This document shows positions 1-64,000 of a stretch of DNA of 64,000 bases, piece by piece. The stretch is taken from positions 153,632 to 217,631 of the forward strand of contig NZ_LMSE01000003.1 of assembly GCF_001428065.1 (NCBI RefSeq), written 5' to 3'. The notes under the pieces are model-generated. The model saw only the letters and a list, made by a program, of their open reading frames with translations, did not search any database and was not told the origin of the DNA. The DNA is from Nostocoides sp. Soil756 (GTDB taxonomy: Bacteria; Actinomycetota; Actinomycetes; Actinomycetales; Dermatophilaceae). The number at the start of each line of letters is the position of its first letter. The stretch's first letter is position 1. Position numbers and translations under genes: made by a program.

Positions 1-135
1 CAGGGCGTGCAGGGCGGCGTCCTTCTCGGCCCGCGACAGCAGGGCGAGGCGGCGCGAGGCGGCGCGGGCGGCCTCGGCCAGGACCCGGACCTGCTCGACG
101 TCGGCGGGGTCGATGCCGTCGGTGCGCTCGGTCAT
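1..135 (-). CDS. proA: Glutamate-5-semialdehyde dehydrogenase, N-terminal fragment
   Basis: Only the first 45 codons lie in the window; the gene runs off the left edge. The product reduces gamma-glutamyl phosphate to glutamate-5-semialdehyde in proline synthesis. The ATG at 135 has GGGGAG upstream and a TATCCT hexamer 7 nt before it. The peptide begins MTERTDGIDPADVEQVRVLA and continues AARAASRRLALLSRAEKDAAL, which matches the N-terminal helix of ProA proteins. It lies on the same strand as obg-proB, as expected for actinobacterial obg-proB-proA order, but is separated from proB by an amidohydrolase and a divergent pdxY. The family call rests on a short fragment plus gene order. Confidence 0.8.
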   Translation of the reverse strand, partial: MTERTDGIDPADVEQVRVLAEAARAASRRLALLSRAEKDAALHAL

Positions 136-224
136 CTCCCCAGGATAGGCGGGCCGGCGACGGCGCGCGGCGGCGTTCCCGCGGGGCGGGGTGACCACGG
201 ACGGCCGGCGGCCAGGGGTCCTGC

Positions 225-482
225 GGGAAGGTCCGGATGCTCCCGATACCGAGCCACGGCCCACCTCTCGGAGCACCCAGATGTGTGCTCCGGCCCCTGA
301 GCCTCGCCCACCTCTCGGAGCACCTGAGTGTGTGCTCCGGTCCCTGAGCCTCGCCCACGTCCCGGAGCACCTGAATGTGCGCTCCGGTCCCTGAGCCTTG
401 CTCACGTCCCGGAGCGCCTGCATGGATGCTCCGAGAGTGGGGCGGGGTGGCTCACGGGTTGGAGCATCCGGACCTTCCCCCA
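225..482. repeat. 47-bp palindromic tandem array bounded by 19-bp inverted repeats
   Basis: This fills most of the 410-base gene-free stretch 136-545 between proA and pdxY. Four units start at 262, 309, 356 and 403, an exact 47-bp period; the last is truncated and degenerate. Each unit carries an inverted repeat of the form GGAGCAC..GTGCTCC followed by a spacer reading ccctgagcctcgcccac. The array is bracketed by a perfect 19-bp inverted repeat: GGGAAGGTCCGGATGCTCC at 225-243 and its reverse complement at 461-479. Similarity between the two arms continues imperfectly inward (GCCAC, then CTCGGAGCA), so the whole locus is a long quasi-palindrome. There are no unique spacers, so it is not CRISPR. 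Function is unknown. Confidence 0.9.
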
Positions 483-545
483 CCACACCCCGTCGCCCGC
501 GGGCCTGCGGGCGCCGGCCGGCCGGGCGGTGCGAGGATGGGGCGC

Positions 546-1400
546 GTGACGACGATCCTGTCCATCCAGTCCTCCGTCGCGTACGGCCACGTCGGCAACT
601 CCGCGGCGGTCTTCCCGCTCCAGCGGCTCGGCGTCGAGGTGTGGCCGGTGCACACGGTGCACTTCTCGAACCACACCGGCTACGGCGCCTGGCGCGGCCC
701 GCTGATGCCGGCCGACGACGTCCGCGAGGTCGTCACCGGCATCGAGGAGCGCGAGGCCCTGGCCGAGGTCGACGCCGTGCTCTCGGGCTACCAGGGCGGC
801 GAGCAGATCGGCGAGGTGATCCTCGACGCCGTCGCGCGCACCAAGGCCGCCAACCCGGACGCCATCTACGCCTGCGACCCCGTGATGGGCAACGCCGCCT
901 CGGGCTGCTTCGTGCACCCCGCCATCCCGGTGCTCCTGCGCGAGCGCGTGGTCCCCCAGGCCGACCTCATCACCCCCAACCAGTTCGAGCTCGGGTTCCT
1001 CACCGAGACCGAGCCGGCCGACCTCGACTCCACCCTCGCCTCGGTCGAGGCCGCCCGGGCGATGGGGCCCGGCACCGTCCTGGTCACGAGCGTGCTGCGC
1101 CCCGACCGCCCCGAGGGCACCATCGAGATGCTGGCCGTCCACGGCGACGGCGCCTGGATCGTGCAGACCCCGCAGCTGCCGATGAAGGCCAACGGCTCCG
1201 GCGACGTCACGGCCGCCCTCTTCACCGCGCACCTGCTGCAGACCGGCGACGCCGGCGTGGCCCTCGGCCGCACCGTCTCGAGCGTGTTCGACCTGCTGCA
1301 GCGCACCCTCGACTCCGGCCGGCGCGAGCTGCAGCTCGTCCAGAGCCAGGAGGAGATCGCGAACCCGCGGATGCAGTTCGAGGTCGAGCGCATCCGCTGA
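546..1400 (+). CDS. pdxY: Pyridoxal kinase PdxY
   Basis: This 284-residue ribokinase-fold enzyme phosphorylates pyridoxal in the PLP salvage pathway. The opening TILSIQSSVAYGHVGNSAA and the HFSNHTGYG, SGYQGGEQIG and CDPVMGN segments are diagnostic of PdxY/PdxK. The C-terminal NGSGDVTAALF holds the GxGD catalytic-base motif. Length is close to the roughly 287 residues of E. coli PdxY. I prefer GTG at 546 because GAGG at 533-536 is then well spaced; the in-frame ATG at 537 directly abuts that sequence. It is divergent from proA across the 47-bp palindromic array, which may hold both promoters. Confidence 0.92.
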   Translation: MTTILSIQSSVAYGHVGNSAAVFPLQRLGVEVWPVHTVHFSNHTGYGAWRGPLMPADDVREVVTGIEEREALAEVDAVLSGYQGGEQIGEVILDAVARTKAANPDAIYACDPVMGNAASGCFVHPAIPVLLRERVVPQADLITPNQFELGFLTETEPADLDSTLASVEAARAMGPGTVLVTSVLRPDRPEGTIEMLAVHGDGAWIVQTPQLPMKANGSGDVTAALFTAHLLQTGDAGVALGRTVSSVFDLLQRTLDSGRRELQLVQSQEEIANPRMQFEVERIR

Positions 1401-1461
1401 CGCGGCACACCCGGTAGCGACGGCACCCCCACCCGGGCCGCGACCGGCCGCGACCGGCGAC

Positions 1462-2454
1462 TCAGCCGCCCTCGACCAGCCGCCGCGGCGTGTGCCAGCA
1501 CACCTCGCGCAGCCAGTCGTCGTCGAGCCGGGGCTCGCGTTCGCGCAGCCGGGCCAGCGCCTCGAGCTGGTGGGCGTACGGGTACGGGATGGTCGGGAAG
1601 TCCGAGCCCAGCAGCACCTTCGGCCCGAGGTCGGCCAGGCGGGGCAGCAGCGCGTCGGGGTAGGCCCCGGCCTCGTCGATGGCCGAGAAGAAGTCGGTGA
1701 ACACCATCGTGGTGTCGAGGTGGGTGCGCTCGAACTCCTCTGCCAGCGAGAGGAACTCGCCGTACTCGGGAGCGCCCAGGTGGGCCACCACGACCGTCAG
1801 TCGCGGATGCCGCTCGAGGACCCGGCGCAGCGGCACCGGCCCGGTGAAGGCGTTGCCGACCGGCCCGGATCCGGCGTGGATGACCACCGGTGTCCCCGCG
1901 TCGGCCAGCGCGCCCCACGCCGGGTCTAGTAGCGGGTCGTCGAGGTGGAACTCCCCCACCTGCACGTGCACCTTCCAGATCTGCGCACCGGCGCTGATGA
2001 GCTCGGGCACGTACGTGGCGGCGTCGGCCTCCGGGTAGAGCGTCGCGCTCCACAGCGCCTCGGGTACCTGGGCGGCGAACTCCGCCGCCCAGCCGTTGAG
2101 GAAGGCGGCCACGCCCGGCTTGTGCGCGTAGGGCAGGGTGCCGAACCGCCGCACCCCCAGGGCCCGCAGCTGCTCGACCCGCTCCTCGTACGACCCGCGG
2201 TACCGGATGGGCCAGGCACGTCCGATCTTGGGGCCCGCCGCGTCGAAGACGCCCCACACGGCGCGCTGGATGGACGGCGGCAGGAAGTGCACGTGCAGGT
2301 CGTAGAGGCCCGGCAGCCCCAGCCCCTGCCAGAAGGCCGGCACGTCGGCGTCGGTCCAGCCGGGGCGCGCCGCGGCGTCCGGCCCGGGCTCCGCGCCCCA
2401 GGCCGCGCCCGTTCCCCGGGCCGCGCCCGTTCCCGCATCGGTCCCCGCGCTCAT
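1462..2454 (-). CDS. Amidohydrolase family 2 (COG2159-like)
   Basis: A 330-residue TIM-barrel metal-dependent hydrolase. YDLHVHF (His54, His56) gives the first metal-binding HxH pair. VVIHAGSGP and VVAHLGAPEY carry later barrel histidines, and LGSDFPTIPY carries the late aspartate. The first 30 residues are a Gly/Ala-rich low-complexity leader encoded by a short imperfect DNA repeat. ATG at 2454 is chosen, 10 bp after the proB stop; the longer reading from 2487 would overlap proB. Co-transcription with proB is likely, but nothing links it to proline. The substrate is unknown; decarboxylation or hydrolysis are both possible in this family. Confidence 0.8.
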   Translation of the reverse strand: MSAGTDAGTGAARGTGAAWGAEPGPDAAARPGWTDADVPAFWQGLGLPGLYDLHVHFLPPSIQRAVWGVFDAAGPKIGRAWPIRYRGSYEERVEQLRALGVRRFGTLPYAHKPGVAAFLNGWAAEFAAQVPEALWSATLYPEADAATYVPELISAGAQIWKVHVQVGEFHLDDPLLDPAWGALADAGTPVVIHAGSGPVGNAFTGPVPLRRVLERHPRLTVVVAHLGAPEYGEFLSLAEEFERTHLDTTMVFTDFFSAIDEAGAYPDALLPRLADLGPKVLLGSDFPTIPYPYAHQLEALARLREREPRLDDDWLREVCWHTPRRLVEGG

Positions 2455-2464
2455 CGCACGCGCC

Positions 2465-3601
2465 TCAGAGCACCACGAGGTCGTCACGGTGCACGACCTC
2501 GCGCTGGTAGGCCGGCCCCAGCTCGCGGGCCAGGTCGCGGGTCGTGCGCCCCAGCAGCCGGGGCAGCTCGCCCGAGGCGTAGGTGACCAGCCCGCGGGCG
2601 ATCACGGTGCCGTCGGCCGCGCACAGGTCGACCGGGTCGCCGGCCGCGAACGAGCCGGTGACGGCGGTGATGCCCGCGGGCAGCAGCGAGGTACGCCGCT
2701 GGGTGAGCGCGGCGACGGCCCCGTCGTCGAGCACCAGCGTGCCGCGGGCGGTCGTGGCGTGGGCCAGCCAGCGCTTGCGGGAGGCCCGCGTGGCGGCCGC
2801 CGGCGCGAACACGGTGCCGACGTCGGCCCCGGCCAGCGCCGCCTCGACGTCCGCCAGGCGGGTCAGCAGGGTCGGGATGCCGGCCGCGCCCGCGATCCCG
2901 GCCGCCTCGACCTTGGTCACCATCCCCCCGCTGCCCACGGCCGAGCCCGTCCCCCCGATGGTCACGGCCTCGAGGTCACGGGTGGTCGCCACGAAGGGCA
3001 CCCGGCGCGACCCGGCGCGCGACGGCGGCCCGTCGTACAGGGCGTCGACGTCGGTGAGCAGCAGCAACCCGTCGGCCCCGACCAGGTCGGCCACCAGGGC
3101 CGCCAGCCGGTCGTTGTCGCCGAAGCGGATCTCGTGGGTGGCCACGGTGTCGTTCTCGTTGACGATGGGCACCACGCCGAGCTCGAGCAGCCGCTCGAGG
3201 GTGCGCCGCGCGTTGGTGTAGTGCGCACGGCGGGTGGTGTCGTCGGCGGTCAGCAGCACCTGGCCCACGGTGAGGCCGTGGCGCGCGAACGCCGCCTGGT
3301 ACGCCGCCACCAGCGCGCCCTGCCCCACGCTGGCCGCGGCCTGCTGGGTGGCGAGGTCGGTGGGGCGCCGATCGAGCCCCAGCGGCCCGAGGCCGGCCGC
3401 GATGGCCCCCGACGAGACCAGGACGACCTGGGCGCCGTCGGCCCGGCGCGCGGCCAGGACCTCGACCAGCGCGGTGAGCGCCCCGAGGTCGAGGTGGCCG
3501 CCCTGCCCGCTGGTCAGGGACGACGAGCCGACCTTGACGACCAGCCGACGCGCCCGGCCCACGTCGGCGCGCAGGCCGACAGCAGTGGCAGCGGAAGCCA
3601 C
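2465..3601 (-). CDS. proB: Glutamate 5-kinase
   Basis: This 378-residue enzyme phosphorylates glutamate, the first step of proline synthesis. An amino-acid kinase domain opens with RLVVKVGSSSL (Lys23), followed by VLVSSGAIAAG and the glutamate-binding VPIVNENDTVA. A C-terminal PUA domain follows (ITAVTGSFAAGDPVDL to the end). The GTG at 3601 starts 5 bp after the obg stop, which supports co-translation with obg. The upstream in-frame extension overlaps obg and is not coding. PUA-containing ProB is usually feedback-inhibited by proline; that is family knowledge, not visible here. Confidence 0.96.
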   Translation of the reverse strand: MASAATAVGLRADVGRARRLVVKVGSSSLTSGQGGHLDLGALTALVEVLAARRADGAQVVLVSSGAIAAGLGPLGLDRRPTDLATQQAAASVGQGALVAAYQAAFARHGLTVGQVLLTADDTTRRAHYTNARRTLERLLELGVVPIVNENDTVATHEIRFGDNDRLAALVADLVGADGLLLLTDVDALYDGPPSRAGSRRVPFVATTRDLEAVTIGGTGSAVGSGGMVTKVEAAGIAGAAGIPTLLTRLADVEAALAGADVGTVFAPAAATRASRKRWLAHATTARGTLVLDDGAVAALTQRRTSLLPAGITAVTGSFAAGDPVDLCAADGTVIARGLVTYASGELPRLLGRTTRDLARELGPAYQREVVHRDDLVVL

Positions 3602-3606
3602 GGGCC

Positions 3607-5184
3607 TCAGCCCTCGTCGTCCGCGCCGGCCGACCCGGCCGCACCAGCCGCACCGGCCGTCTCGCCGGGCTCGCGCACGTCGGCCCAGCGGCCGGCCCGG
3701 CGCTCGGCGGCCAGCTCGTCCCGCGCCACCGTCTGGGCGTCCTTGCGCGCGTGGAACTCCTCGCGCTTCTCGGCCCGGCTCTTGCGCCCGGAGTCCTCGA
3801 GGCGCATGTCGGTGCCGCGCGGGCCGCCGAGCAGCTCGGCGCCGGCCGACATCGTGGGCTCCCAGTCGAAGACGACCGCGTTGTCCTCGGGCCCGATGAG
3901 CACGGTCGAACCGGCCACCGCCCCGGCCTTGAGGAGGGCGTCCTCGACGCCGAGGCGGCCCAGGCGGTCGGCGAGGTAGCCGACGGCCTCGTCGTTGCTG
4001 AAGTCGGTCTGGCGGATCCACCGGGTGGGCCGCTCGCCGAGGACGCGGAAGACCTCGCCGTCGGGCGTCGACTCACGCCGCACGTGGAAGCCGCTGTCGT
4101 CCACGGCCCGCGGCCGGACGACGACCCGGGGCCGCTCGACGACGCGGGCCTCGATCTCGGCGCGCGCCTGCGTGACGTGTCGCGCCAGGGCGAAGGTGAG
4201 CTCCTTGAGGCCGATGTGCGCCACCGCCGAGACGATGTGCACCTCGAGCCCGCGCTCCTCGAGCATCGGTCGCACCATCTCGGCCAGGTCGCGGGCCTCG
4301 GGCACGTCGGCCTTGTTGAGCACGACGATCCGGGTGCGCTCGGACAGCGGCTCACCGCCGAGGCTGTCGTCGGTGACGTACGCCGACAGCTCGGCCTCGA
4401 TGACGTCGAGGTCGGTCAGCGGGTCGCGGCCCGGCTCGAGGGTGGCGCAGTCGACGACGTGCGCCAGCACCGAGCAGCGCTCGACGTGGCGCAGGAACTC
4501 CAGGCCCAGGCCCTTGCCCTCGCTCGCGCCCGGGATGAGCCCGGGGACGTCGGCGATGGTGAAGCGGCCGCTGCCGGCGGTGACCACCCCGAGGTTGGGG
4601 ACCAGCGTCGTGAACGGGTAGTCGGCGATCTTCGGCTTGGCGGCCGAGAGCACCGAGACCAGCGAGGACTTGCCGGCCGACGGGAACCCGATGAGCGCGA
4701 CGTCGGCGAGCGACTTGAGCTCGAGGACGACGTCGAGGGCCTCCCCCGGCTCCCCCAGCAGCGCGAACCCCGGCGCCTTGCGGCGCGGGCTGGCCAGCGC
4801 CTTGTTGCCGAGGCCACCACGACCGCCCTGCGCCAGGGTGAAGCGGGTGTCGTGCCCGACCAGGTCGGCCAGCACCTCGCCGCTCGCGTCCTTGACGACG
4901 GTCCCCTCGGGGACCGAGAGCACCAGGTCGGCGCCGTCGGCGCCGTTTCGCTCGTCGCCCGCGCCGGGGCGGCCGTTCTCGGCCCGCCGGTGCGGGGTGT
5001 GGTGGTAGTCGAGCAGCGTCGTGGCCTGCGGGTCGACGGCCAGGACGACCGAGCCGCCCCGCCCGCCGTTGCCCCCGTCGGGGCCGCCGAGCGGCTTGAA
5101 CTTCTCGCGCTTGACCGACGCGACCCCGTGCCCGCCGTTGCCGGCGGAGACGTGGAGGACGACGCGGTCGACGAAGGTCGCCAT
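3607..5184 (-). CDS. obg: Obg family GTPase (CgtA)
   Basis: A 525-residue ribosome-associated GTPase acting in 50S assembly and the stringent response. The glycine-rich Obg fold spans about residues 1-160 ([10 protein letters not shown]). The G domain has G1 GFPSAGKS at 166-173, G3 DVPG at 212-215, G4 NKAD at 290-293 and G5 SAVAHIG near 319. A C-terminal OCT domain and a charged tail with an Ala/Gly run follow. ATG at 5184 gives the canonical [10 protein letters not shown] start; an upstream extension covers the intergenic hairpin. It follows rplU-rpmA and precedes proB, the normal actinobacterial order. Confidence 0.97.
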
Positions 5185-5212
5185 CGGTACTGCTCCTGAC
5201 TGCTGGGGATGC

Positions 5213-5247
5213 GTGAGGGGCGGGCCGAATCGCGGCCCGCCCCTCAC
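5213..5247 (-). terminator. Perfect 14-bp stem between rpmA and obg
   Basis: GTGAGGGGCGGGCC (5213-5226) and its exact reverse complement (5234-5247) flank a 7-nt loop. It lies downstream of rpmA and 28 bp before obg. There is no U-tract, as is usual in high-GC genomes. It may terminate or attenuate ribosomal-protein transcription before obg. Confidence 0.75.
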
Positions 5248-5262
5248 GACGTGGTGCGTGGT

Positions 5263-5279
5263 GCCGGGCGAGGCCCGGC
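5263..5279 (-). terminator. Second hairpin immediately after rpmA
   Basis: GCCGGGC, a 3-nt loop and GCCCGGC form a perfect 7-bp stem 6 nt past the rpmA stop, upstream of the larger hairpin at 5213-5247. The tandem arrangement suggests partial termination or 3'-end protection of the rplU-rpmA message. Confidence 0.55.
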
Positions 5280-5285
5280 GTCGCG

Positions 5286-5552
5286 TCAGCGCGCGGCGGT
5301 CTCCACCGGCGTGATGTTGACGGTCTTGCGGCCGCGCTTGGCGCCGAAGGTCACCGCGCCCGCGACGAGCGCGAACAGGGTGTCGTCGCCGCCGCGGCCG
5401 ACGCCGTCACCGGGGTGGAAGTGCGTGCCGCGCTGGCGGACGATGATCTCGCCGGCCTTGACGACCTGGCCGCCGTAGCGCTTGACGCCGAGGTACTGGG
5501 CGTTGCTGTCACGACCGTTGCGGGTCGAGGACGCACCCTTCTTGTGTGCCAT
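5286..5552 (-). CDS. rpmA: 50S ribosomal protein L27
   Basis: An 88-residue ribosomal protein near the peptidyl-transferase centre. The start [17 protein letters not shown] and the core [20 protein letters not shown] are characteristic of L27. The N-terminus lacks the cleavable extension seen in Firmicutes L27. It sits 38 bp downstream of rplU and is followed by two hairpins before obg. Confidence 0.98.
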
Positions 5553-5590
5553 GTCTGTTCAGTCCTGTCCGTGAGGTCCGAGCGCGGGGC

Positions 5591-5899
5591 TCAGGCGTCG
5601 ATCGCCGTGATCTTGACCTGGGTGAGCGGCTGGCGGTGGCCCTGCCGCTTGCGGTACCCCGTCTTGTTCTTGTACTTCAGGATCGTGATCTTCGGGCCCT
5701 TGGCGGCCTTGACCACCTCGGCCGTGACCTTGACCTTCGCCAGCTTGGAGGCATCGCTCGTGACCGTCCCACCGTCGACGACGAGCAGCGGCTGCAGCTG
5801 GATCTCGTCGCCGGCGACACCGGAGGTCTTGTCGATGAGCAGGACGTCGCCGACGGAGACCTTCTCCTGGCGACCACCTGCGCGCACAATCGCGTACAC
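5591..5899 (-). CDS. rplU: 50S ribosomal protein L21
   Basis: A 102-residue 23S-binding protein. It begins [18 protein letters not shown] and ends with the conserved [15 protein letters not shown] region. GTG at 5899 is chosen because AGGAAG lies 11 nt upstream and the resulting length is typical; the GTG at 5911 would leave no room for a ribosome-binding site. It is the first gene of the rplU-rpmA-(obg) unit. Confidence 0.97.
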
Positions 5900-6010
5900 G
5901 TTCGATCTCACTTCCTGTTCGGGCGCGCTCTCTGAGACCGGCCGGTCGCTACCCCGTGGACGACACGGGACACCGACGCGGTGGGCGCACCGACCTCCCA
6001 GAGTACCGGC

Positions 6011-6051
6011 GGGCGGGGCGACGCTCCAAATCTCGTGAGCGCCGCCCGCCC
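6011..6051 (-). terminator. Probable rne terminator
   Basis: A long GC-rich inverted repeat (arms about 6011-6026 and 6037-6051, one mismatch and one bulge, 10-nt loop) begins 5 bp after the rne stop. It separates rne from the rplU promoter region. Confidence 0.6.
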
Positions 6052-6055
6052 GGGG

Positions 6056-9000
6056 TCAGCTCTCGGGGGTGCTGGGCGTGTCGTCGGAGGCACCCGCGGT
6101 CTCGACGGGCGGCGGCGGTCCGGCGGGGGCGACGACCCGACCGCGCTTGCGGCGCGGACGCCCCGTGGCGACCGGGGCGGCCTCCTGGACGCGCGCCGGC
6201 TCGGGGGCCGGCGCTGCCACGGGGGCCGGCTCGGGAGCGGGCTCAGGGGCCGGCGCGGACGCACCGGTGGACCCGGTGTCGGCCGTGGGCTCGGCAGCCG
6301 GAGCGGCCGGAGCGGGCGCCGTGGCCCGGCCTTGCGCCTGGACGACGGCCTCGACCTCAGCGGCCACGTCGGCCGCCAGCTGCTCGGCGGCCTCGGAGAC
6401 CTCACCGTGCTCACCATGCTCGGCGTGCTTGAGCGCGGCCGCGTGGGCGGCGGCGGCGATCTGGGCCGCGGTGGGGCCGTTCTGCTTGCGGTCATCGGCC
6501 GCCGCACCACCGTTCTGCCCGCCACCGGTGCCGGAGCCCTGGCCGCCGGCCGGGCTGTTGGCCGGGCTGTTGGCCGAGCCGCCGTTGCCCTGGCTCCCAC
6601 CGTTACCGCCGCGACCCCCGGAGCCACCGCGGCCGCCCCGGCCGGAGCGCGAGGAACCCTGCCCCTCGGAGGCGCCGTGGCCGCGCTCGATCGGGTCGGT
6701 GTGCACGACGATGCCCCGGCCGGCGCAGTGCTCGCAGGGCTCGGAGAAGACCTCGATGAGGCCGGACCCCACGCGCTTGCGGGTCATCTGGACCAGGCCC
6801 AGCGAGGTGACCTCGGCGACCTGGTGCTTGGTGCGGTCTCGCCCGAGGCACTCGAGCAGGCGGCGCACCACGAGGTCGCGGTTGGCCTCCAGGACCATGT
6901 CGATGAAGTCGATGACGATGATGCCGCCGATGTCGCGCAGGCGGAGCTGGCGGACGATCTCCTCGGCGGCCTCGAGGTTGTTCTTGGTCACCGTCTCCTC
7001 GAGGTTGCCTCCGGAGCCGACGAACTTGCCGGTGTTGACGTCGACGACCGTCATCGCCTCGGTGCGGTCGATGACCAGCGAGCCACCCGAGGGCAGCCAC
7101 ACCTTGCGGTCCATCGCCTTGGCGATCTGCTCGTCGATGCGGTGGGCCGCGAAGACGTCGTCCTCGGAGGTCCAGCGGCTGACCCGCTGCGCCAGGTCGG
7201 GCGCGACGTCCTCGACGTACTCGCTGACCTCGCTCCAGGCCTTCTCGCCGGACACCACGAGCGAGGCGAAGTCCTCGGTGAAGACGTCGCGGATGACGCG
7301 GATGGTCAGGTCGGGCTCGCCGTGCAGCAGGGTCGGGGCCCCGCCGCCGGACTTCTTGGCCTTGGCCGACTCGGCCTTGCTCTGGATGCGCTCCCACTGC
7401 TTGGTGAGGCGCTCGACGTCGGCGGTCAGCTCGGCCTCGGAGGCGCCCTCGGCGGCGGTGCGCACGATGACGCCGGCGCCGTCGGGCACGACCTGCTTGA
7501 GGATGGCCTTGAGGCGGGCCCGCTCGGTGTCGGGCAGCTTGCGCGAGATGCCGGTCATCGAGCCCTCGGGCACGAAGACGACGTAGCGGCCCGGCAGGCT
7601 GATCTGCGAGGTCAGGCGGGCGCCCTTGTGGCCGATGGGGTCCTTGGTGACCTGCACGAGGACGGTGTCGCCGGAGGACAGGGCGTTCTCGATGCGCTTG
7701 GCCTGGCCGCCCTCGAGCCCGGCGGCGTCCCAGTTGACCTCGCCGGCGTACAGGACGGCGTTGCGCCCCTTGCCGATGTCGACGAACGCGGCCTCCATCG
7801 AGGGCAGCACGTTCTGGACGCGGCCGAGGTAGACGTTGCCCGCCATCGAGGCGGTGGTCTCGCGCGAGACGTAGTGCTCGACGAGCACGCCGTCCTCGAG
7901 GACGCCGATCTGGGTGCGGCCGTCGCGACCGCGCACGATCATCGAGCGCTCGACGCTCTCGCGACGGGCCAGGAACTCGGCCTCGGTGATGATGGTGCGG
8001 CGCCGGCCGGCCTCGCGGCCCTCGCGGCGGCGCTGCTTCTTGGCCTCGAGCCGGGTCGAGCCCTTGACGGCGGTCGGCTCGTCGCGCTCGCTGCGCGGCT
8101 CGCGGACCCGGGTGACGGTGCCGGGCGGGTCGTCGGAGTCGCCCCCAGCAGAACCACGGCGACGGCGGCGGCGCCGACGGCTGGAGGTGGACTCGTCGTC
8201 GACGTCGTCGGAGCCGTCGTCCTGGCCCTTGGGGCCGGACCCCCCACGGCCACGGCCCTCACCCGCGGTGTCGTCGGAGCGGGTGTCGCCCTCGTCCGAC
8301 CCCTCCCCCTTGCCGCGGCCCCGACGGCCCCGGCCACCGCGGCGACGGCGGCGCGAGCCGGAGTCGTCGGCATCGCCGGAGTCGTCGCGCTCGCCGGAGT
8401 CGTCGCGCTCGCCGCGCTCCGTGGTGTCGGCCTCGTCGTCGGCGGCCCGGTCGGCCCGCTCGGCTCGCGTGGCCCGCGTGGCCCGCGTCGCTCGTGGGGC
8501 AGGCGCGGCCGGGGTCTCGGCCTCGTCGGCGGCCTCCGGGACGGCAGGGGTCTCGGCGGGCTTGTCGACCGGCGCCTGCACCGGTGAGGTGGCACGCCGG
8601 CGGCGCGGCACCACGGTGGTCTCGGGAGCCTGGAACAGCAGTCCGAAGCCGGGGGCCGGGGCCGGCGGCGTGCCGTCGGTGGCGGTGCCCTCGGCGGCAT
8701 CGGTGGTGGCGTCCTCGGTGTCCTCCTCGTCGCCCAGCGACGCGGGCTCGACCGTGGAGGGGGCAGACGACTCCGGGGCAGGCTCGGCCACGGCCGCCTT
8801 GGCGCGGCGGCTGCCGCGCTTGCGCGGCGCGACCGGCAGGTCCTCGCTCTCCGGCGACTCGGGGTCGGCCGGCGGCGTGGGCGCGGGGGCGTCGACGGGC
8901 AGCGGCTCGGCCGTCGCCTTGCTCTTGCCGGGTGCCTTCTTGGCGGCCTTGCGGGTGGCCTTCTTGGCCGGCTTCTCGGGCGTGGCGCCCGCCGCCGGCT

Positions 9001-9205
9001 CGTCCGGGGCCGAGGCCTCGGCGGGTGCGCTGTCGGAGGTCACGGCGCCGGTCTCGGCCGGGGCCGCGGCCTTCTTGGTGGCCCGCTTGCGGGCGGCGCG
9101 CTTGCGGGGGGCCGTGCCCTCGTCAGCCGCGGCGGCCGCGGCGTCGAGCGGGAGGGTCGTGGACTCTGCGGCTTCGGGGGTCGTCGCGTCGTTCTCGGAT
9201 GCCAT
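6056..9205 (-). CDS. rne: Ribonuclease E/G family endoribonuclease
   Basis: A 1049-residue RNase E/G, the main mRNA-decay and rRNA-processing endonuclease. Residues 1 to about 430 are low-complexity (Ala/Pro/Glu with Lys/Arg AT-hook-like runs such as RKRAARKRATKK). The S1 domain starts near residue 455 (AGNVYLGRVQNVLPSMEAAF). The catalytic DNase I-like part contains the VVDVNTGKF and IIVIDFIDM aspartates. The zinc-link CEHCAGRG lies near residue 823, followed by a roughly 200-residue Gly/Ala/Pro tail. The central core with two disordered arms is the usual actinobacterial layout. ATG at 9205 has GAAAGG upstream. Its own terminator follows at 6011-6051. Confidence 0.97.
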   Translation of the reverse strand: MASENDATTPEAAESTTLPLDAAAAAADEGTAPRKRAARKRATKKAAAPAETGAVTSDSAPAEASAPDEPAAGATPEKPAKKATRKAAKKAPGKSKATAEPLPVDAPAPTPPADPESPESEDLPVAPRKRGSRRAKAAVAEPAPESSAPSTVEPASLGDEEDTEDATTDAAEGTATDGTPPAPAPGFGLLFQAPETTVVPRRRRATSPVQAPVDKPAETPAVPEAADEAETPAAPAPRATRATRATRAERADRAADDEADTTERGERDDSGERDDSGDADDSGSRRRRRGGRGRRGRGKGEGSDEGDTRSDDTAGEGRGRGGSGPKGQDDGSDDVDDESTSSRRRRRRRRGSAGGDSDDPPGTVTRVREPRSERDEPTAVKGSTRLEAKKQRRREGREAGRRRTIITEAEFLARRESVERSMIVRGRDGRTQIGVLEDGVLVEHYVSRETTASMAGNVYLGRVQNVLPSMEAAFVDIGKGRNAVLYAGEVNWDAAGLEGGQAKRIENALSSGDTVLVQVTKDPIGHKGARLTSQISLPGRYVVFVPEGSMTGISRKLPDTERARLKAILKQVVPDGAGVIVRTAAEGASEAELTADVERLTKQWERIQSKAESAKAKKSGGGAPTLLHGEPDLTIRVIRDVFTEDFASLVVSGEKAWSEVSEYVEDVAPDLAQRVSRWTSEDDVFAAHRIDEQIAKAMDRKVWLPSGGSLVIDRTEAMTVVDVNTGKFVGSGGNLEETVTKNNLEAAEEIVRQLRLRDIGGIIVIDFIDMVLEANRDLVVRRLLECLGRDRTKHQVAEVTSLGLVQMTRKRVGSGLIEVFSEPCEHCAGRGIVVHTDPIERGHGASEGQGSSRSGRGGRGGSGGRGGNGGSQGNGGSANSPANSPAGGQGSGTGGGQNGGAAADDRKQNGPTAAQIAAAAHAAALKHAEHGEHGEVSEAAEQLAADVAAEVEAVVQAQGRATAPAPAAPAAEPTADTGSTGASAPAPEPAPEPAPVAAPAPEPARVQEAAPVATGRPRRKRGRVVAPAGPPPPVETAGASDDTPSTPES

Positions 9206-9352
9206 GTGCGGGCCTTTCGTCGCCCGTGGCCGACGCCCACACCGGCTCCGCCGGGGCGGACCCACGCCGACCGCGGTGTGCGATCGCATCGTGTGGAGGA
9301 ACCCACACGGAAGTCTGCTGCTTGCCCCGGGTCAGTTCGCGCGGGCGGCGCG

Positions 9353-10111
9353 TCACCTACCGGGACCGACGGCCTCCCTGTCGGTGGCCAGTGGATCGGC
9401 CACCCCGTCATCCGCTTCGAGCAGCGGGCCCTGTGCGAGCCGGGTCACCAACGGTGGGACCGGCGCCGCGAACCCGGTGACTGCCCGGAGAGCGGTCAGG
9501 ATGTCGTCGGGGCGTACGGACGGTGTGGTGTGCCGCACGACCATCCGCAGTATCGCACACCCGGCCTCGTCGACCCCGACCACCCGCATCGTCAGCACCG
9601 CTTCGCGCGTGTCGAACGTGCGGGGGCCGTTCTTGAACGTGCGTGTCGTCTCGGCCCGTTCGGTGGCCAGGTAGGCGGCGACGGCGGCCCGCACGTCGTC
9701 CGGGTCGGCGCCCCGCACGACCAGGTGCCAGTCGCTGGCCTCGAGCCGGTCGGCGAGCGCCCCGGGGCCGGCCTCGACCACGTCGACGACGTCGAGCCCC
9801 TCCGGCAGCGCCTCGTCGAGCGCCTCGCGCACGGCGGCGGGGTCGACGCGCTCGGTGAGCCGCAGCTCGAAGTACTCGGCCTCGCTGGCGGTGCCGGTGG
9901 GCGCCGCGTTGGCGTAGGAGATCTGCGGGTGCGGGTGGAAGCCGGCCGAGAACGCCATCGGCACCCCGGCCCGGCGCAGGGCCCGTTCGAGGGCCCGCGC
10001 GAAGTCCCGCGTCGAGGAGAACCGCAGCCGCCCGCGCTTGGCGTACCGGATGCGCAGCTTCTGCACGGCCGGCGGTGGCGGAGGTCCCTCGGGGGTGCGC
10101 TGACGGGCCAT
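9353..10111 (-). CDS. TIGR03936 / DUF2344 family protein
   Basis: A 252-residue protein with the family signature near the N-terminus: KLRIRYAKRGRLRFSSTRDF, then FSAGFHPHPQISYANAAPTG. The family is normally adjacent or fused to the TIGR03960 radical SAM protein. Here that partner lies 1.6 kb upstream on the same strand (11681-13660), and an opposite-strand aminotransferase separates them. The molecular function of the pair is not established. ATG at 10111 gives MARQRTPEG; longer in-frame readings cover the divergent promoter region. Confidence 0.88.
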   Translation of the reverse strand: MARQRTPEGPPPPPAVQKLRIRYAKRGRLRFSSTRDFARALERALRRAGVPMAFSAGFHPHPQISYANAAPTGTASEAEYFELRLTERVDPAAVREALDEALPEGLDVVDVVEAGPGALADRLEASDWHLVVRGADPDDVRAAVAAYLATERAETTRTFKNGPRTFDTREAVLTMRVVGVDEAGCAILRMVVRHTTPSVRPDDILTALRAVTGFAAPVPPLVTRLAQGPLLEADDGVADPLATDREAVGPGR

Positions 10112-10163
10112 CGGACCAGCGTAGGAGCGGGCGCCGCCCCGGGACGAATCGACGCCGCGGATG

Positions 10164-10278
10164 CACGGATCGAGGCGTGGATGCCGGCGACGGGCACGGA
10201 TCCGTGGGCTCCCTGCCGCCACGGCCACGGATCACGCCAGGGGCCGCCTTCCGGCCGCGGCCCCCGGATCACTATCGT
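10164..10278 (+). promoter_or_regulatory. Repeated CACGGATC boxes and leaderless -10 upstream of an aminotransferase
   Basis: CACGGATC occurs at 10164, 10195 and 10226, with exact 31-bp spacing (about three helical turns). The middle copy is the 12-bp palindrome CACGGATCCGTG (10195-10206). A fourth relative, CCGGATCA, lies at 10264-10271. TATCGT at 10273-10278 sits 6 nt before the ATG at 10285, consistent with a leaderless transcript. Confidence 0.55.
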
Positions 10279-10284
10279 GCGGTC

Positions 10285-11652
10285 ATGACCGACACCGACC
10301 GCGCCCGCCTCGCCCGGCTCCTGCGCGCCGAGCAGGAGACCTACAGCGCCGAGCACCCCCGCAGCCGCGAGCTGTTCGAGGCCGGGAGCAACCTGTTCGG
10401 GCGCGTGCCCATGACGTGGATGAACAAGTGGAGCGGCGGCTTCCCGCTCTATCTCGACCACGCGCGCGGCAACCGCATCACCGACGTCGACGGCCACACC
10501 TACGTCGACTTCGCCCTCGGCGACACCGGCGCCATGGCCGGGCACTCCCCCGCCGCCACGACCGCGGCGGTGGCCCGGCGGATGGGCGAGCGGGGCGGCA
10601 TCACCACGATGCTCCCCACCGAGGACGCGCAGTGGGTCGGGGCCGAGCTGACCCGGCGCTTCGGCCTGCCGCTGTGGAGCTTCACGCTCTCGGCCACCGA
10701 TGCCAACCGGTGGGCGGTGCGGCTGGCCCGGCTGGCCACCGGCCGCTCGAAGATCCTGGTCTTCGCGTACTGCTACCACGGCTCGGTCGACGAGGCCTTC
10801 GCGGTCACCGGCCCCGACGGCACCACCGTGTCCCGCGCCGGCAACGTGGCCCCACCGGTCCCCGTCGACGTCACCACCCGCGCGGCCACCTGGAACGACC
10901 TGGCCTCGGTCGAGCGCCAGCTCGCGCACGGCGACGTGGCGGCCATCCTCACCGAGCCCGCCCTCACCAACATCGGCATCGTGCTGCCCGAGCCCGGCTT
11001 CCTCGAAGGGCTGCGCGAGCTCGCCACCCGGTACGGCGCGCTGCTGATGATCGACGAGACCCACACCTTCTCGGCCGGCTGGGGTGGCGCCACCCGGGAG
11101 TGGGGCCTCGAGCCGGACATCTTCGTCATCGGCAAGTCCATCGGCGGCGGCATCCCGTGCGGTGCGTACGGCATCTCGGAGGCCGTGGCGGCGGTGGTGA
11201 CGGGCCACACCGACACCGGCGAGGCCGACATCATCGACGTCGGCGGGGTGGGGGGCACCCTGGCCGGCAACGCCCTGTCGACGGCCGCGATGCGCGCGAC
11301 GCTGGACGAGGTCCTCACGCAGGACGCCTTCGCCCACATGACCTCGCTCGCCACCGCGTTCACCGACGGGGTGCAGGGGGTGCTCGACGAGTACGACGTG
11401 CCGTGGTCGGTGAGCCGGCTCGGGGCCCGCTCGGAGTACCGGTTCGTCCGGCCGGCCCCGCGCACCGGGGAGGAGTCGGCGGCCGCGCACGACGACGACC
11501 TCGAGGCCTACCTGCACCTGGCCCTGTGCAACCGCGGCATCCTCATGACGCCGTTCCACAACATGGCGCTGATGTGCCCCGACACCACCCGCGGCGACGT
11601 CGACCGGCACACCGCGGTCTTCCGCGAGGTCGTGGCCGCGCTCTACGAGTGA
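10285..11652 (+). CDS. Class III PLP-dependent aminotransferase (HemL-like)
   Basis: A 455-residue fold-type I enzyme. The PLP lysine is in FVIGKSIGGGIPCGAYG (near residue 283), with the upstream cofactor aspartate in LLMIDETHTFSAGWGG. The N-terminus (DVDGHTYVDFALGDTGAMAGHSP) resembles glutamate-1-semialdehyde aminomutase. No heme gene is nearby and the active-site surroundings differ, so a transaminase of unknown substrate is safer than HemL. It stands alone on the plus strand inside a minus-strand block, splitting the TIGR03960/TIGR03936 pair. ATG at 10285 is 6 nt after TATCGT with no Shine-Dalgarno, so a leaderless mRNA is likely. Confidence 0.85.
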   Translation: MTDTDRARLARLLRAEQETYSAEHPRSRELFEAGSNLFGRVPMTWMNKWSGGFPLYLDHARGNRITDVDGHTYVDFALGDTGAMAGHSPAATTAAVARRMGERGGITTMLPTEDAQWVGAELTRRFGLPLWSFTLSATDANRWAVRLARLATGRSKILVFAYCYHGSVDEAFAVTGPDGTTVSRAGNVAPPVPVDVTTRAATWNDLASVERQLAHGDVAAILTEPALTNIGIVLPEPGFLEGLRELATRYGALLMIDETHTFSAGWGGATREWGLEPDIFVIGKSIGGGIPCGAYGISEAVAAVVTGHTDTGEADIIDVGGVGGTLAGNALSTAAMRATLDEVLTQDAFAHMTSLATAFTDGVQGVLDEYDVPWSVSRLGARSEYRFVRPAPRTGEESAAAHDDDLEAYLHLALCNRGILMTPFHNMALMCPDTTRGDVDRHTAVFREVVAALYE

Positions 11653-11680
11653 GCCGGCCGGCCCGGGGCGTCGGGCCGGG

Positions 11681-13660
11681 TCAGTGGGTGTGGCCGGCGG
11701 CGGCCTCGACCATCTGGGCGCGCCCGGCGCCCAGGACGGTCAGCGGCAGCAGCGTCTTGCCGGTGGGCCCGATCTCGATCTCGGTGCCCATCTGCGGGCA
11801 GACGCCGCAGTCGAAGCACGGGGTCCAGCGGCAGTCGTCGACCTCGGTCTCGTCGAGGGCGTCGAGCCAGTCCTGCCAGAGCCACTCCTTGTCGAGCCCG
11901 GAGTCGATGTGGTCCCAGGGCAGGACCTCGGCCTCCTCGCGCTCGCGGGTGGTGTACCAGGCGACGTCGACGCCCTGCGGCGTCAGCTCGTGCTCGGCGG
12001 CGGCCATCCACCGCTCGTAGGAGAAGTGCTCGCTCCAGCCGTCGAAGCGGCCGCCGTCGCGCCACACGGCCTCGATGACGCGCCCGACGCGGCGGTCACC
12101 GCGCGAGAGCAGACCCTCGACGATGCCGGGTTTGCCGTCGTGGTAACGGAACCCGATGGCGCTGGCGTAGCGGCGGTCGGCGCGGATGGCCTCGCGCAGC
12201 TTGGCCAGACGCGCGTCGGTCTCCTCGGCCCCGAGCTGGGCGGCCCACTGGAACGGGGTGTGCGGCTTGGGGACGAACCCGCCGATCGAGACCGTGCAGC
12301 GGATGTCGCGGCGGCCGCTGACCTCGCGGCCGGTCTCGATGACGCGCTTGGCGAGGTCGGCGATCTGGAGGACGTCCTCGTCGGTCTCGGTGGGCAGCCC
12401 ACACATGAAGTAGAGCTTCACCTGCCGCCATCCCGCGCCGTACGCAGCCGCGACGGTCCGGATGAGGTCCTCCTCGCTGACCATCTTGTTGATGACCTTG
12501 CGGATGCGCTCGGACCCGCCCTCGGGGGCGAAGGTGAGCCCCGAGCGGCGCCCGTTGCGGGTGAGCTCGTTGGCGAGGTCGATGTTGAAGGCGTCCACGC
12601 GCGTCGAGGGCAGCGACAGACCGGTGTTGGTGCCCTCGTAGCGGTCGGCCAGGCCCTTGGTGACCTCGGCGATCTCGGAGTGGTCGGCGCTCGAGAGCGA
12701 GAGCAGGCCCACCTCCTCGAAGCCCGTGGCGGCCAGGCCGCGCTCGACCATCTCGCCGATCCCGGTGATGCTGCGCTCGCGCACCGGGCGGGTGATCATC
12801 CCCGCCTGACAGAAGCGGCAGCCGCGGGTGCAGCCCCGGAAGATCTCGACCGACATCCGCTCGTGCACCGACTCGGCCAGCGGCACCAGGGGCTGCTTCG
12901 GGTAGGGCCACGCGTCGAGGTCCATGACGGTGTGCTTCGAGACCCGCCACGGCACGCCGGGGGCGTTGGGGGCGACGCGCTGGATGCGGCCGTCGGGCAG
13001 GTAGGTGACGTCGAAGAAGGCCGGCACGTACACGCCGCCGGTGCGGGCCAGGCGCAGCAGCAGCTCGTGGCGGCCCCCGGGGCGGCCCTCGCGCTTCCAC
13101 GCCCCGACGAGGTCGGTGATGGCGAGCACGGCCTCCTCGCCGTCGCCCACCACGGCGCAGTCGACGAAGTCGGCGATGGTCTCGGGGTTGAAGGCCGCGT
13201 GCCCCCCGGCGACGACGAGCGGGTGGCTCTCGTCGCGGTCGGCCGCGTGCAGCGGGATGCCGGCGAGGTCGAGCGCGGTGAGCATGTTGGTGTAGCCGAG
13301 CTCGGTGGAGAACGACATCCCGAGCAGGTCGAAGTCGCCGACCGCGCGGTGGGCGTCGACGGTGAACTGCGGCACGCCGTGCTCACGCATCAGGGCCTCG
13401 AGGTCCGGCCACACCGCGTAGGTGCGCTCGGCCAGGGCGTCGGGCCGCTCGTTGAGGACTTCGTACAGGATCATGACGCCCTGGTTCGGGACGCCGACCT
13501 CGTAGGCGTCGGGGTACATCAGGGCCCAGCGCACGGTGGCGTCGCCGCCGACGTCCCAGGGCTTGACCGTGGAGTTGAGCTCGCCGCCCACGTACTGGAT
13601 GGGCTTGCTCACCTGCTCTAGCAGCGGCTCGAGGGCGGGGAAGACGGACTCACCGGACAT
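11681..13660 (-). CDS. Radical SAM protein, TIGR03960 family
   Basis: A 659-residue protein. An N-terminal B12-binding-like region (about residues 60-200) precedes the radical SAM core, whose [4Fe-4S] motif is RGCTRGCRFCQAGM near residue 275. LTFAPEGGSERIRKVINKM and KLYFMCGLPTETDED are core strands. A C-terminal Cys cluster (CFDCGVCPQMG) may hold a second metal site. It is the usual partner of the DUF2344 gene at 9353-10111; reaction and substrate are not established. ATG at 13660 is 6 nt after TACCCT (leaderless), next to a perfect palindrome. Confidence 0.9.
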   Translation of the reverse strand: MSGESVFPALEPLLEQVSKPIQYVGGELNSTVKPWDVGGDATVRWALMYPDAYEVGVPNQGVMILYEVLNERPDALAERTYAVWPDLEALMREHGVPQFTVDAHRAVGDFDLLGMSFSTELGYTNMLTALDLAGIPLHAADRDESHPLVVAGGHAAFNPETIADFVDCAVVGDGEEAVLAITDLVGAWKREGRPGGRHELLLRLARTGGVYVPAFFDVTYLPDGRIQRVAPNAPGVPWRVSKHTVMDLDAWPYPKQPLVPLAESVHERMSVEIFRGCTRGCRFCQAGMITRPVRERSITGIGEMVERGLAATGFEEVGLLSLSSADHSEIAEVTKGLADRYEGTNTGLSLPSTRVDAFNIDLANELTRNGRRSGLTFAPEGGSERIRKVINKMVSEEDLIRTVAAAYGAGWRQVKLYFMCGLPTETDEDVLQIADLAKRVIETGREVSGRRDIRCTVSIGGFVPKPHTPFQWAAQLGAEETDARLAKLREAIRADRRYASAIGFRYHDGKPGIVEGLLSRGDRRVGRVIEAVWRDGGRFDGWSEHFSYERWMAAAEHELTPQGVDVAWYTTREREEAEVLPWDHIDSGLDKEWLWQDWLDALDETEVDDCRWTPCFDCGVCPQMGTEIEIGPTGKTLLPLTVLGAGRAQMVEAAAGHTH

Positions 13661-13666
13661 CCCCCC

Positions 13667-13688
13667 AGGGTAGGTGGGCCGCCCACCT
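13667..13688 (-). promoter_or_regulatory. Leaderless -10 abutting a 17-bp perfect palindrome
   Basis: TACCCT (minus strand, 13672-13667) lies 6 nt before the ATG at 13660. It overlaps the edge of AGGTGGGCCGCCCACCT (13672-13688), two 8-bp arms around one central base. An operator occluding the -10/-35 spacer is plausible. Confidence 0.5.
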
Positions 13689-13767
13689 CACCCAAACCCG
13701 TCGGCCGGCCCTGTCGAGCCCCGGTCGAGGCTCGCCCCGGACACTCGCCCCGGGGCCGCGCCCGTGC

Positions 13768-13773
13768 GAGGCT
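13768..13773 (+). promoter_or_regulatory. Putative leaderless -10 of the disulfide reductase gene
   Basis: GAGGCT ends 6 nt before the ATG at 13780. It fits the nANNNT-6 nt-start pattern seen at several genes in this window. It could instead act as a weak GAGG ribosome-binding site. Confidence 0.35.
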
Positions 13774-13779
13774 CGTCCC

Positions 13780-15162
13780 ATGAGCGCGGAGCAGCAGGTC
13801 GACCTCGTCGTCATCGGGCTGGGGCCGGGGGGTGAGCACCTCGCCACCGAGGCCGCCCGGGCCGGGATGCAGGTCGTCGGGGTCGACGAACGGCTCGTCG
13901 GCGGCGAGTGCCCCTACTACGGCTGCATCCCGAGCAAGATGATGATCCGCGCGGCCAACTCCCTCGCCGAGGCCCACCGCGTCGGCACCCTGGCCGGGTC
14001 GGCCACGACCTCCCCCGACTTCTCGGTGGTCGCGCGGCGCATCCGCCAGGAGGCCACCGACGACTGGGACGACACCGTCGCGGTCCAGCGCCTCGAGAAG
14101 GCCGGTGTGGTGTTCGTACGCGGCCACGGGCGGCTGGCCGGCGACGGCGTGGTCGAGGTGGGCGGGACCCGCTACGTCGCGTCGGTCGGCGTGGTGCTCA
14201 ACACCGGCACCGCCCCGGCCGCTCCCCCGGTCGACGGCCTGGCCGACACCCCGTTCTGGACCAACCGCGAGGCGGTGCGGGCCACCGAGGCCCCGGGCTC
14301 GATGGTCGTCCTGGGCGGGGGCGCCATCGGGGCCGAGCTCGCGCAGGCGTTCTCGCGGTTCGGTACCCGCGTCAGCCTGGTCGAGGCGGCCCCGCGCATC
14401 CTGGCCCTCGAGGAGCCCGAGGCTTCCGCCGTCGTCGCGAAGGCCTTCGCCGGCGAGGGCATCCAGGTGCTGGCCGGGGCGAAGGTCGGCCGGGTCGACC
14501 ACGCCGACGGCCGGTTCTCCCTCACGCTCACCGACGGTGACGGCACCGACCTCGAGCTGGGCGCCGACCGCCTGCTGGTGGCGGCGGGGCGCCGCCCGAA
14601 CCTGGCGGACGTCGGGCTCGACACCGTAGGGCTCGACCTCACGGCGCGCTCGGTCGAGGTCGACGAGCGGATGCGCGCCGGCGAGAGGCTCTGGGCCATC
14701 GGCGACATCACCGGCAAGGGCGCGTTCACGCACATGTCGATGTACCAGGCGGGCATCGCCCTGCGCGACCTCACCGGGGCCGACGGGCCGTGGGCGAGCT
14801 ACCACGCCGTGCCGCGCGTCACCTACACCGACCCGGAGGTGGGCGCGGTCGGGATGACCGAGCAGCAGGCCCGCGACGCCGGCGTCGACGTGCGCACCGG
14901 CTCGACCGCGCTCGGGACGAGCTCGCGCGGGTGGATCCACGGCCCCGGCGGCGAGGGTGTCATCAAGATCGTCGAGGACCGCGCGGCCGGGCACCTGGTC
15001 GGCGCGACCTCGGTGGGCCCCACCGGCGGGGAGGTGCTCTCGATGCTGGCCACGGCCGTGCACGCGAAGGTCCCCACGGCGGTGCTGCGCGAGCAGGTGC
15101 TCGCCTACCCGACCTTCCACCGCGCGGTCTCGAGCGCGCTCGAGGACCTCGGGTCGCGGTGA
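13780..15162 (+). CDS. FAD-dependent pyridine nucleotide-disulfide oxidoreductase (Lpd/MerA-like)
   Basis: A 460-residue flavoprotein disulfide reductase. The N-terminal FAD motif is VVIGLGPGGEHLA, the redox-active pair is Cys44/Cys49 in GGECPYYGCIPSK, and the second dinucleotide motif is VVLGGGAIGAELA. The FAD-binding LWAIGDITG and a C-terminal dimerisation domain with YPTFHRAVSSALEDL follow; the His/Glu dyad spacing is unlike classical Lpd (HxHPTxxE). No lipoyl or 2-oxoacid dehydrogenase gene is near, so dihydrolipoamide dehydrogenase, mycothione reductase or a quinone reductase remain possible. The stop overlaps the pcm start (GTGA), so the two are translationally coupled. Confidence 0.88.
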   Translation: MSAEQQVDLVVIGLGPGGEHLATEAARAGMQVVGVDERLVGGECPYYGCIPSKMMIRAANSLAEAHRVGTLAGSATTSPDFSVVARRIRQEATDDWDDTVAVQRLEKAGVVFVRGHGRLAGDGVVEVGGTRYVASVGVVLNTGTAPAAPPVDGLADTPFWTNREAVRATEAPGSMVVLGGGAIGAELAQAFSRFGTRVSLVEAAPRILALEEPEASAVVAKAFAGEGIQVLAGAKVGRVDHADGRFSLTLTDGDGTDLELGADRLLVAAGRRPNLADVGLDTVGLDLTARSVEVDERMRAGERLWAIGDITGKGAFTHMSMYQAGIALRDLTGADGPWASYHAVPRVTYTDPEVGAVGMTEQQARDAGVDVRTGSTALGTSSRGWIHGPGGEGVIKIVEDRAAGHLVGATSVGPTGGEVLSMLATAVHAKVPTAVLREQVLAYPTFHRAVSSALEDLGSR

Positions 15163-15737
15163 CCCCCGACGGAGCCCTGGACGCCGCCTTCGCGGCGCAG
15201 CCTCGGACAGGGTTCCTGCCCAGGGCTGTACGGGACCTGGCCGCCGCCGACCGCCCGCTCGCCATCGGCCACGGCCAGACCAACAGCCAGCCCAGCACCG
15301 TGCGGGCGAAGCTGGCGCTCCTCGACGTCCGGCGCGGCCAGCGAGTGCTCGACGTCGGCGCGGGGTCGGGCTGGACGACGGCCCTGCTCGCGGAGCTCGT
15401 GGGCCCGAGCGGGTGGGTGCTGGGGGTCGAGCGCGTGCCGGCCCTGGTCGAGCTCGGCGCCCGGCACGTGGCCGATGCCGGCGTCCCGTGGGCGCAGGTG
15501 CGCCAGGCCCGCGCCGGCGTGCTGGGCAGCGCGGGCGACGCCCCGTTCGACCGGGTGCTGGTGTCGGCGGCGTCGAGCCACCTGCCCCGCGTGCTCGTCG
15601 ACCAGCTGGCGCCGGGCGGCGTCCTGGTCATCCCCGTGGCCGGGGTGATGACCCGGGTCGAGCGAGGGCTCGGCGAGGACGAGCTCACCGTCACCGAGCA
15701 CGGCCGCTACCGGTTCGTGCCCCTCGTCACCGACTGA
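15159..15737 (+). CDS. pcm: Protein-L-isoaspartate O-methyltransferase family
   Basis: A 192-residue SAM-dependent methyltransferase that repairs isoaspartyl residues in aged proteins. The signature GHGQTNSQPSTVRAKLALLD (substrate loop) and motif I VLDVGAGSGWTTALLAEL are typical of Pcm, as are VLVSAASSHLP and LAPGGVLVIPV. GTG at 15159 overlaps the preceding stop by 2 nt. It is slightly shorter than the E. coli enzyme. It ends 25 bp from the convergent acyl-CoA ligase gene, with a short GCCGGC inverted repeat between them. Confidence 0.92.
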   Translation: MTPDGALDAAFAAQPRTGFLPRAVRDLAAADRPLAIGHGQTNSQPSTVRAKLALLDVRRGQRVLDVGAGSGWTTALLAELVGPSGWVLGVERVPALVELGARHVADAGVPWAQVRQARAGVLGSAGDAPFDRVLVSAASSHLPRVLVDQLAPGGVLVIPVAGVMTRVERGLGEDELTVTEHGRYRFVPLVTD

Positions 15738-15762
15738 CGCCGGCGGCGCCGGCCTGCTCCGG

Positions 15763-17634
15763 TCAGCTCCGGTAGTGCGCGTCGAGCAGGCCCTGGTAGC
15801 GGTCGGCCACGACCTTGCGCTTGAGCTTCAGGCTGGGGGTCAGCTCACCGTCCTCGACCGAGAGGTCGTGCTCGAGGATGGTGAACTTCTTGATGGTCTC
15901 CCAGCGGTTCAGCCCGGCGTTCAGCTCGTCGACGTAGCCCTGCACCATCGCGTGGGCCTCGGGCGAGGTCACGACCTCGGCGTAGGGGCGCCCGGCCATC
16001 CCGTGCTGGGCCGCCCAGGCGGCCATCGCGTCGGCGTCGAGGGTCACCAGGGCCGACACGAAGTTGCGGTCGGCGCCGTGCACGACGAGCTGGCTGGCGT
16101 ACGGGCACAGGCCCTTGAACCGCGACTCGATGACCGAGGGCGCCACGTACTTACCGCCGCTGGTCTTGAAGAGGTCCTTCTTGCGGTCGGTGATCGAGAG
16201 GAAGCCACGCTCGTCGAGCTCGCCGATGTCGCCGGTGTGCAGCCAGCCGTCGGCGTCGACGGTCTCGGCGGTGGCCTCGGGGTTGTTGTGGTAGCCCTCC
16301 ATGTTGCCGGGGCCGCGCAGCAGGATCTCGCCGTCGTCGGCGATGCGGACCTCGATGCCGGGCAGCGCCCACCCGACGGTGCCGTAGCGGTAGGCCTTGG
16401 TGCGGTTGACGAACGAGGCGGCGCTGGTCTCGGTCAGCCCGTAGCCCTCGGCGATGAGCATCCCCATGCCGTCGAACCAGCGGGCGATGTCCTGGTTCAG
16501 GGCCGCCGAGCCCGAGATGAAGAAGCGGATGTTGCCCCCGAAGCGCTCGCGGATCTTGCCGGCGACGAGCCGGTCGAGCACGGCGTACTTCAGCGCCAGC
16601 ATCCCCGAGGGGTCGCGGCCCTGCTCGCGCAGCTCGCTGACCTGTCGCCCAGTGTCACTGGCGGCGTGGAACAGCTTGGCCTTGAGCCCGCCCTCGGCCT
16701 CCATCATCATCTGGATGCGCGCGTAGGCCTTCTCGAAGATGCGCGGCGCCGCGCCCATGAAGGTGGGCTTCACGACCGCGAGGTTGTCGACGATCCTGTC
16801 GATGCGGCCGTCGATGGCGGTGGCGAAACCGATCTGCAGCGGCAGGGTCAGCAGGTTCTTGCCGAAGACGTGCGCCAGCGGCAGCCAGAGGTACTGCACG
16901 TCGTCCTCGGACAGGATGCTGATGGCCTCGACGGCGGCGCCCTCGTAGGTCCAACAGCGGTGCGGCAGGCGCACGCCCTTGGGCCGGCCGGTGGTCCCGG
17001 AGGTGTAGATGATGGTGGCGAGCTGGTCGGGGCGGGTGGCGTCGATGCGGGCGTCGACCGCGCCCGGGTCGCCGGCCAGGTACTCGCGGCCGAGGGCCTG
17101 CAGCTCGTCGAGGGTGAGGGTCCAGTCGTCGGCGTCCGGGATGCCGGTCATCAGCACGACCCGCCCGACCCCCGGGGTGCGCGCGCGCACCGAGCGCAGC
17201 TTCTCGAGCTGCTCGGCGTCCTCGGCGAAGACGACCTTGGTGGCCGAGTCGCTGAGGATGAACGCCACGTCGTCGGCGATGGTCGTGGGGTAGATGGTGG
17301 TCGTGGCGGCGCCCGCGACCATGATCGCCAGGTCGGCGACGGCCCACTCGTAGCGGGTGCCCGAGGCGATGGCCACCCGGTCCTCCGGCTCGACCCCGAG
17401 CGCGATGATGCCGGCGCCCAGCTCGCGCACGACGGTGTCGAGCTCGCGCCAGGTGACGGTGACCCAGTCCTCGCCGCCCGCGGAGGTGACGGCGTGCAGG
17501 AAGGCGGGACGCTCGGCGGAGGCCGCGACCCGGTCACGGAACAGGTGCCCGACGCTGGCCGCTCTCCCGTCGAGGACGTTCTGGTCGATGGGCTCGTCGG
17601 CGGGGCTGTGGATCTGCGGCGTCGCGCGCAACAT
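15763..17634 (-). CDS. Long-chain fatty acid--CoA ligase (AMP-binding)
   Basis: A 623-residue adenylate-forming enzyme that activates fatty acids to acyl-CoA. The AMP-binding motif IIYTSGTTGRPKG is near residue 207. YGLTETSAASFVN (A5), GWLHTGDIGELDERGFLSITDRKKDLFKTSGGKYV (split here as A7/A8) and a C-terminal lid follow. The layout matches actinobacterial FadD15-type ligases. ATG at 17634 is preceded by GAGGA at 9-nt spacing; a longer in-frame reading to 17682 lacks a good site. It is monocistronic and convergent with pcm. Confidence 0.92.
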   Translation of the reverse strand: MLRATPQIHSPADEPIDQNVLDGRAASVGHLFRDRVAASAERPAFLHAVTSAGGEDWVTVTWRELDTVVRELGAGIIALGVEPEDRVAIASGTRYEWAVADLAIMVAGAATTTIYPTTIADDVAFILSDSATKVVFAEDAEQLEKLRSVRARTPGVGRVVLMTGIPDADDWTLTLDELQALGREYLAGDPGAVDARIDATRPDQLATIIYTSGTTGRPKGVRLPHRCWTYEGAAVEAISILSEDDVQYLWLPLAHVFGKNLLTLPLQIGFATAIDGRIDRIVDNLAVVKPTFMGAAPRIFEKAYARIQMMMEAEGGLKAKLFHAASDTGRQVSELREQGRDPSGMLALKYAVLDRLVAGKIRERFGGNIRFFISGSAALNQDIARWFDGMGMLIAEGYGLTETSAASFVNRTKAYRYGTVGWALPGIEVRIADDGEILLRGPGNMEGYHNNPEATAETVDADGWLHTGDIGELDERGFLSITDRKKDLFKTSGGKYVAPSVIESRFKGLCPYASQLVVHGADRNFVSALVTLDADAMAAWAAQHGMAGRPYAEVVTSPEAHAMVQGYVDELNAGLNRWETIKKFTILEHDLSVEDGELTPSLKLKRKVVADRYQGLLDAHYRS

Positions 17635-17731
17635 CGGGAACCGTCCTCGGCTTCGGGGGCGTGGTCCGCCATGGTGACACACCCTCGTGCCCGGCGGAAC
17701 GGATCCGGGGGCAAGCCCGTCTCCGACCGGT

Positions 17732-18883
17732 TCACGCCCGGCGTTCGCCCTGGGTGGCGTCGACGAGCCCGACGGCCAGCCAGGAGACCAGCATCGAGGT
17801 CCCGCCGTAGGAGACGAAGGGCAACGGCAGCCCCGTCACCGGCAGCAGCGCGAGGTTCATCCCCACGTTCTCGACGACCTGGACGGCCAGCCAGGTGGCC
17901 ACCCCGACCCCGACCAGACGGCCGAAGGCGTCGGGGGCCCGGGCCGCCACGACGAGGACCCGCACCACCACCACGGCCAGGACCAGCAGCAGCCCCGCGG
18001 CCCCCACGAAGCCCAGCTCCTCCCCCGCCACCGAGAAGACGAAGTCGTTGAGCTGGAAGGGCACGAACCCGCCCTGGGTGCGGGGGCCCTGCATGAAGCC
18101 CTGCCCCCACAGCCCGCCGCCGCCGATGGCCAGGCGCACCTGCCGGGTCTGGTAGCCCGCCCCCAGCGGGTCGGCGGTGGGGTCCGCGAAGGCGGTGAGA
18201 CGGGCCCGCTGGTAGTCACTGAGCAGCGGGGTGGTCCAGGCGGCCACCCCGACGGCGACCGCGAACGCCACGCCCAGGGCCACCCACCGCCGGGGGGCGC
18301 CGCCGACCACGACCACCGCGAAGCCGAGCGCGAGCAGCACCAGCGCGGTCCCGAGGTCGGGCTGCAGCACGACGAGCGTGGTGGGCACGCCCACCAGCAC
18401 CGCAGCCGCCACCAGGTCGCGCCCTCCCGGGTCGGCGCCCCGGTCGAGGCGATGGGCCAGCAGCGCCGCCAGGGCCAAGGTGAGCCCGACCTTGACCAGC
18501 TCGGCCGGCTGCAGGGTGAACCCCGCCGCCAGCGGGATCCACGAGCGCGACCCGTTGATGGTGGTGCCCAGCGGGGTGCGCACGAGCAGGAGGAGGGCGA
18601 CCCCCGCCCCGAAGACCCAGGGGGTCACCGCGCGGACGCGGTCGCGCCCGGCCCGGCCGACCAGCAGCGCCACGGCCAGCCCCACCCCCGCGGTGACCAG
18701 GTGCCGCACGAGGTAGGCATTCCCGGCCGTGCGGACGGTGGTCGACCACACCAGGAGGGCACCGACGACCGAGGCACCACCCGCGGCGACGTAGAGCCCG
18801 AGGTCGTGCCGGTCCCACCGGCGCAGCCCGGACGGCGCGGCCCGGGTCAGCGCGGGACGATGTGCGTCAGCAGCTCGCGGCAC
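17732..18883 (-). CDS. rodA: SEDS family protein (RodA/FtsW-like)
   Basis: A 383-residue polytopic membrane protein with about ten hydrophobic segments. SEDS hallmarks include NGSRSWIPLAAGFTLQPAELVK, LQPDLGTALV and the late PLPFVSYGGTSM. SEDS proteins polymerise peptidoglycan with a class B PBP. No PBP, mreB or ftsZ gene is adjacent; it follows ribF, so the RodA label rests on length and motifs. The only usable start in frame is GTG at 18883, which overlaps the ribF 3' end by 37 bp; a non-canonical later start cannot be excluded. Confidence 0.85.
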   Translation of the reverse strand: MPRAADAHRPALTRAAPSGLRRWDRHDLGLYVAAGGASVVGALLVWSTTVRTAGNAYLVRHLVTAGVGLAVALLVGRAGRDRVRAVTPWVFGAGVALLLLVRTPLGTTINGSRSWIPLAAGFTLQPAELVKVGLTLALAALLAHRLDRGADPGGRDLVAAAVLVGVPTTLVVLQPDLGTALVLLALGFAVVVVGGAPRRWVALGVAFAVAVGVAAWTTPLLSDYQRARLTAFADPTADPLGAGYQTRQVRLAIGGGGLWGQGFMQGPRTQGGFVPFQLNDFVFSVAGEELGFVGAAGLLLVLAVVVVRVLVVAARAPDAFGRLVGVGVATWLAVQVVENVGMNLALLPVTGLPLPFVSYGGTSMLVSWLAVGLVDATQGERRA

Positions 18884-19809
18884 CGCTCGACGTCCCCGGC
18901 CATCGCGGTGGTCAGCTCCTCGACGCTCTCGAAGCGCAGGGTCGGGCGGATGTGGTCGACGAACTCGACCATCACCGTCTCGTCGTACAGGTCGAGGTCG
19001 TCGCGGTCGAGGACGTAGGCCTCGACGGTGCGCCGGTCCCCGGTGTCGAACGTGGGGTTGGTGCCCACGCTGATGGCGGCCGGCATGGTGCGGTCGGGCG
19101 CCTCGTCGTCGAGGTCCAACCGGGTGAGCCAGCCGGCGTAGACGCCCTCCTGGGGCACCAGCCCCAGGGAGTCGGCCGCGAGGTTGGCGGTCGGGTAGCC
19201 GAGACCGCGGCCGCGGTGGTTGCCGTGCACGACGGTGCCGACGACCCGGTGGGGACGACCCAGGATGCGGGCGGCGTCGGCGACGTCGCCGGCCAGCAGC
19301 CGGGCGCGGATGACCGTGGACGAGTAGCGCTCTCCCTCACCGACGTCGTCGAGGGAGAGGACCTCGAAGCCGAACCGCTCGCCGAGGTCGGCCAGCGTCG
19401 AGACGTCGCCGGAGTTGCGGTACCCGAAGCGGGTGTCCATCCCCACCACGACGCAGCGGGCGTCGAGGTCGCGCACGAAGACCTCGGTGACGAAGTCCTC
19501 GGGGCTCTGCTGGGCGAAGTCGGTGGTGAAGTCGAGGACCAGGAGCCCGTCGATGCCGGTCTCGGCCAGGAGGTCGTCGCGCACCCGTCCGGGCGAGATC
19601 AGCTCGGGTGCCCGCTCGGGGTGCAGGACCGCCACCGGGTGCGGGTCGAAGGTGATGGCGACGGTGGGCAGCCCGAGCCGCTGACCGGCCTCGACGAGCG
19701 CTCCGAGGACCGCCTTGTGCCCCCGGTGGACGCCGTCGAAGTTACCCAGGGTGAGCACGCACGGTCGCAGGGACTCAGGCGTGACGGCGAGGTCGGTCCA
19801 TCGATGCAC
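18847..19809 (-). CDS. ribF: Bifunctional riboflavin kinase / FAD synthetase
   Basis: A 320-residue enzyme converting riboflavin to FMN and then FAD. The N-terminal nucleotidyltransferase domain has LTLGNFDGVHRGHKAVL and FDPHPVAVL. The C-terminal flavokinase domain has GRGLGYPTANL and an ISVGTNPTF-containing segment. Its GTG start lies 6 nt after TAGAGT (19821-19816, minus strand), implying its own leaderless promoter. That agrees with the truB terminator upstream. Its stop is inside the 5' end of the rodA-like gene. Confidence 0.97.
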   Translation of the reverse strand: MHRWTDLAVTPESLRPCVLTLGNFDGVHRGHKAVLGALVEAGQRLGLPTVAITFDPHPVAVLHPERAPELISPGRVRDDLLAETGIDGLLVLDFTTDFAQQSPEDFVTEVFVRDLDARCVVVGMDTRFGYRNSGDVSTLADLGERFGFEVLSLDDVGEGERYSSTVIRARLLAGDVADAARILGRPHRVVGTVVHGNHRGRGLGYPTANLAADSLGLVPQEGVYAGWLTRLDLDDEAPDRTMPAAISVGTNPTFDTGDRRTVEAYVLDRDDLDLYDETVMVEFVDHIRPTLRFESVEELTTAMAGDVERCRELLTHIVPR

Positions 19810-19815
19810 GCCCCC

Positions 19816-19821
19816 ACTCTA
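19816..19821 (-). promoter_or_regulatory. Leaderless -10 of ribF
   Basis: TAGAGT on the minus strand is 6 nt before the GTG at 19809. No Shine-Dalgarno is present. It sits between the truB terminator and ribF. Confidence 0.55.
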
Positions 19822-19896
19822 GGACTCGGCGCGCCGCGCTCCGGCGCGGGCCACGCCGTGGTCATCGTGGCGTCGAGGGCTGGGCCGGTGGGCCGC

Positions 19897-19918
19897 GGGC
19901 CGGGTCGTGTCCCGGCCC
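19897..19918 (-). terminator. truB terminator
   Basis: GGGCCGGG, a 6-nt loop and CCCGGCCC form a perfect 8-bp stem starting 5 nt after the truB stop. It separates the infB-side operon from ribF. Confidence 0.65.
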
Positions 19919-19922
19919 GGGC

Positions 19923-20864
19923 TCAGGTGGCGGCGGGTGCGAAGACCGCGAGCGACCGGGCGCTCGGACGCGTCTCGTCGAGCACCGCCACGAGGGTGCC
20001 GTCGGGGGCGAAGGCGGCCACCGGGGCGGCTCGTCCGGGCTCGGCGGACGCGATCTTCTGCCCGTACCCGACAGCCCGTGCCTCGGCCTCGGTGAGCTCG
20101 CGGCCGGCGAAGGCGGCGCGGGCGGCGTCGGCGAGGGGGACGACCGGCATCGGCTGCCTCTGACGGTCCTCGAGGTCCGCCAGGGCGGTGGCGTCGGCCA
20201 GGGTGAACCCGCCCACCCGGGTGCGGCGCAGCGCGGTGAGGTGCCCACCAGTGCCGAGCGCCGTCCCCAGGTCTCGGGCCAAGGCGCGCACGTAGGTGCC
20301 GGAGGACACCGTGACCTCGACGTCGACGTCGAGCACCGGGACACCGCCGACGAGCTCGGGGCGCAGGTCGCCGACGACGAACCGCGAGACGGTGACCGAG
20401 CGGGCCGCGAGCTCGACGTCCTCGCCGGCGCGGACCCGGTGGTAGGAGCGTCGGCCGTCGACCTTGATGGCGCTGACGGAGCTCGGCACCTGCTGGAGGT
20501 CACCGGTCAGGGCGGCGACGGCGGCCTCGACGCCGGCGCGCTGGACCCCCCCGGCGCCGGTGGCGGCGGTGACCTCGCCCTCGGCGTCGTCGGTGAGCGT
20601 GGCCTGCCCGAGGCGGACGGTGGCCGTGTAGTCCTTGTCGGAGCCGACGAGGAAGGTCAGCAGCCGGGTCGCCCGTCCCACCCCGAGGACCAGCACGCCG
20701 GTGGCCATCGGGTCGAGGGTGCCGGCGTGCCCCACCTTGCGGGTGGCGCAGAGCCGGCGGGCGCGCGCCACCACGTCGTGGCTGGTCCAGTCGCGCGGCT
20801 TGTCGACGACCAGGACACCGTCGGGCGTCGGCGCCGCGGCCGTCGGGTCAGCGGGCGTCGGCAC
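19923..20864 (-). CDS. truB: tRNA pseudouridine(55) synthase
   Basis: A 313-residue enzyme that makes pseudouridine 55 in the T-loop of tRNAs. GVLVVDKPRDWTSHDVV and the catalytic-Asp motif VGHAGTLDPMATGVLVLGVG are diagnostic, and a C-terminal PUA-like region follows. GTG at 20864 (overlapping rbfA by 17 bp) is preferred because TruB proteins start close to the VDKP motif; GTG at 20894 would add ten residues. It is coupled with rbfA, the normal order. Confidence 0.96.
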   Translation of the reverse strand: MPTPADPTAAAPTPDGVLVVDKPRDWTSHDVVARARRLCATRKVGHAGTLDPMATGVLVLGVGRATRLLTFLVGSDKDYTATVRLGQATLTDDAEGEVTAATGAGGVQRAGVEAAVAALTGDLQQVPSSVSAIKVDGRRSYHRVRAGEDVELAARSVTVSRFVVGDLRPELVGGVPVLDVDVEVTVSSGTYVRALARDLGTALGTGGHLTALRRTRVGGFTLADATALADLEDRQRQPMPVVPLADAARAAFAGRELTEAEARAVGYGQKIASAEPGRAAPVAAFAPDGTLVAVLDETRPSARSLAVFAPAAT

Positions 20865-21351
20865 CCGGAGCCTCGAGCACGTCGTGGTCGGCACCGTCCG
20901 CGTCGTCCTCGTCGGTGCCGTCCGCGTCGTCCTCGCGGTCCTTGCGGTAGGGGTCGGCGTCGCCGGCGTAGCGGGCCCCCTCGGCGGCCCGGGCCACCGC
21001 GGCGTCGCGCTCCCGGGCCTCCTTCAGGAGGTCCTCGAGGTGGGCGGCGTTCTCGGGGATGGCGTCGGCGATCCACTCCAGCGACGGGGTGAGCCGGATG
21101 CCGAGCTGCTTGCCCACGAACGAGCGCAGCTTGCCCTTGTTGGCCTCGAGCAGCTTGGCCGTGCGGGTGCGCTGCAGCTCGTCGCCGAAGACGGTGTAGA
21201 AGAGCGACGCGTGCTGGAGGTCACCGGTGACCCGGACGTCGGTGACCGTGACGAACCCCAGGTCGGGGTCCTTGACGATCGCGTCCAGGTTGGCGGCGGT
21301 CAACGTCTTGATGCGGTCGGCGACCTTGCGGGCGCGTGCCTCGTCGGCCAT
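20848..21351 (-). CDS. rbfA: Ribosome-binding factor A
   Basis: A 167-residue 30S maturation factor with a KH-like core (ARARKVADRIKTL, FVTVTDVRVTGDLQHASLFY, RLTPSLEWIAD) and an Asp/Glu-rich C-terminal tail of about 45 residues. ATG at 21351 has a strong GGAGGAG site. Normally it follows infB directly; here a DUF4262 gene and the infB terminator intervene. A TAGGGT hexamer near 21391 (minus strand) could be its promoter. Confidence 0.95.
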   Translation of the reverse strand: MADEARARKVADRIKTLTAANLDAIVKDPDLGFVTVTDVRVTGDLQHASLFYTVFGDELQRTRTAKLLEANKGKLRSFVGKQLGIRLTPSLEWIADAIPENAAHLEDLLKEARERDAAVARAAEGARYAGDADPYRKDREDDADGTDEDDADGADHDVLEAPGADAR

Positions 21352-21435
21352 GGCTCCTCCTCGGCTCGGGGTGTCTCAGGGCCGCGTCCACCCTAGTCGC
21401 CGCAGCGGGCCCGCTCCGCCACCCGACTGGGGACG

Positions 21436-22059
21436 TCACCCGCCCGGGCCGCCGGCCGTGGTGGGCGGCGTGAGCGCCGCCGGACAGACCCGCCATGCGG
21501 GAGGCTGCCGCTCGTCGAGGAACGCGGGTGCACCTGGCTGCCACGGGAACGCGCCGACGGCCGTGGGCCAGACCAGGACCAGCGCGTCGGGCGCGCGCCG
21601 GTGGAACCATCCGGACCAGCTGACCACCTCGGACCGACAGGCGCTGCTGGCGGACGCGACCGCCATCGGCGCGTCCGCCAGGAGGCCCTCGAGCATGTCG
21701 CCGGGCCGTAGCCGAAGGCCCCCGGCCACCCGGGTGGCCACGTCCTGGAGGACGCGATACATCGACCGCGGGTCGAGGCCGGAGACCACCAGCTCGGGGT
21801 GGCCGCAGCGGTGGCCGAGCCCCACGGTGTAGGCGAAGTCCGGCCCGCCAGACCCGTCGCCGTGCTCTCCCCAGTGCTCGGGCGCCTCGCAGCAGCCGTC
21901 ACCGGACACGAGCATCACCTGCCACCCGTGGCGGCGCACCGTGTCGAGCGTGCGCCGCTCGACCGGGTCGTAACGACCGTCGGGTCGACAGACGTGACAG
22001 CGACAGGTCCGTGCCGCCGACCGACCACCGCTGAGCCGGTACCTCGTGCGTGATGACAT
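21436..22059 (-). CDS. DUF4262 domain-containing protein
   Basis: A 207-residue protein of unknown function. The N-terminal part has a Cys cluster (TCRCHVCRPDGRYDP) that could bind a metal. The DUF4262-like core contains FAYTVGLGHRCGHPELVVSGL and LRLRPGDMLEG. The C-terminal segment is rich in Trp/Pro. ATG at 22059 is favoured because GGAGGGG lies about 7 nt upstream; the ATG at 22065 abuts that site. It interrupts the usual infB-rbfA neighbourhood, behind a strong terminator, and uses more non-GC third positions than its neighbours. Insertion into the operon is inferred. Confidence 0.75.
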   Translation of the reverse strand: MSSRTRYRLSGGRSAARTCRCHVCRPDGRYDPVERRTLDTVRRHGWQVMLVSGDGCCEAPEHWGEHGDGSGGPDFAYTVGLGHRCGHPELVVSGLDPRSMYRVLQDVATRVAGGLRLRPGDMLEGLLADAPMAVASASSACRSEVVSWSGWFHRRAPDALVLVWPTAVGAFPWQPGAPAFLDERQPPAWRVCPAALTPPTTAGGPGG

Positions 22060-22181
22060 GGCCATCCCCTCCGCGGGGCCCCCTGCCACCGCTCGGGCAT
22101 CACGCTAACCGCGCGGGCCGACGACGCCGCAAGGTTGTCCACAGGCCCGGTGACCTGGGCCGTCCCCGCACCCGGGCAACG

Positions 22182-22219
22182 GAACACGCCGTGCGCCCCG
22201 AGGGGCACACGGCGTGTTC
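22182..22219 (-). terminator. Strong infB terminator
   Basis: GAACACGCCGTG (22182-22193) pairs with CACGGCGTGTTC (22208-22219), and an inner GCCCC/GGGGC stem extends it around a tiny loop. It begins 22 bp after the infB stop. It separates infB from the DUF4262 gene. Confidence 0.85.
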
Positions 22220-22241
22220 GTCGACCGCGAGGGTCACCGCA

Positions 22242-25112
22242 TCAGGCGCGCGGCTTCTCTCGCATCTCGTAGGTGGTGATGAGGTCCTCGAGCTGGAGGT
22301 CGTTGTAGGACCCGAGGTTGATACCGCACTCGAAGCCCTCGCGGACCTCGGTGACGTCGTCCTTGAACCGGCGCAGGCCGGCGATGTCGACGTTCTCGGC
22401 CACGACGACCCCGCGACGGGTGATCCGCGCCTTGGTGCCGCGCTTGATCTCCCCACTGCGGACGATCGAGCCGGCGATGTTGCCGAACTTGCTCGAGCGG
22501 AAGATCTCGCGGATCTCCGCCGAGCCCAGCTCGACCTCCTCGAACTCCGGCTTGAGCATGCCCTTGAGGGCCTGCTCGATCTCGTCGATCGCCTGGTAGA
22601 TGACCGAGTAGTACCGGATCTCGACGCCCTCGCGCTCGGCGACCTCGGCGTTCTGACCCTCGGCGCGCACGTTGAAGCCGATGATGATCGCGTCGGAGGC
22701 CATCGCCAGGTTGATGTTGTTCAGCGTGATGGCACCGACCCCGCGGTCGATGATCCGCAGGTCGACCTCGTCGCCCACGTCGATCTGGAGCAGGGCGTCC
22801 TCGAGCGCCTCGACCGACCCCGACACGTCACCCTTGAGGATGAGGTTGAGGGTGTCGACCTTGCCCGCCGCGAGGGCCTCGTTGAGGTCCTCGAGGGAGA
22901 TGCGCTTGCGGGCCTTGGCCAGGCTCGCCTGGCGGTCGGCCGCCTCGCGCTTCTCGGCGATCTGCCGCGCGGTGCGGTCGTCGGGAGCGACGACGAAGGT
23001 GTCGCCGGCCCGCGGGACCGAGGACAGACCCAGCACCTGCACCGGACGCGAGGGGTAGGCCTCGGCGACCTGGTTGCCGTGCTCGTCGAGCATGGCCCGG
23101 ACGCGACCGTGCGCCGACCCGGCGACGATGGCGTCACCGACGCGCAGCGTGCCGGACTGGATGAGCACGGTGGCGGTGGCGCCACGGCCCTTGTCGAGGT
23201 TGGCCTCGATCGCGATTCCGCGGGCGTCCCGATCGGAGTTGGCGCGCAGGTCGAGCGCCGCGTCGGCGGTGAGCAGCACGGCCTCGAGCAGCGCGTCGAT
23301 GTTCTCGCCCTGCTTGGCCGAGACGTCGACGAACATCGTCTCGCCGCCGTACTCCTCGGCGACGAGGTTGTACTCGGTCAGCTGCTGACGGATCTTGGCG
23401 GGGTTGGCGCCTTCGACGTCGATCTTGTTGACCGCGACCACGATCGGCACGTCGGCCGCCTGGGCGTGGTTCAGCGCCTCGATCGTCTGCGGCATCACGC
23501 CGTCGTCGGCCGCCACCACGAGGATCGCGATGTCGGTGACCTTGGCGCCACGGGCACGCATGGCCGTGAACGCCTCGTGACCGGGGGTGTCGATGAAGGT
23601 GATGGCCCGCTCGACGCCCTCGTGCTCCTTGTGGATCTGGTAGGCGCCGATGTGCTGGGTGATGCCACCGGCCTCGCCCGCGGCCACCTCCTCGTTGCGG
23701 ATGGCGTCCAGGAGGCGGGTCTTGCCGTGGTCGACGTGACCCATGACGGTGACGACCGGCGGACGGGCCTCGAGGTCGTCGTCGTCCTCACCCTCGATAC
23801 CGGTCTCGAGGTCGATGTTGAAGGAGTCGAAGAGCTCGCGCTCCTCCTCCTCCGGCGAGACCATCCGGATGTCGTAGCCGAGCTCGGTACCGAGGACCTT
23901 GAAGGTGTCCTCGTCGAGGCTCTGCGTGGCCGTGGCCATCTCGCCGAGGTGGAACAGCACCGTCACCAGCGAGGCCGGGTTGGCGTTGATCTTGTCGGCG
24001 AAGTCGCTGATGCTCGCACCCTGGCGGATCTGCACGATGGTCGTGCCGTCACCACGGGGGACGCTGACACCGCCGATCGACGGCGCCTGCATCTGCTCGA
24101 ACTCGGCGCGCTTGGCGCGCTTGGACTTGCGGGCACGCCCGGGACGGCCGCCTCCGCGACCGAAGGCACCCTGGGTGCTGCCGCGACCACCACGGCCGCC
24201 GGGGCCGCCGGGGCGACCGGCGAAGCCGCCGCCACCGGCGGGGCCGCGGCCGGCACCGGGGGCGCCGGGACGGCCGCCACCACGGGCGGGACGGTCACCG
24301 GGACGACCGACCGCGCTGCGGTCGGGCATCATGCCGGGGCTGGGGCGGGCACCACCAGGTGCCGGGCGCGGTCCGGCAGGACCGGTCGCGCCACCCGGAC
24401 GCGGGCCGCCGGGGCGGCTCTGCGGGCGGGGCATGCCCTGGCTCGGGGCGAACGGGTTGTTGCCCGGACGCGGAGCGGCCTCGCGGGGCCGACCCATCCC
24501 CTGGCTGGGGGCGTACGGGTTGTTGCCCGGGCGCGGGGAGCCGCCACGGGCGCCTCCACCGGCACGGTTGCCACCCTCACGGGCAGCCGGACGGGCCGGC
24601 TGCGCGGGGGCGGGGGCCGCGGGCTTGGCCGGGCCGGGAGTCGGAGCGGCCGGGCTGCTCGCCGCCGGGGCAGGAGCGGCCGGAGCCTCGGGAGCCGGAG
24701 CGGGCGTAGCCGGGGCGGACGCCGCAGGGGCAGCCGGAGCGGAAGCGGGCGGAGCGGGCGGCGCGGCAGCGGCCGGAGCCGCCGGGGCGGGAGACGCAGG
24801 AGCCGCCGGGGCTGCCGGCGAAGGGGCCGACGAGGCCGCCGGGGCGGGCGTCGACTCCGAGGGGGCGGACGGAGCCGCGGGGGCCGGGGCTGACGGCGTG
24901 GCGGACGCCGGAGCGGCCTTCTTCGCCGGGGCCTTCTTGGCGGTGTCGGCCTTCTCGACCGGGAACTTCTCGTTGTAACGCCGCACGACCGGTGCTTCGA
25001 TCGTCGAACTGGCGCTCTTGACGTACTCGCCCATCGCGTTCAGACGCTCGAGGACGACCTTGCTGGTCTCCCCGCGATCCTTCGCGAGTGCGCTCACACG
25101 GACTTTAGACAC
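22242..25112 (-). CDS. infB: Translation initiation factor IF-2
   Basis: A 956-residue GTPase that places initiator tRNA on the 30S subunit. An IF2_N motif ([18 protein letters not shown]) is followed by about 270 residues of Ala/Pro then Gly/Arg-rich linker. The linker contains a duplicated [13 protein letters not shown] / [13 protein letters not shown] unit. A second IF2_N region ([19 protein letters not shown]) and the GTPase domain with [12 protein letters not shown] near residue 457, DTPGHEAF and NKID follow. Two beta-barrel domains and the IF-2 C-domain complete it. GTG at 25112 has AGGAGAG upstream. It is preceded by rimP-nusA-ylxR and followed by a strong terminator. Confidence 0.98.
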
Positions 25113-25206
25113 ATCTCTCCTGTCCAGGTCCGTGCCAGGGCGGCGCGGACCGTCGTTACAGCTGGGGGGTGCTCATCGCTGAGTACTCATCGGGTGCTCA
25201 TCGCGT

Positions 25207-25542
25207 TCAAACCCGCTTCCGGTCTCTGAGCTCTTCTGACGGTTGTTCCTGCACGAGGGCCGCGACCCGGTCGGCCACCGGCCCGGTGTCCGGGCCCGTG
25301 CTGCTGCGCAGCGCGCGCCCGAACGCCTTGCGGCGGACGGCGAGGTCGAGGCACGAGGCGCTCGGATGGATCCACGCACCTCGCCCCGAGCGGCGACACT
25401 CGGGGTCGGGGACGGCTACGGGGCCGCGCTCCCCCACCTCGAGAACCACTCGCAGGAGGGCCGACCGGCTATCCGCTCGGCGGCACCCGACACACGTGCG
25501 AACGGGACCCGCCGGCCGGGGTCCAGTCCGGTCGGTCGCCAC
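25207..25542 (-). CDS. ylxR: YlxR family RNA-binding protein (DUF448)
   Basis: A 111-residue small basic protein. The diagnostic segment is VRTCVGCRRADSRSALLRVV followed by RGAWIHPSASCLDLAVRRKAF. The family binds RNA, and members have been linked to RNase P and to transcription control. GTG at 25542 lies 11 bp after the nusA stop. The nusA-ylxR-infB order is the classic arrangement. Confidence 0.93.
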   Translation of the reverse strand: MATDRTGPRPAGPVRTCVGCRRADSRSALLRVVLEVGERGPVAVPDPECRRSGRGAWIHPSASCLDLAVRRKAFGRALRSSTGPDTGPVADRVAALVQEQPSEELRDRKRV

Positions 25543-25553
25543 CAGTCTACCGC

Positions 25554-26618
25554 CTACCCGCGCCCGGGCGTGTTTCCGGCCCCGCCGGGGGCCCCGGCGG
25601 CCGGGGCGGTGTCGGAGCGGATGTCGATGCGCCAGCCGGTGAGCTTGGCCGCCAGCCGGGCGTTCTGACCCTCGCGGCCGATGGCCAGCGAGAGCTGGTA
25701 GTCGGGCACGACGACCCGGGCCGAGCGGGCCGCGGCGTCGACGACCTCGACGGAGGTGACCCGGGCCGGTGACAGCGCCTGGGCGATGAAGGTGGCGGGG
25801 TCGCTGGAGTAGTCGACGATGTCGATCTTCTCGCCCTGGAGCTCGGCCATGACGGCGCGCACCCGCTGGCCCATGGGCCCGATGCACGAACCCTTGGCGT
25901 TCAGCCCGGGCACCGAGGAGTGGACCGCGAGCTTGGTGCGGTGGCCGGCCTCCCGGGCCAGTGCGGCGATCTCGACGCTGCCGTCGGCGATCTCGGGCAC
26001 CTCGAGCGCGAAGAGCTTGCGCACCAGGTTGGGGTGGGTGCGCGAGAGGCCGATCTGCGGGCCGCGGGGGCCGCGCTTGACCGACACCACGAAGGTGCGC
26101 AGCCGGGCACCGTGGGGGTAGGTCTCGCCGGGCACCTGCTCGGCCGCCGGCAGGATGCCCTCGACGGTGCCGAAGTCGACCAGGACGTGGCGCGGGTCGG
26201 CGCTCTGCTGCACGACCCCGGCCACGATGTCGCCCTCCCGGCCCTTGAAGTCGCCGAGGATGGCCTCGTCCTCGATGTCGCGCATCCGCTGCACGATGAC
26301 CTGGCGCGCGGTGGCGGCGGCGACCCGGCCGAAGCCCGTGGGGGTGTCGTCGAACTCGGGCCCGAGCTCGCGGCGCGGGCGCGCCGGCTCGCCCTGCTCG
26401 TCGACCTCACCCTCGGGCGCGGGGATCTCGTGCTCCTCGCGGGCCCAGATGACGACGTGGCCGGTCTTGCGGTCGAGCTCGGCGCGCGCGGCGCGGTAGT
26501 GCCCGTCGGTGCGCTGGTAGGCCAGCAGCAGGGCCTGCTCGATGGCGGGCACGATGATGTCCAGGGAGATGCCGCGCTCGCGCTCCAGGGCGCGCAGGGC
26601 GGCCAGGTCGATGTCCAC
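25554..26618 (-). CDS. nusA: Transcription termination/antitermination factor NusA
   Basis: A 354-residue RNA polymerase-associated factor. The N-terminal domain has the pattern of NusA ([20 protein letters not shown]); an S1 domain spans about residues 110-180 and two KH domains follow. [18 protein letters not shown] and [20 protein letters not shown] are the KH GxxG regions. It lacks the acidic C-terminal repeats of E. coli NusA, as usual outside Proteobacteria. GTG at 26618 is 1 bp after the rimP stop. Confidence 0.97.
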
Positions 26619-26619
26619 G

Positions 26620-27138
26620 TCAGCTCTCCTTCGGGTCGTCGGGGCGGGAGAACTCGACCTGCACGACGGCGCGGTCGACCCCGCCCAGGGGGATGGTCTC
26701 GGTGCGCCCCGGGGTCTTCTTCACCGCGGGGACCTCGACGGTGAGGGTGCCGGGGCCGGCGGCGACGAGGCGCCCGGTGACCTCGCCACCGGTGTGGTGC
26801 ACGGTGACCAGTCGCCCGACGTTGCGCTGGAAGTGCCGCGGAAGGGTCAGCGGCCGGCCCACGCCGGGCGAGGAGACCTCGAGCGTGTAGGGCTGCTCGC
26901 CCAGCACGTCGGAGTCGTCGAGAGCCTCGCCCACGAGGCGGCTGGCGTCGGCCACCTCGTCGAGGGTGAGCGGCTCGGTGGGCTCGGTGACGGTGTCGGC
27001 CGCGTCGAGGTGGCGGTCGAGGAGGACCCGGACGACGCGGCGCTTGCCGGCAGGCGTCACGGCGACGTCCTCGAGGACGAACCCGGAGCCCGCGAGCGCC
27101 GACTCGAGGACGGGACGGACCTGCTCGGCGGTGGCCAT
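26620..27138 (-). CDS. rimP: Ribosome maturation factor RimP
   Basis: A 172-residue 30S assembly factor. The N-terminal domain includes [21 protein letters not shown] and the C-terminal Sm-like domain includes [23 protein letters not shown] at 27138 has GGGAGGAA upstream. A TAGAGT hexamer at 27202-27197 (minus strand) is a plausible promoter for the rimP-nusA-ylxR-infB operon. Confidence 0.96.
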
Positions 27139-27243
27139 GACGACGGTTCCTCCCTGTGCAGTTCTCGTTCCCCGGCAGCGGTCCGGGGTCCACCACTCTA
27201 GGCCACCGCGAACGGGCCGGCGCACCGTGGGAGGATGCCCCGC

Positions 27244-28206
27244 ATGCGCCCGGACGACCGCCCGCAGCCCGGGCGCCGAGCCCTCCTGGCCGCGGTCCTC
27301 GGCATCGGCGGCGTGGGGCTGGCGGGATGCGGCATCCGGCTCGAGGACGACGCGTCCCGCGTGCCCCTGGTGCCGGCCCGCACCCCGGTACCGGCCGAGG
27401 ACCTGCTGGTGGCGCTCACCGTCGACTCGCTCCGCCTGGCCACGCTGGCGGGTGCGGTCGCCGCGCCGCTCGGACCGGCGCTGGCCACCATCCACCGCCG
27501 CCAGCACACGGTCCTGCGCACGACCCTGCTGCGGGGCGGGGTGCCGGCGACCACCCTGGACGCCGCCTCGGCCGCGGACCCCTCCTCCCCGGCCACGCCC
27601 TCCCCCACGCCGTCGCCCACGGTGACCGGAACACCGGAACCCTCGCTGGTGCTGGCCCGCGCCGAGGCCGCCGCAGCGGCCGGCGCCGGGCGCTTCGCCG
27701 GGGTCGACGAGTCCCTGCTCGCCCCGGTGGCAGCACTGCACGCCCAGCGCTTCGCCGCCGCCACGCTGCTCACCGGGCGGGCCCCCACGGTCCCCACCGC
27801 CCGGCCCGACGGCGACGCCGCGGCCGACCTGGCCGCCGCGACCAGTGCGGCGACCTACCTGGTCGAGGTGGCCGCCGCGCGCTCGTCGGGTGCGGCGCGC
27901 GAGCGGGCCGTCACCACCCTCACCGCGCTGCGCGCACTGCATGCCGACCAGGTGGCCGGCAACGACCACCCGCGCGACGTGCTCGGCGTGCCGCTGCCGT
28001 TCCCGGTGCGCTCCCCCGCCGACGCGTCGCGGCTCGTGACGACCGCCGTCACCGACCTGCGTACCACCACCGGCGCGGCGCTGCCGGGCCTCACCGGCAC
28101 CCAGCGGGCCGCCGGCCTCGCCGCCGCGACCCGGTGGCTCGGCACGGTCGAGGTCGAGGCCCACCGGTGGGGCGTACCGCTGGCGCCCTTCCCGGGCCTG
28201 ACGTGA
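27244..28206 (+). CDS. DUF4439 ferritin-like lipoprotein
   Basis: A 320-residue exported protein. Residues 11-12 are a twin-arginine pair ([21 protein letters not shown]) and the lipobox LAGC ends at Cys29, so a lipidated, possibly Tat-exported, protein is likely. A low-complexity [15 protein letters not shown] linker lies near residue 120. The helical C-terminal half (about residue 180 on, [13 protein letters not shown]) resembles ferritin-like DUF4439 domains; whether it binds metal is unknown. ATG at 27244 is chosen because GGGAGG precedes it at 9-nt spacing. It is divergent from rimP and coupled to the next gene. Confidence 0.78.
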
Positions 28207-29096
28207 GCGTGGAGCTGCCGCCCGACTGGGCCGCCCGCGTCTCCCGCTACCCCGCGGACGGCGGCCCCACGGGGGCGGACTGGCTGCGCACCGTCCCGCG
28301 CCTGGTCGACGAGGCCCTGGCGCGCTGGGGTCTGCTGGTGGACGGGTCGCCGCGCACCGGCTGGACCGCCCTCGTGGTGCCGGTGCGCCGAGCGGGGCAG
28401 CACTTCGCCCTCAAGGTGGTGTGGCCGCATCCGGAAGCCGCCCATGAGGCCCTCGCGCTGCGCACCTGGGACGGACGCGGCGCCGTGCGGCTGGTCGCGG
28501 CGCTGCCGTCCGACGGGCTGCTGCTGCTCGAGCGGCTCGAGGCGGAGGACCTGACCGAGGTGTGGGCCGACGAGGCGTGCGAGGTCGTGGGAGGCCTGCT
28601 GGCCGGGCTGCACGTGCCCGCTCCCCCGCCGGTGCCCCGCATCGGGCCGTACCTGGAGCCCCACCTCGAGCGGATGCCGCAGCGTGCCGGGGTGCCCCGG
28701 CGGGTGACCACCCGCACCCTGGGCCTGGCCCGCGAGCTGTTGTCCGGCGACGTGCCCGAGCTGCTGCTGCACACCGACCTGCACTACGAGAACGTGCTGC
28801 GCGCCCCCGACGGCGGCTGGCGCGCCATCGACCCCAAGCCCCTGGCCGGGCCGCCGGCGTTCGACCTGCTGCCGCTGGTGACGAACCGGGTCGACGAGAT
28901 GGGCACCGGCGCGTCGTTCCGCTGGTCGGTGCGCCACCGGATCACCCTGGCCGCGGAGGCCGCCGGCATCGACCTCGACGAGGCGATGGCCTGGTCACTG
29001 CTACGGGCGGGCATCGAGGTCAGCTGGGCGGTGGGCCTCGACGAGCCCGGGCAGCTGACCACCGCCGTGGCCCTGACCAAGGCCCTCGACGGCTGA
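28203..29096 (+). CDS. Aminoglycoside phosphotransferase (APH)-like kinase
   Basis: A 297-residue protein of the APH/choline-kinase fold. The catalytic-loop motif is LLLHTDLHYENVLRAPDGG (HxDxxxxN), followed by the metal-binding AIDPKPLAGPPAFDLLPL (DPK in place of DFE). HFALKVVWP carries the ATP-contacting lysine. IDPKPLAG and the late DLLPLVTNR resemble the streptomycin 6-phosphotransferase / hydroxyurea phosphotransferase subgroup. The substrate cannot be told from sequence; resistance should not be assumed. GTG at 28203 overlaps the lipoprotein stop. Confidence 0.8.
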   Translation: MSVELPPDWAARVSRYPADGGPTGADWLRTVPRLVDEALARWGLLVDGSPRTGWTALVVPVRRAGQHFALKVVWPHPEAAHEALALRTWDGRGAVRLVAALPSDGLLLLERLEAEDLTEVWADEACEVVGGLLAGLHVPAPPPVPRIGPYLEPHLERMPQRAGVPRRVTTRTLGLARELLSGDVPELLLHTDLHYENVLRAPDGGWRAIDPKPLAGPPAFDLLPLVTNRVDEMGTGASFRWSVRHRITLAAEAAGIDLDEAMAWSLLRAGIEVSWAVGLDEPGQLTTAVALTKALDG

Positions 29097-29214
29097 CCCG
29101 CCGGCCGGACCCCTTCAGGCCGCTTCCGTCGTCGCGCCGTGGGCCGGGTGTCCCCGTCTCGTGTTTGACTCGCGAAGAGATGCATCACCCGCGCGTCGTC
29201 AGGAGTCATGGGAC

Positions 29215-31215
29215 ATGGGCAACCGCCTCGCCACCGCGACCAGCCCCTACCTGCTGCAGCACGCCGACAACCCCGTCGACTGGTGGGAGTGGGGCGAGGA
29301 GGCGTTCACCGAGGCCGCCCGGCGCGACGTGCCGGTGTTCCTCTCGGTGGGGTACGCCGCGTGCCACTGGTGCCACGTGATGGCCCACGAGTGCTTCGAG
29401 GACGAGGAGGTGGCGCGGGTACTGGCGGGCGGCTTCGTGGCCGTCAAGGTCGACCGCGAGGAGCGCCCCGACGTCGACGCCGTCTACATGGCCGCGACCA
29501 CGGCCCTGACCGGGCACGGCGGCTGGCCGATGACCTGCCTGCTCACCCCGGCGGGCGACCCCTTCTTCGCCGGCACCTACCTGCCCAAGCCCCAGCTCCT
29601 GGCGCTGCTCGACAACGCCGCGCGGGTCTGGCGCGAGCAGCGCGAGCAGGTCGTGGCCTCGGGCAGCCACGTGGCCCAGCGGCTGCGCGAGGTCACCGGC
29701 CCCCCGGCGCCGGTGGCGGTCGGCCCCGAGGTGCTGGCCGACGCCGTGGTGCGCCTGCGCGGCCAGTACGACGACGCCCGCGGGGGCTTCGGCGGCGCCC
29801 CCAAGTTCCCGCCGTCGATGGTCCTGGAGTTCTTGCTGCGCCACCACGCGCGCACCGGCTCCGCCGATGCGCTGGCGATGGTGCGCGGTACCTGCGAGGC
29901 CATGGCCCGGGGCGGGATGTACGACCAGCTGGGCGGCGGGTTCGCGCGCTACGCCGTGGACGCCGGGTGGGTGGTGCCGCACTTCGAGAAGATGCTCTAC
30001 GACAACGCCCTCCTGCTGCGGGTCTACGCCCACCTGTGGCGCTGCACCGGCGACCCGCTGGCCCTGCGGGTGGTCCAGGAGACCGTCGACTTCCTGCTGC
30101 GTGACCTGCTGACCCCCGAGGGCGCCTTCGCCTCGGCCCTGGACGCCGACACGGTCGTCGAGGGCCACTCCCACGAGGGGCTGTCCTACGCCTGGACGCC
30201 GGCACAGCTGACCGAGGTGCTGGGGGCCGACGACGGCCGGCGGGCGGCCACCCTGCTCGAGGTGACCCCGGGCGGCACCTTCGAGGGCGGCGCCTCCACC
30301 CTGCAGCTGCGCGCCGACCCGGAGGACGCCACGTGGTGGGCGGACGCCCGCGACCGGCTGCTGGCGGCCCGGGGCCAGCGCCCCCAGCCGGCCCGTGACG
30401 ACAAGGTGGTCACCGCGTGGAACGGGCTGGCGATGGCCGCCCTGGCCGACGCAGGCGCCCTGCTGGGCCGCCGGGACCTCGTCGCCGCCGCCGCCCGGGC
30501 CGGCGAGTACGTGCTCGCCACGCACCTCGTCGAGGGCGCGCTGCACCGCACGTCACGGGCGGGCACGGTGTCGCAGGCGCCCGGGGTGCTCGACGACCAC
30601 GCCGACCTGGCCGAGGGCCTGCTGGCCCTGCACCAGGCCACCGGCGAGGCCCGGTGGTTCGCCGCGGCCACCGGGCTGCTCGACCGGGCGCTGGAACGCT
30701 TCGTCGACGACGACGGGACCGTGCACGACACCGCACACGACGCCCCCGCACTGTTCAGCCGGCCCGCGAGCCGCAGCGACAACGCCGAGCCCGCCGGGGC
30801 CTCGGCGTTGGCCCAGGCGCTGCTCACCTCGGCCGCGCTGGGTGGACCCACCCGCCACCGGGCGGCGGCCGAGCAGGCGCTCGCCGCGTGTGGCTCGGTG
30901 GCCGCCGGCGAGCCGCGGTTCGCCGGCTGGGCACTGGCGGCCGCCGAGGCGCTGGCCGCGGGCCCGCTGCAGGTGGCCGTGGTCGGTGACGGGGCGGCTG
31001 CGGAGGAGCTGCTCGCGGCCGTCCGCGGCTCGGGTTCGCCGGGGCTGGTGCACGTGGCCGGCGCGCCGGACGCTCCCGGCATCCCCCTGCTGGCATCCCG
31101 CCCGCTCGTCGACGGTCGGCCCGCGGCCTACGTGTGCCGGGGCTTCGTGTGCGACCGGCCGGTCACGGACCCGGCGGCGCTCCGGGTGGCCCTGGCGGAC
31201 GCGGCCCGGACCTGA
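29215..31215 (+). CDS. Thioredoxin domain-containing protein YyaL/Spata20 family
   Basis: A 666-residue protein. The N-terminal thioredoxin-like domain begins MGNRLATATSPYLLQHADNP and contains CHWC (Cys50-Cys53) in SVGYAACHWCHVMAHECF. The remainder is a six-hairpin glycosidase-like (alpha/alpha)6 barrel with FGGAPKFPPSMVLEFLL and GGMYDQLGGGFARYAVD. The family is widespread but its function is unsettled. ATG at 29215 has AGGAG 9 nt upstream. Confidence 0.9.
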   Translation: MGNRLATATSPYLLQHADNPVDWWEWGEEAFTEAARRDVPVFLSVGYAACHWCHVMAHECFEDEEVARVLAGGFVAVKVDREERPDVDAVYMAATTALTGHGGWPMTCLLTPAGDPFFAGTYLPKPQLLALLDNAARVWREQREQVVASGSHVAQRLREVTGPPAPVAVGPEVLADAVVRLRGQYDDARGGFGGAPKFPPSMVLEFLLRHHARTGSADALAMVRGTCEAMARGGMYDQLGGGFARYAVDAGWVVPHFEKMLYDNALLLRVYAHLWRCTGDPLALRVVQETVDFLLRDLLTPEGAFASALDADTVVEGHSHEGLSYAWTPAQLTEVLGADDGRRAATLLEVTPGGTFEGGASTLQLRADPEDATWWADARDRLLAARGQRPQPARDDKVVTAWNGLAMAALADAGALLGRRDLVAAAARAGEYVLATHLVEGALHRTSRAGTVSQAPGVLDDHADLAEGLLALHQATGEARWFAAATGLLDRALERFVDDDGTVHDTAHDAPALFSRPASRSDNAEPAGASALAQALLTSAALGGPTRHRAAAEQALAACGSVAAGEPRFAGWALAAAEALAAGPLQVAVVGDGAAAEELLAAVRGSGSPGLVHVAGAPDAPGIPLLASRPLVDGRPAAYVCRGFVCDRPVTDPAALRVALADAART

Positions 31216-31684
31216 CCCGGGTCGAGGGGTCCCGCGGACGCCGGGAGGCACAGAGGGAGAGGCAACCGGACGTCGTAACACCCGGCCGCCGCCGTCCCGG
31301 CGTCCGCCGACCCTCGCCCCCGGTCCCGGAGGACGGAGCGGGGCCGAGCGGGCAGGGTGCGAACACCCTCCCGCTGGGTCAAGAGGCCGGGTGCGAGCAG
31401 GCGCGCATCGGCCGGTGGTGGGATGCGATGGGGCCGGGATCACGCGGGCGGGTCACGCCCGGAGCGGAGGTCGAGGTCGTCGGGTGCCGCTCGCTGACCC
31501 CGGTGAGGGGGCGGGCGCCCGAAGGAGCCAGACGAGCGCGGGGTCCCCGCGGCCGCCTGCTGCCAGTTCTCGACGACATGACCCAGCCTGTTGCTCGCGC
31601 CGGGATCCCCTGCTGAACCACGGCTGAACGCAGCGAGGCTAGCAGCGCGGGCACCCCGGTGGACAGAGGTACGGGCCGCTCGCG
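31216..31684. other. Convergent intergenic region, 469 bp, no supported gene
   Basis: This lies between the YyaL-family stop and the phzF-like stop. The open readings on either strand have irregular third-position bases and no start signals, so I do not call a gene. It holds a strong hairpin (31348-31374), a CGGGCG/CGCCCG inverted repeat (31445-31461) and the perfect palindrome CGCGGGGTCCCCGCG (31537-31551). A small RNA or decayed gene is possible but not shown. Confidence 0.5.
31348..31374. terminator. Bidirectional hairpin terminator in the convergent gap
   Basis: GCGGG, a bulged C, AGGGTG, a CGAA tetraloop, CACCCT and CCCGC form an 11-bp stem. It lies 132 bp past the YyaL-family stop and could terminate transcription from either side. 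Confidence 0.6.
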
Positions 31685-32527
31685 TCAGAAGCCGAGGCTC
31701 CCGGTGGCCAGCGTCCGGGTCGCGCCGCCGACGAGAACGGCCCCGGAGGGCTCCGCCGTGACCTCGATACGGCCCGCGCGGCCGATCGCCCCGCCCTGGG
31801 CGGCGAGGTAGTGGGGCGGCATCAGCCCGGCCGGGACCAGCCACTGCGCCAGGCCCGCGTTGAGGCTGCCGGTGACCGGGTCCTCGGACGCGTCGCGGCC
31901 GTCGGCGTAGAACGCGCGGACCTCGAGCCCGCAGCCGTCGGGGTGCGCGCCCCGGGGCCAACGGGCGGCCATCCCGACCTTCAGACCGTCGAGGCGGCCG
32001 AGGTCGACCCGGCGCGCCAGGAGCGCCGCAGGGTCCTCGAGCAGGACGCCGACCCAGCCGGGGCCGTTGTCGACCCACGCCATCTCGAGCACCTCCCCGG
32101 CGTCGAGGCCGAGCGCGGCCATCACGCGGTCCCGGTCCGCCGGCTGGACCGGGCCCGAACGCACCAGTGGCGGCGCCTCGAACGCCAGCAGCGGCCCGCG
32201 GCGCACCCGGACCGGGCCCGCGGCGCACTCCTGCACGACGACGCCGGGCTCGCGAGGCACGCCGCCGGCCTCCAGCCAGGCGTGCGCCGACCCGAGGGTC
32301 GGGTGACCGGCGAACGGCAGCTCGCCACCGGTGGTCCAGATGCGCACCCGGTAGTCGGCATCCGGGCGCGTCGGAGCGCACAGGAAGCTCGTCTCCGACA
32401 GGTTGGTCCACCGGGCGATGGCCGCCATGTCGGCGTCGGTCAGCCCGTCGGCGTCGTGGACCACCGCCAGGGCGTTGCCGAGGAACGGGACCCTCGAGAA
32501 GACGTCGACCATCCGGAAGTCACGCAT
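31685..32527 (-). CDS. PhzF family isomerase/epimerase
   Basis: A 280-residue diaminopimelate-epimerase-fold protein. Conserved pieces are MVDVFSRVPFLGNALAVV, the catalytic Glu45 in TNLSETSFL, GGELPFAGHPTLGSAHAWL and DASEDPVTGSLNAGLAQWL. No phenazine genes are nearby, so it is an orphan PhzF-like protein of unknown substrate. ATG at 32527 is 6 nt after TTGAAT (minus strand), a possible leaderless promoter. It is separate from the upstream flavin-transfer operon. Confidence 0.88.
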   Translation of the reverse strand: MRDFRMVDVFSRVPFLGNALAVVHDADGLTDADMAAIARWTNLSETSFLCAPTRPDADYRVRIWTTGGELPFAGHPTLGSAHAWLEAGGVPREPGVVVQECAAGPVRVRRGPLLAFEAPPLVRSGPVQPADRDRVMAALGLDAGEVLEMAWVDNGPGWVGVLLEDPAALLARRVDLGRLDGLKVGMAARWPRGAHPDGCGLEVRAFYADGRDASEDPVTGSLNAGLAQWLVPAGLMPPHYLAAQGGAIGRAGRIEVTAEPSGAVLVGGATRTLATGSLGF

Positions 32528-32553
32528 GACCCCATTCAACCGGCCGGGGCCCG

Positions 32554-33333
32554 TCAGAGGGCGTGCAGGCGGTACTCGGGGTCGCGCTCGGCGAGCAGCC
32601 CGGCCGCCCGCTCGGGGTCGACGAAGGCCGCGGTGGCCCACACGTCGGCCCAGAGCAGGTCGGGTCCGACCACGCTGGCCGAGCCCGGCCGGGTCACCGG
32701 GGTGCCGCGCCGGGGGTCCAGCACGTGCCCGCCGCGCTGGGCCGCACCCGACGTCGCCACGGCGCCGCGACGCAGCGACACCACCTGCGCCACCGTTCCC
32801 GGTCGGCGTGGGTCCTCGAGGCCGATGCGCCACACCGGAGCGGCGGCCCCCGGGCCGGGACCGGCACCGACGACGACATCGCCACCGGCGCCGATGCTGT
32901 AGGCGATCTCGGGGACGACGTCGAGGTGAGCGGCCGCCCCGGCCACCGCCCAGCCCTTCACCAGGCCGGTCGGGTCGAACACGGTGCGCTCGCCCCGCCG
33001 GGCGCGCCACGCGGCGAACAGCCCGTCGGTGCGTTCCTCGGCCTCGAGGCACAGCTCGGTCACGTCGGCGACCCAGGCGTGCACCTCGTCGACCTCACCG
33101 TGCTGCAGGCGCAGCAGGTCACTGTCGCTCCGCCACGTCGACAGCACCCGGTCGACGCGGCGCAGGTGCGCGAACACCCGCTGCACCCCGGCCTCGATGT
33201 CGGGGCGGGTGGGCTCGACGGCGCGGACGTGGACGCTGACGGCCGTCCCCATCACGTGCTCGACCCAGGCTCGCCGAGCCAGCACCGGCGGGGTGGGAGC
33301 GGCCGGCGTCACGGGGATCTCGGCGGTGATCAC
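32554..33333 (-). CDS. apbE: FAD:protein FMN transferase (ApbE)
   Basis: A 259-residue flavin transferase that attaches FMN through a phosphoester bond to Thr/Ser of target proteins, using FAD and Mg2+. HVMGTAVSVHV, DPTGLVKGWAVA, YSIGAGGDVVVG and the late WADVWATAAFV match the ApbE fold. The GTG start overlaps the stop of the FMN-binding protein gene (GTGA), which tightly couples enzyme and substrate. No signal peptide or lipobox is evident, so it may act in the cytoplasm or depend on another export route. Confidence 0.92.
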   Translation of the reverse strand: MITAEIPVTPAAPTPPVLARRAWVEHVMGTAVSVHVRAVEPTRPDIEAGVQRVFAHLRRVDRVLSTWRSDSDLLRLQHGEVDEVHAWVADVTELCLEAEERTDGLFAAWRARRGERTVFDPTGLVKGWAVAGAAAHLDVVPEIAYSIGAGGDVVVGAGPGPGAAAPVWRIGLEDPRRPGTVAQVVSLRRGAVATSGAAQRGGHVLDPRRGTPVTRPGSASVVGPDLLWADVWATAAFVDPERAAGLLAERDPEYRLHAL

Positions 33334-33914
33334 AGGTGCGCCTGGTCCAGCGCCGACTGCAGCGACTGCACATAGCCCTCGGAGGTGAACGTGGCGCCCG
33401 AGACCATGTCGATGCCCGCGCTCTGGGCGTCGACGACCTCGCCGTTGAGGACCGGCACGGCGTAGGAGTTGATCGCCTGGTCCTGGGGGCCGCTCCACGG
33501 CACCTGGGTCACGACGGACCGGGTGACCTTGCCGCCCGCGACGGTGATCGCGACCTGCACGGGGCCGTACGGGGTGTCGACGGCGTCGCCGGTGTAGGTC
33601 TTGGCCGCGGTGGCCGCGCCGGAAAGTCCGGACGATCCGGATGCCCCCGACGAGCCGGACGACCCCGACGAGCCGGACGAGGTGCTCGGCGTGGTGCCGG
33701 GCGTCGCGGCTGACCCCGTGCCTGGGGTGTCCGATGGGGGGGTGCTCGGCGTCGAGGTCGAGCCGACGCCGGCCCCGCCCGGCGCGGTGCCGTTGGCCGC
33801 GGTGCTCGCCGCGGCGGCGAGCGCCGTCCCGCCCCCGCCGGTCGAGGTGTGATAGCTGAACAGCAGGACCAGCGCCGAGACCGTGCTCAGCACCCAGGTG
33901 GTGATCCGTCGCAT
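33330..33914 (-). CDS. FMN-binding domain protein, ApbE substrate
   Basis: A 194-residue exported or membrane-anchored protein. One hydrophobic segment (about residues 6-20) is followed by a Thr/Pro/Ser/Gly linker with repeated SSG units (80-96), then an FMN_bind domain (residues 107-194). The flavinylation motif DMVSGATFTSEG places the likely FMN-accepting threonine at residue 175. AITVAGGKVTRSVVTQVPW is typical of the family. It lies between the ferric-reductase-like and ApbE genes and overlaps apbE. Confidence 0.9.
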   Translation of the reverse strand: MRRITTWVLSTVSALVLLFSYHTSTGGGGTALAAAASTAANGTAPGGAGVGSTSTPSTPPSDTPGTGSAATPGTTPSTSSGSSGSSGSSGASGSSGLSGAATAAKTYTGDAVDTPYGPVQVAITVAGGKVTRSVVTQVPWSGPQDQAINSYAVPVLNGEVVDAQSAGIDMVSGATFTSEGYVQSLQSALDQAHL

Positions 33915-33940
33915 GGGCTTGTCTCCGGGGGGTGGGGTGG

Positions 33941-35365
33941 TCAGTAGGCGAAGCGCTCGAGGTGGACCGCGTCGCGGGCCGCCCCCGCCTCGAGGGCGGC
34001 GGCGCGCACGGCATCCATCCAGGCGTCGTTGCCGCAGACGTAGACATCGTGCTCGGCCAGGTCGGGGACGATCTCGCGCAGCGCCCGGGCGTCGCTCAGG
34101 TGCGAGGCCTGCCGCGGCAGCCAGCTGGCCCGGCCCGGGATGCGGCGCCCCTCGACCTGCACGTAGCGGGCACCGCGGGCGGCGGCCAGGGCCTCCAGCT
34201 CGTCGGCCAGCACGGCCTCGGCCTGCGAGCGCACCCGGTGCACCACGGTCACGTCGCCGGGAGCCTGCGGCAGCTCCTCGAGCAGCGCGCGCAGCGGCGT
34301 GATGCCGATGCCGGAGCCCATCAGGAGGACCTTGCGGTGGGCGCGGACCCCGCCGTGGAGGCGGCCGTAGGGGCCTTCCAGCAGCACCCGGGTGCCGGGA
34401 CGCAGCGCGGCCAGGCGGGCCGAGCCGTCGCCGACGTGCGCCGCGGTGAGGCGCAGGGTGCGTCCGTCCGGGGCGGCCGAGAGCGAGTAGGGGTTGGCGC
34501 GGCTCCAGCCAGGGCCGTCGAGGAAGCGCCACTGGAAGAACTGGCCGGCCCGGGCCGGAAGGGCGCCCACCCCGTCGCCGCCCACGGTCACGGTGGTGAC
34601 GCCGGGTGCCTCCTCGCGCACGTCGAGGACGCGGATGGGTGAGCGCAGCGAACGCCACACGGGCACGCCGACGCGGAAGACCAGCACCGTCGCGGCGGTG
34701 ACGGCCCACAGCCCCCACCAGAAGAGGGCGGCCGCGGTGGAGTCGAGGAACTGCGCGCCGGTCCACAGCTGGTGCGGCAGGACCAGGCCGGCGCCGACGT
34801 AGCCGTAGAGGTGGATGAGGTGCCAGGACTCGTGCCGGAGCCGGCGGCGGGCCCGGCGGACGGAGGTGACGACCACCATCACCAGGGCCGCGGTGCCGGC
34901 GAACGCGAGCAGCATCCCGGGGTAGTTGACGACGAAGTCCCAGATGGTGCCCCAGATGCCGAGCGCGCTCGAGGCGGCGTAGCCCACGGTGATGAGGACG
35001 ATGTGCGCCATCAGGAGCGTGAACGAGGTGAAGCCGACCAGACGGTGCACCCGGGCCAGCTCGTCCTGCCCCCAGGCCTGCTCGACCCACGGCACCCGCG
35101 CCATCAGGATCACCTGGATCAGCAGCAGGGCCGAGGCGACCAGCCCGGTGACGCGCCCGGTCGAGGTGAAGAAGCCACCCCAGGTCGCGAGGGCCTGCAC
35201 GCCTCCCCCGGCCACCCACAGCGCGACGACCCCGAGGAGGACTGCCCAGCCGGCCGCGGCGGTGGCGTCGCGCCACCAGCGCGGCACGGGCGCGAGCCGG
35301 GCCCGGCGACGCCGTGGAGAGGTGGCGGTGGTGGATGCCTGGGCCCGCACCGTGCTCGTGGTCAT
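33941..35365 (-). CDS. Ferric-reductase-like transmembrane flavocytochrome with FAD/NAD domain
   Basis: A 474-residue protein. About six hydrophobic segments (residues 35-240) carry candidate heme ligands in [18 protein letters not shown] and [13 protein letters not shown]. The cytoplasmic ferredoxin-NADP-reductase-like half has the FAD motif [11 protein letters not shown], the dinucleotide motif [17 protein letters not shown] and a terminal [10 protein letters not shown]. It can pass electrons from NAD(P)H across the membrane, probably to the FMN-binding protein encoded next. ATG at 35365 is preferred; the longer frame runs antisense into amylosucrase. Confidence 0.9.
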
Positions 35366-35453
35366 GAGGGCAACTGTTCTCGCGTTCCCTATGCGCCGGC
35401 TGTGAACGGGTTCGGTGCGCACCGTGAGCCGGCGGGGCAGCCGGCGGACATGG

Positions 35454-35482
35454 TGGAAACGCTTGCGCAGTTCCGTCAGAAT
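35454..35482 (+). promoter_or_regulatory. LacI-type operator and leaderless -10 before amylosucrase
   Basis: TGGAAACGCTTGCG (35454-35467) matches the cre/LacI-family consensus TGNAANCGNTTNCA at every specified position but the last. CAGAAT (35477-35482) lies 6 nt before the GTG at 35489. The operator would cover the -35 area, which suggests repression by a sugar-responsive LacI-family regulator. No such regulator gene is in the window. Confidence 0.6.
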
Positions 35483-35488
35483 GCCGCC

Positions 35489-37408
35489 GTGAGCGCAACG
35501 GTGCCCCCGACCCCTCCCCTGCCGGGCGGGGCCCCACCCGACCGCGCCGAGATGCTGGCCGCGCGGCTGCAGCGCTGGTGGCCCGACCTGTACGGCGGCC
35601 TGGCCGTGCTGTACGGGCCGGGGCGCGCCGAGACCGTGGGGGCCGCGCTGGTCACCCTGGCCGCCCGGGCCCACGCGCGTCGCCCCGACCGGCTGCACCG
35701 GCGCGACCTCGACCGGATGCTGGAGCCTGACTGGCTCCAGGACCCCGGAATGGTGGGTTACGCCGCCTACGCCGACCGCTTCGCCGACGACCTGCCGGGG
35801 GTGGCCGCGCGCATCCCGTACCTCGAGGAGCTCGGGGTGCGCTACCTGCACCTGATGCCGCTGCTGCGTCCCCGCGACGGTGACAACGACGGCGGCTACG
35901 CGGTGGCCGACTACCGGCAGGTGCGCCCCGACCTCGGCACCATGGACGACCTCGGCGAGCTGGCCGACGCCCTGCACGAGCGCGGGATGAGCCTCGTGCT
36001 CGACCTCGTGCTGAACCACGTGGCGCGCGAGCACGAGTGGGCGCGCAAGGCCCGCGAGGGGACGCTGCGCTACCGCTCGTACTTCCACGTCTTCCCCGAC
36101 CGGCGCCTCCCCGACGCCTACGAGCGCACCCTGCCGGAGGTCTTCCCCGACTTCGCTCCCGGCAGCTTCACCTGGGACGACGACCTCGACGGCTGGGTGT
36201 GGACGACGTTCAACGCCTGGCAGTGGGACGTCAACTGGGGCAACCCCGACGTGCTGCTCGAGTACGCGCAGATCATCCTCGACCTGTCCAACCGCGGGGT
36301 CGACGTGCTGCGCCTGGACGCCATCGCCTTCATGTGGAAGCGCCTCGGCACCGACTGCCAGGGCCAGCCGGAGGTGCACGCCATCACCCAGGTGCTGCGC
36401 GCCCTGACGCGCATCGCGTGCCCGGCGGTCGCCTTCAAGGCCGAGGCGATCGTCGCGCCGACCCAGCTGCTGGCCTACCTCGGACAGGGGCGCTACACCG
36501 GCAAGGTCAGCGACCTGGCGTACCACAACAGCCTCATGGTGCAGGTGTGGTCGATGCTCGCGAGCCGCGACGTGCGCCTGGCCGCCCACGCCCTCGGGTC
36601 GCTGCCGCCCAAGCCCACCACGGCCACCTGGCTCACCTACCTGCGCTGCCACGACGACATCGGCTGGGCGGTGATGGACGAGGACGCCGCCGCACTGGGG
36701 CTCACCGGGCCGGGGCACCGGCACTTCCTGGCCGACTGGTACTCCGGCGACTTCTGGGGCTCGCCGGCGCGGGGTCTGGTGTTCCAGTTCAACCCCGACA
36801 CCGGCGACCGCCGCACCTCCGGCACCGCGGCGTCGCTGGTGGGCCTCGAGAGCGCCGAGACCGACGACGAGCGCGAGAGCGCCCTGGCCGCGCTGCACCT
36901 GGGCCACGCGATCGTGTTCGGCTGGGGCGGCATCCCGGTCATCTGGAGCGGCGACGAGCTCGGACAGCCCAACGACCCGCACTGGGCCGACGAGCCCGGG
37001 CACGAGGGCGACAACCGCTGGGCGCACCGGCCGCGGCTGGACGCCGAGCGGGTCGAGCAGCGGCGCGACGTCTCGACCGTGGCAGGGCGGGTGTTCGGCG
37101 ACCTGGCGCGGCTGGCGCAGGTGCGGGCCGGGCTGGCGCAGCTGCACGGCTCGGTCGAGACGACGATCGGCCCCGTCGACGACCCTGGGGTGCTGGTGAC
37201 GCTGCGCGAGCATCCGCTGGGGCGGTTCGCGGGCGTCTACAACGTGACGCCCGAGGTGCGGCACTGGCCCGGCTGGCGGGTGCGCGAGCTGGGGCTGGCC
37301 GACGCCGTCGACGCGCTGACCGGCGAGGGGCTGGCGTGGGACGCCACGGGCGACGTCCGCCTCGAGCCCTACGCCGCCCTCTGGCTGACCACCCCTCCCT
37401 CCCCCTGA
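35489..37408 (+). CDS. Amylosucrase (GH13)
   Basis: A 639-residue glucansucrase that uses sucrose to build alpha-1,4-glucan and releases fructose. GH13 motifs: [14 protein letters not shown], nucleophile Asp277 in [18 protein letters not shown], acid/base Glu319 in AFKAEAIV, and Asp390 in CHDDIGW. The WKRLGTDCQ extension, [20 protein letters not shown] and DNRWAHRP match Neisseria-type amylosucrase closely. Length (about 630) agrees. GTG at 35489 is chosen because an operator and a hexamer sit directly upstream; ATG at 35450 (13 extra residues, running through the operator) is an alternative. It is divergent from the flavin-transfer operon. There is no signal peptide. Confidence 0.9.
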
Positions 37409-37434
37409 CCCCTCCCCCTGACCCCTGCCTCCCT

Positions 37435-37484
37435 CGAACGTGTGTGAAGAACGTCGGCATGTAGAGGTTCTTCACACACGTTCG
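37435..37484 (+). repeat. Hairpin repeat copy 1 flanking the DUF559 gene
   Basis: CGAACGTGTGTGAAGAAC (37435-37452) and its exact reverse complement (37467-37484) form a perfect 18-bp stem around the loop gtcggcatgtagag. It starts 26 bp after the amylosucrase stop, preceded by a C-rich CCCTCCC tract. Copy 2 at 38511-38560 has the same orientation and loop core (CGTCGGCATG). It could act as a terminator, but the loop conservation suggests a repeat family. Confidence 0.92.
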
Positions 37485-37550
37485 CGGCCGGGGGCGCAGG
37501 GCTGTGGACGACGCCCGCGGCCGGCCGCCCCGAGCGGCCATGCTGCCGGG

Positions 37551-38480
37551 GTGACGACGCCGCGCCCCCCTCGCAAGGCGCTGCGCCGTGCCGCGAGGGC
37601 CGCGGCCGAGACCTCCGGTGGCGCCCTGCCGCGGTGGCGACTGCTGGAGCTGGGGTTCGACCACGCCGCCGTCCAGCGCGAGGTGGATGCCGAGCGCTGG
37701 CAGGCGCTCGGGACGCACACCGTCGTCCTGCACACCGGCCCGGTGGGCATCGAGGCCCGGCGTCACGCCGCCGTGTGGGAGGTCGCCGCCGACGTCGCCC
37801 TGGTCGACGGCGGCTCGGCCCTCCAGGCGGCCGGCCTTACGGGCTGGAGCGACGACCAGATCCACGTCTCCGTGCCCCGCAACGCCCGCTGCCCGAAGGT
37901 CGACGGGGTCCACGTCCACCGGGTGGCGCGCCGTCCCCACGAGGCCGCGGGGACCACCCTGCCGCGTACGACGGTCGAGGTGGCTGCCCTGAGGGCGGCT
38001 GCGTGGGTGCGCACCGACCGCCAGGCTGCGCTCGTGCTGTGCCTGGTGGTCCAGCAGCGGCTCACCACGGGCCCGCGCCTCCAGCAGGCGTTCCGCACCG
38101 TCCGCAACCGGGGCCGTCGCCCGCTGGTGCGACAGCTGCTGCGGGACATCAGCGACGGCGCACAGTCGCTCGGCGAGCTCGACTTCGCCCAGCTGTGCCG
38201 GCGGTACGGGTTGCCCGAGCCGGAGCGACAGGTGGTGCGCCGAACCGCTCGTGGTCGCATCTACCTGGATGTGCGCTGGGCCGGCTCACGTCTCGTCGTC
38301 GAGATTGACGGTGCGGGCCATCGCGTGGGGCTGGCCGTGACCGACGACAACCTCCGGCAGAACGACATCGCCCTGGGCCGCGACACCGTCCTGCGCATCG
38401 ACCTGGTGGGGCTGCGCATCCAGGAGCGCCTGTTCATGGAGCAGGTCGCGCGCGGGCTCGCCCTCCCCCTCGCCGCCTGA
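37551..38480 (+). CDS. DUF559 (Vsr-like PD-(D/E)XK fold) protein with AbiEi-like N-terminal domain
   Basis: A 309-residue protein. The N-terminal part (about residues 15-60, PRWRLLELGFDHAAVQREVDAERW) resembles the winged-helix domain of AbiEi-type antitoxins. The C-terminal DUF559 domain carries the nuclease-like constellation Asp240 (IYLDVRW), Glu251 and Asp253 (LVVEIDGAGH), then DDNLRQNDIAL and TVLRIDLVGL. GTG at 37551 is 6 nt after CATGCT and lacks a ribosome-binding site. No toxin gene is adjacent. Base use at third positions is a little less GC-rich than in neighbours. Direct-repeat hairpins flank it on both sides. Catalytic activity is inferred only. Confidence 0.82.
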   Translation: MTTPRPPRKALRRAARAAAETSGGALPRWRLLELGFDHAAVQREVDAERWQALGTHTVVLHTGPVGIEARRHAAVWEVAADVALVDGGSALQAAGLTGWSDDQIHVSVPRNARCPKVDGVHVHRVARRPHEAAGTTLPRTTVEVAALRAAAWVRTDRQAALVLCLVVQQRLTTGPRLQQAFRTVRNRGRRPLVRQLLRDISDGAQSLGELDFAQLCRRYGLPEPERQVVRRTARGRIYLDVRWAGSRLVVEIDGAGHRVGLAVTDDNLRQNDIALGRDTVLRIDLVGLRIQERLFMEQVARGLALPLAA

Positions 38481-38510
38481 CCCTGCCCCCCCTCCCCTCC
38501 CCTCCCTGCG

Positions 38511-38560
38511 CAAACGTGTGTGAAGAGCGTCGGCATGCCGAGGGTCTTCACACACATTCC
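38511..38560 (+). repeat. Hairpin repeat copy 2 flanking the DUF559 gene
   Basis: GTGTGTGAAGA (38516-38526) pairs with TCTTCACACAC (38545-38555), with looser outer pairing. The loop contains the palindrome CGGCATGCCG. It starts 30 bp after the DUF559 stop and ends 27 bp from the convergent TSUP stop, again preceded by a C-rich CCCTCCC tract. Most positions match copy 1 in the same direction. Confidence 0.9.
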
Positions 38561-38587
38561 GGGTGAGGCGGGGGGAAGGTCGGGGTG

Positions 38588-39367
38588 CTACCAGAGGCCG
38601 GCGAGGTCTCCCCCGATGCGGATGACGAACGCCACGACCACCACCACGAACACCGCCCGGATGAACCGGCTCCCCCGGGCCACCGCCGTGCGGGCCCCGA
38701 TGTACCCGCCGAGCAGGTTCGCCACCGCCATCACCGCCCCGACCTTCCACAGCACGTGCCCGCCCGGAGCGAACACGGTCAGCGCCCCGAGGTTCGTCGC
38801 CAGGTTGGTGATCTTGGCCTTGGCGCTGGCCTCGAGGAACGCGTAGCCCAGCAGCCCGACCAGCGCGAACACCAGGAACGACCCGGTGCCCGGCCCCAGC
38901 GCGCCGTCGTACATCCCGATGACGAACCCGGTCAGCACCGCCGCCGTCGTGTGCCGGCCGCCGCTCCAGCGCAGCCGGGTCAGCTGGCCCACCGACGGCT
39001 TGAGCAGCGTGTACGTGCCCACGACCAGCAGCATCACGAGGATGACGGGGTTGAAGGCCGACTTCGGGATGTGCAGTCCGAGCAGCGCCCCCCCGATGGC
39101 GCCGACGTACGCGACCGCCGCCATCGGCAGCGCCGTGCGCAGGTCGGGGCGCACCCGGCGGTAGTACGTGCCTGCCGCCGTGGCGGTCCCCCACACCGAG
39201 CCGAACTTGTTCGTCGCGAGCACCTGCGCGGGGCTGGCACCCGGCAGGCCGATCAGCAGTGCCGGCAGCTGCACCAGCCCGCCGCCACCGACGACGGCAT
39301 CCACCCAGCCGGCGAGGAAGCCGGCGAGCGCGAGCAGGATCAGGACGTGCAGTCCGGGGTCGGCCAC
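38588..39367 (-). CDS. TSUP family sulfite/organosulfonate exporter-like membrane protein
   Basis: A 259-residue polytopic membrane protein (about eight hydrophobic segments) of the TauE/SafE family. GFLAGWVDAVVGGGGLVQLPAL and VLATNKFGSVWGTATA mark the first repeat; GFVIGMYDGALGPGTGSFL and KITNLATNLGAL mark the second. The substrate is unknown; anion export is typical. The GTG at 39367 is 65 bp after the HAD gene, probably in one transcript with proS-HAD. Confidence 0.88.
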   Translation of the reverse strand: MADPGLHVLILLALAGFLAGWVDAVVGGGGLVQLPALLIGLPGASPAQVLATNKFGSVWGTATAAGTYYRRVRPDLRTALPMAAVAYVGAIGGALLGLHIPKSAFNPVILVMLLVVGTYTLLKPSVGQLTRLRWSGGRHTTAAVLTGFVIGMYDGALGPGTGSFLVFALVGLLGYAFLEASAKAKITNLATNLGALTVFAPGGHVLWKVGAVMAVANLLGGYIGARTAVARGSRFIRAVFVVVVVAFVIRIGGDLAGLW

Positions 39368-39432
39368 GGCTCAGCCGCGACCGGGACGGCACGGGACGCC
39401 GGCGAGCACGGGGACGCCGCCCCGCGCGCCCT

Positions 39433-40188
39433 TCACGCCGCGTTCCACGCGTCGACGACGGCGAGGACGTCGAGCAGCTCGTGGGCGCGGGCGTCGGGGA
39501 CGGCCGTGACCTCGACACGCTGCGAGGCGGGGATGTCGCTGTGCGGGATCCAGATGGCGCGCATCCCGATCTGCTGCGGCCCATGCACGTCCTCGAAGAT
39601 GCGGTCGCCCACGTACACCGCGCGCACCGGGTCGACCCCGACCTCGCGGCAGACGGCCCGGAACACCTCGGGATGGGGCTTCACGTGGTCGAGCTCGCTG
39701 GAGTAGAGGTCGGCGTCGACCAGGTCGAGCACGCCGTCGCGCGCGAAGATCTCGCGGTGGTACTCGCGGCTCCAGATGGTGTTCGAGAGCACCCCGACCC
39801 GGATGCCGCGCTCGCGCAGCCCTTCCCACAACGGGCGGACCTGCGGGTCGGTGAACGTGTGCGGCTCCCAGAAGCGCCGGTAGGCGGCCAGCGCCAGGTG
39901 GTGCCGGTCGTGCTCGGGGTCGATCCCGGCGGCGTCGAGGATGTCGGCCAGCGCGGCCGAGGAGTGCTCGTCGCGCCCCCGCCGCCACGCGGCCGCCTCG
40001 ACCTCGAGGATGCGGTCGGCCAGCCGGTGTGCCTCGGCCAGGTCGGCCCCCGACACCTCGGGCGAGCCGACGGGCACTCCGTGCACCTCGCGGGCGAAGA
40101 CCCGCCACTGCTCGGGGAGGTCGACGTCGTGCCACGGCGTCAGGGTCCCGCCCCAGTCGAAGACGACCGCCTCGACCGGGCGGCTCAC
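39433..40188 (-). CDS. HAD family hydrolase
   Basis: A 251-residue haloacid-dehalogenase-fold phosphatase. Motif I is [12 protein letters not shown], motif II is VGVLSNTIW, motif III is the Lys in [12 protein letters not shown] and motif IV is [11 protein letters not shown]. The helical cap sits between motifs I and II (about residues 20-110). The substrate is unknown. GTG at 40188 overlaps the proS stop (GTGA), so it is translationally coupled to proS. Confidence 0.9.
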
Positions 40189-41948
40189 GCCTGCCCGATC
40201 TCACGCAGGATGTCGTCGACGGCCGTGGCGACGGCCAGCTCGCGCCGCTCGCCGCTGCGGCGGTCCTTGAGCTCGAGGGTGCCGTCGGCCAGGCCACGCC
40301 CGACGACCACGATGGTGGGCACGCCGATGAGCTCGGCGTCCTTGAACTTCACGCCCGGGCTCGCCTGGCGGCGGTCGTCGAGCAGCACCTGCGCGCCGCG
40401 GGCCTCGAGCTCGCGGGTGAGCTCCTCGGCGTAGATGGCGACGGCCTCGTCCTTGCCCGTGGCGACCACGTGCACGTCGGCCGGGGCCAGCGCCCGCGGC
40501 CAGACCAGGCCGAGCTCGTCGTGGTTGCCCTCGGCGACACAGGCCACGGCCCGGGACACCCCGACGCCGTAGGACCCCATCGTGACCGTCCTCAGCTTGC
40601 CGTGCTCGTCGAGGACCTTGAGGTCGAGCGCCTCGGCGTACTTGGTGCCGAGCTGGAAGATGTGCCCCATCTCGATGCCGCGCGCCGCCTCGAGGCCGTG
40701 GCCGCACGAGGGGCAGGCGTCGCCCGGGCGCACCTCGGCGGCCTCGATGGTGCCGTCGGCGGTGAAGTCGCGCCCCGCGACCAGGTCGAGGACGTGGCGG
40801 CCAGGGGTGTCGGCGCCGGTGACCCACGCGGTGCCCTCGCTGACGCGGGGGTCGAGCAGGTAGCGGATGCCGGAAGCCTTCTCGGACCCCAGCACCCCGG
40901 GACCGATGTAGCCCTTGGCCAGGCTGGGGTGCGCGGCGAAGTCGGCCTCGACGAAGGCCTCGACGGCGGCCGGCTCGACCTGGGCGCCCAGTCGCTTCTC
41001 GTCGACCTCGCGGTCCCCGGGCAGGCCGATGGCCAGCGGCTCACGGGTGCCGTCGGGGTGGACCAGCATCACGAGCACGTTCTTCAGGGTGTCGGCGGCG
41101 GTCCAGGCGCGACCGTCGGAGCGCGGGAAGGCCGACTCCAGGTGGGCCACCAGGCTGTCGATGGTGGGGGTGTCGGGGGTGTCCTCGGCGTGCGCGGCCG
41201 GCACCGCGGAGGCGTCGACGGCATCCGGCACGGGCACCCGCACGGCCTCGACGTTGGCCGCGTAGCCGCAGTTCGGGCAGCGCACGTAGGTGTCCTCACC
41301 GTTCTCGGCGGTGGCGAGGAACTCCTCGGACTTCGAGCCGCCCATCGCGCCGGCCATCGCCTGCACGATGACGTAGTGGAAGCCGAGCCGGTCGAAGATG
41401 CGCACGTAGGCGTCGCGGTGCAGCTGGTAGCTCTTGTCGAGCCCGCTGTCGTCGAGGTCGAAGGAGTAGCTGTCCTTCATGACGAACTCGCGCCCGCGCA
41501 GCACGCCCGCGCGCGGCCGGGCCTCGTCGCGGTACTTGGTCTGGATCTGGTAGATCGACAGCGGCAGGTCCTTGTACGAGCTGTACAGGTCCTTCACGGC
41601 GAGGGTGAACATCTCCTCATGGGTGGGGCCCAGCAGGTAGTCGCCCCCCTTGCGGTCCTTGAGCCGGAAGACGTTCTCGCCGTACTCGTCCCACCGGCCG
41701 GAGGCCTCGTAGGGCTCGCGGGGCAGCAGCGCCGGGAACAGCAGCTCCTGGGCCCCGATGGCGTCCATCTCCTCGCGCACGATGGTCTCGACACGGCGCA
41801 GCACCTTCAGCCCGAGCGGCAGCCAGGTGTAGATGCCGGGGCTGACGCGGCGGATGTAGCCCGCCCGCACCAGCAGCCGGTGGCTCGGCACCTCCGCGTC
41901 CGCCGGGTCCTCGCGAAGGGTTCGCAGGAACAGGGACGACATGCGCAT
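40185..41948 (-). CDS. proS: Prolyl-tRNA synthetase, bacterial type with editing insertion
   Basis: A 587-residue class II synthetase. Motif 1 region ([21 protein letters not shown]), motif 2 ([23 protein letters not shown], given here in pieces) and motif 3 ([14 protein letters not shown]) are all present. A YbaK-like editing insertion spans about residues 225-400. The C-terminal anticodon-binding domain has [21 protein letters not shown] at 41948 gives [17 protein letters not shown] at 41954 has better spacing from AGGAG and would add two residues. A TATCCT hexamer at 41994-41989 (minus) is a likely promoter. Confidence 0.97.
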
Positions 41949-42014
41949 GGCCACGGGGGGCTCCTGGGGGTCGGGGGCGGACCGGCCCAGGATAACGAGG
42001 CGGGCGGACACCCC

Positions 42015-42034
42015 GCGCCGCGGTTTACCGGCGC
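42015..42034 (-). terminator. Possible terminator after the GNAT gene
   Basis: GCGCCG and CGGCGC arms with an 8-nt loop lie 10 bp past the GNAT stop, before the proS promoter. The stem is short and there is no U-tract. Confidence 0.4.
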
Positions 42035-42043
42035 ACCGCTCGC

Positions 42044-42889
42044 TCAGAGCAGGACGGTCGTGAACTCCCCCACGGCCCGGAAGCCGAGGCGCTCGTACGT
42101 GGCACGGGCCGCGGTGTTGAAGTCGTTGACGTAGAGCGAGACCAGCGGCGCGGGCCCGGCCATCACCTGCTCGAGGACGGCGGCCAGCATCGGCACCGCC
42201 CGGCCCTGCCCGCGCAGCCGCGGGGCGACCCAGACGCCCTGCAGCTGGGCACACCCGAGGGCGATGCTGCCGATGTCGGTCTTGAAGACGACCTCACCGT
42301 CCTCGACCACGACGTAGGTGTGCCCGCGCGCGATGAGGGAGGCCAGCGAGGCGCGGTAGCCGCGGCTGGAGCCGGTGTACGGGCGGTAGCCGATCTCGGC
42401 CGTGAACATGTGCTCGGCGGCCGGCAGCACCAGGTCGACCTCGTCGGCCCGGGCCGGCCGCACGCGCGGGTCGGGCTCGACCCCGGCGGCCGAGGGCGGG
42501 AGGTCGGCGACGAGCAGCGGCTGGTGGGCCCGGACCACCCGGGGCTGCCCCCAGTGCGGCTCGAGGTGCTGCCAGAGCCCGAGCACCTCCTCGCGGGGGC
42601 CGAACACCGACGCGCAGCGCCCGCGCCACCGGCGAAGCCGCTCGGCGAACAGCGGGCGGTTCTCCTCGGTGGTGCCGACCGGCACGATGTTGGCGCTGGC
42701 CCAGCACAGCGAGCTGAGCACGCCGTCATCACTGTGCCCGAGCACCGACGACAACGACCCGGTGCGCGCACCCTCCAGCACCCGGGCCGCGACGAACACC
42801 CCTCGGGGGAGGTCGCGGGCGCAGAGGTCGAGCGCGGCGTCTCGGTCGTCGAGAGAGAGCGGCCGGACCGGGGAGCGGGTGCGGAGCAC
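42044..42889 (-). CDS. GNAT family N-acetyltransferase with DUF4081 N-terminal domain
   Basis: A 281-residue protein. The N-terminal half ([35 protein letters not shown]) matches DUF4081. The C-terminal GNAT domain has the acetyl-CoA-binding run [20 protein letters not shown] and [18 protein letters not shown]. The substrate is unknown. It is regularly found between ispG and proS in Actinomycetota. Its GTG lies 6 nt after TAGGCT (minus strand 42901-42896), so a leaderless mRNA is likely. Confidence 0.88.
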
Positions 42890-42895
42890 CGGCCC

Positions 42896-42901
42896 AGCCT
42901 A
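42896..42901 (-). promoter_or_regulatory. Leaderless -10 of the GNAT gene
   Basis: TAGGCT on the minus strand is 6 nt before the GTG at 42889. The same hexamer with the same spacing precedes ispG at 44216-44221. Confidence 0.55.
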
Positions 42902-43025
42902 GGGCTCGCGGCCACCCCGCCGTTCGGTTGCCGACGTCACGAGACACGCAGGACGTCCGCGAGGCCGGCCACGACGGGCTCGGCACCCCTGGAAGGGGGG
43001 TTCAGCACCACCCCCCGCGAACGCC

Positions 43026-43048
43026 GGCGCCGGGGTACGCCCGGCGCC
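43026..43048 (-). terminator. ispG terminator
   Basis: GGCGCCGGG, a 5-nt loop and CCCGGCGCC form a perfect 9-bp stem directly abutting the ispG stop codon. Confidence 0.75.
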
Positions 43049-44209
43049 TCAGCCGACGGTGACCGAGGGGGCCCCGGCCGACTCCTCGTCCATGGGCTCG
43101 CCCATCTCGTCGGCCAGGCGCATGGCCTCCTCGATGAGGGTCTCGACGATCTGGCTCTCGGGCACGGTCTTGATGACCTCGCCGCGCACGAAGATCTGGC
43201 CCTTGCCGTTGCCGGACGCCACCCCCAGGTCGGCCTCGCGGGCCTCGCCGGGGCCGTTGACGACGCAGCCCATCACGGCCACGCGCAGCGGCACCGTCAT
43301 GCCCTCGAGCCCCGCGGTGACCTCGTCGGCCAGCTTGTAGACGTCGACCTGGGCGCGCCCGCAGGAGGGGCACGAGACGATCTCGAGCTTGCGCGGGCGC
43401 AGGTTGAGCGACTGCAGGATCTGGATGCCGACCTTGACCTCCTCGACCGGGGGGGCCGAGAGGGAGACCCGGATGGTGTCGCCGATGCCCTGGCTGAGCA
43501 AGGCGCCGAACGCGGTGGCGGACTTGATGGTCCCCTGGAAGGCCGGGCCCGCCTCGGTGACGCCGAGGTGCAACGGCCAGTCGCCACGCTCGGCCAGCAG
43601 CTGGTAGGCCTTGACCATGACGACGGGGTCGTTGTGCTTGACCGAGATCTTGAAGTCGTGGAAGTCGTGCTCCTCGAACAGCCCGGCCTCCCAGACGGCC
43701 GACTCGACCAGCGCCTCGGGCGTGGCCTTGCCGTACTTCTCGAGGATGCGCTTGTCGAGCGAGCCGGCGTTGACGCCGATGCGGATCGAGATCCCGGCCT
43801 CCTTCGCACGGCGGGCGATCTCACCGACCTGGTCGTCGAACTGGCGGATGTTGCCCGGGTTCACCCGGACCCCCGCGCATCCGGCGTCGATGGCCGCGTA
43901 GACGTACTTCGGCTGGAAGTGGATGTCGGCGATCACCGGGATCTGCGACTTGCGCGCGATGGCGGGCAGCGCCTCGGCGTCGTCCTGGCTCGGGCACGCG
44001 ACCCGCACGATGTCGCAGCCGGCCGCCGTGAGCTCGGCGATCTGCTGGAGGGTGGCGTTGATGTCGGTGGTCGGCGTCGTCGTCATCGACTGCACCGACA
44101 CCGGGGCGTCACCGCCCACCTCGACCTTGCCGACGCGGATCTTGCGCGACACGCGGCGGGGGGCCAGGACGGGCGGCGGGGCAGCAGGCATACCCAGGGA
44201 GACGGACAT
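43049..44209 (-). CDS. ispG: 4-hydroxy-3-methylbut-2-en-1-yl diphosphate synthase
   Basis: A 386-residue [4Fe-4S] enzyme of the MEP isoprenoid pathway that converts MEcPP to [19 protein letters not shown] and [15 protein letters not shown] mark the TIM barrel. The cluster cysteines are in [11 protein letters not shown] (near residue 278) and [12 protein letters not shown] (near 310). The ATG is 6 nt after TAGGCT, with no ribosome-binding site. It lies in the dxr-rseP-ispG neighbourhood and ends at a strong hairpin. Confidence 0.97.
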
Positions 44210-44215
44210 GCCCTC

Positions 44216-44221
44216 AGCCTA
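44216..44221 (-). promoter_or_regulatory. Leaderless -10 of ispG
   Basis: TAGGCT on the minus strand, followed by 6 nt and the ispG ATG at 44209. Confidence 0.55.
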
Positions 44222-44257
44222 CGACCGCGCGCTGGGGGTTCCCTGCACGGGCGGCGC

Positions 44258-45625
44258 TCAACCGCCGAGCTTGATCGGGTTCACCAGGTCGGCGTAGATG
44301 AGCAGGGCCGACATCCCGATGAGCACGAAGGCGACCGAGTACGCGACCGGCAGGGCCTTGGCGACGTCGACGAACCCCGGGTCGGGGGCGCCGCGCAGCT
44401 TGGCCCACTGCCGCTTGGTGCCCTCCCACAGCGCACCCGCCACGTGGCCGCCGTCGAGCGGCAGCAGCGGGACGAGGTTGAACAGGAACAGCATCAGGTT
44501 CAGGCTCGCCAGCAGGCTGACGAGGAACCAGAAGCGGTCGGCCGGGGAGCCCCCGGTCAGCGCGTCGAGCCGGCCGGCCGACGCCTCCCCCGCGACGCGG
44601 CCGACGCCGACCACCGACATGGGGCTGTCGACCTGGCGCTCACCGCCGCCGAAGGCCGCGTTCCAGACGCCGGCCATCCGCTCGGGGACGTGGACCAGGG
44701 CGAGGGCGGTGTTGCTGACGCCGGCCCACAGGTACGGGGGCACGGCGCTCAGCGGCTGCGGCACGTAGGCGAAGGGCTGGCGGGTGGTGACGCCGAGGAA
44801 GCCCGCCTCCGTGGTGCGCGGGCGGCCGGAGGCGTCGAGCACGGGGTTGCCGGCGTCGTCGAGGACGGCCAGCTGGTTGCGGATGGGCTCGGCCTGCACC
44901 GTCAGTCGCCGGCCGTCGCGCTCGACGACGATGTCGACGGTACGGCCGGCGGCCGGGCGCACCAGGTCGCCGACGTCGCGGATGTCGCGCACCGGGGTGC
45001 CGTCGATGGAGACCAGGCGGTCGCCGGGCTGGATGCCGGCGGCCACGGCCGGGGTCGGGGGCTTGCCGGCGCACTGGCCGGTGGTGGCCGCGGCGTCGGT
45101 GGCGGGCACGACGCACTGGCTGACCGAGGCCACGACCGCGCCGGGCTGCGGGGTGGGGACCCCGTGCGCGGTGAGCAGGACGGTGAGGAGGACCACCCCG
45201 ATGAGCAGGTTCATGGTGGGGCCGCCGAGCATGACGACGACCTTCTTCCACACCGGGAGCCGGTAGAAGACACGGTCGTGGTCGCCGGGGCCGACCTCCT
45301 CGAGGCTGGCCGTGCGCGCCTCGTCGACCAGCTGGCTGAACCGACCGGTGCTCGAGGCCCGCAGCGTCCCCTCGGGGTCGCCCGGGCGGGGCGGGAACAT
45401 CCCGATCATCCGGATGTAGCCACCCAGGGGGACGGCCTTGAGCCCGTACTCGGTCTCGCCGCGCCGGCGTGACCACACGGTGGGCCCGAACCCGACCATG
45501 TACTGGGTGACCCGCACGCCGAAGCGCTTGGCGGGCACCAGGTGGCCGACCTCGTGGAGCGCGATGGACAGCGCGAGGCCGAGCGCCATGAAGAGCACGC
45601 CGAGCACGAAGGCGATGGTGGTCAC
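44258..45625 (-). CDS. rseP: Site-2 protease RseP/Rip1-like (M50)
   Basis: A 455-residue intramembrane zinc metalloprotease. The active-site HEVGH is at residues 24-28 in the first membrane segment. A PDZ domain sits in the middle (AAGIQPGDRLVSIDGTPV) and the second catalytic motif is NLVPLLPLDGGH. Such proteases cleave anti-sigma factors in regulated intramembrane proteolysis. GTG at 45625 gives the usual short N-terminal tail. It lies between dxr and ispG, the standard order. Confidence 0.95.
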   Translation of the reverse strand: MTTIAFVLGVLFMALGLALSIALHEVGHLVPAKRFGVRVTQYMVGFGPTVWSRRRGETEYGLKAVPLGGYIRMIGMFPPRPGDPEGTLRASSTGRFSQLVDEARTASLEEVGPGDHDRVFYRLPVWKKVVVMLGGPTMNLLIGVVLLTVLLTAHGVPTPQPGAVVASVSQCVVPATDAAATTGQCAGKPPTPAVAAGIQPGDRLVSIDGTPVRDIRDVGDLVRPAAGRTVDIVVERDGRRLTVQAEPIRNQLAVLDDAGNPVLDASGRPRTTEAGFLGVTTRQPFAYVPQPLSAVPPYLWAGVSNTALALVHVPERMAGVWNAAFGGGERQVDSPMSVVGVGRVAGEASAGRLDALTGGSPADRFWFLVSLLASLNLMLFLFNLVPLLPLDGGHVAGALWEGTKRQWAKLRGAPDPGFVDVAKALPVAYSVAFVLIGMSALLIYADLVNPIKLGG

Positions 45626-45683
45626 CTCGGCAGGATACGTCGCGTTCCCGGGACCCCGGTGGGGGTCGGCGCAGGTCGCGGGC

Positions 45684-46865
45684 TCAGCCGCGCGCGAGCA
45701 CCAGGTCCCGCGCCGCCGTCCGGGCCCACGCGTCGGCGGCCAGGACGCCCTCGAGGGTGGAGGCGTCGCCCGCGCTCGCACCGGCGGCGTGCGTGGCCAC
45801 CACCTCCTCGATGGTGTCCACGATGGCGACGAAGGACAGCGCGCCGTCGTGGAAGGCGTCGACCGCCACCTCGTTGGCGGCGTTGTAGACCGCCGGGAAG
45901 GTGCCCCCCGCCTCCCCCACCTGGCGAGCCAGCCGCACCGCGGGGAACGCCTCGTCGTCGAGCGGGTGGAAGTCCCACGACTGCGCGCGGCTCCAGTCGC
46001 ACGGCACGTCGACGTCGTCGAGCCGGTCGGGCCAGGACAGCCCGAGCCCGATCGGCACCAGCATCCGCGGGGGCCCGAGCTGGGCGATGGTCGAACCGTC
46101 GCGGAACTCGACCATCGAATGGATCTGCTGCTGCGGGTGCACCACGACGTCGATGCGTTCGAACGGGACGTCGAAGAGCAGGTGGGCCTCGATCACCTCG
46201 AGCCCCTTGTTGACCAGCGTCGCCGAGTTGGTGGTGATGACCCGGCCCATCGAGAAGTTGGGGTGTGCCAGGGCCTGCTCGGGCGTGACGTCGGCCAGCT
46301 CGGCGCGGCTGCGCCCGCGGAACGGGCCCCCGCTGGCGGTGACCACCAGGCGCCGGACCTCGTCGGCGCGCCCGCCCCGCAGGCACTGGGCGATGGCGCT
46401 GTGCTCGGAGTCGACCGGGACGATCTGGTCGGGGCGCGCCGCCACCTGCACCAGCGGGCCGCCGACGATGAGCGACTCCTTGTTGGCCAGCGCCAGCGTC
46501 GAGCCGGCGGCGAGCGCGGCCAGGGTGGGTGCCAGCCCGATCGAGCCGGTGATGCCGTTGAGCACGACGTCGGCGCCGCCGCCGGCCACCGTGGTCGCAG
46601 CCTCCGGGCCCACGAGGACCTCGGGCCGGTAGCCCGGGTCCCCCGCCGCGTCGGCGATGGCGGCCCGCAGCGTCTCCGCGTCCCCGGAGGCGGCGGCGAC
46701 CACCGGGGCGCGGGTGGCGGCGGCCTGCTGCGCCAGCAGCGCGAGGTTGCCACCCCCGGCGAGCGCGGCCACCGAGAACCGGCCGGGGTGCGCGGCCATC
46801 ACCTCGAGGGCCTGGGTGCCGATCGAGCCGGTGGAGCCGAGCAGGGCGACGGTGCGGTGGGTCAC
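45684..46865 (-). CDS. dxr: 1-deoxy-D-xylulose-5-phosphate reductoisomerase
   Basis: A 393-residue NADPH enzyme of the MEP pathway converting DXP to MEP. The NADP motif LLGSTGSIG is at residues 8-16. [25 protein letters not shown] and ASGGPFRG follow, with catalytic residues in the AHPNFSMG loop. The GTG at 46865 is 6 nt after GAGAAT (leaderless-like). A GACCCC/GGGGTC hairpin (45652-45667) lies between it and rseP. Confidence 0.97.
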
Positions 46866-46871
46866 GCCCCC

Positions 46872-46877
46872 ATTCTC
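46872..46877 (-). promoter_or_regulatory. Putative leaderless -10 of dxr
   Basis: GAGAAT on the minus strand is 6 nt before the GTG at 46865. It deviates from TANNNT at the first base but keeps the spacing. Confidence 0.45.
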
Positions 46878-46920
46878 GGGGATGCGCCCGCATCCGCCGC
46901 GCCCCCTCCCGCGCGGCCGG

Positions 46921-47964
46921 TCAGGTGGTGAAGACGCGCTCCTCGATGAGACGTTCGGAGACGATGCGCATCGTGGGGTGGAAGCGCCCGTGCTCGAAGT
47001 CCTTCTGCAGCTCGAGCTCGACCGACCCGCTGCCGTGTCGGTTCTTCTCGACCGTGATCACCGACCAGCGGCGGTAGATCTTGATGGCCCCGAGGTCGTA
47101 GACGAGGTGCTCGCGCGAGACGATGTTGTCCTTGCTCGACAGGATGAGCACGACGTCGGCCTCGTAGGCCAGCGCCGAGGAGCCGCGCAGGTCGTGCGTG
47201 CGCATCCGCCGACCACTGCCGAGGCTGTCGCGGTCGGCGGCCGAGATGGCTACGACCGGGCACTCCATCTCCATCGCCAGGTCCTTCAGGCTCTCGGTGA
47301 CGATGGTGACGCGGGTCGTCTCGTCCTCCTGGACGCCGGGGCGCGGCACCTTCTGGAGGTAGTCGACCAGGACCATCGGGCGCTCGCCGATCTCGTCGCT
47401 CATCATCGCCACGACACTGGCGATCTCCTCGATCGTGGTCTGGCTGTTGGCCTCGTGGATGTGCAGCCGCTCGGCGTACGCGTCCATCATGGTCAGGGCC
47501 GCGCGGCCGTAGGGCAGGTGCCCCAGGGCCTCGGCCAGACCCTGGCGGTGCGGGTCCTCGGCCTCGAACACGGCGCGGAACGCGTGCACGTTGCCCGCCT
47601 GCGACACCGGCTGGTCGGAGGCCTCGGCCGCGTAGGCGGCCTCGAGCCCCAGCAGCCGCTGCACCACGGTGCCCGCCTCGTGCTCGAAGGAGAAGATGAC
47701 CGCGGAGCGGCCGGCGGCGACGGCGTTGCGGACCATCTGCACCGCGAGCGTCGTCTTGCCCGAGCCCTCGCTGCCACCCAGGAGCACGAGCTCACCGGAG
47801 CGCAGGCCGCCGTCGAGGGTGCTGTCGAGCAGCCGGAACCCGGACGGCCAGACCACCGCTCCGGGGCGGGCACCACGGCGCAGCGCGTCGTCGGTCTGGT
47901 CGAGCAGGGTGCGCACGGAGCGGCGCCGGTCGGGCCGGTGCGTCGACGAGCGGGTCTCTGTCAT
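46921..47964 (-). CDS. Standalone DnaB C-terminal-like RecA-fold ATPase
   Basis: A 347-residue protein equal to the RecA-like helicase half of DnaB without the N-terminal primase-interacting domain. Walker A is [13 protein letters not shown] (residues 62-74) and Walker B is MVLVDYLQ. Sensor-like and arginine-rich segments include [21 protein letters not shown] (given as two pieces: [11 protein letters not shown] and [18 protein letters not shown]). A basic 30-residue N-terminus precedes it. It is not part of a phage cluster and lies between dxr and an aldehyde dehydrogenase. TCCAAT 6 nt before the ATG could be its -10. Its role is unknown. Confidence 0.8.
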
Positions 47965-48043
47965 GCGTGCATTGGACCACCGGCCGGCCCGGTCGCGCAC
48001 CCCCTTGGCGACGATCCGGGCCGAGCGGTGGAGGCGGGCACCC

Positions 48044-49504
48044 TCAGGTGGCGATGCCGACGTACTTGACCTCGAGGTACTCCTCGATGCCCTCGGCCCC
48101 GCCTTCGCGGCCGAAGCCCGAGTGCTTGACGCCGCCGAAGGGAGCGGCCGGGTTCGAGACGATGCCGGTGTTGATGCCGACCATGCCGAACTCGAGCGCC
48201 TCGGCGACGCGCAGCACGCGGGCGTTGTCGCGGGTGAAGACGTAGCCGACCAGGCCGTACTCGGTGGCGTTGGCCCGGCGCACGGCGTCGGCCTCGTCGG
48301 TGAAGGTGGCGATCGGCGCGACCGGGCCGAAGATCTCCTCGCGCAGCAGGCGGCTGTCGTCGGGCACGTCGGTGAGCACGGTGGGCTGGTAGAAGTGGCC
48401 GCGGCCGGGGACCGGGCCGCCGCCGGTGAGCACCGTCGCGCCGCGCCCGAGGGCGTCCTGCACCAGCTCGTGCACGCCGTCACGGGCCTTCTCGGTGATG
48501 AGCGGGCCGACGTCGACGCCCTTCTTGGTGCCCTTGCCCACGGTGAGCGCACCCATCCGGGCGGCCAGCTTGGTCGAGAACTCCTCGGCGACGTCGGCGT
48601 GCACGAAGAAGCGGTTGGCCGCGGTGCAGGCCTCGCCGATGTTGCGCATCTTCGCCAGCATCGCGCCCTCGACCGCGGCGTCGACGTCGGCGTCCTCGAA
48701 GACCAGGAACGGGGCGTTACCGCCGAGCTCCATCGAGACCCGCAGCAGCTGCTCGGCCGACTGCTCGACGAGCACCTTGCCGACCGCGGTGGAGCCGGTG
48801 AAGGTCAGCTTGCGCAGTCGCGGGTCGCGGATGAGGGGCTCGCAGACGGCGCCGCTGTGGGTGGTGGTGACCACGTTGAGCACCCCCGGCGGCAGGCCGG
48901 CGTCCTCGAGCAGGGAGGCCAGCAGCAGCATCGACAGCGGGGTCTCGGCGGCCGGCTTGACGACCATGGTGCAGCCGGCGGCGATGGCCGGCCCGATCTT
49001 GCGGGTGCCCATCGCGAGCGGGAAGTTCCACGGCGTGATCATCAGCGTGGGCCCGACGGGCTGGCGCATGGTGAGCAGCCGGGTGGCGCCGTTGGGGGCG
49101 ACCGCATAGCTGCCGTGGACGCGCACGGCCTCCTCGGAGAACCAGCGGAAGAACTCGGCGCCGTAGGTGACCTCGCCCTTGGCCTCGGTGAGGTTCTTGC
49201 CCATCTCGAGGGTCATCAGCATCGCGAACTCCTCGGCACGGGCGGTCAGCGCCTCGAAGGCCCGGCGCAGGATCTCGGCCCGCTCGCGCGGCGGCACGGC
49301 CGCCCACGAGGGCTGGGCCTCGTGCGCCGCCGCCAGCGCGGCCATCCCGTCCTCGGGGGTGCCGTCGGCGCACGTCGTGAGGACGGTGCCGGTGGCGGGG
49401 TCGTGCACGTCGAAGCGCTCGCCGCCGCCGGCCTCGCGCCAGGTCCCTCCGACGTACAGCCCCGTGGGGACCGCGTCGATGATCGCCTTCTGGGTGATGG
49501 CCAT
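48044..49504 (-). CDS. gabD: NAD(P)-dependent succinate-semialdehyde dehydrogenase family
   Basis: A 486-residue aldehyde dehydrogenase. The catalytic Glu is in VSMELGGNAPFLVFEDAD and the Cys in GEACTAANRF (near residue 290). The NAD-binding helix includes TFTGSTAVGK. LMITPWNFPLAMGTRKIGPA is typical of the SSADH subgroup. Position at the end of a polyamine regulon fits oxidation of succinate semialdehyde to succinate; glutarate semialdehyde would also fit. ATG at 49504 has GGAGG 5 nt away. Confidence 0.88.
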   Translation of the reverse strand: MAITQKAIIDAVPTGLYVGGTWREAGGGERFDVHDPATGTVLTTCADGTPEDGMAALAAAHEAQPSWAAVPPRERAEILRRAFEALTARAEEFAMLMTLEMGKNLTEAKGEVTYGAEFFRWFSEEAVRVHGSYAVAPNGATRLLTMRQPVGPTLMITPWNFPLAMGTRKIGPAIAAGCTMVVKPAAETPLSMLLLASLLEDAGLPPGVLNVVTTTHSGAVCEPLIRDPRLRKLTFTGSTAVGKVLVEQSAEQLLRVSMELGGNAPFLVFEDADVDAAVEGAMLAKMRNIGEACTAANRFFVHADVAEEFSTKLAARMGALTVGKGTKKGVDVGPLITEKARDGVHELVQDALGRGATVLTGGGPVPGRGHFYQPTVLTDVPDDSRLLREEIFGPVAPIATFTDEADAVRRANATEYGLVGYVFTRDNARVLRVAEALEFGMVGINTGIVSNPAAPFGGVKHSGFGREGGAEGIEEYLEVKYVGIAT

Positions 49505-49592
49505 GGGCTCCTCCGGGTCGGACGGTCGGCGCCGGGCGGCGCCGGTGGGATCGAGCGTATGCGCAGCTGGGGGGGAGCGGTCCCCCGGGGGC

Positions 49593-50876
49593 TCAGCGGT
49601 CCTCGAGGCCCCAGGGCGAGCCGTAGCCCTCGGGTCGGGGCGCCGCCAGCAGGTCCAGGAACGGGACGGCGTCGAAGGCCTCGGGGCCGAGGACCCCGGT
49701 GCCGGACCACGTGCCCGAAGCCAGGAGCTCGAGGGCCACGACGGGGTTGACCGCCGTCTGCCACACCACGCACTGGCTCTCGTACTCACGCATCGTGTCG
49801 GCGTTGTCGACCACGTGGTAGAGGTACGTGCGCCGCGGCCGGCCGTCCTTGCCGGTCCCGGTGACCCACAGGCCGGCACACGTCTTCCCCTCCATGCGCG
49901 GGCCGATGGTCAGCGGGTCGGGCAGGACGGCGGCCACGACGTCACGCGGGCTCACGGAGACGCCCTTGACGGTGACCGGGTCGGTGCGGTCCAGGCCGAG
50001 GGTGTGCAGCACCCGCAGGATGCCGATCATCTCCTCGCCGAGGCCGTACTTGAAGGTGACCTTCTTCGCGTCGACCCAGCGCGGCATCAGGAGCACCTCC
50101 TCGTGCTCGACGTGCACGCACTCGACGGGGCCGATGCCGCCGGGGAACTCGAAGACCTCGGGCTCGCTGAACGGCGGCAGGGTGAAGAACCCGGCCTCGA
50201 CGTCGTACTGCCCGTCGGCCCCCACCGCCCGCTCGCGCTCCCAGACCACGGGCGGGTTGAGGCACTCCTCGATGATGGTCCACATCGAGAAGCCGGGCGC
50301 GAAGACCTCGTTGCCCTCGTCGTCGCGGATGACGAGGTTGGCGCCGTCGCGGGTGCCGAGCTCGTCGATCTCGGAGAACAGGTGGTCGGCGGCGTAGCGG
50401 GCAAACACGTCGGACAGGCCGGGCTCGACGCCGATGCCGACGAGCGCCAGCCGCCCGTCGGCCTCCCACTCCCCCGCCTGCGCGAGCTGCTCGTCGCCGA
50501 GCTTGACCCCGACCTCGGAGTAGGGCCGCTCGGGGTGGCGCCGCGACAGGCTCATCGCCATGTCGAGGTAGTCGGCGCCGGCGGCGCGGGCCCCCTCGAA
50601 GATCGACACCACGAAGCGCGGGTCGACGGCGTTGAACACGTGGGTGGCGCGCACCTCGCGGGCCAGGGCCGCCACGGCCCGCGCGTCGGAGGCGTCGACC
50701 TGCGCCGCCGAGAAGCGGGCCCCGTCGCCGCCCCGGCCGGCCGCGGCCGCCACGGTGCGTTCAGCCCGGGAGACGTCGTGGTCGGCGACGACCCAGGCCT
50801 CGAAGAACGACCGCTCGGCGGCGATCCGGGCGGCGGCGTCGCCGACACCCCCGGCACCGATCATCAGGACGCGCAC
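49593..50876 (-). CDS. Saccharopine dehydrogenase-like oxidoreductase
   Basis: A 427-residue Rossmann enzyme. The NAD(P) motif is VLMIGAGGVGDAAARIA (Gly7-Gly12). THVFNAVDPRFV, VGIGVEPGLSDVFARYAADH and ECVHVEHEEVLLMPRW match the saccharopine dehydrogenase / carboxynorspermidine synthase family. It sits between the gabD-like gene and the polyamine ABC transporter. A carboxy(nor)spermidine-dehydrogenase-type role is therefore as plausible as lysine catabolism; sequence alone does not decide. GTG at 50876 has GAAAGG upstream. Confidence 0.8.
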   Translation of the reverse strand: MRVLMIGAGGVGDAAARIAAERSFFEAWVVADHDVSRAERTVAAAAGRGGDGARFSAAQVDASDARAVAALAREVRATHVFNAVDPRFVVSIFEGARAAGADYLDMAMSLSRRHPERPYSEVGVKLGDEQLAQAGEWEADGRLALVGIGVEPGLSDVFARYAADHLFSEIDELGTRDGANLVIRDDEGNEVFAPGFSMWTIIEECLNPPVVWERERAVGADGQYDVEAGFFTLPPFSEPEVFEFPGGIGPVECVHVEHEEVLLMPRWVDAKKVTFKYGLGEEMIGILRVLHTLGLDRTDPVTVKGVSVSPRDVVAAVLPDPLTIGPRMEGKTCAGLWVTGTGKDGRPRRTYLYHVVDNADTMREYESQCVVWQTAVNPVVALELLASGTWSGTGVLGPEAFDAVPFLDLLAAPRPEGYGSPWGLEDR

Positions 50877-50958
50877 GGGAGACCTTTCGGGGTGGAGGGA
50901 CGGGAGGCGGCGGAGCCGGACGGCACCGCGCGCAGGACGGAGGGAGAACGCCTCAGGG

Positions 50959-51753
50959 TCAGGCTCGCGCCCGCTGGCGGCCCGCGGCCAGCAGCTGACC
51001 GATGCCGACGAAGGCCACCGCCGCCAGGAACAGCACGGACCCGATGACGTTCACCTGCACCGGGACCCCGCGCTGGGCGGCCCCCCAGATGTACATCGGG
51101 AAGGTCACCGAGCTGGGGCTGGCGTTGAAGTTGGTGATGATGTAGTCGTCGAAGCTGAGCGAGAACGCCAGCAGCGCGCCGGCGGCGATGCCGGGGGCGA
51201 CGAGGGGCAGGGTGACCCGCCGGAACGCCTGGGCCGGGCTGGCGTACAGGTCGGCCGCGGCCTCCTCGAGGCGCGGGTCGAGGGAGGCGATCCGGGCCTT
51301 GACCGTGACCACCACGAAGCTGAGGCAGAACATGATGTGCGCGATGAGGATGGTGGTCTGTCCGGTGCCGACGCCCAGCGCGATGAACAGGGTCAGCAGC
51401 GAGGACCCCATGACGACCTCGGGCGTGGCCATCGGCATGAAGATCAGCACGTTGGTGCCGGCCCGGCCGCGGAAGCGGTGCCGCCCGAGTGCGAAGGCGA
51501 CCAGGGTGCCCAGCACCGTGGCCGTCAACGACGCGATGATGCCGATCTTCAGGCTCAGCCCCACCGACGAGCAGATGCCGGGGGTGTCGCACGGGTTCAG
51601 CCAGGCGTCGAACGAGAACTCCTGCCAGGTGATGTTGAGCCGCCCGTTGGGCTTGTTGAAGGAGAAGGCGAGCACCACGAGGTTCGGCAGCAGGATGTAG
51701 GCCATGACCAGCAGCCCGATGACCTGCACGGTGTGACGGCGCAACCACGACAT
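50959..51753 (-). CDS. potC: Polyamine ABC transporter permease PotC
   Basis: A 264-residue inner-membrane permease with about six hydrophobic segments. The EAA loop that contacts the ATPase is EEAAADLYASPAQAFRRVTLP. ILLPNLVVLAFSFN and SLSFDDYIITNF are typical of PotC. ATG at 51753 is 1 bp after the potB stop. It is the last transporter gene of the potDABC block. Confidence 0.94.
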   Translation of the reverse strand: MSWLRRHTVQVIGLLVMAYILLPNLVVLAFSFNKPNGRLNITWQEFSFDAWLNPCDTPGICSSVGLSLKIGIIASLTATVLGTLVAFALGRHRFRGRAGTNVLIFMPMATPEVVMGSSLLTLFIALGVGTGQTTILIAHIMFCLSFVVVTVKARIASLDPRLEEAAADLYASPAQAFRRVTLPLVAPGIAAGALLAFSLSFDDYIITNFNASPSSVTFPMYIWGAAQRGVPVQVNVIGSVLFLAAVAFVGIGQLLAAGRQRARA

Positions 51754-51754
51754 C

Positions 51755-52681
51755 TCAGACCAGCTCCTCGGTGCCGGCACGGCGCACGTACACCGTGACG
51801 AAGGTGATGATCAGCGCCATCAGCGAGACGGACAGGGCCGCGGCGAGGGGGTAGTTCAGCACCCGCAGGAACTGGCTGTCGATGACCTGTCCGATCATCA
51901 CCGTCTGGGTGCTCCCGAGCAGGACCGAGTTGATGTAGTCGCCGGCCGCCGGGATGAAGGTGAGCAGCGTCCCCGCGACGACACCGGGCAGCGAGAGGGG
52001 CCAGATCACCTTGCGGAAGGCGCTCGCCGGGGTCGCGTAGAGGTCCGAGGCCGCCTCGACCAGGCGCAGGTCGAGGCGCTCGATGTTGGCGTAGAGCGGG
52101 AGAACCATGAAGGGCAGGAAGTTGTAGGTGAGCCCGGCGACCACCGCGAACGGGGTGTAGAGCAACTGGTTGCCGGTGCCCAGGCCGACCAGGCCGAGGA
52201 AGGACTCGAAGCCGTGCAGCAGCCAGGACAGGTGGAGGGCGTCCGTGGTCGTCTCGAGGAGGCCGCCGTTGCCGAGGATGGTCTGCCAGGCCAGGGTCCG
52301 GATGAGGAACGAGGTGAAGAACGGGGCGATGACCAGGACGAGCAGCACGTTCTTGAACCGGCCGGAGCGGTGCGCGATGAACCACGCCAGCGGGTAGCCC
52401 AGCAGCAGGGTGAAGACGGTCGCGAGCCCCGCGTACACCAGCGAGCGCACGAGCTGGGGCCAGTAGGTGCTCAAGGCGTCGACGTAGGTCTGGACGTGCC
52501 AGGTCAGGGTGTAGCCGTTGAACACGTCGCCCGTCTGCAGTGACTGCGAGACCAGCGAGACCGTGGGGACGGCGAAGAAGACGATGAGCCACAGCATCCC
52601 CGGAGCCAATAGCGCGTACGGGACCCAGTTGAGCCGCCGCCTCCGCCGGCGCGCCGGGCCCGCGCTCACGGCCTCAGTCAT
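51755..52681 (-). CDS. potB: Polyamine ABC transporter permease PotB
   Basis: A 308-residue permease. A basic N-terminus (ARRRRRRLNW) is followed by six hydrophobic segments. The EAA loop is VEAASDLYATPASAFRKVIWP, and FIPAAGDYINSVLLG is typical of PotB/PotH. The ATG overlaps the 3' end of potA by 8 bp (ATGACTGA), so translation is coupled. Confidence 0.94.
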   Translation of the reverse strand: MTEAVSAGPARRRRRRLNWVPYALLAPGMLWLIVFFAVPTVSLVSQSLQTGDVFNGYTLTWHVQTYVDALSTYWPQLVRSLVYAGLATVFTLLLGYPLAWFIAHRSGRFKNVLLVLVIAPFFTSFLIRTLAWQTILGNGGLLETTTDALHLSWLLHGFESFLGLVGLGTGNQLLYTPFAVVAGLTYNFLPFMVLPLYANIERLDLRLVEAASDLYATPASAFRKVIWPLSLPGVVAGTLLTFIPAAGDYINSVLLGSTQTVMIGQVIDSQFLRVLNYPLAAALSVSLMALIITFVTVYVRRAGTEELV

Positions 52682-53795
52682 CGTCGATCTCCACGCCGGC
52701 GTCCGCGTCCTGGGCCTGGTCGAGGATGAACTCCTGGCCGGGGTCCCACGACACCGTGACGTTCTCACCGACGGGCAGCCGCCCGGAGCCGTCGTTCTGC
52801 TGGACGACCACGAGCTCCTTGCCCCACGGCAGCCGCACGAGGTACTGCGTGGCGACGCCCGTGAACGAGGCGTCCGTGACGACCCCGCGCAGCCGGTTAC
52901 GACCGGCCTCGCCGATCCGCAGCTTCTCGGGGCGCACCCCCACCCACACCGAGCGGATCCCCGGCGGCAGGTGCTCGGCCGCCACGGCGATGTCGTCGTG
53001 GTCGCGGGTGCGGACCGTGACGACACCGCTCTCGACCGAGGCGACCTCGGCGGACACCTCGGCCGGCAGCAGGTTGGACTGCCCGAGGAAGTTCGCGACG
53101 AAGGTCGAGGCCGGCTTCTCGTACAGGGTGGAGGGGTCGGCGAGCTGCTCGATCCGGCCGCCGTTCATGACCGCGATGGTGTCGGCCATGGTCATGGCCT
53201 CCTCCTGGTCGTGGGTCACGTGGATGAAGGTCAGGCCGACCTCGGACTGGATGCGCTTCAGCTCGAGCTGCATCTGCCGGCGCAGCTTGAGGTCGAGCGC
53301 GCCCAGCGGCTCGTCGAGCAGCAGGACGTCGGGGCGGTTGACCAGCGCCCGCGCCAGCGCCACCCGCTGCTGCATCCCGCCCGAGAGCTGGGTCGGCTTC
53401 TTCTTCGCCGTGTGCCCCAGCTCGACGAGGTCGAGCGCCTCCTGCGCCTTGCGCTTCCAGTCCCCGTCCTTGCGCTGGCGCAGCCCGAACGCCACGTTGT
53501 CGATGATGTTCAGGTGCGGGAACAGCGCATAGGACTGGAAGACGGTGTTGACGTTACGCTGGTACGGCTTCAGCGAGGTGATGTCGGCGTCGCCGATGTG
53601 GATGGTCCCGACGGTCGGCTGCTCCAACCCGGCCACCATCCGCAGGGTCGTCGTCTTCCCGCAGCCCGACGGGCCGAGGAGGGCGAAGAAGGACCCCTGC
53701 GGGATCGTCAACGAGATGTCGTCGACCGCGGTGAACCTCTCGAAGGACTTGGTGACCGAGCTCAGCCTCAGGTCGCCGGAACCGTGCTCGGTCAT
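52674..53795 (-). CDS. potA: Polyamine ABC transporter ATP-binding protein PotA
   Basis: A 373-residue ATPase. Walker A is GPSGCGKTT (41-49), the signature is LSGGMQQR (138-145), Walker B is LLLDEP (159-164) and the switch His is in HVTHDQEEA. A C-terminal TOBE domain (about residue 280 on, VWVGVRPEKLRIG) is present. It starts 1 bp after the potD stop. Confidence 0.96.
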   Translation of the reverse strand: MTEHGSGDLRLSSVTKSFERFTAVDDISLTIPQGSFFALLGPSGCGKTTTLRMVAGLEQPTVGTIHIGDADITSLKPYQRNVNTVFQSYALFPHLNIIDNVAFGLRQRKDGDWKRKAQEALDLVELGHTAKKKPTQLSGGMQQRVALARALVNRPDVLLLDEPLGALDLKLRRQMQLELKRIQSEVGLTFIHVTHDQEEAMTMADTIAVMNGGRIEQLADPSTLYEKPASTFVANFLGQSNLLPAEVSAEVASVESGVVTVRTRDHDDIAVAAEHLPPGIRSVWVGVRPEKLRIGEAGRNRLRGVVTDASFTGVATQYLVRLPWGKELVVVQQNDGSGRLPVGENVTVSWDPGQEFILDQAQDADAGVEIDDD

Positions 53796-53796
53796 G

Positions 53797-55032
53797 TCAG
53801 CCGGTCACCACGCTCTGGAACGCCTGGTTGTACTTGGTCTCCTCTTCCTCGGTGAGGCCGCGGAAGACCTGCGCCCGCTCCAGCGTGGCGGGGCTGGGGA
53901 AGATGAGCTGGTTGTCGGCGACCCCGGGGTCGGCCTTGGTGAGGACCTCCTTGGTCCCCTGGACCGGGCTGATGTAGTTGACGTAGTCGACGACCTGGGC
54001 CATGACGGCCGGGTCGTAGTAGTAGTTGATCAGCAGCTCGGCGTTCTTCTTGTGCTTGGCCAGGGCCGGGATGACGAAGTTGTCCGACCACAGCGTGCAG
54101 CCGGTCTCGGGCAGCACGTACCCGAGGGCCGGGTTGTCGGCCTGGAGCTGGACGACGTCGCCGGTCCACGCGATGCAGGCGGCGGTGTCGCCGGAGGCCA
54201 GCGGCTTGGTGTACTCGTTGCCGGTGAAGCCCTTGATCTGGCCGGCCTCCTTGGCCTTCTTGATCTCGTCGATGGCCGCCATGAAGTCGGCGTCGGTGAA
54301 CTTGTCGATCCGCTTGCCCATCGCCATCATCACGAGGCCGACCGTGTCGCGCATCTCGGTGAGCAGGGTGACCCGGCCCTTGAGCGCGGGGTCGGTGAGC
54401 AGCTGGTCCACGGTCTCGATCTTCTTGCCGCCGGTCGCCTTGGGGTTGTAGGCGATGCCGGCGAAGCCGCTCTGCCAGGGCAGGGAGTACTTGCGGCCCG
54501 GGTCGAACTCGACGTTGAGCAGCGAGCCCTCGACGTTGCCGTGGTTGGGGATGTTGGCGAGGTCGAGCGGCTGGACGTAGCCCTGGCGGATGAGCCGCGC
54601 CACCATCCAGTCGGTGCTGCACCACGTGTCGCGCCCGGTGTCCTCGCCGGCCGCGAGCAGCGGGCGGACCTTGGCGTAGAACTCGTCGTTGTCGTTGTAG
54701 TCCTCGGTGTAGTTGACCTTGATCCCGAGCTTCTTGGTGAACTCCTCGAGGGTCGGGTGGCCACCGCCGCTCTCGGCGACGTCGATGTACTCGGGCCAGT
54801 TGGACCAGTTGACGAGCTTCTCGGTGTCGCTCAGGTCGGTCGCGGCCTTGGCGCTCGGGCTCGCCGAGCCGCCGGCGGTCTCCTTGGTGCCCTTGCTGCC
54901 GCACGCGGCCAGCGCCAGGGTCGCGCCGATCCCGAAGACGCCGGAGACGACCGTACGGCGTGACGCCACGCCTCGGGCGAGGGCGGCGCGAGCCGCGAGG
55001 GACGACAGGTCAGGGGTCCGCTGCTCGGGCAT
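53797..55032 (-). CDS. potD: Spermidine/putrescine-binding lipoprotein PotD
   Basis: A 411-residue extracytoplasmic solute-binding protein. Residues 24-26 are SRR and the lipobox LAAC ends at Cys44, so a Tat-type lipoprotein is likely. LVNWSNWPEYIDV opens the binding domain, and CIAWTGDVVQLQADNPALGYV and ETGCTLWSDNFVIP are typical of PotD/PotF. The ATG has GAGGAG upstream. It begins the potDABC block, 92 bp after the aldehyde dehydrogenase. Confidence 0.94.
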   Translation of the reverse strand: MPEQRTPDLSSLAARAALARGVASRRTVVSGVFGIGATLALAACGSKGTKETAGGSASPSAKAATDLSDTEKLVNWSNWPEYIDVAESGGGHPTLEEFTKKLGIKVNYTEDYNDNDEFYAKVRPLLAAGEDTGRDTWCSTDWMVARLIRQGYVQPLDLANIPNHGNVEGSLLNVEFDPGRKYSLPWQSGFAGIAYNPKATGGKKIETVDQLLTDPALKGRVTLLTEMRDTVGLVMMAMGKRIDKFTDADFMAAIDEIKKAKEAGQIKGFTGNEYTKPLASGDTAACIAWTGDVVQLQADNPALGYVLPETGCTLWSDNFVIPALAKHKKNAELLINYYYDPAVMAQVVDYVNYISPVQGTKEVLTKADPGVADNQLIFPSPATLERAQVFRGLTEEEETKYNQAFQSVVTG

Positions 55033-55124
55033 CGGGCTCTCCTCGGTGGTGGGTTCGGGCCGGGGGTCCGGCACCGGGTGGGTGTGGGTTCTCGGGGGCT
55101 GGGGTGCTGGTGGCGGTCGGGCCG

Positions 55125-56573
55125 TCAGCTGTCGATGTTCGCCATGACGTGCTTGATGCGGGTGTAGTCCTCGAAGCCGTACATCGACAGGTCCTTGCCG
55201 TAGCCGGACTTCTTGTAGCCGCCGTGCGGCATCTCGGCAACGAGCGGGATGTGGGTGTTGATCCACACACAGCCGAAGTCGAGCGCCTTGCTCATCCGCA
55301 TGGCTCGGCCGAAGTCCTTGGTCCACACCGAGGACGCGAGGCCGTAGTCGACGCCGTTGGCCCAGGCGACCGCCTCGGCCTCGTCGGTGAAGCGCTGCAC
55401 GGTGATGACCGGCCCGAAGATCTCGTTCTGGATGGCCTCGTCGTCCTGGCGCAGCCCCGAGAGCACGGTGGGCTCGAGGTAGTAGCCGTCGCCCAGGTCG
55501 GTGCGGCGGTTGCCGCCGGCCGAGACGGTGGCGTGCGCGGGGATGCGCTCGATGAAGCCCGACACGCGCTCGAGCTGGTGGGCGTTGTTCACCGGGCCGA
55601 ACAGGGCGTCGACGTCGTCGGGCAGACCGACCGCGGCCGAGGTGCGGGCGTACTCGGCCAGCGCCGCCACGAAGTCGTCGTGGATGCGGGGGGCGACGAG
55701 CACCCGGGTGGCGGCGGTGCAGTCCTGGCCGGCGTTGAAGTAGCCGGCGATGGCGATGCCCTCGACGGCCGCCTCGAGGTCGGCGTCGTCGAAGACCACG
55801 ACCGGGGCCTTGCCGCCGAGCTCGAGGTGGACACGCTTGACGTTGGGGGCGGCACTGGCCGCGACCTCGGCACCGGCGCGCACCGAGCCGGTGATGGCCA
55901 CCAGGCTCGGGGTGGGGTGCTCCACCAGCAGCCGGCCGGTGTCGCGGTCCCCGGTGACGACGTTGAGGGTGCCGGCGGGGAGGAACTCGGCGGCCAGCTC
56001 GGCCAGCCGCAGGGTGCTCTCGGGGGTGGTGTCGCTGGGCTTGAGGACCACGGTGTTGCCGGCGGCCAGGGCCGGCCCGATCTTCCACACCGCCATGAGG
56101 AGCGGGTAGTTCCAGGGCGTGACCTGGCCGACCACGCCGATGGGCTCGCGGCGGATCCAGGAGGTGTGGCCCTTCATGTACTCGCCTGCAGCCCTGCCCT
56201 CGAGCACCCGGGCCGCCCCGGCGAAGAACCGCAGCTGGTCGACCATCGGCGGGATCTCCTCGCTCGCGGTGAGCGCCTTGATCTTGCCCGTGTTCTCCGA
56301 CTCCAGGGCGATGAGCTCGTCGGCGTGGGCCTCGACGGCGTCGGCGAACTTCAGTAGGGCCTGCTGCCGCTCGCTCGGGGTGGTGGCGCCCCAGTCGCCG
56401 TCGAAGGCCCGCTGGGCGGCCGCGTAGGCACCGTCGACGTCGTCGGCGCCGCTGACCGGGGCCTTCGCGACGACCTGCCCGGTGGCCGGGTTGACGACGT
56501 CGGTCGTGGCGTCGGAGACGGCGTCGACGTAGGTCCCGTCGACGAAGTTCCTCAGCAGGCGCGGGCTGGTCAT
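55125..56573 (-). CDS. Gamma-aminobutyraldehyde dehydrogenase family
   Basis: A 482-residue aldehyde dehydrogenase. The catalytic Glu is in [17 protein letters not shown] and the Cys in [38 protein letters not shown] is the cofactor region. GQDCTAATR and [17 protein letters not shown] match 4-aminobutyraldehyde / PatD-type enzymes, which oxidise 4-aminobutanal from putrescine to GABA. It is the first gene of the minus-strand half of the polyamine regulon, with GAGGGAG 8 nt before the ATG. A TATTAC -10-like sequence lies in the AT-rich divergent promoter region. Confidence 0.88.
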
Positions 56574-56617
56574 CGAGATGCTCCCTCGGGGTGGGCGGGA
56601 TGGTCCGGTGCGGGCAC

Positions 56618-56672
56618 AGTAATACCCAGGACCGCTAATTCACTAGTCCGACTCGACAAAATCGATGAGAAG
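56618..56672. promoter_or_regulatory. AT-rich divergent control region of the polyamine regulon
   Basis: This is unusually AT-rich for the window. It contains agtaatac (TATTAC on the minus strand), ctaattcactagt and ctcgacaaaatcgatgag. It lies between the aldehyde dehydrogenase gene and the lrp-like gene. Binding by the adjacent Lrp-family regulator is inferred from position. Confidence 0.45.
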
Positions 56673-56744
56673 TCGTGGTCTGGACGGCCGGATAGTGCGG
56701 AATCCGTCTCGAACGACTTGCGCGAAGCGGTCGAGGTCGCCACG

Positions 56745-57236
56745 ATGGGGCTCGTGTCCTCCCGCCCCCAGCGAGACCGCTCCCCCGAGATCCGCCTCGA
56801 CGACGTCGCGAAGCGGATCATCGAGCTGCTGCAGGAGGACGGGCGGCAGTCCTACGCCGCGATCGCCAAGACCGTCGGGCTCTCCGAGGCTGCGGTCCGC
56901 CAGCGGGTGCAACGCCTGCTCGATGCCGAGGTCATGCAGATCGTCGCCGTCACCGACCCCCTCCAGGTCGGGTTCCGCCGCCAGGCCATGATCGGAATCC
57001 GCGCCGACGGCGACCTCGTCTCGCTCGGGGACGCGCTCTCGGCGATGCAGGAGGTCGACTACGTCGTCACCACCGCCGGGTCCTTCGACCTGCTCGTCGA
57101 GGTGGTCTGCGAGGACGACGACCACCTCCTCGACCTGCTGACCCGCGGCATCCGGGTCCTGCCCGGCGTCACCTCCACCGAGACCTTCGTCTACCTCAAG
57201 CTCAACAAACAGCACTACAACTGGGGCACCCGATGA
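56745..57236 (+). CDS. Lrp/AsnC family transcriptional regulator
   Basis: A 163-residue regulator. The N-terminal helix-turn-helix spans RIIELLQEDGRQSYAAIAKT and VGLSEAAVRQRVQRLLD; the C-terminal RAM ligand domain contains VVTTAGSFDLLVEVVCEDD. ATG at 56745 has GAGG 8 nt away; GTG at 56754 is an alternative. Its stop overlaps the aminotransferase start (ATGA), and it faces the divergent transport/dehydrogenase operon. Control of both arms by a polyamine- or amino-acid-responsive Lrp is inferred. Confidence 0.92.
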   Translation: MGLVSSRPQRDRSPEIRLDDVAKRIIELLQEDGRQSYAAIAKTVGLSEAAVRQRVQRLLDAEVMQIVAVTDPLQVGFRRQAMIGIRADGDLVSLGDALSAMQEVDYVVTTAGSFDLLVEVVCEDDDHLLDLLTRGIRVLPGVTSTETFVYLKLNKQHYNWGTR

Positions 57237-58675
57237 CCACGACCAGCCAGCCCGACCTCGACGCCGCCGCCTCGCAGGCCCGGACCCCTCTCGGCGCCTC
57301 GTACTCCGACGCCGCCCGCGACCACCTGTGGATGCACTTCACGCGTCACTCGGTCTTCGAGGACCGCGACCAGGGCGGCCTCGGCCAGGGCGTGCCGATC
57401 ATCGTGCGCGGCGACGGCTGGCGCATCTGGGACGACCACGGCCGCGAGTACATCGACGCCCTGGCCGGCCTCTTCGTCAACAACGTCGGCCACGGGCGCA
57501 CCGAGATCGCGCAGGCCATGGCCGCCCAGGCCTCCGAGCTCGCCTTCTTCCCGCTGTGGTCCTACGCCCACCCGCGCGCCATCGAGCTCGCCGAGCGTCT
57601 CGCGCACCACGCCCCCGGCGACCTCAACCGGGTCTTCTTCACCACCGGTGGCGGTGAAGCCGTCGAGAGCGCCTGGAAGCTGGCGAAGCAGTACTTCAAG
57701 CTCACCGGGAAGCCCACCAAGCACAAGGTCATCTCGCGCTCGATCGCCTACCACGGGACGCCGCAGGGCGCGCTGTCGATCACCGGCATCCCCGCGGCGA
57801 AGATCGACTTCGAGCCGCTGGTGCCGGGCGGGCACAAGGTCCCCAACACCAACCTCTACCGCGCCCCCGAGCACCTGCGCGAGGACGAGAAAGCGTTCGG
57901 CCGCTGGGCCGCCGACCGCATCGCCGAGGCCATCGAGTTCGAGGGCCCCGACTCGGTCGCCGCCGTCTTCCTCGAGCCGGTGCAGAACTCCGGGGGCTGT
58001 TTCCCGCCGCCGGCCGGCTACTTCGACCGGGTCCGCGAGATCTGCGACGAGTACGACGTGCTGCTGGTCTCCGACGAGACCATCTGCGCGTTCGGGCGGA
58101 TCGGCTCGATGTTCGCGTGCGAGGACTTCGGCTACCAGCCCGACATCATCACCACCGCCAAGGGCATCACCTCGGGCTACGCGCCACTGGGCCTGATGGT
58201 CGCCAGCGACCGGCTGTTCGAGCCGTTCCGGCACGGCACCACCTCCTTCCCCCACGGCTACACCTGGGGCGGGCACCCGGTCTCGTGCGCGGCGGCGATG
58301 GCCAACCTCGACATCTTCGAGCGCGAGGGCCTCAACGGCCGGGTCAAGGAGAACGCCCCCGTCTTCAAGCGCACCCTCGACCGGCTCCTCGACCTGCCGC
58401 TGGTCGGCGACGTCCGCGGGGCGGGGTACTTCTACGGGATCGAGCTGGTCAAGGACAAGGAGACCCGCGAGACCTTCGACGACGCCGAGAGCGAGCGCCT
58501 GCTGCGCGGGTTCCTCTCCAAGGCGCTGTTCGAGGCCGGGCTCTACTGCCGCGCCGACGACCGCGGCGACCCCGTCATCCAGCTCGCTCCGCCGCTGACG
58601 ATGGGCCCGGCCGAGTTCGACGAGATCGAGCGCCGGCTGCGCTCGGTGCTCACCGAGGCCGAGAAGCACCTCTGA
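57233..58675 (+). CDS. Class III aminotransferase (putrescine/GABA-type)
   Basis: A 480-residue PLP enzyme. The PLP lysine is in DIITTAKGITSGYAPLG (near residue 309), and the cofactor aspartate in LLVSDETICAFGR. FFTTGGGEAVESAWKLAKQY and HGYTWGGHPVSCAAAMANLD match the omega-aminotransferase group that includes putrescine:pyruvate (SpuC) and GABA enzymes. Context favours putrescine or GABA as amino donor. Its ATG overlaps the lrp-like stop by 4 nt. Confidence 0.88.
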   Translation: MTTTSQPDLDAAASQARTPLGASYSDAARDHLWMHFTRHSVFEDRDQGGLGQGVPIIVRGDGWRIWDDHGREYIDALAGLFVNNVGHGRTEIAQAMAAQASELAFFPLWSYAHPRAIELAERLAHHAPGDLNRVFFTTGGGEAVESAWKLAKQYFKLTGKPTKHKVISRSIAYHGTPQGALSITGIPAAKIDFEPLVPGGHKVPNTNLYRAPEHLREDEKAFGRWAADRIAEAIEFEGPDSVAAVFLEPVQNSGGCFPPPAGYFDRVREICDEYDVLLVSDETICAFGRIGSMFACEDFGYQPDIITTAKGITSGYAPLGLMVASDRLFEPFRHGTTSFPHGYTWGGHPVSCAAAMANLDIFEREGLNGRVKENAPVFKRTLDRLLDLPLVGDVRGAGYFYGIELVKDKETRETFDDAESERLLRGFLSKALFEAGLYCRADDRGDPVIQLAPPLTMGPAEFDEIERRLRSVLTEAEKHL

Positions 58676-58677
58676 GG

Positions 58678-60069
58678 ATGCCGGTACCCCCCGGCTCCGG
58701 GACCGCCCCGCTGTGGGCCGACACCCGGGCGGCGAGCGGCCCGGCCGGTGACGGCTCGTCGGCCGCCGACGTCCCCACGGTGGCCGACGTGGTCGTGGTC
58801 GGCGGCGGGTTCACCGGGCTCTGGACCGCGTACTACCTGCTGCGTGAGCGTCCGGACCTGAGCGTGCTGGTCCTCGAGGCCGAGCACGTGGGCTTCGGGG
58901 CCAGCGGGCGCAACGGCGGCTGGGTGTCGGCGCTGTGGCCCGTCTCGCCCGACACGCTGGCGGCGCGCTCCGGGCGGGCCGCCACCCTGGCCCACCTCGC
59001 TGCGCTGCGCGACACCGTCGACGAGATCGGCCGGGTCGACGCCGACGAGGGGCTGGGCGGCGGGTTCGTCAAGGGCGGGACGCTGGCGCTGGCGCGCACC
59101 CCCGCCCAGGAGGAGCGGGCCCGGGCCGCCGTCGCGCACGCCGCGTCATGGGACGAGGGGCTGCAGTGGCTCGGGCCCGACGCCGCCCGCGAGCGCCTGG
59201 CCGCCGACGGGGTGCGCGGGGCCACCTTCACCCCGCACTGCGCGCGGGTGCAGCCGCGCGACCTCGTCGACGGGCTGGCCGCCGCGGTGCGCCGCCGGGG
59301 CGGGCTGGTGGTCGAGGGGGTGCGCGTGGCCCGCGCCGGCGACGGCGTGGCCGTGCTCGAGGACGGGCGGCGCGTGACCGCCGGCGCCGTGGTGCTCGCC
59401 ACCGAGGGCTGGACGGCGCGGCTCCCGGGGCACGAGCGGGCCGTCGTCCCGGTGTACTCGCTGATGGTGGCGACCGAGCCGCTGTCCGCGCAGCGGTGGC
59501 AGGCGATCGGGCTGGCCGAGCGCGAGGTCTTCACCGACCACGGGCACCTGGTCATCTACGGGCAGCGCACGGTCGACGACCGGATCGCCTTCGGCGGGCG
59601 CGGGGCCCCGTACCACCTCGGCTCGGCCATCCGGCCCTCGTTCGACCACGAGGAGGCGGTCTTCGCGTCGCTGCGCTCGACGCTCACCGGGATGCTGCCG
59701 GCGCTGGCCGGGGTGCGGTTCACGCACGCGTGGGGCGGCCCGCTCGGCATCCCGCGTGACTGGCACCCGTCGGTCACCTGGGACCCGGTGACACGCACCG
59801 GCCGGGCCGGCGGCTACGTGGGCGACGGGGTCGCGGCGACGAACCTGGCCGGGCGCACCCTGGCCGACCTGGTGCTGGGGCGCTCGAGCGCGCTGACCGC
59901 ACTGCCCTGGGTCGGGCACCGCTCGCCGTCGTGGGAGCCGGAGCCGCTGCGCTGGCTCGGGGTGAACGCGGGGCTGCGGCTGGCGCGGCTGGCCGACCGC
60001 GACGAGGCCCGCAGCGGGCGGCCCAGCCGGCTCGCGCCCCTGCTGGCACGGCTGACCGGCGGTCACTGA
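58678..60069 (+). CDS. FAD-dependent amine oxidoreductase (DAO family, PuuB-like)
   Basis: A 463-residue flavoprotein. After a roughly 30-residue Ser/Ala-rich leader comes VADVVVVGGGFTGLWTAYYLL (FAD Rossmann motif, split here) and LEAEHVGFGASGRNGGWVSAL. The C-terminal GGYVGDGVAATNLAGRTLADL completes the DAO fold. The pattern resembles gamma-glutamylputrescine oxidase PuuB, but no PuuA-type ligase gene is present, so a direct amine oxidase is equally possible. ATG at 58678 is 2 bp after the aminotransferase stop with GAGG just upstream. Confidence 0.85.
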   Translation: MPVPPGSGTAPLWADTRAASGPAGDGSSAADVPTVADVVVVGGGFTGLWTAYYLLRERPDLSVLVLEAEHVGFGASGRNGGWVSALWPVSPDTLAARSGRAATLAHLAALRDTVDEIGRVDADEGLGGGFVKGGTLALARTPAQEERARAAVAHAASWDEGLQWLGPDAARERLAADGVRGATFTPHCARVQPRDLVDGLAAAVRRRGGLVVEGVRVARAGDGVAVLEDGRRVTAGAVVLATEGWTARLPGHERAVVPVYSLMVATEPLSAQRWQAIGLAEREVFTDHGHLVIYGQRTVDDRIAFGGRGAPYHLGSAIRPSFDHEEAVFASLRSTLTGMLPALAGVRFTHAWGGPLGIPRDWHPSVTWDPVTRTGRAGGYVGDGVAATNLAGRTLADLVLGRSSALTALPWVGHRSPSWEPEPLRWLGVNAGLRLARLADRDEARSGRPSRLAPLLARLTGGH

Positions 60070-60097
60070 CCCGGGGGTTCGGGCGCGGCACCGGGCT

Positions 60098-60191
60098 CGG
60101 ACAAGAGCTCCTTCGCGAGACCCCGCCTGCCAGGTCTTGTCCGGTGCGCTTTTCGGGGTCACCCGGAAAAGCTGACGGCCACGAGTAGGTT
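60098..60191 (+). promoter_or_regulatory. Two inverted repeats and a leaderless -10 before the LOG gene
   Basis: CGGACAAGA (60098-60106) and TCTTGTCCG (60135-60143) are a perfect 9-bp inverted repeat 28 nt apart. CTTTTCGGG..CCGGAAAAG (60149-60171) is a second, near-perfect one. TAGGTT (60186-60191) lies 6 nt before the GTG at 60198. The first could terminate the oxidoreductase transcript; the second overlaps the expected -35. Confidence 0.5.
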
Positions 60192-60197
60192 CGACGG

Positions 60198-61343
60198 GTG
60201 CGCGAGATCGAGACGCTGGCGGCCCTCGACGCCGCCCTGGCCTCCGGGAGCTCGTTGCGTGGGCTGCGCCTGCAGGACCTCGACCTCGACGAGCGCGCCG
60301 CCGCGCTGTTGCGCCGCACCGACCTCGACGGCCTGGTCGTGCTCGGCGGTCACGTCCCGCGCACGGTCGAGCAGCACCTGCGGGCCAACGGGGCGGTGGT
60401 CTTCCCCACCGACCCGCACGCGCCGGTCGACCCCTACCGCGCCACCCTCTACGCCCCCGACGAGCTGTACGCCGGGCTGCAGGACGTGGGGTACGCGGCC
60501 ACCCCGGATGCCCGCGCCTACCGCTGGTCGCAGGACGCCGCCGTGGCGCACGACGCGTTCGTGACGCTGCTGCGCGCGGTGCACGACGACTCGATCAGCG
60601 ATGCCCTCACCGACGTCCTGCGCGACGCACCGGTCGTCGGCGTCATGGGCGGGCACGCGCTGCGTCGCGACGAGGAGGGCTACGCGCACGCGGTCCGGCT
60701 GGGTCGCTCCCTGGCCGAGGGCGGCCTCGTCGTCGCAACCGGCGGCGGCCCCGGGGCGATGGAGGCCGCCAACCTCGGCGCCTTCGCGGCCGACGCGGCA
60801 TCGCTGACCACCGCGCTCGACCGGCTGCGCGCCGTCCCCGACGTCGGCACCGACATCGGCGAGTGGGCCGCCCTCGCGCTGGAGGTCCGGGCGTCGCTGG
60901 CGGCCGGCCGCGCCCCCGGCGACCGGCCCCGCAGTATCGGCATCCCCACGTGGTTCTACGGGCACGAGCCGCCCAATGTCTTCTGCGACGGCATCGCGAA
61001 GTACTTCTCCAACGCCATCCGCGAGGACGGCCTGCTCAGCCGGTGCACCGCCGGGGTGGTGGTGCTCGAGGGCGCGGCCGGCACCGTGCAGGAGGTCTTC
61101 CAGGCCGCGACCCGGCTCTACTACACCGCCCCGGGGCAGCCGCTCCCCCACCTGGTGCTGGTCGGGCGCCGGCACTGGACCGAGGCCGTGCCGGTGTGGC
61201 CCGCCCTGACCGCCCTCGCGGCAGGGCGGCCGATGGCCCGCAGCATCCACCTCGTCGACGACGCCGCCGAGGCCGCCGGGCTGCTCACGGACCGCCCGGG
61301 TCCGCCATCACGCTCTCGTCGGCCTTTCCCGGCATCGCCATGA
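60198..61343 (+). CDS. LOG family / Rossmann-fold nucleotide-binding protein
   Basis: A 381-residue protein. The PGGxGT-like region is represented by VVATGGGPGAMEAANLGAFA near residue 180 and VVVLEGAAGTVQEVFQAAT. An N-terminal 120-residue extension (LRGLRLQDLDLDERAAALL) precedes it. LOG proteins cleave nucleoside 5'-monophosphates, including cytokinin precursors; this long subgroup has no assigned substrate. GTG at 60198 is leaderless-like. The 3' end overlaps the convergent HTH-DUF805 gene by 59 bp. Confidence 0.82.
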   Translation: MREIETLAALDAALASGSSLRGLRLQDLDLDERAAALLRRTDLDGLVVLGGHVPRTVEQHLRANGAVVFPTDPHAPVDPYRATLYAPDELYAGLQDVGYAATPDARAYRWSQDAAVAHDAFVTLLRAVHDDSISDALTDVLRDAPVVGVMGGHALRRDEEGYAHAVRLGRSLAEGGLVVATGGGPGAMEAANLGAFAADAASLTTALDRLRAVPDVGTDIGEWAALALEVRASLAAGRAPGDRPRSIGIPTWFYGHEPPNVFCDGIAKYFSNAIREDGLLSRCTAGVVVLEGAAGTVQEVFQAATRLYYTAPGQPLPHLVLVGRRHWTEAVPVWPALTALAAGRPMARSIHLVDDAAEAAGLLTDRPGPPSRSRRPFPASP

Positions 61344-61833
61344 CGAACACCACGACGACGACGCCCATCGGCGCGAGGCCGAAGAGCTGCCACCACGGGC
61401 TCTGACCCGCGTCGCGCAGGCGCCGGGACCCCACAGCGACGAGCGGCACCAGGCACAGGACCAGGGCGGCCGCACCCAGGCGCTCGTCGAGGGCGGCGGC
61501 CGCCCCGACGACGACCGCGACGGCCAGCACCACGAACCAGTACTCCGAGCGGCTGGCCCGCCCCTCGAAGTCGGACCACCCCTCCCGCACCCGCCGCAGC
61601 GCTTCGGCGAAGGAGACCTCGCCGGCCGGCCCACCGGCGGCCTCGGCCTCGGCGGCCGCCGCCACCAGCACGTCCGGGTCGACCTGCAGGGCGTCGGCGA
61701 GGGCGGCGGCGGTCGTGCTCCCCGGCGGGCGACCACCCTCGATCCGTTGGATGGTGCGCACGCTGACCCCGCTGACGTCGGCCAGCCGCTCCTGGCTCCA
61801 CCCCCGCCGCAGCCGCAGCTCACGAAGACTCAT
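61285..61833 (-). CDS. XRE-type HTH protein with DUF805 membrane domain
   Basis: A 182-residue fusion. Residues 2-60 form a Cro/C1-type helix-turn-helix (LRELRLRRGWSQERLADVSG, then VSVRTIQRIEGGRPP). Residues 75-175 are DUF805 (FEGRASRSEYWFVVLAV, RRLRDAGQSPWWQLFGLAP) with three or four hydrophobic segments. This suggests a membrane-tethered DNA-binding protein. GAGACT lies 6 nt before the ATG at 61833. It converges on and overlaps the LOG gene. Confidence 0.88.
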   Translation of the reverse strand: MSLRELRLRRGWSQERLADVSGVSVRTIQRIEGGRPPGSTTAAALADALQVDPDVLVAAAAEAEAAGGPAGEVSFAEALRRVREGWSDFEGRASRSEYWFVVLAVAVVVGAAAALDERLGAAALVLCLVPLVAVGSRRLRDAGQSPWWQLFGLAPMGVVVVVFVMAMPGKADESVMADPGGP

Positions 61834-61982
61834 GCCGACAGTCTCGCCGCCGAGGCCCCCGCCGCACCACGCCGTGGGCCCGCCACCTGCCCGCCACGGT
61901 GCCGACAGGGCGCGCTACAGGAGCAGGGTGGGGGCCGCCAGGACCACCGGGGCGCGTCGTCGCGTGGACAGCCCAGACGCGG

Positions 61983-63179
61983 TCAGGCGGTGGAGGCCGC
62001 CAGCTGCCCGCAGGCGCCGTCGATCTCGGAGCCGCGGGTGTCGCGCACCGTGGTGGGGATGCCGTGGGCCCGCAGCCGCTCGACGAACTGCTGCTCGACG
62101 CCGCGCCGGGAGGCGGTCCACTTCGACCCCGGCGTCGGGTTGAGCGGGATGGGGTTGACGTGCACCCAGCCCCGGCCGCGGCGGTTGAGCTTGTCCCCGA
62201 GCAGGTCGGCCCGCCACGCCTGGTCGTTGATGTCACGGATGAGCGCGTACTCGATGCTGACCCGGCGCCCGGTCGCCTCGTAGTAGCGGTAGGCGGCATC
62301 GATGGCGTCGTCGACCGCGTACCGGGTGTTGATGGGGACCAGCTCGTCGCGCAGCTCGTCGTCGGGCGCGTGCAGCGACAGGGCCAGCGTGACCGGGATG
62401 CCCTCGGCCGCCAGCCGGTCGATGCCCGGCACCAGGCCCACCGTCGACATGGTGATGCCGCGCGCCGAGAGGCCCAGGCCGGAGGGCGCGGCCTCGGTGA
62501 GGCGCCGGATGGCGCCGATGGCCGCCTTGTAGTTGGCCAGGGCCTCCCCCATCCCCATGAACACGACGTTGCTGACCCGGGCCGGGCCGGACGGCTCGCC
62601 GGACCCCTCCGCCTCGTCACCGAGCCCGGCGGTGTCGGTGCCGGCGCCCACCTCGGGAAGCCCGCCGTGGCGCAGCATCCGGGCGGCCGCCACCACCTGC
62701 TCGACGATCTCGCCGGCAGACATGTTGCGGGTCAGGCCCTCCTGGCCGGTGGCGCAGAACGGGCAGTTCATCCCGCAACCGGCCTGGCTCGAGATGCAGA
62801 CGGTGACCCGGTTCGGGTAGCGCATGAGGACCGACTCGACGAGCGCGCCGTCGAACAGCCGCCACACCTGCTTGACGGTGGCGCCGGCGTCGGCCGAGAT
62901 GTGACGCACCGGGCTCAGTAGGGGCGGCAGGAGGTCGCGCACCAGGTCCTCGCGCACCGCCTTGGGCAGGTCCGTCATCTCGGCCGGGTCGTCGACGAGC
63001 CGCTCGAAGTAGTGCGTCGAGAGCTGGTTGGCCCGGAAGGCCGGATGCCCCAGCGCGGCCACGGCGTCGCGGCGCTCCTCGACGGTGAGGTCGGCCAGGT
63101 GGCGTGGCGGCTTCCCGCGCCGCGGGGCGACGAGGGTCAGCTGACCGGGGACGGGGCGCGGGGCGGTCGGCTCGGACAT
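61983..63179 (-). CDS. rlmN: 23S rRNA (adenine2503-C2)/tRNA methyltransferase
   Basis: A 398-residue radical SAM methylsynthase that methylates C2 of A2503 in 23S rRNA and A37 in some tRNAs. The cluster motif is [11 protein letters not shown] near residue 131. [13 protein letters not shown] and [16 protein letters not shown] follow, and the C-terminal Cys is in [10 protein letters not shown] roughly 25-residue Gly/Glu insertion ([19 protein letters not shown]) precedes the VSNVVFMG strand. ATG at 63179 is chosen over longer readings. Confidence 0.96.
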
Positions 63180-63235
63180 GATGCGGTCGATTCTCGCAGG
63201 TCCCCGAGGGCCACCGGCACGACACCGGCGCGGCT

Positions 63236-63276
63236 TCACCGAAACCGCAGCGGTGAGGGACCGAAGTCCCTACGAT
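63236..63276 (+). promoter_or_regulatory. DosR/DevR-like box and -10 upstream of the last gene
   Basis: GGGACCGAAGTCCC (63257-63270) matches the DosR core GGGACTWWAGTCCC at 12 of 14 positions. It directly abuts TACGAT (63271-63276), a good -10. A second inverted repeat, TCACCG..CGGTGA (63236-63256), lies just upstream. The expected start site is near 63283. Confidence 0.5.
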
Positions 63277-63330
63277 GGCGTCGTACTTCGTTCTGCAGGG
63301 GAGCGAAGGCAGCAGGGAAAGGCACCTTCC

Positions 63331-64000
63331 ATGGGCCTGTTCGACCAGTTCCGCGCGCACCCGGGGGCCTACGGCCTCTCGATGGACCAGCCGCCGCTCC
63401 GCCCGACTGCCCCGGTCCCCCATCTGGACGACCTCGAGGCCCCGTTCGAGGAGTGGATCCGCGACCACCTCGCGCGGCTCACCGACGCCGCCGAGTCCGA
63501 CCTCGACGCGCTCGACCAGGACGAGTTCGACGCCGCGCTGACGGTGCGGCTGGCCGGTTCGGCCCGGCTGCGCGAGACCGGGCTCGGCTTCGAGTACGCC
63601 CTCCCGTTCGCCGACGGGGTCGACGAGGTCCTCTCGCTCGACCTGCCCGACGCCGTGGTCACCCTCCCCGACGAGCGGGTGTCGGTCCTCGGCCGCTACG
63701 TGCCCGACCTGGTCGACCTGGGCCGGCGCAACCTGCGCCGGTTGCTGGCGGTCACCCCGGTCGACGTCGACCACCTCAGCGCCGGTGGCTCGTCGTGCGT
63801 ACTGGTGCAGTCGGACTCGCCGTACACCGCGTCCTTCGCCCGGCTGCTGTTCGAGGCCGTGCCGTGGTGGATGCCCGACGCCGACACCTCCAACGGTGTC
63901 GTCTTCGCCATGCCGCACCGGCACGCCGTGGTCTTCCAGACCTGCAGCTCGCCGGCCGAGACCAAGACCGCGCTCGACCTGGTGCCGTGGCACGCGTCCC
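63331..64000 (+). CDS. Unknown protein, 3' end outside the window
   Basis: At least 223 codons are open from ATG 63331 to the window edge, with AGGGAAAGG 9 nt before the start. The protein begins MGLFDQFRAHPGAYGLSMDQ, is acidic in the first half (AAESDLDALDQDEFDAAL) and mixed alpha/beta later (LSAGGSSCVLVQSDSPY, VFAMPHRHAVVFQT). I do not recognise a family; a YtpQ/DUF1444-like fold is a weak guess. Third-position GC is high, supporting real coding. The DosR-like box upstream hints at redox or hypoxia control. Confidence 0.75.
   Translation, partial: MGLFDQFRAHPGAYGLSMDQPPLRPTAPVPHLDDLEAPFEEWIRDHLARLTDAAESDLDALDQDEFDAALTVRLAGSARLRETGLGFEYALPFADGVDEVLSLDLPDAVVTLPDERVSVLGRYVPDLVDLGRRNLRRLLAVTPVDVDHLSAGGSSCVLVQSDSPYTASFARLLFEAVPWWMPDADTSNGVVFAMPHRHAVVFQTCSSPAETKTALDLVPWHAS

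Follow-up and report, generated by a model that had tools for sequence, protein, structure and literature searches.

The window analysed here, a stretch of 64,000 nucleotides, carries at 37551..38480 on the plus strand a gene that, on domain and alignment evidence, encodes an AbiEi–DUF559 fusion and lies between two near-palindromes. Its neighbours outside this unit are an amylosucrase-like open frame on the plus strand (34772..37408, coordinates of the frame, with an approximate start) and, convergent with it, a TauE/SafE (TSUP) gene on the minus strand (38588..39367). The upstream palindrome, of type A, spans 37432..37487 with its extended outer arms (CGAACGTGTGTGAA..TTCACACACGTTCG), and its core at 37435-37484 forms 18 perfect pairs, exactly where the first-pass annotation had read a perfect 18-bp hairpin. 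That annotation had put a second hairpin at 38511-38560; a related type-A palindrome does follow the gene, placed at 38513..38558 and imperfect. Neither element is assigned a strand, and since each is a near-perfect palindrome, the earlier remark that both have the same orientation means little.

DNA folding showed that both palindromes beat 200 of 200 dinucleotide shuffles (z of -7.2 upstream and -4.2 downstream). When GTGTGTGAAGA was searched for across the 64 kb with at most one mismatch, four matches were obtained, compared with 0.34 expected, and these were confined to the two hairpins. The loop core CGTCGGCATG, previously taken as the shared element, varies among copies and species; the conserved portion of the type-A palindrome is instead the outer arm CGAACGTGTGTGAA. 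Stem mismatches of type A at tandem sites were G-T in 17 cases and A-C in 8, a strand bias that is suggestive only. Compensatory change in type A gave no clear excess over shuffles, as 174 (inner stem) and 107 (outer stem) of 2000 shuffles reached the observed value, or 107 and 217, respectively, when G000 was left out. Rfam returned three matches, each far under its family's gathering score, and an exact-pattern search of viral contigs found no type-A palindrome.

As judged from its sequence, the window protein is an AbiEi-like part joined to a predicted PD-(D/E)XK-type nuclease. The N-terminal part (about residues 18-183) is matched over residues 18-183 by a PADLOC AbiEi model (E=5.9e-7); PADLOC AbiEi models matched 53 of 60 relatives, and Pfam AbiEi_4 matched the N-terminus of 17 of the 60. 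The C-terminal part (about residues 205-303) carries E209, D240, E251 and D253, and its sequence is matched by PDB entry 3hrl (E=4e-4). Alignment A1, which holds 60 of the 61 full-length proteins (L062 omitted), confirmed the retention of D240, E251 and D253 noted earlier: E209, D240 and E251 are invariant in the 60 relatives and D253 is present in at least 90%. The gene had been described as DUF559; its relatives bear this out, 12 of 60 matching Pfam DUF559, but the window protein itself has no such Pfam match, and it bears the name because the name is taken from those relatives. An AlphaFold2 model built from the single window sequence had a pLDDT of 40, too low for a fold to be read from it. 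The protein resembles the AbiEi antitoxin of type IV toxin-antitoxin systems in its N-terminal domain and differs from it in the fused C-terminal nuclease; the AbiEii toxin/nucleotidyltransferase is not adjacent in the window or at six orthologous loci, where the neighbours are amylosucrase and TSUP. Likewise, it resembles DUF559 or Vsr-like PD-(D/E)XK nucleases (3hrl) in its C-terminal match and acidic active-site residues, whereas the two-domain fusion and the bracketing cognate palindromes set it apart from them. PHROGs gave no match among the 60 proteins, and a close-relative search of viral contigs found no relative of the window protein.

Of 296 genomes sampled across the class, 151 had relatives at E<=1e-30, with at most seven candidates scored per genome. 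The order-level set comprised 70 loci (73 of the 74 matches listed), of which 13 did not enter the flank tests, their matches being partial or their flanks short. The class-level loci were the best-scoring 30; four were dropped as repeats from the strict-flank test, and all 30 were kept in the hairpin-pair test. At a strict score of at least 16, the flanks of a gene matched each other at 42 of 57 order-level loci, compared to 98 of 3192 cross pairings, and at 17 of the 26 class-level loci, compared to 23 of 650; shuffled flanks matched at none of the 57 or the 26. This strict cut leaves 15/57 and 9/26 loci without matching flanks. Matched hairpin pairs were found at 36 of 57 order-level loci (78 of 3192 cross pairings) and at 14 of the best-scoring 30 class-level loci (23 of 870). 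Among control genes, 11 of 167 had matched hairpins, a count that fell to 6 of 162 once five DUF559 genes were removed. Hairpin copies are thus strongly enriched at DUF559 genes, in line with the clustering that the first-pass annotation had proposed to look for.

The 36 matched loci fell into 19 palindrome types by single-linkage clustering at similarity 18, with one or two doubtful links (L196 with the TCGAGGTR type; L070 with L072). By counts back-calculated from rounded fractions, the type was common to about 15 of 16 pairs at a protein identity of at least 0.65, to 10 of 22 pairs at 0.55-0.65, to about 10 of 140 at 0.45-0.55, and to 1 or 2 of 452 below 0.45. Close protein pairs frequently represent orthologues from a single locus. 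No type was common to any of 13 paralogue pairs within a genome, and the Mantel correlation over all identities was weak (0.11, reached by 71 of 2000 shuffles). By these counts, co-variation of palindrome and protein is clear above 0.55 identity and weak as a whole-matrix correlation; the palindrome does change with the DUF559 protein, a point that the first-pass annotation had proposed to check.

The palindromes are also dispersed through genomes. The 3.47-Mb window genome, with only one full-length DUF559 relative, has 11 strict and 18 looser copies of the window palindrome. Type 1, the palindrome type of the window, is dispersed in 9 of 12 genus genomes: all eight that own a type-1 gene have 7-35 type-1 copies each, and among the four without it three have none and G002 has 14, the gene apparently having been lost there, with half a palindrome remaining at the amylosucrase–TSUP junction. 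The TCGAGGTR type occurs in 9-55 copies in eight genomes owning a gene so flanked; G001 has 12 matches to it, several of them convincing, without such a gene. A third type, CGTCCGAAGA, was counted in another family, where three genomes have 17, 15 and 5 copies and a fourth has one; four other genomes have none. Because exact patterns were used, the copy numbers 7-35, 9-55 and 5-17 are lower bounds. By these pattern searches, three unrelated palindrome types are dispersed in genomes owning the matching gene. The orphan palindromes (TCGAGGTR in G001, type 1 in G002) count against an explanation by a cognate nuclease.

With a crude gene caller, 46 of 51 type-A copies were located between tandem or convergent genes and five between divergent genes; one further copy of the 52, at a contig end, was unclassified. 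Forty of those 46 lie no more than 60 nt from a stop codon facing them, and one type-A copy comes after a tRNA gene. Such positions would suit ordinary bidirectional transcription terminators to which the nuclease gene is adjacent by chance. A terminator-only reading, built on a dispersed hairpin after stops in a genome with one full-length DUF559 relative, was overturned and dropped because variant palindromes were found at DUF559 genes in other species. We consider terminators a highly improbable explanation, since no terminator-like site (a hairpin followed by a T tract) occurs in 37300-38700, arm sequence is conserved beyond pairing (GAACGT, a stretch that the search pattern did not cover, is kept in 47-50 of 50 type-A copies), a palindrome is present upstream of the gene too, and the flanks match gene by gene, with a sequence that differs per DUF559 clade. 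Mycobacteria possess the TRIT elements, conserved hairpin terminators at several gene ends, for which we know of no linked gene. The present palindromes resemble TRIT as conserved hairpins at gene ends in an actinobacterial genome and differ from it in that their sequence type follows a nuclease gene. Palindromes do lie at many gene ends, a finding that the first-pass annotation had weighed against its own reading if there were no enrichment near DUF559 genes; enrichment is strong, and because a REP-like system predicts dispersal, their occurrence at gene ends does not refute the unit.

All ten G000 palindrome copies whose orthologous place was located in G006 had their place filled there, and because all ten comparable places are filled, movement is not recent in this pair of genomes. 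No solo palindrome gave a clean empty/filled pair; a single site, at a cysteine desulfurase gene, was compared, and it had different neighbours and is uninformative because gene order differs. Likewise, no clean empty site was found that would show a target-site duplication, a trait of MITEs and insertion sequences.

Between the upstream palindrome and the start codon lies a CTGTGGACGAC box (37502..37512, plus strand; TCCACAG on the opposite strand), which resembles a DnaA box. TGTGGA or TCCACA occurs within 120 nt upstream at 51 of 58 order-level loci, compared to 2 of 58 downstream, and upstream at 25 of the best-scoring 30 class-level loci, compared to 1 of 30 downstream; among window genes, used as a control, it lies upstream of 2 of 50. 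In the analysis of box positions, from which 4 of the 30 class-level loci were dropped as repeats of earlier loci, the conserved CTGTGGA box stands at set distances upstream of the gene. Such spacing, and the match of AbiEi models to most relatives, would be consistent with palindromes that serve the AbiEi-like part as operators; the protein would then be a regulator whose nuclease domain does something else. The AbiEi antitoxin, which is reported to bind inverted repeats and to autoregulate (PMC7319586), is a precedent. However, dispersed type-A copies lie mostly at gene 3' ends, with few between divergent genes, a palindrome copy is also present downstream of the gene, and the active-site residues are retained, which makes operators an improbable account.

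Palindromes lie on both sides of the gene in all seven complete orthologous loci, in either gene orientation, and at an eighth (G004), cut by a contig end, an imperfect palindrome lies upstream. At the amylosucrase–TSUP locus the orientation of the unit flips among relatives, and in G001, G005 and G022 the junction has neither the gene nor a type-1 palindrome. In the locus pair L160-L161, identity of the flanks as far as the palindromes is 91% on one side and 95% on the other; the breakpoints fall at the palindromes, and the unit that they enclose is inverted, with 73% identity. In G003, G008, G009, G010 and G011, DUF559 identity is 58-71%, compared to 79-89% for the neighbours, which indicates that within these five genomes the DUF559 gene evolves faster than its neighbours. 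The gene-plus-hairpin unit described earlier is real and recurs across the class, and the junctions without the gene further agree with it; the sequence comparisons support that gene-plus-palindrome reading. Presence and absence of the unit at this locus, in-place exchange or inversion with breakpoints at palindromes, and the half palindrome of G002 would also fit a homing-like selfish gene, in which the nuclease cuts the palindrome as a recognition site that stays fixed, homologous repair copies the cassette in, and solo palindromes spread otherwise; Vsr-like homing endonucleases exist and offer a precedent. Homing normally splits the recognition site into two halves, whereas the gene here stands between two intact palindromes, and homing would leave unexplained the dispersed copies, which agree in type with the gene. 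We think homing rather unlikely.

Single-copy enzyme genes with dispersed cognate palindromes are known mainly from the REP-RAYT system. In one account, the RAYT gene lies between two palindromes that are dispersed in intergenic DNA with an abundance tracking the gene; it co-varies with the palindrome, evolves faster than its neighbours and sometimes occurs with arrays, and REPs usually exceed 100 copies per genome, some lower counts appearing in its own table (PMC2817692). Measured against that account, the window-type gene is similarly bracketed by two cognate palindromes that are also dispersed intergenically, abundance follows the gene (with G002 as the exception for type 1 and G001 for TCGAGGTR), and gene–palindrome co-variation, faster gene evolution and occasional arrays recur. 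In contrast, the enzyme combines AbiEi and PD-(D/E)XK (DUF559) parts where RAYT is a Y1 HUH transposase, the palindromes are symmetrical and about 42-56 nt long, and gene-owning genomes hold 5-55 copies (lower bounds), compared to the usual >100 given there. Symmetrical arms and the lack of a GT(A/G)G head common to aligned copies were seen for type A only. The hosts are Actinomycetes, and Y1_Tnp was absent from 15 of 15 genomes (a control search was positive in 5 of 14 well-known genomes), and it was not among the families matched by the 60 proteins. The first-pass proposal of a REP/RAYT-like layout with a different enzyme is supported. Copy numbers below the REP norm count against an explanation by a cognate nuclease.

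Collectively, our results suggest that the feature is probably a palindrome / AbiEi–DUF559 gene / palindrome cassette, an enzyme with its cognate palindromes, RAYT-like in layout, and we infer binding, cleavage and copying by the protein. Recognition of the palindrome, whether duplex, cruciform or single-strand hairpin, would fall to the AbiEi-like, putatively DNA-binding N-terminal part, and cutting to the PD-(D/E)XK-type domain. Repair may then copy palindromes to new intergenic sites, giving solo copies and small arrays, or alternatively exchange or invert the cassette as a whole, from one palindrome to the other. On this view the palindromes would accompany a nuclease gene present in single copy as its non-autonomous partners, much as REPs accompany RAYTs, with an unrelated enzyme.

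More tentatively, the cassette could represent a selfish family spanning the class Actinomycetes, in which an AbiEi–PD-(D/E)XK nuclease, rather than a transposase or recombinase, spreads a palindrome of about 45 bp and exchanges or inverts its cassette in place; paralogues in one genome would keep separate palindrome types because enzyme and palindrome diversify together. A search of open-access PMC literature, with subscription papers and preprints outside its scope, found nothing linking DUF559 genes to palindromes. If this is a second such system, built on a non-homologous enzyme, the layout would have evolved at least twice, and a widespread group of genes so far uncharacterised would gain a role. 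Every enzyme points to a candidate substrate of its own, which makes a direct test possible, and the 19 palindrome types with their enzymes offer a ready series for studying the specificity of what may be a sequence-specific nuclease.

The DUF559-type gene at 37551-38480 on the plus strand lies between two palindromes, one upstream (37435-37484) and one downstream (38513-38558), which agrees with the bracketing by hairpins proposed in the first-pass annotation. Both palindromes fold far better than shuffled sequence, and the arm GTGTGTGAAGA, at up to one mismatch, is confined to these two within the 64-kb window. Residues 18-183 of the protein match PADLOC AbiEi (E=5.9e-7); PADLOC AbiEi models match 53 of 60 relatives, and the Pfam families AbiEi_4 and DUF559 match 17/60 and 12/60, respectively. 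The family profile also matches PDB 3hrl, an endonuclease-like protein (E=4e-4). E209, D240 and E251 do not vary among relatives and D253 hardly does, consistent with the earlier claim that D240, E251 and D253 are retained. A CTGTGGA[CT][GA]AC box, which we take to resemble a DnaA box, occurs at most 120 nt upstream of the start in 51/58 loci, compared to 2/58 downstream and 2/50 window genes. In the window it lies at 37502-37512. Within 160 nt of the start, 77/87 loci have a CTGTGGA box, with the distances grouped around 48, 58 and 87 nt.

The hairpin search suggested for the genome and its relatives showed that the palindrome, here called type 1, is dispersed. In the 9 contigs (3.47 Mb) of the window's genome, the strict pattern TGTGTGAAGA-N8-38-TCTTCACACA has 11 matches, of which two flank the DUF559 gene, and the looser pattern GTGTGAA-N12-42-TTCACAC has 18. 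When 56 genomes were scanned with the looser pattern, 9 of the 12 genus genomes carried 7-35 copies, and 5 of the 44 genomes outside the genus had one or two matches each; the reversed control pattern gave none in the genus and a single match in each of two other genomes. A strict-pattern scan of the whole collection returned 41 stretches, 20 from Phycicoccus sp. HDW14, P. jejuensis and the Micrococcales MAG DE15.012, and 21 from various other organisms, with 1-3 apiece. The claimed conserved loop core did not hold up, since the inner part varies between species (GA-ACGTCGGCATGCCGACGT-TC, CACGCCGGGGATCCCCGGCGTG, A[CT]CGCCGG-N-CCGGCG) and it is the outer arm CGAACGTGTGTGAA that is largely kept. 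GAACGT was present in 47-50 of 50 collected copies, and the search pattern did not force it. The placement of the palindromes bears on a rival reading, in which they are terminators: 51 of 52 collected copies could be placed relative to genes with a home-made gene caller (31 tandem, 15 convergent, 5 divergent), and a stop codon faced the palindrome within 60 nt in 40 of the 46 non-divergent copies.

Whether hairpins cluster at DUF559 genes was addressed with 70 loci of related genes fetched from the order, 57 of them usable in flank tests. By strict local alignment (score at least 16), the two flanks of one gene matched at 42/57 loci, compared to 98/3192 pairings of different genes and 0/57 shuffled flanks; with hairpins required, the values were 36/57 and 78/3192. 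Among the best-scoring loci class-wide, same-gene flanks matched in 17/26 versus 23/650 cross pairings, and the hairpin test gave 14/30 versus 23/870. Eleven of 167 control genes passed, five of which were themselves DUF559 genes, leaving 6/162; this control is conservative because its loci were chosen in part for holding palindromes. Clustering at DUF559 genes is borne out, on both sides of the gene, and the downstream copy weighs against a rival reading of the palindromes as operators. In Phycicoccus sp. HDW14, two other genes have matching palindromes on either side (L109 5686-6765 and L111 7294-7698; L numbers denote fetched loci).

Palindrome type follows the protein at close range. Nineteen types were distinguished among the 36 loci that have matched pairs, and counts derived from rounded fractions show a shared type in about 15/16 pairs above 65% protein identity, 10/22 at 55-65%, 10/140 at 45-55% and 1 or 2/452 below 45%. 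No same-genome paralogue pair shared a type (0/13); the co-variation of DUF559 proteins and hairpins that was asked about is visible in these counts. Across the whole matrix the correlation is weak (0.11; 71 of 2000 shuffles reach this value), because most types bear no relation to each other once identity falls under about 55%. Orthologues from a single locus make up many of the close pairs, and shared descent alone would therefore also give likeness.

Other types are dispersed as well. TCGAGGTR..YACCTCGA copies number 35 in G003, 9 in G004, 42 in G008, 43 in G010, 55 in G005, 14 in G022, 25 in G040 and 14 in G039 (G numbers denote genomes), all owning a gene so flanked. Among genomes not listed as owners, G001 has 12, G007 4, G012 0, G013 2 and G045 2; the reversed control gave none in all 13 genomes. 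Several G001 matches look genuine, so orphan copies exist. A further palindrome, CGTCCGAAGA..TCTTCGGACG, comes from a different family of the class: G068 has 17 copies, G108 15 and G090 5, and each of these three owns a gene so flanked; G124 has a single copy and four other genomes have none. At G003:C1:165957-166404 (L204), TCGAGGTR palindromes come in pairs with a spacing of 63 nt, resembling small BIME-type arrays. Separately, assemblies of Lachnospiraceae, Blautia and Roseburia share a hairpin GTGTGAAGAAAGTCTGC..GCAGACTTTCTTCACAC, with one near variant (L082:7108, L088:247, L096:229, L090:5293 and L102:6403); one assembly has three copies, and the hairpin is perhaps a separate dispersed palindrome family. 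An identical hairpin with identical 20-nt flanks occurs in three Muribaculaceae assemblies (L080:3958, L099:4951, L101:714).

All seven complete orthologous loci have the gene between amylosucrase and TSUP, flanked on either side by palindromes. It runs in the same direction as amylosucrase in the window's genome (G000), G006 and G011, and in the opposite direction in G003, G008, G009 and G010. An eighth locus, in G004, has an imperfect type-1 palindrome upstream of the gene and is incomplete: the contig stops within the far side of the gene, and TSUP is missing. As the first-pass annotation had anticipated, some relatives lack the unit: amylosucrase and TSUP join without the gene in G001, G005 and G022. 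In G002, a fragmented metagenome assembly, they meet at a half palindrome, CACACACGTTCGCG (L214, about 449-464), which suggests a deletion scar left by loss of the unit. In G007 the gene does not adjoin TSUP, and amylosucrase was also not found at that place. All eight genus genomes owning the gene carry 7-35 type-1 palindromes, and three of the four without it have none, the exception being G002. Beyond the closest species, orthologue proteins share 58-71% identity, compared to 79-89% for neighbouring proteins. The G005 junction (L207, about 1410-1475) holds a different long palindrome, CTGCCGGAACCTTCGGCGACCGG..CCGGTCGGCGAAGGTTCCGGCAG, perhaps a further type or else a terminator. Two near-identical hairpins (GTGTGAACAACCCGCGC..) lie 61 nt apart at G022:C35:55827-55924 (L148/L157), and similar words occur at the G022 amylosucrase-TSUP junction.

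Presence and absence at one site also bear on a rival homing reading of gene and palindromes, as does a comparison of one TCGAGGTR-type gene locus in G008 (L160) and G003 (L161). The flanks are 91% and 94.5% identical up to the palindromes, which are of different subtype; between them the unit is inverted, with 73% DNA and 67% protein identity. The exchanged or inverted piece is therefore the palindrome-bounded stretch. No recent palindrome movement was seen between G000 and G006, where all 10 G000 copies with an orthologous place were filled in both.

Nunvar et al. (PMC2817692) describe for RAYTs, the REP-associated tyrosine transposases, a gene between two palindromes, co-evolution, palindrome abundance that follows the gene, and fast evolution. 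The organization of the DUF559 unit matches that description, in keeping with the proposal of a REP/RAYT-like logic with another nuclease fold. However, a Y1 transposase was found in none of 15 genomes (control 5/14), type-1 palindromes lack the GT(A/G)G head, and DUF559-linked palindromes are present in fewer copies than usual for REPs. Since these three marks fail, we conclude that the DUF559 gene with its palindromes is not a RAYT system but is RAYT-like in layout. The two domains of the enzyme suggest that it would bind and cut its palindrome, and such cutting may in turn spread the palindrome.
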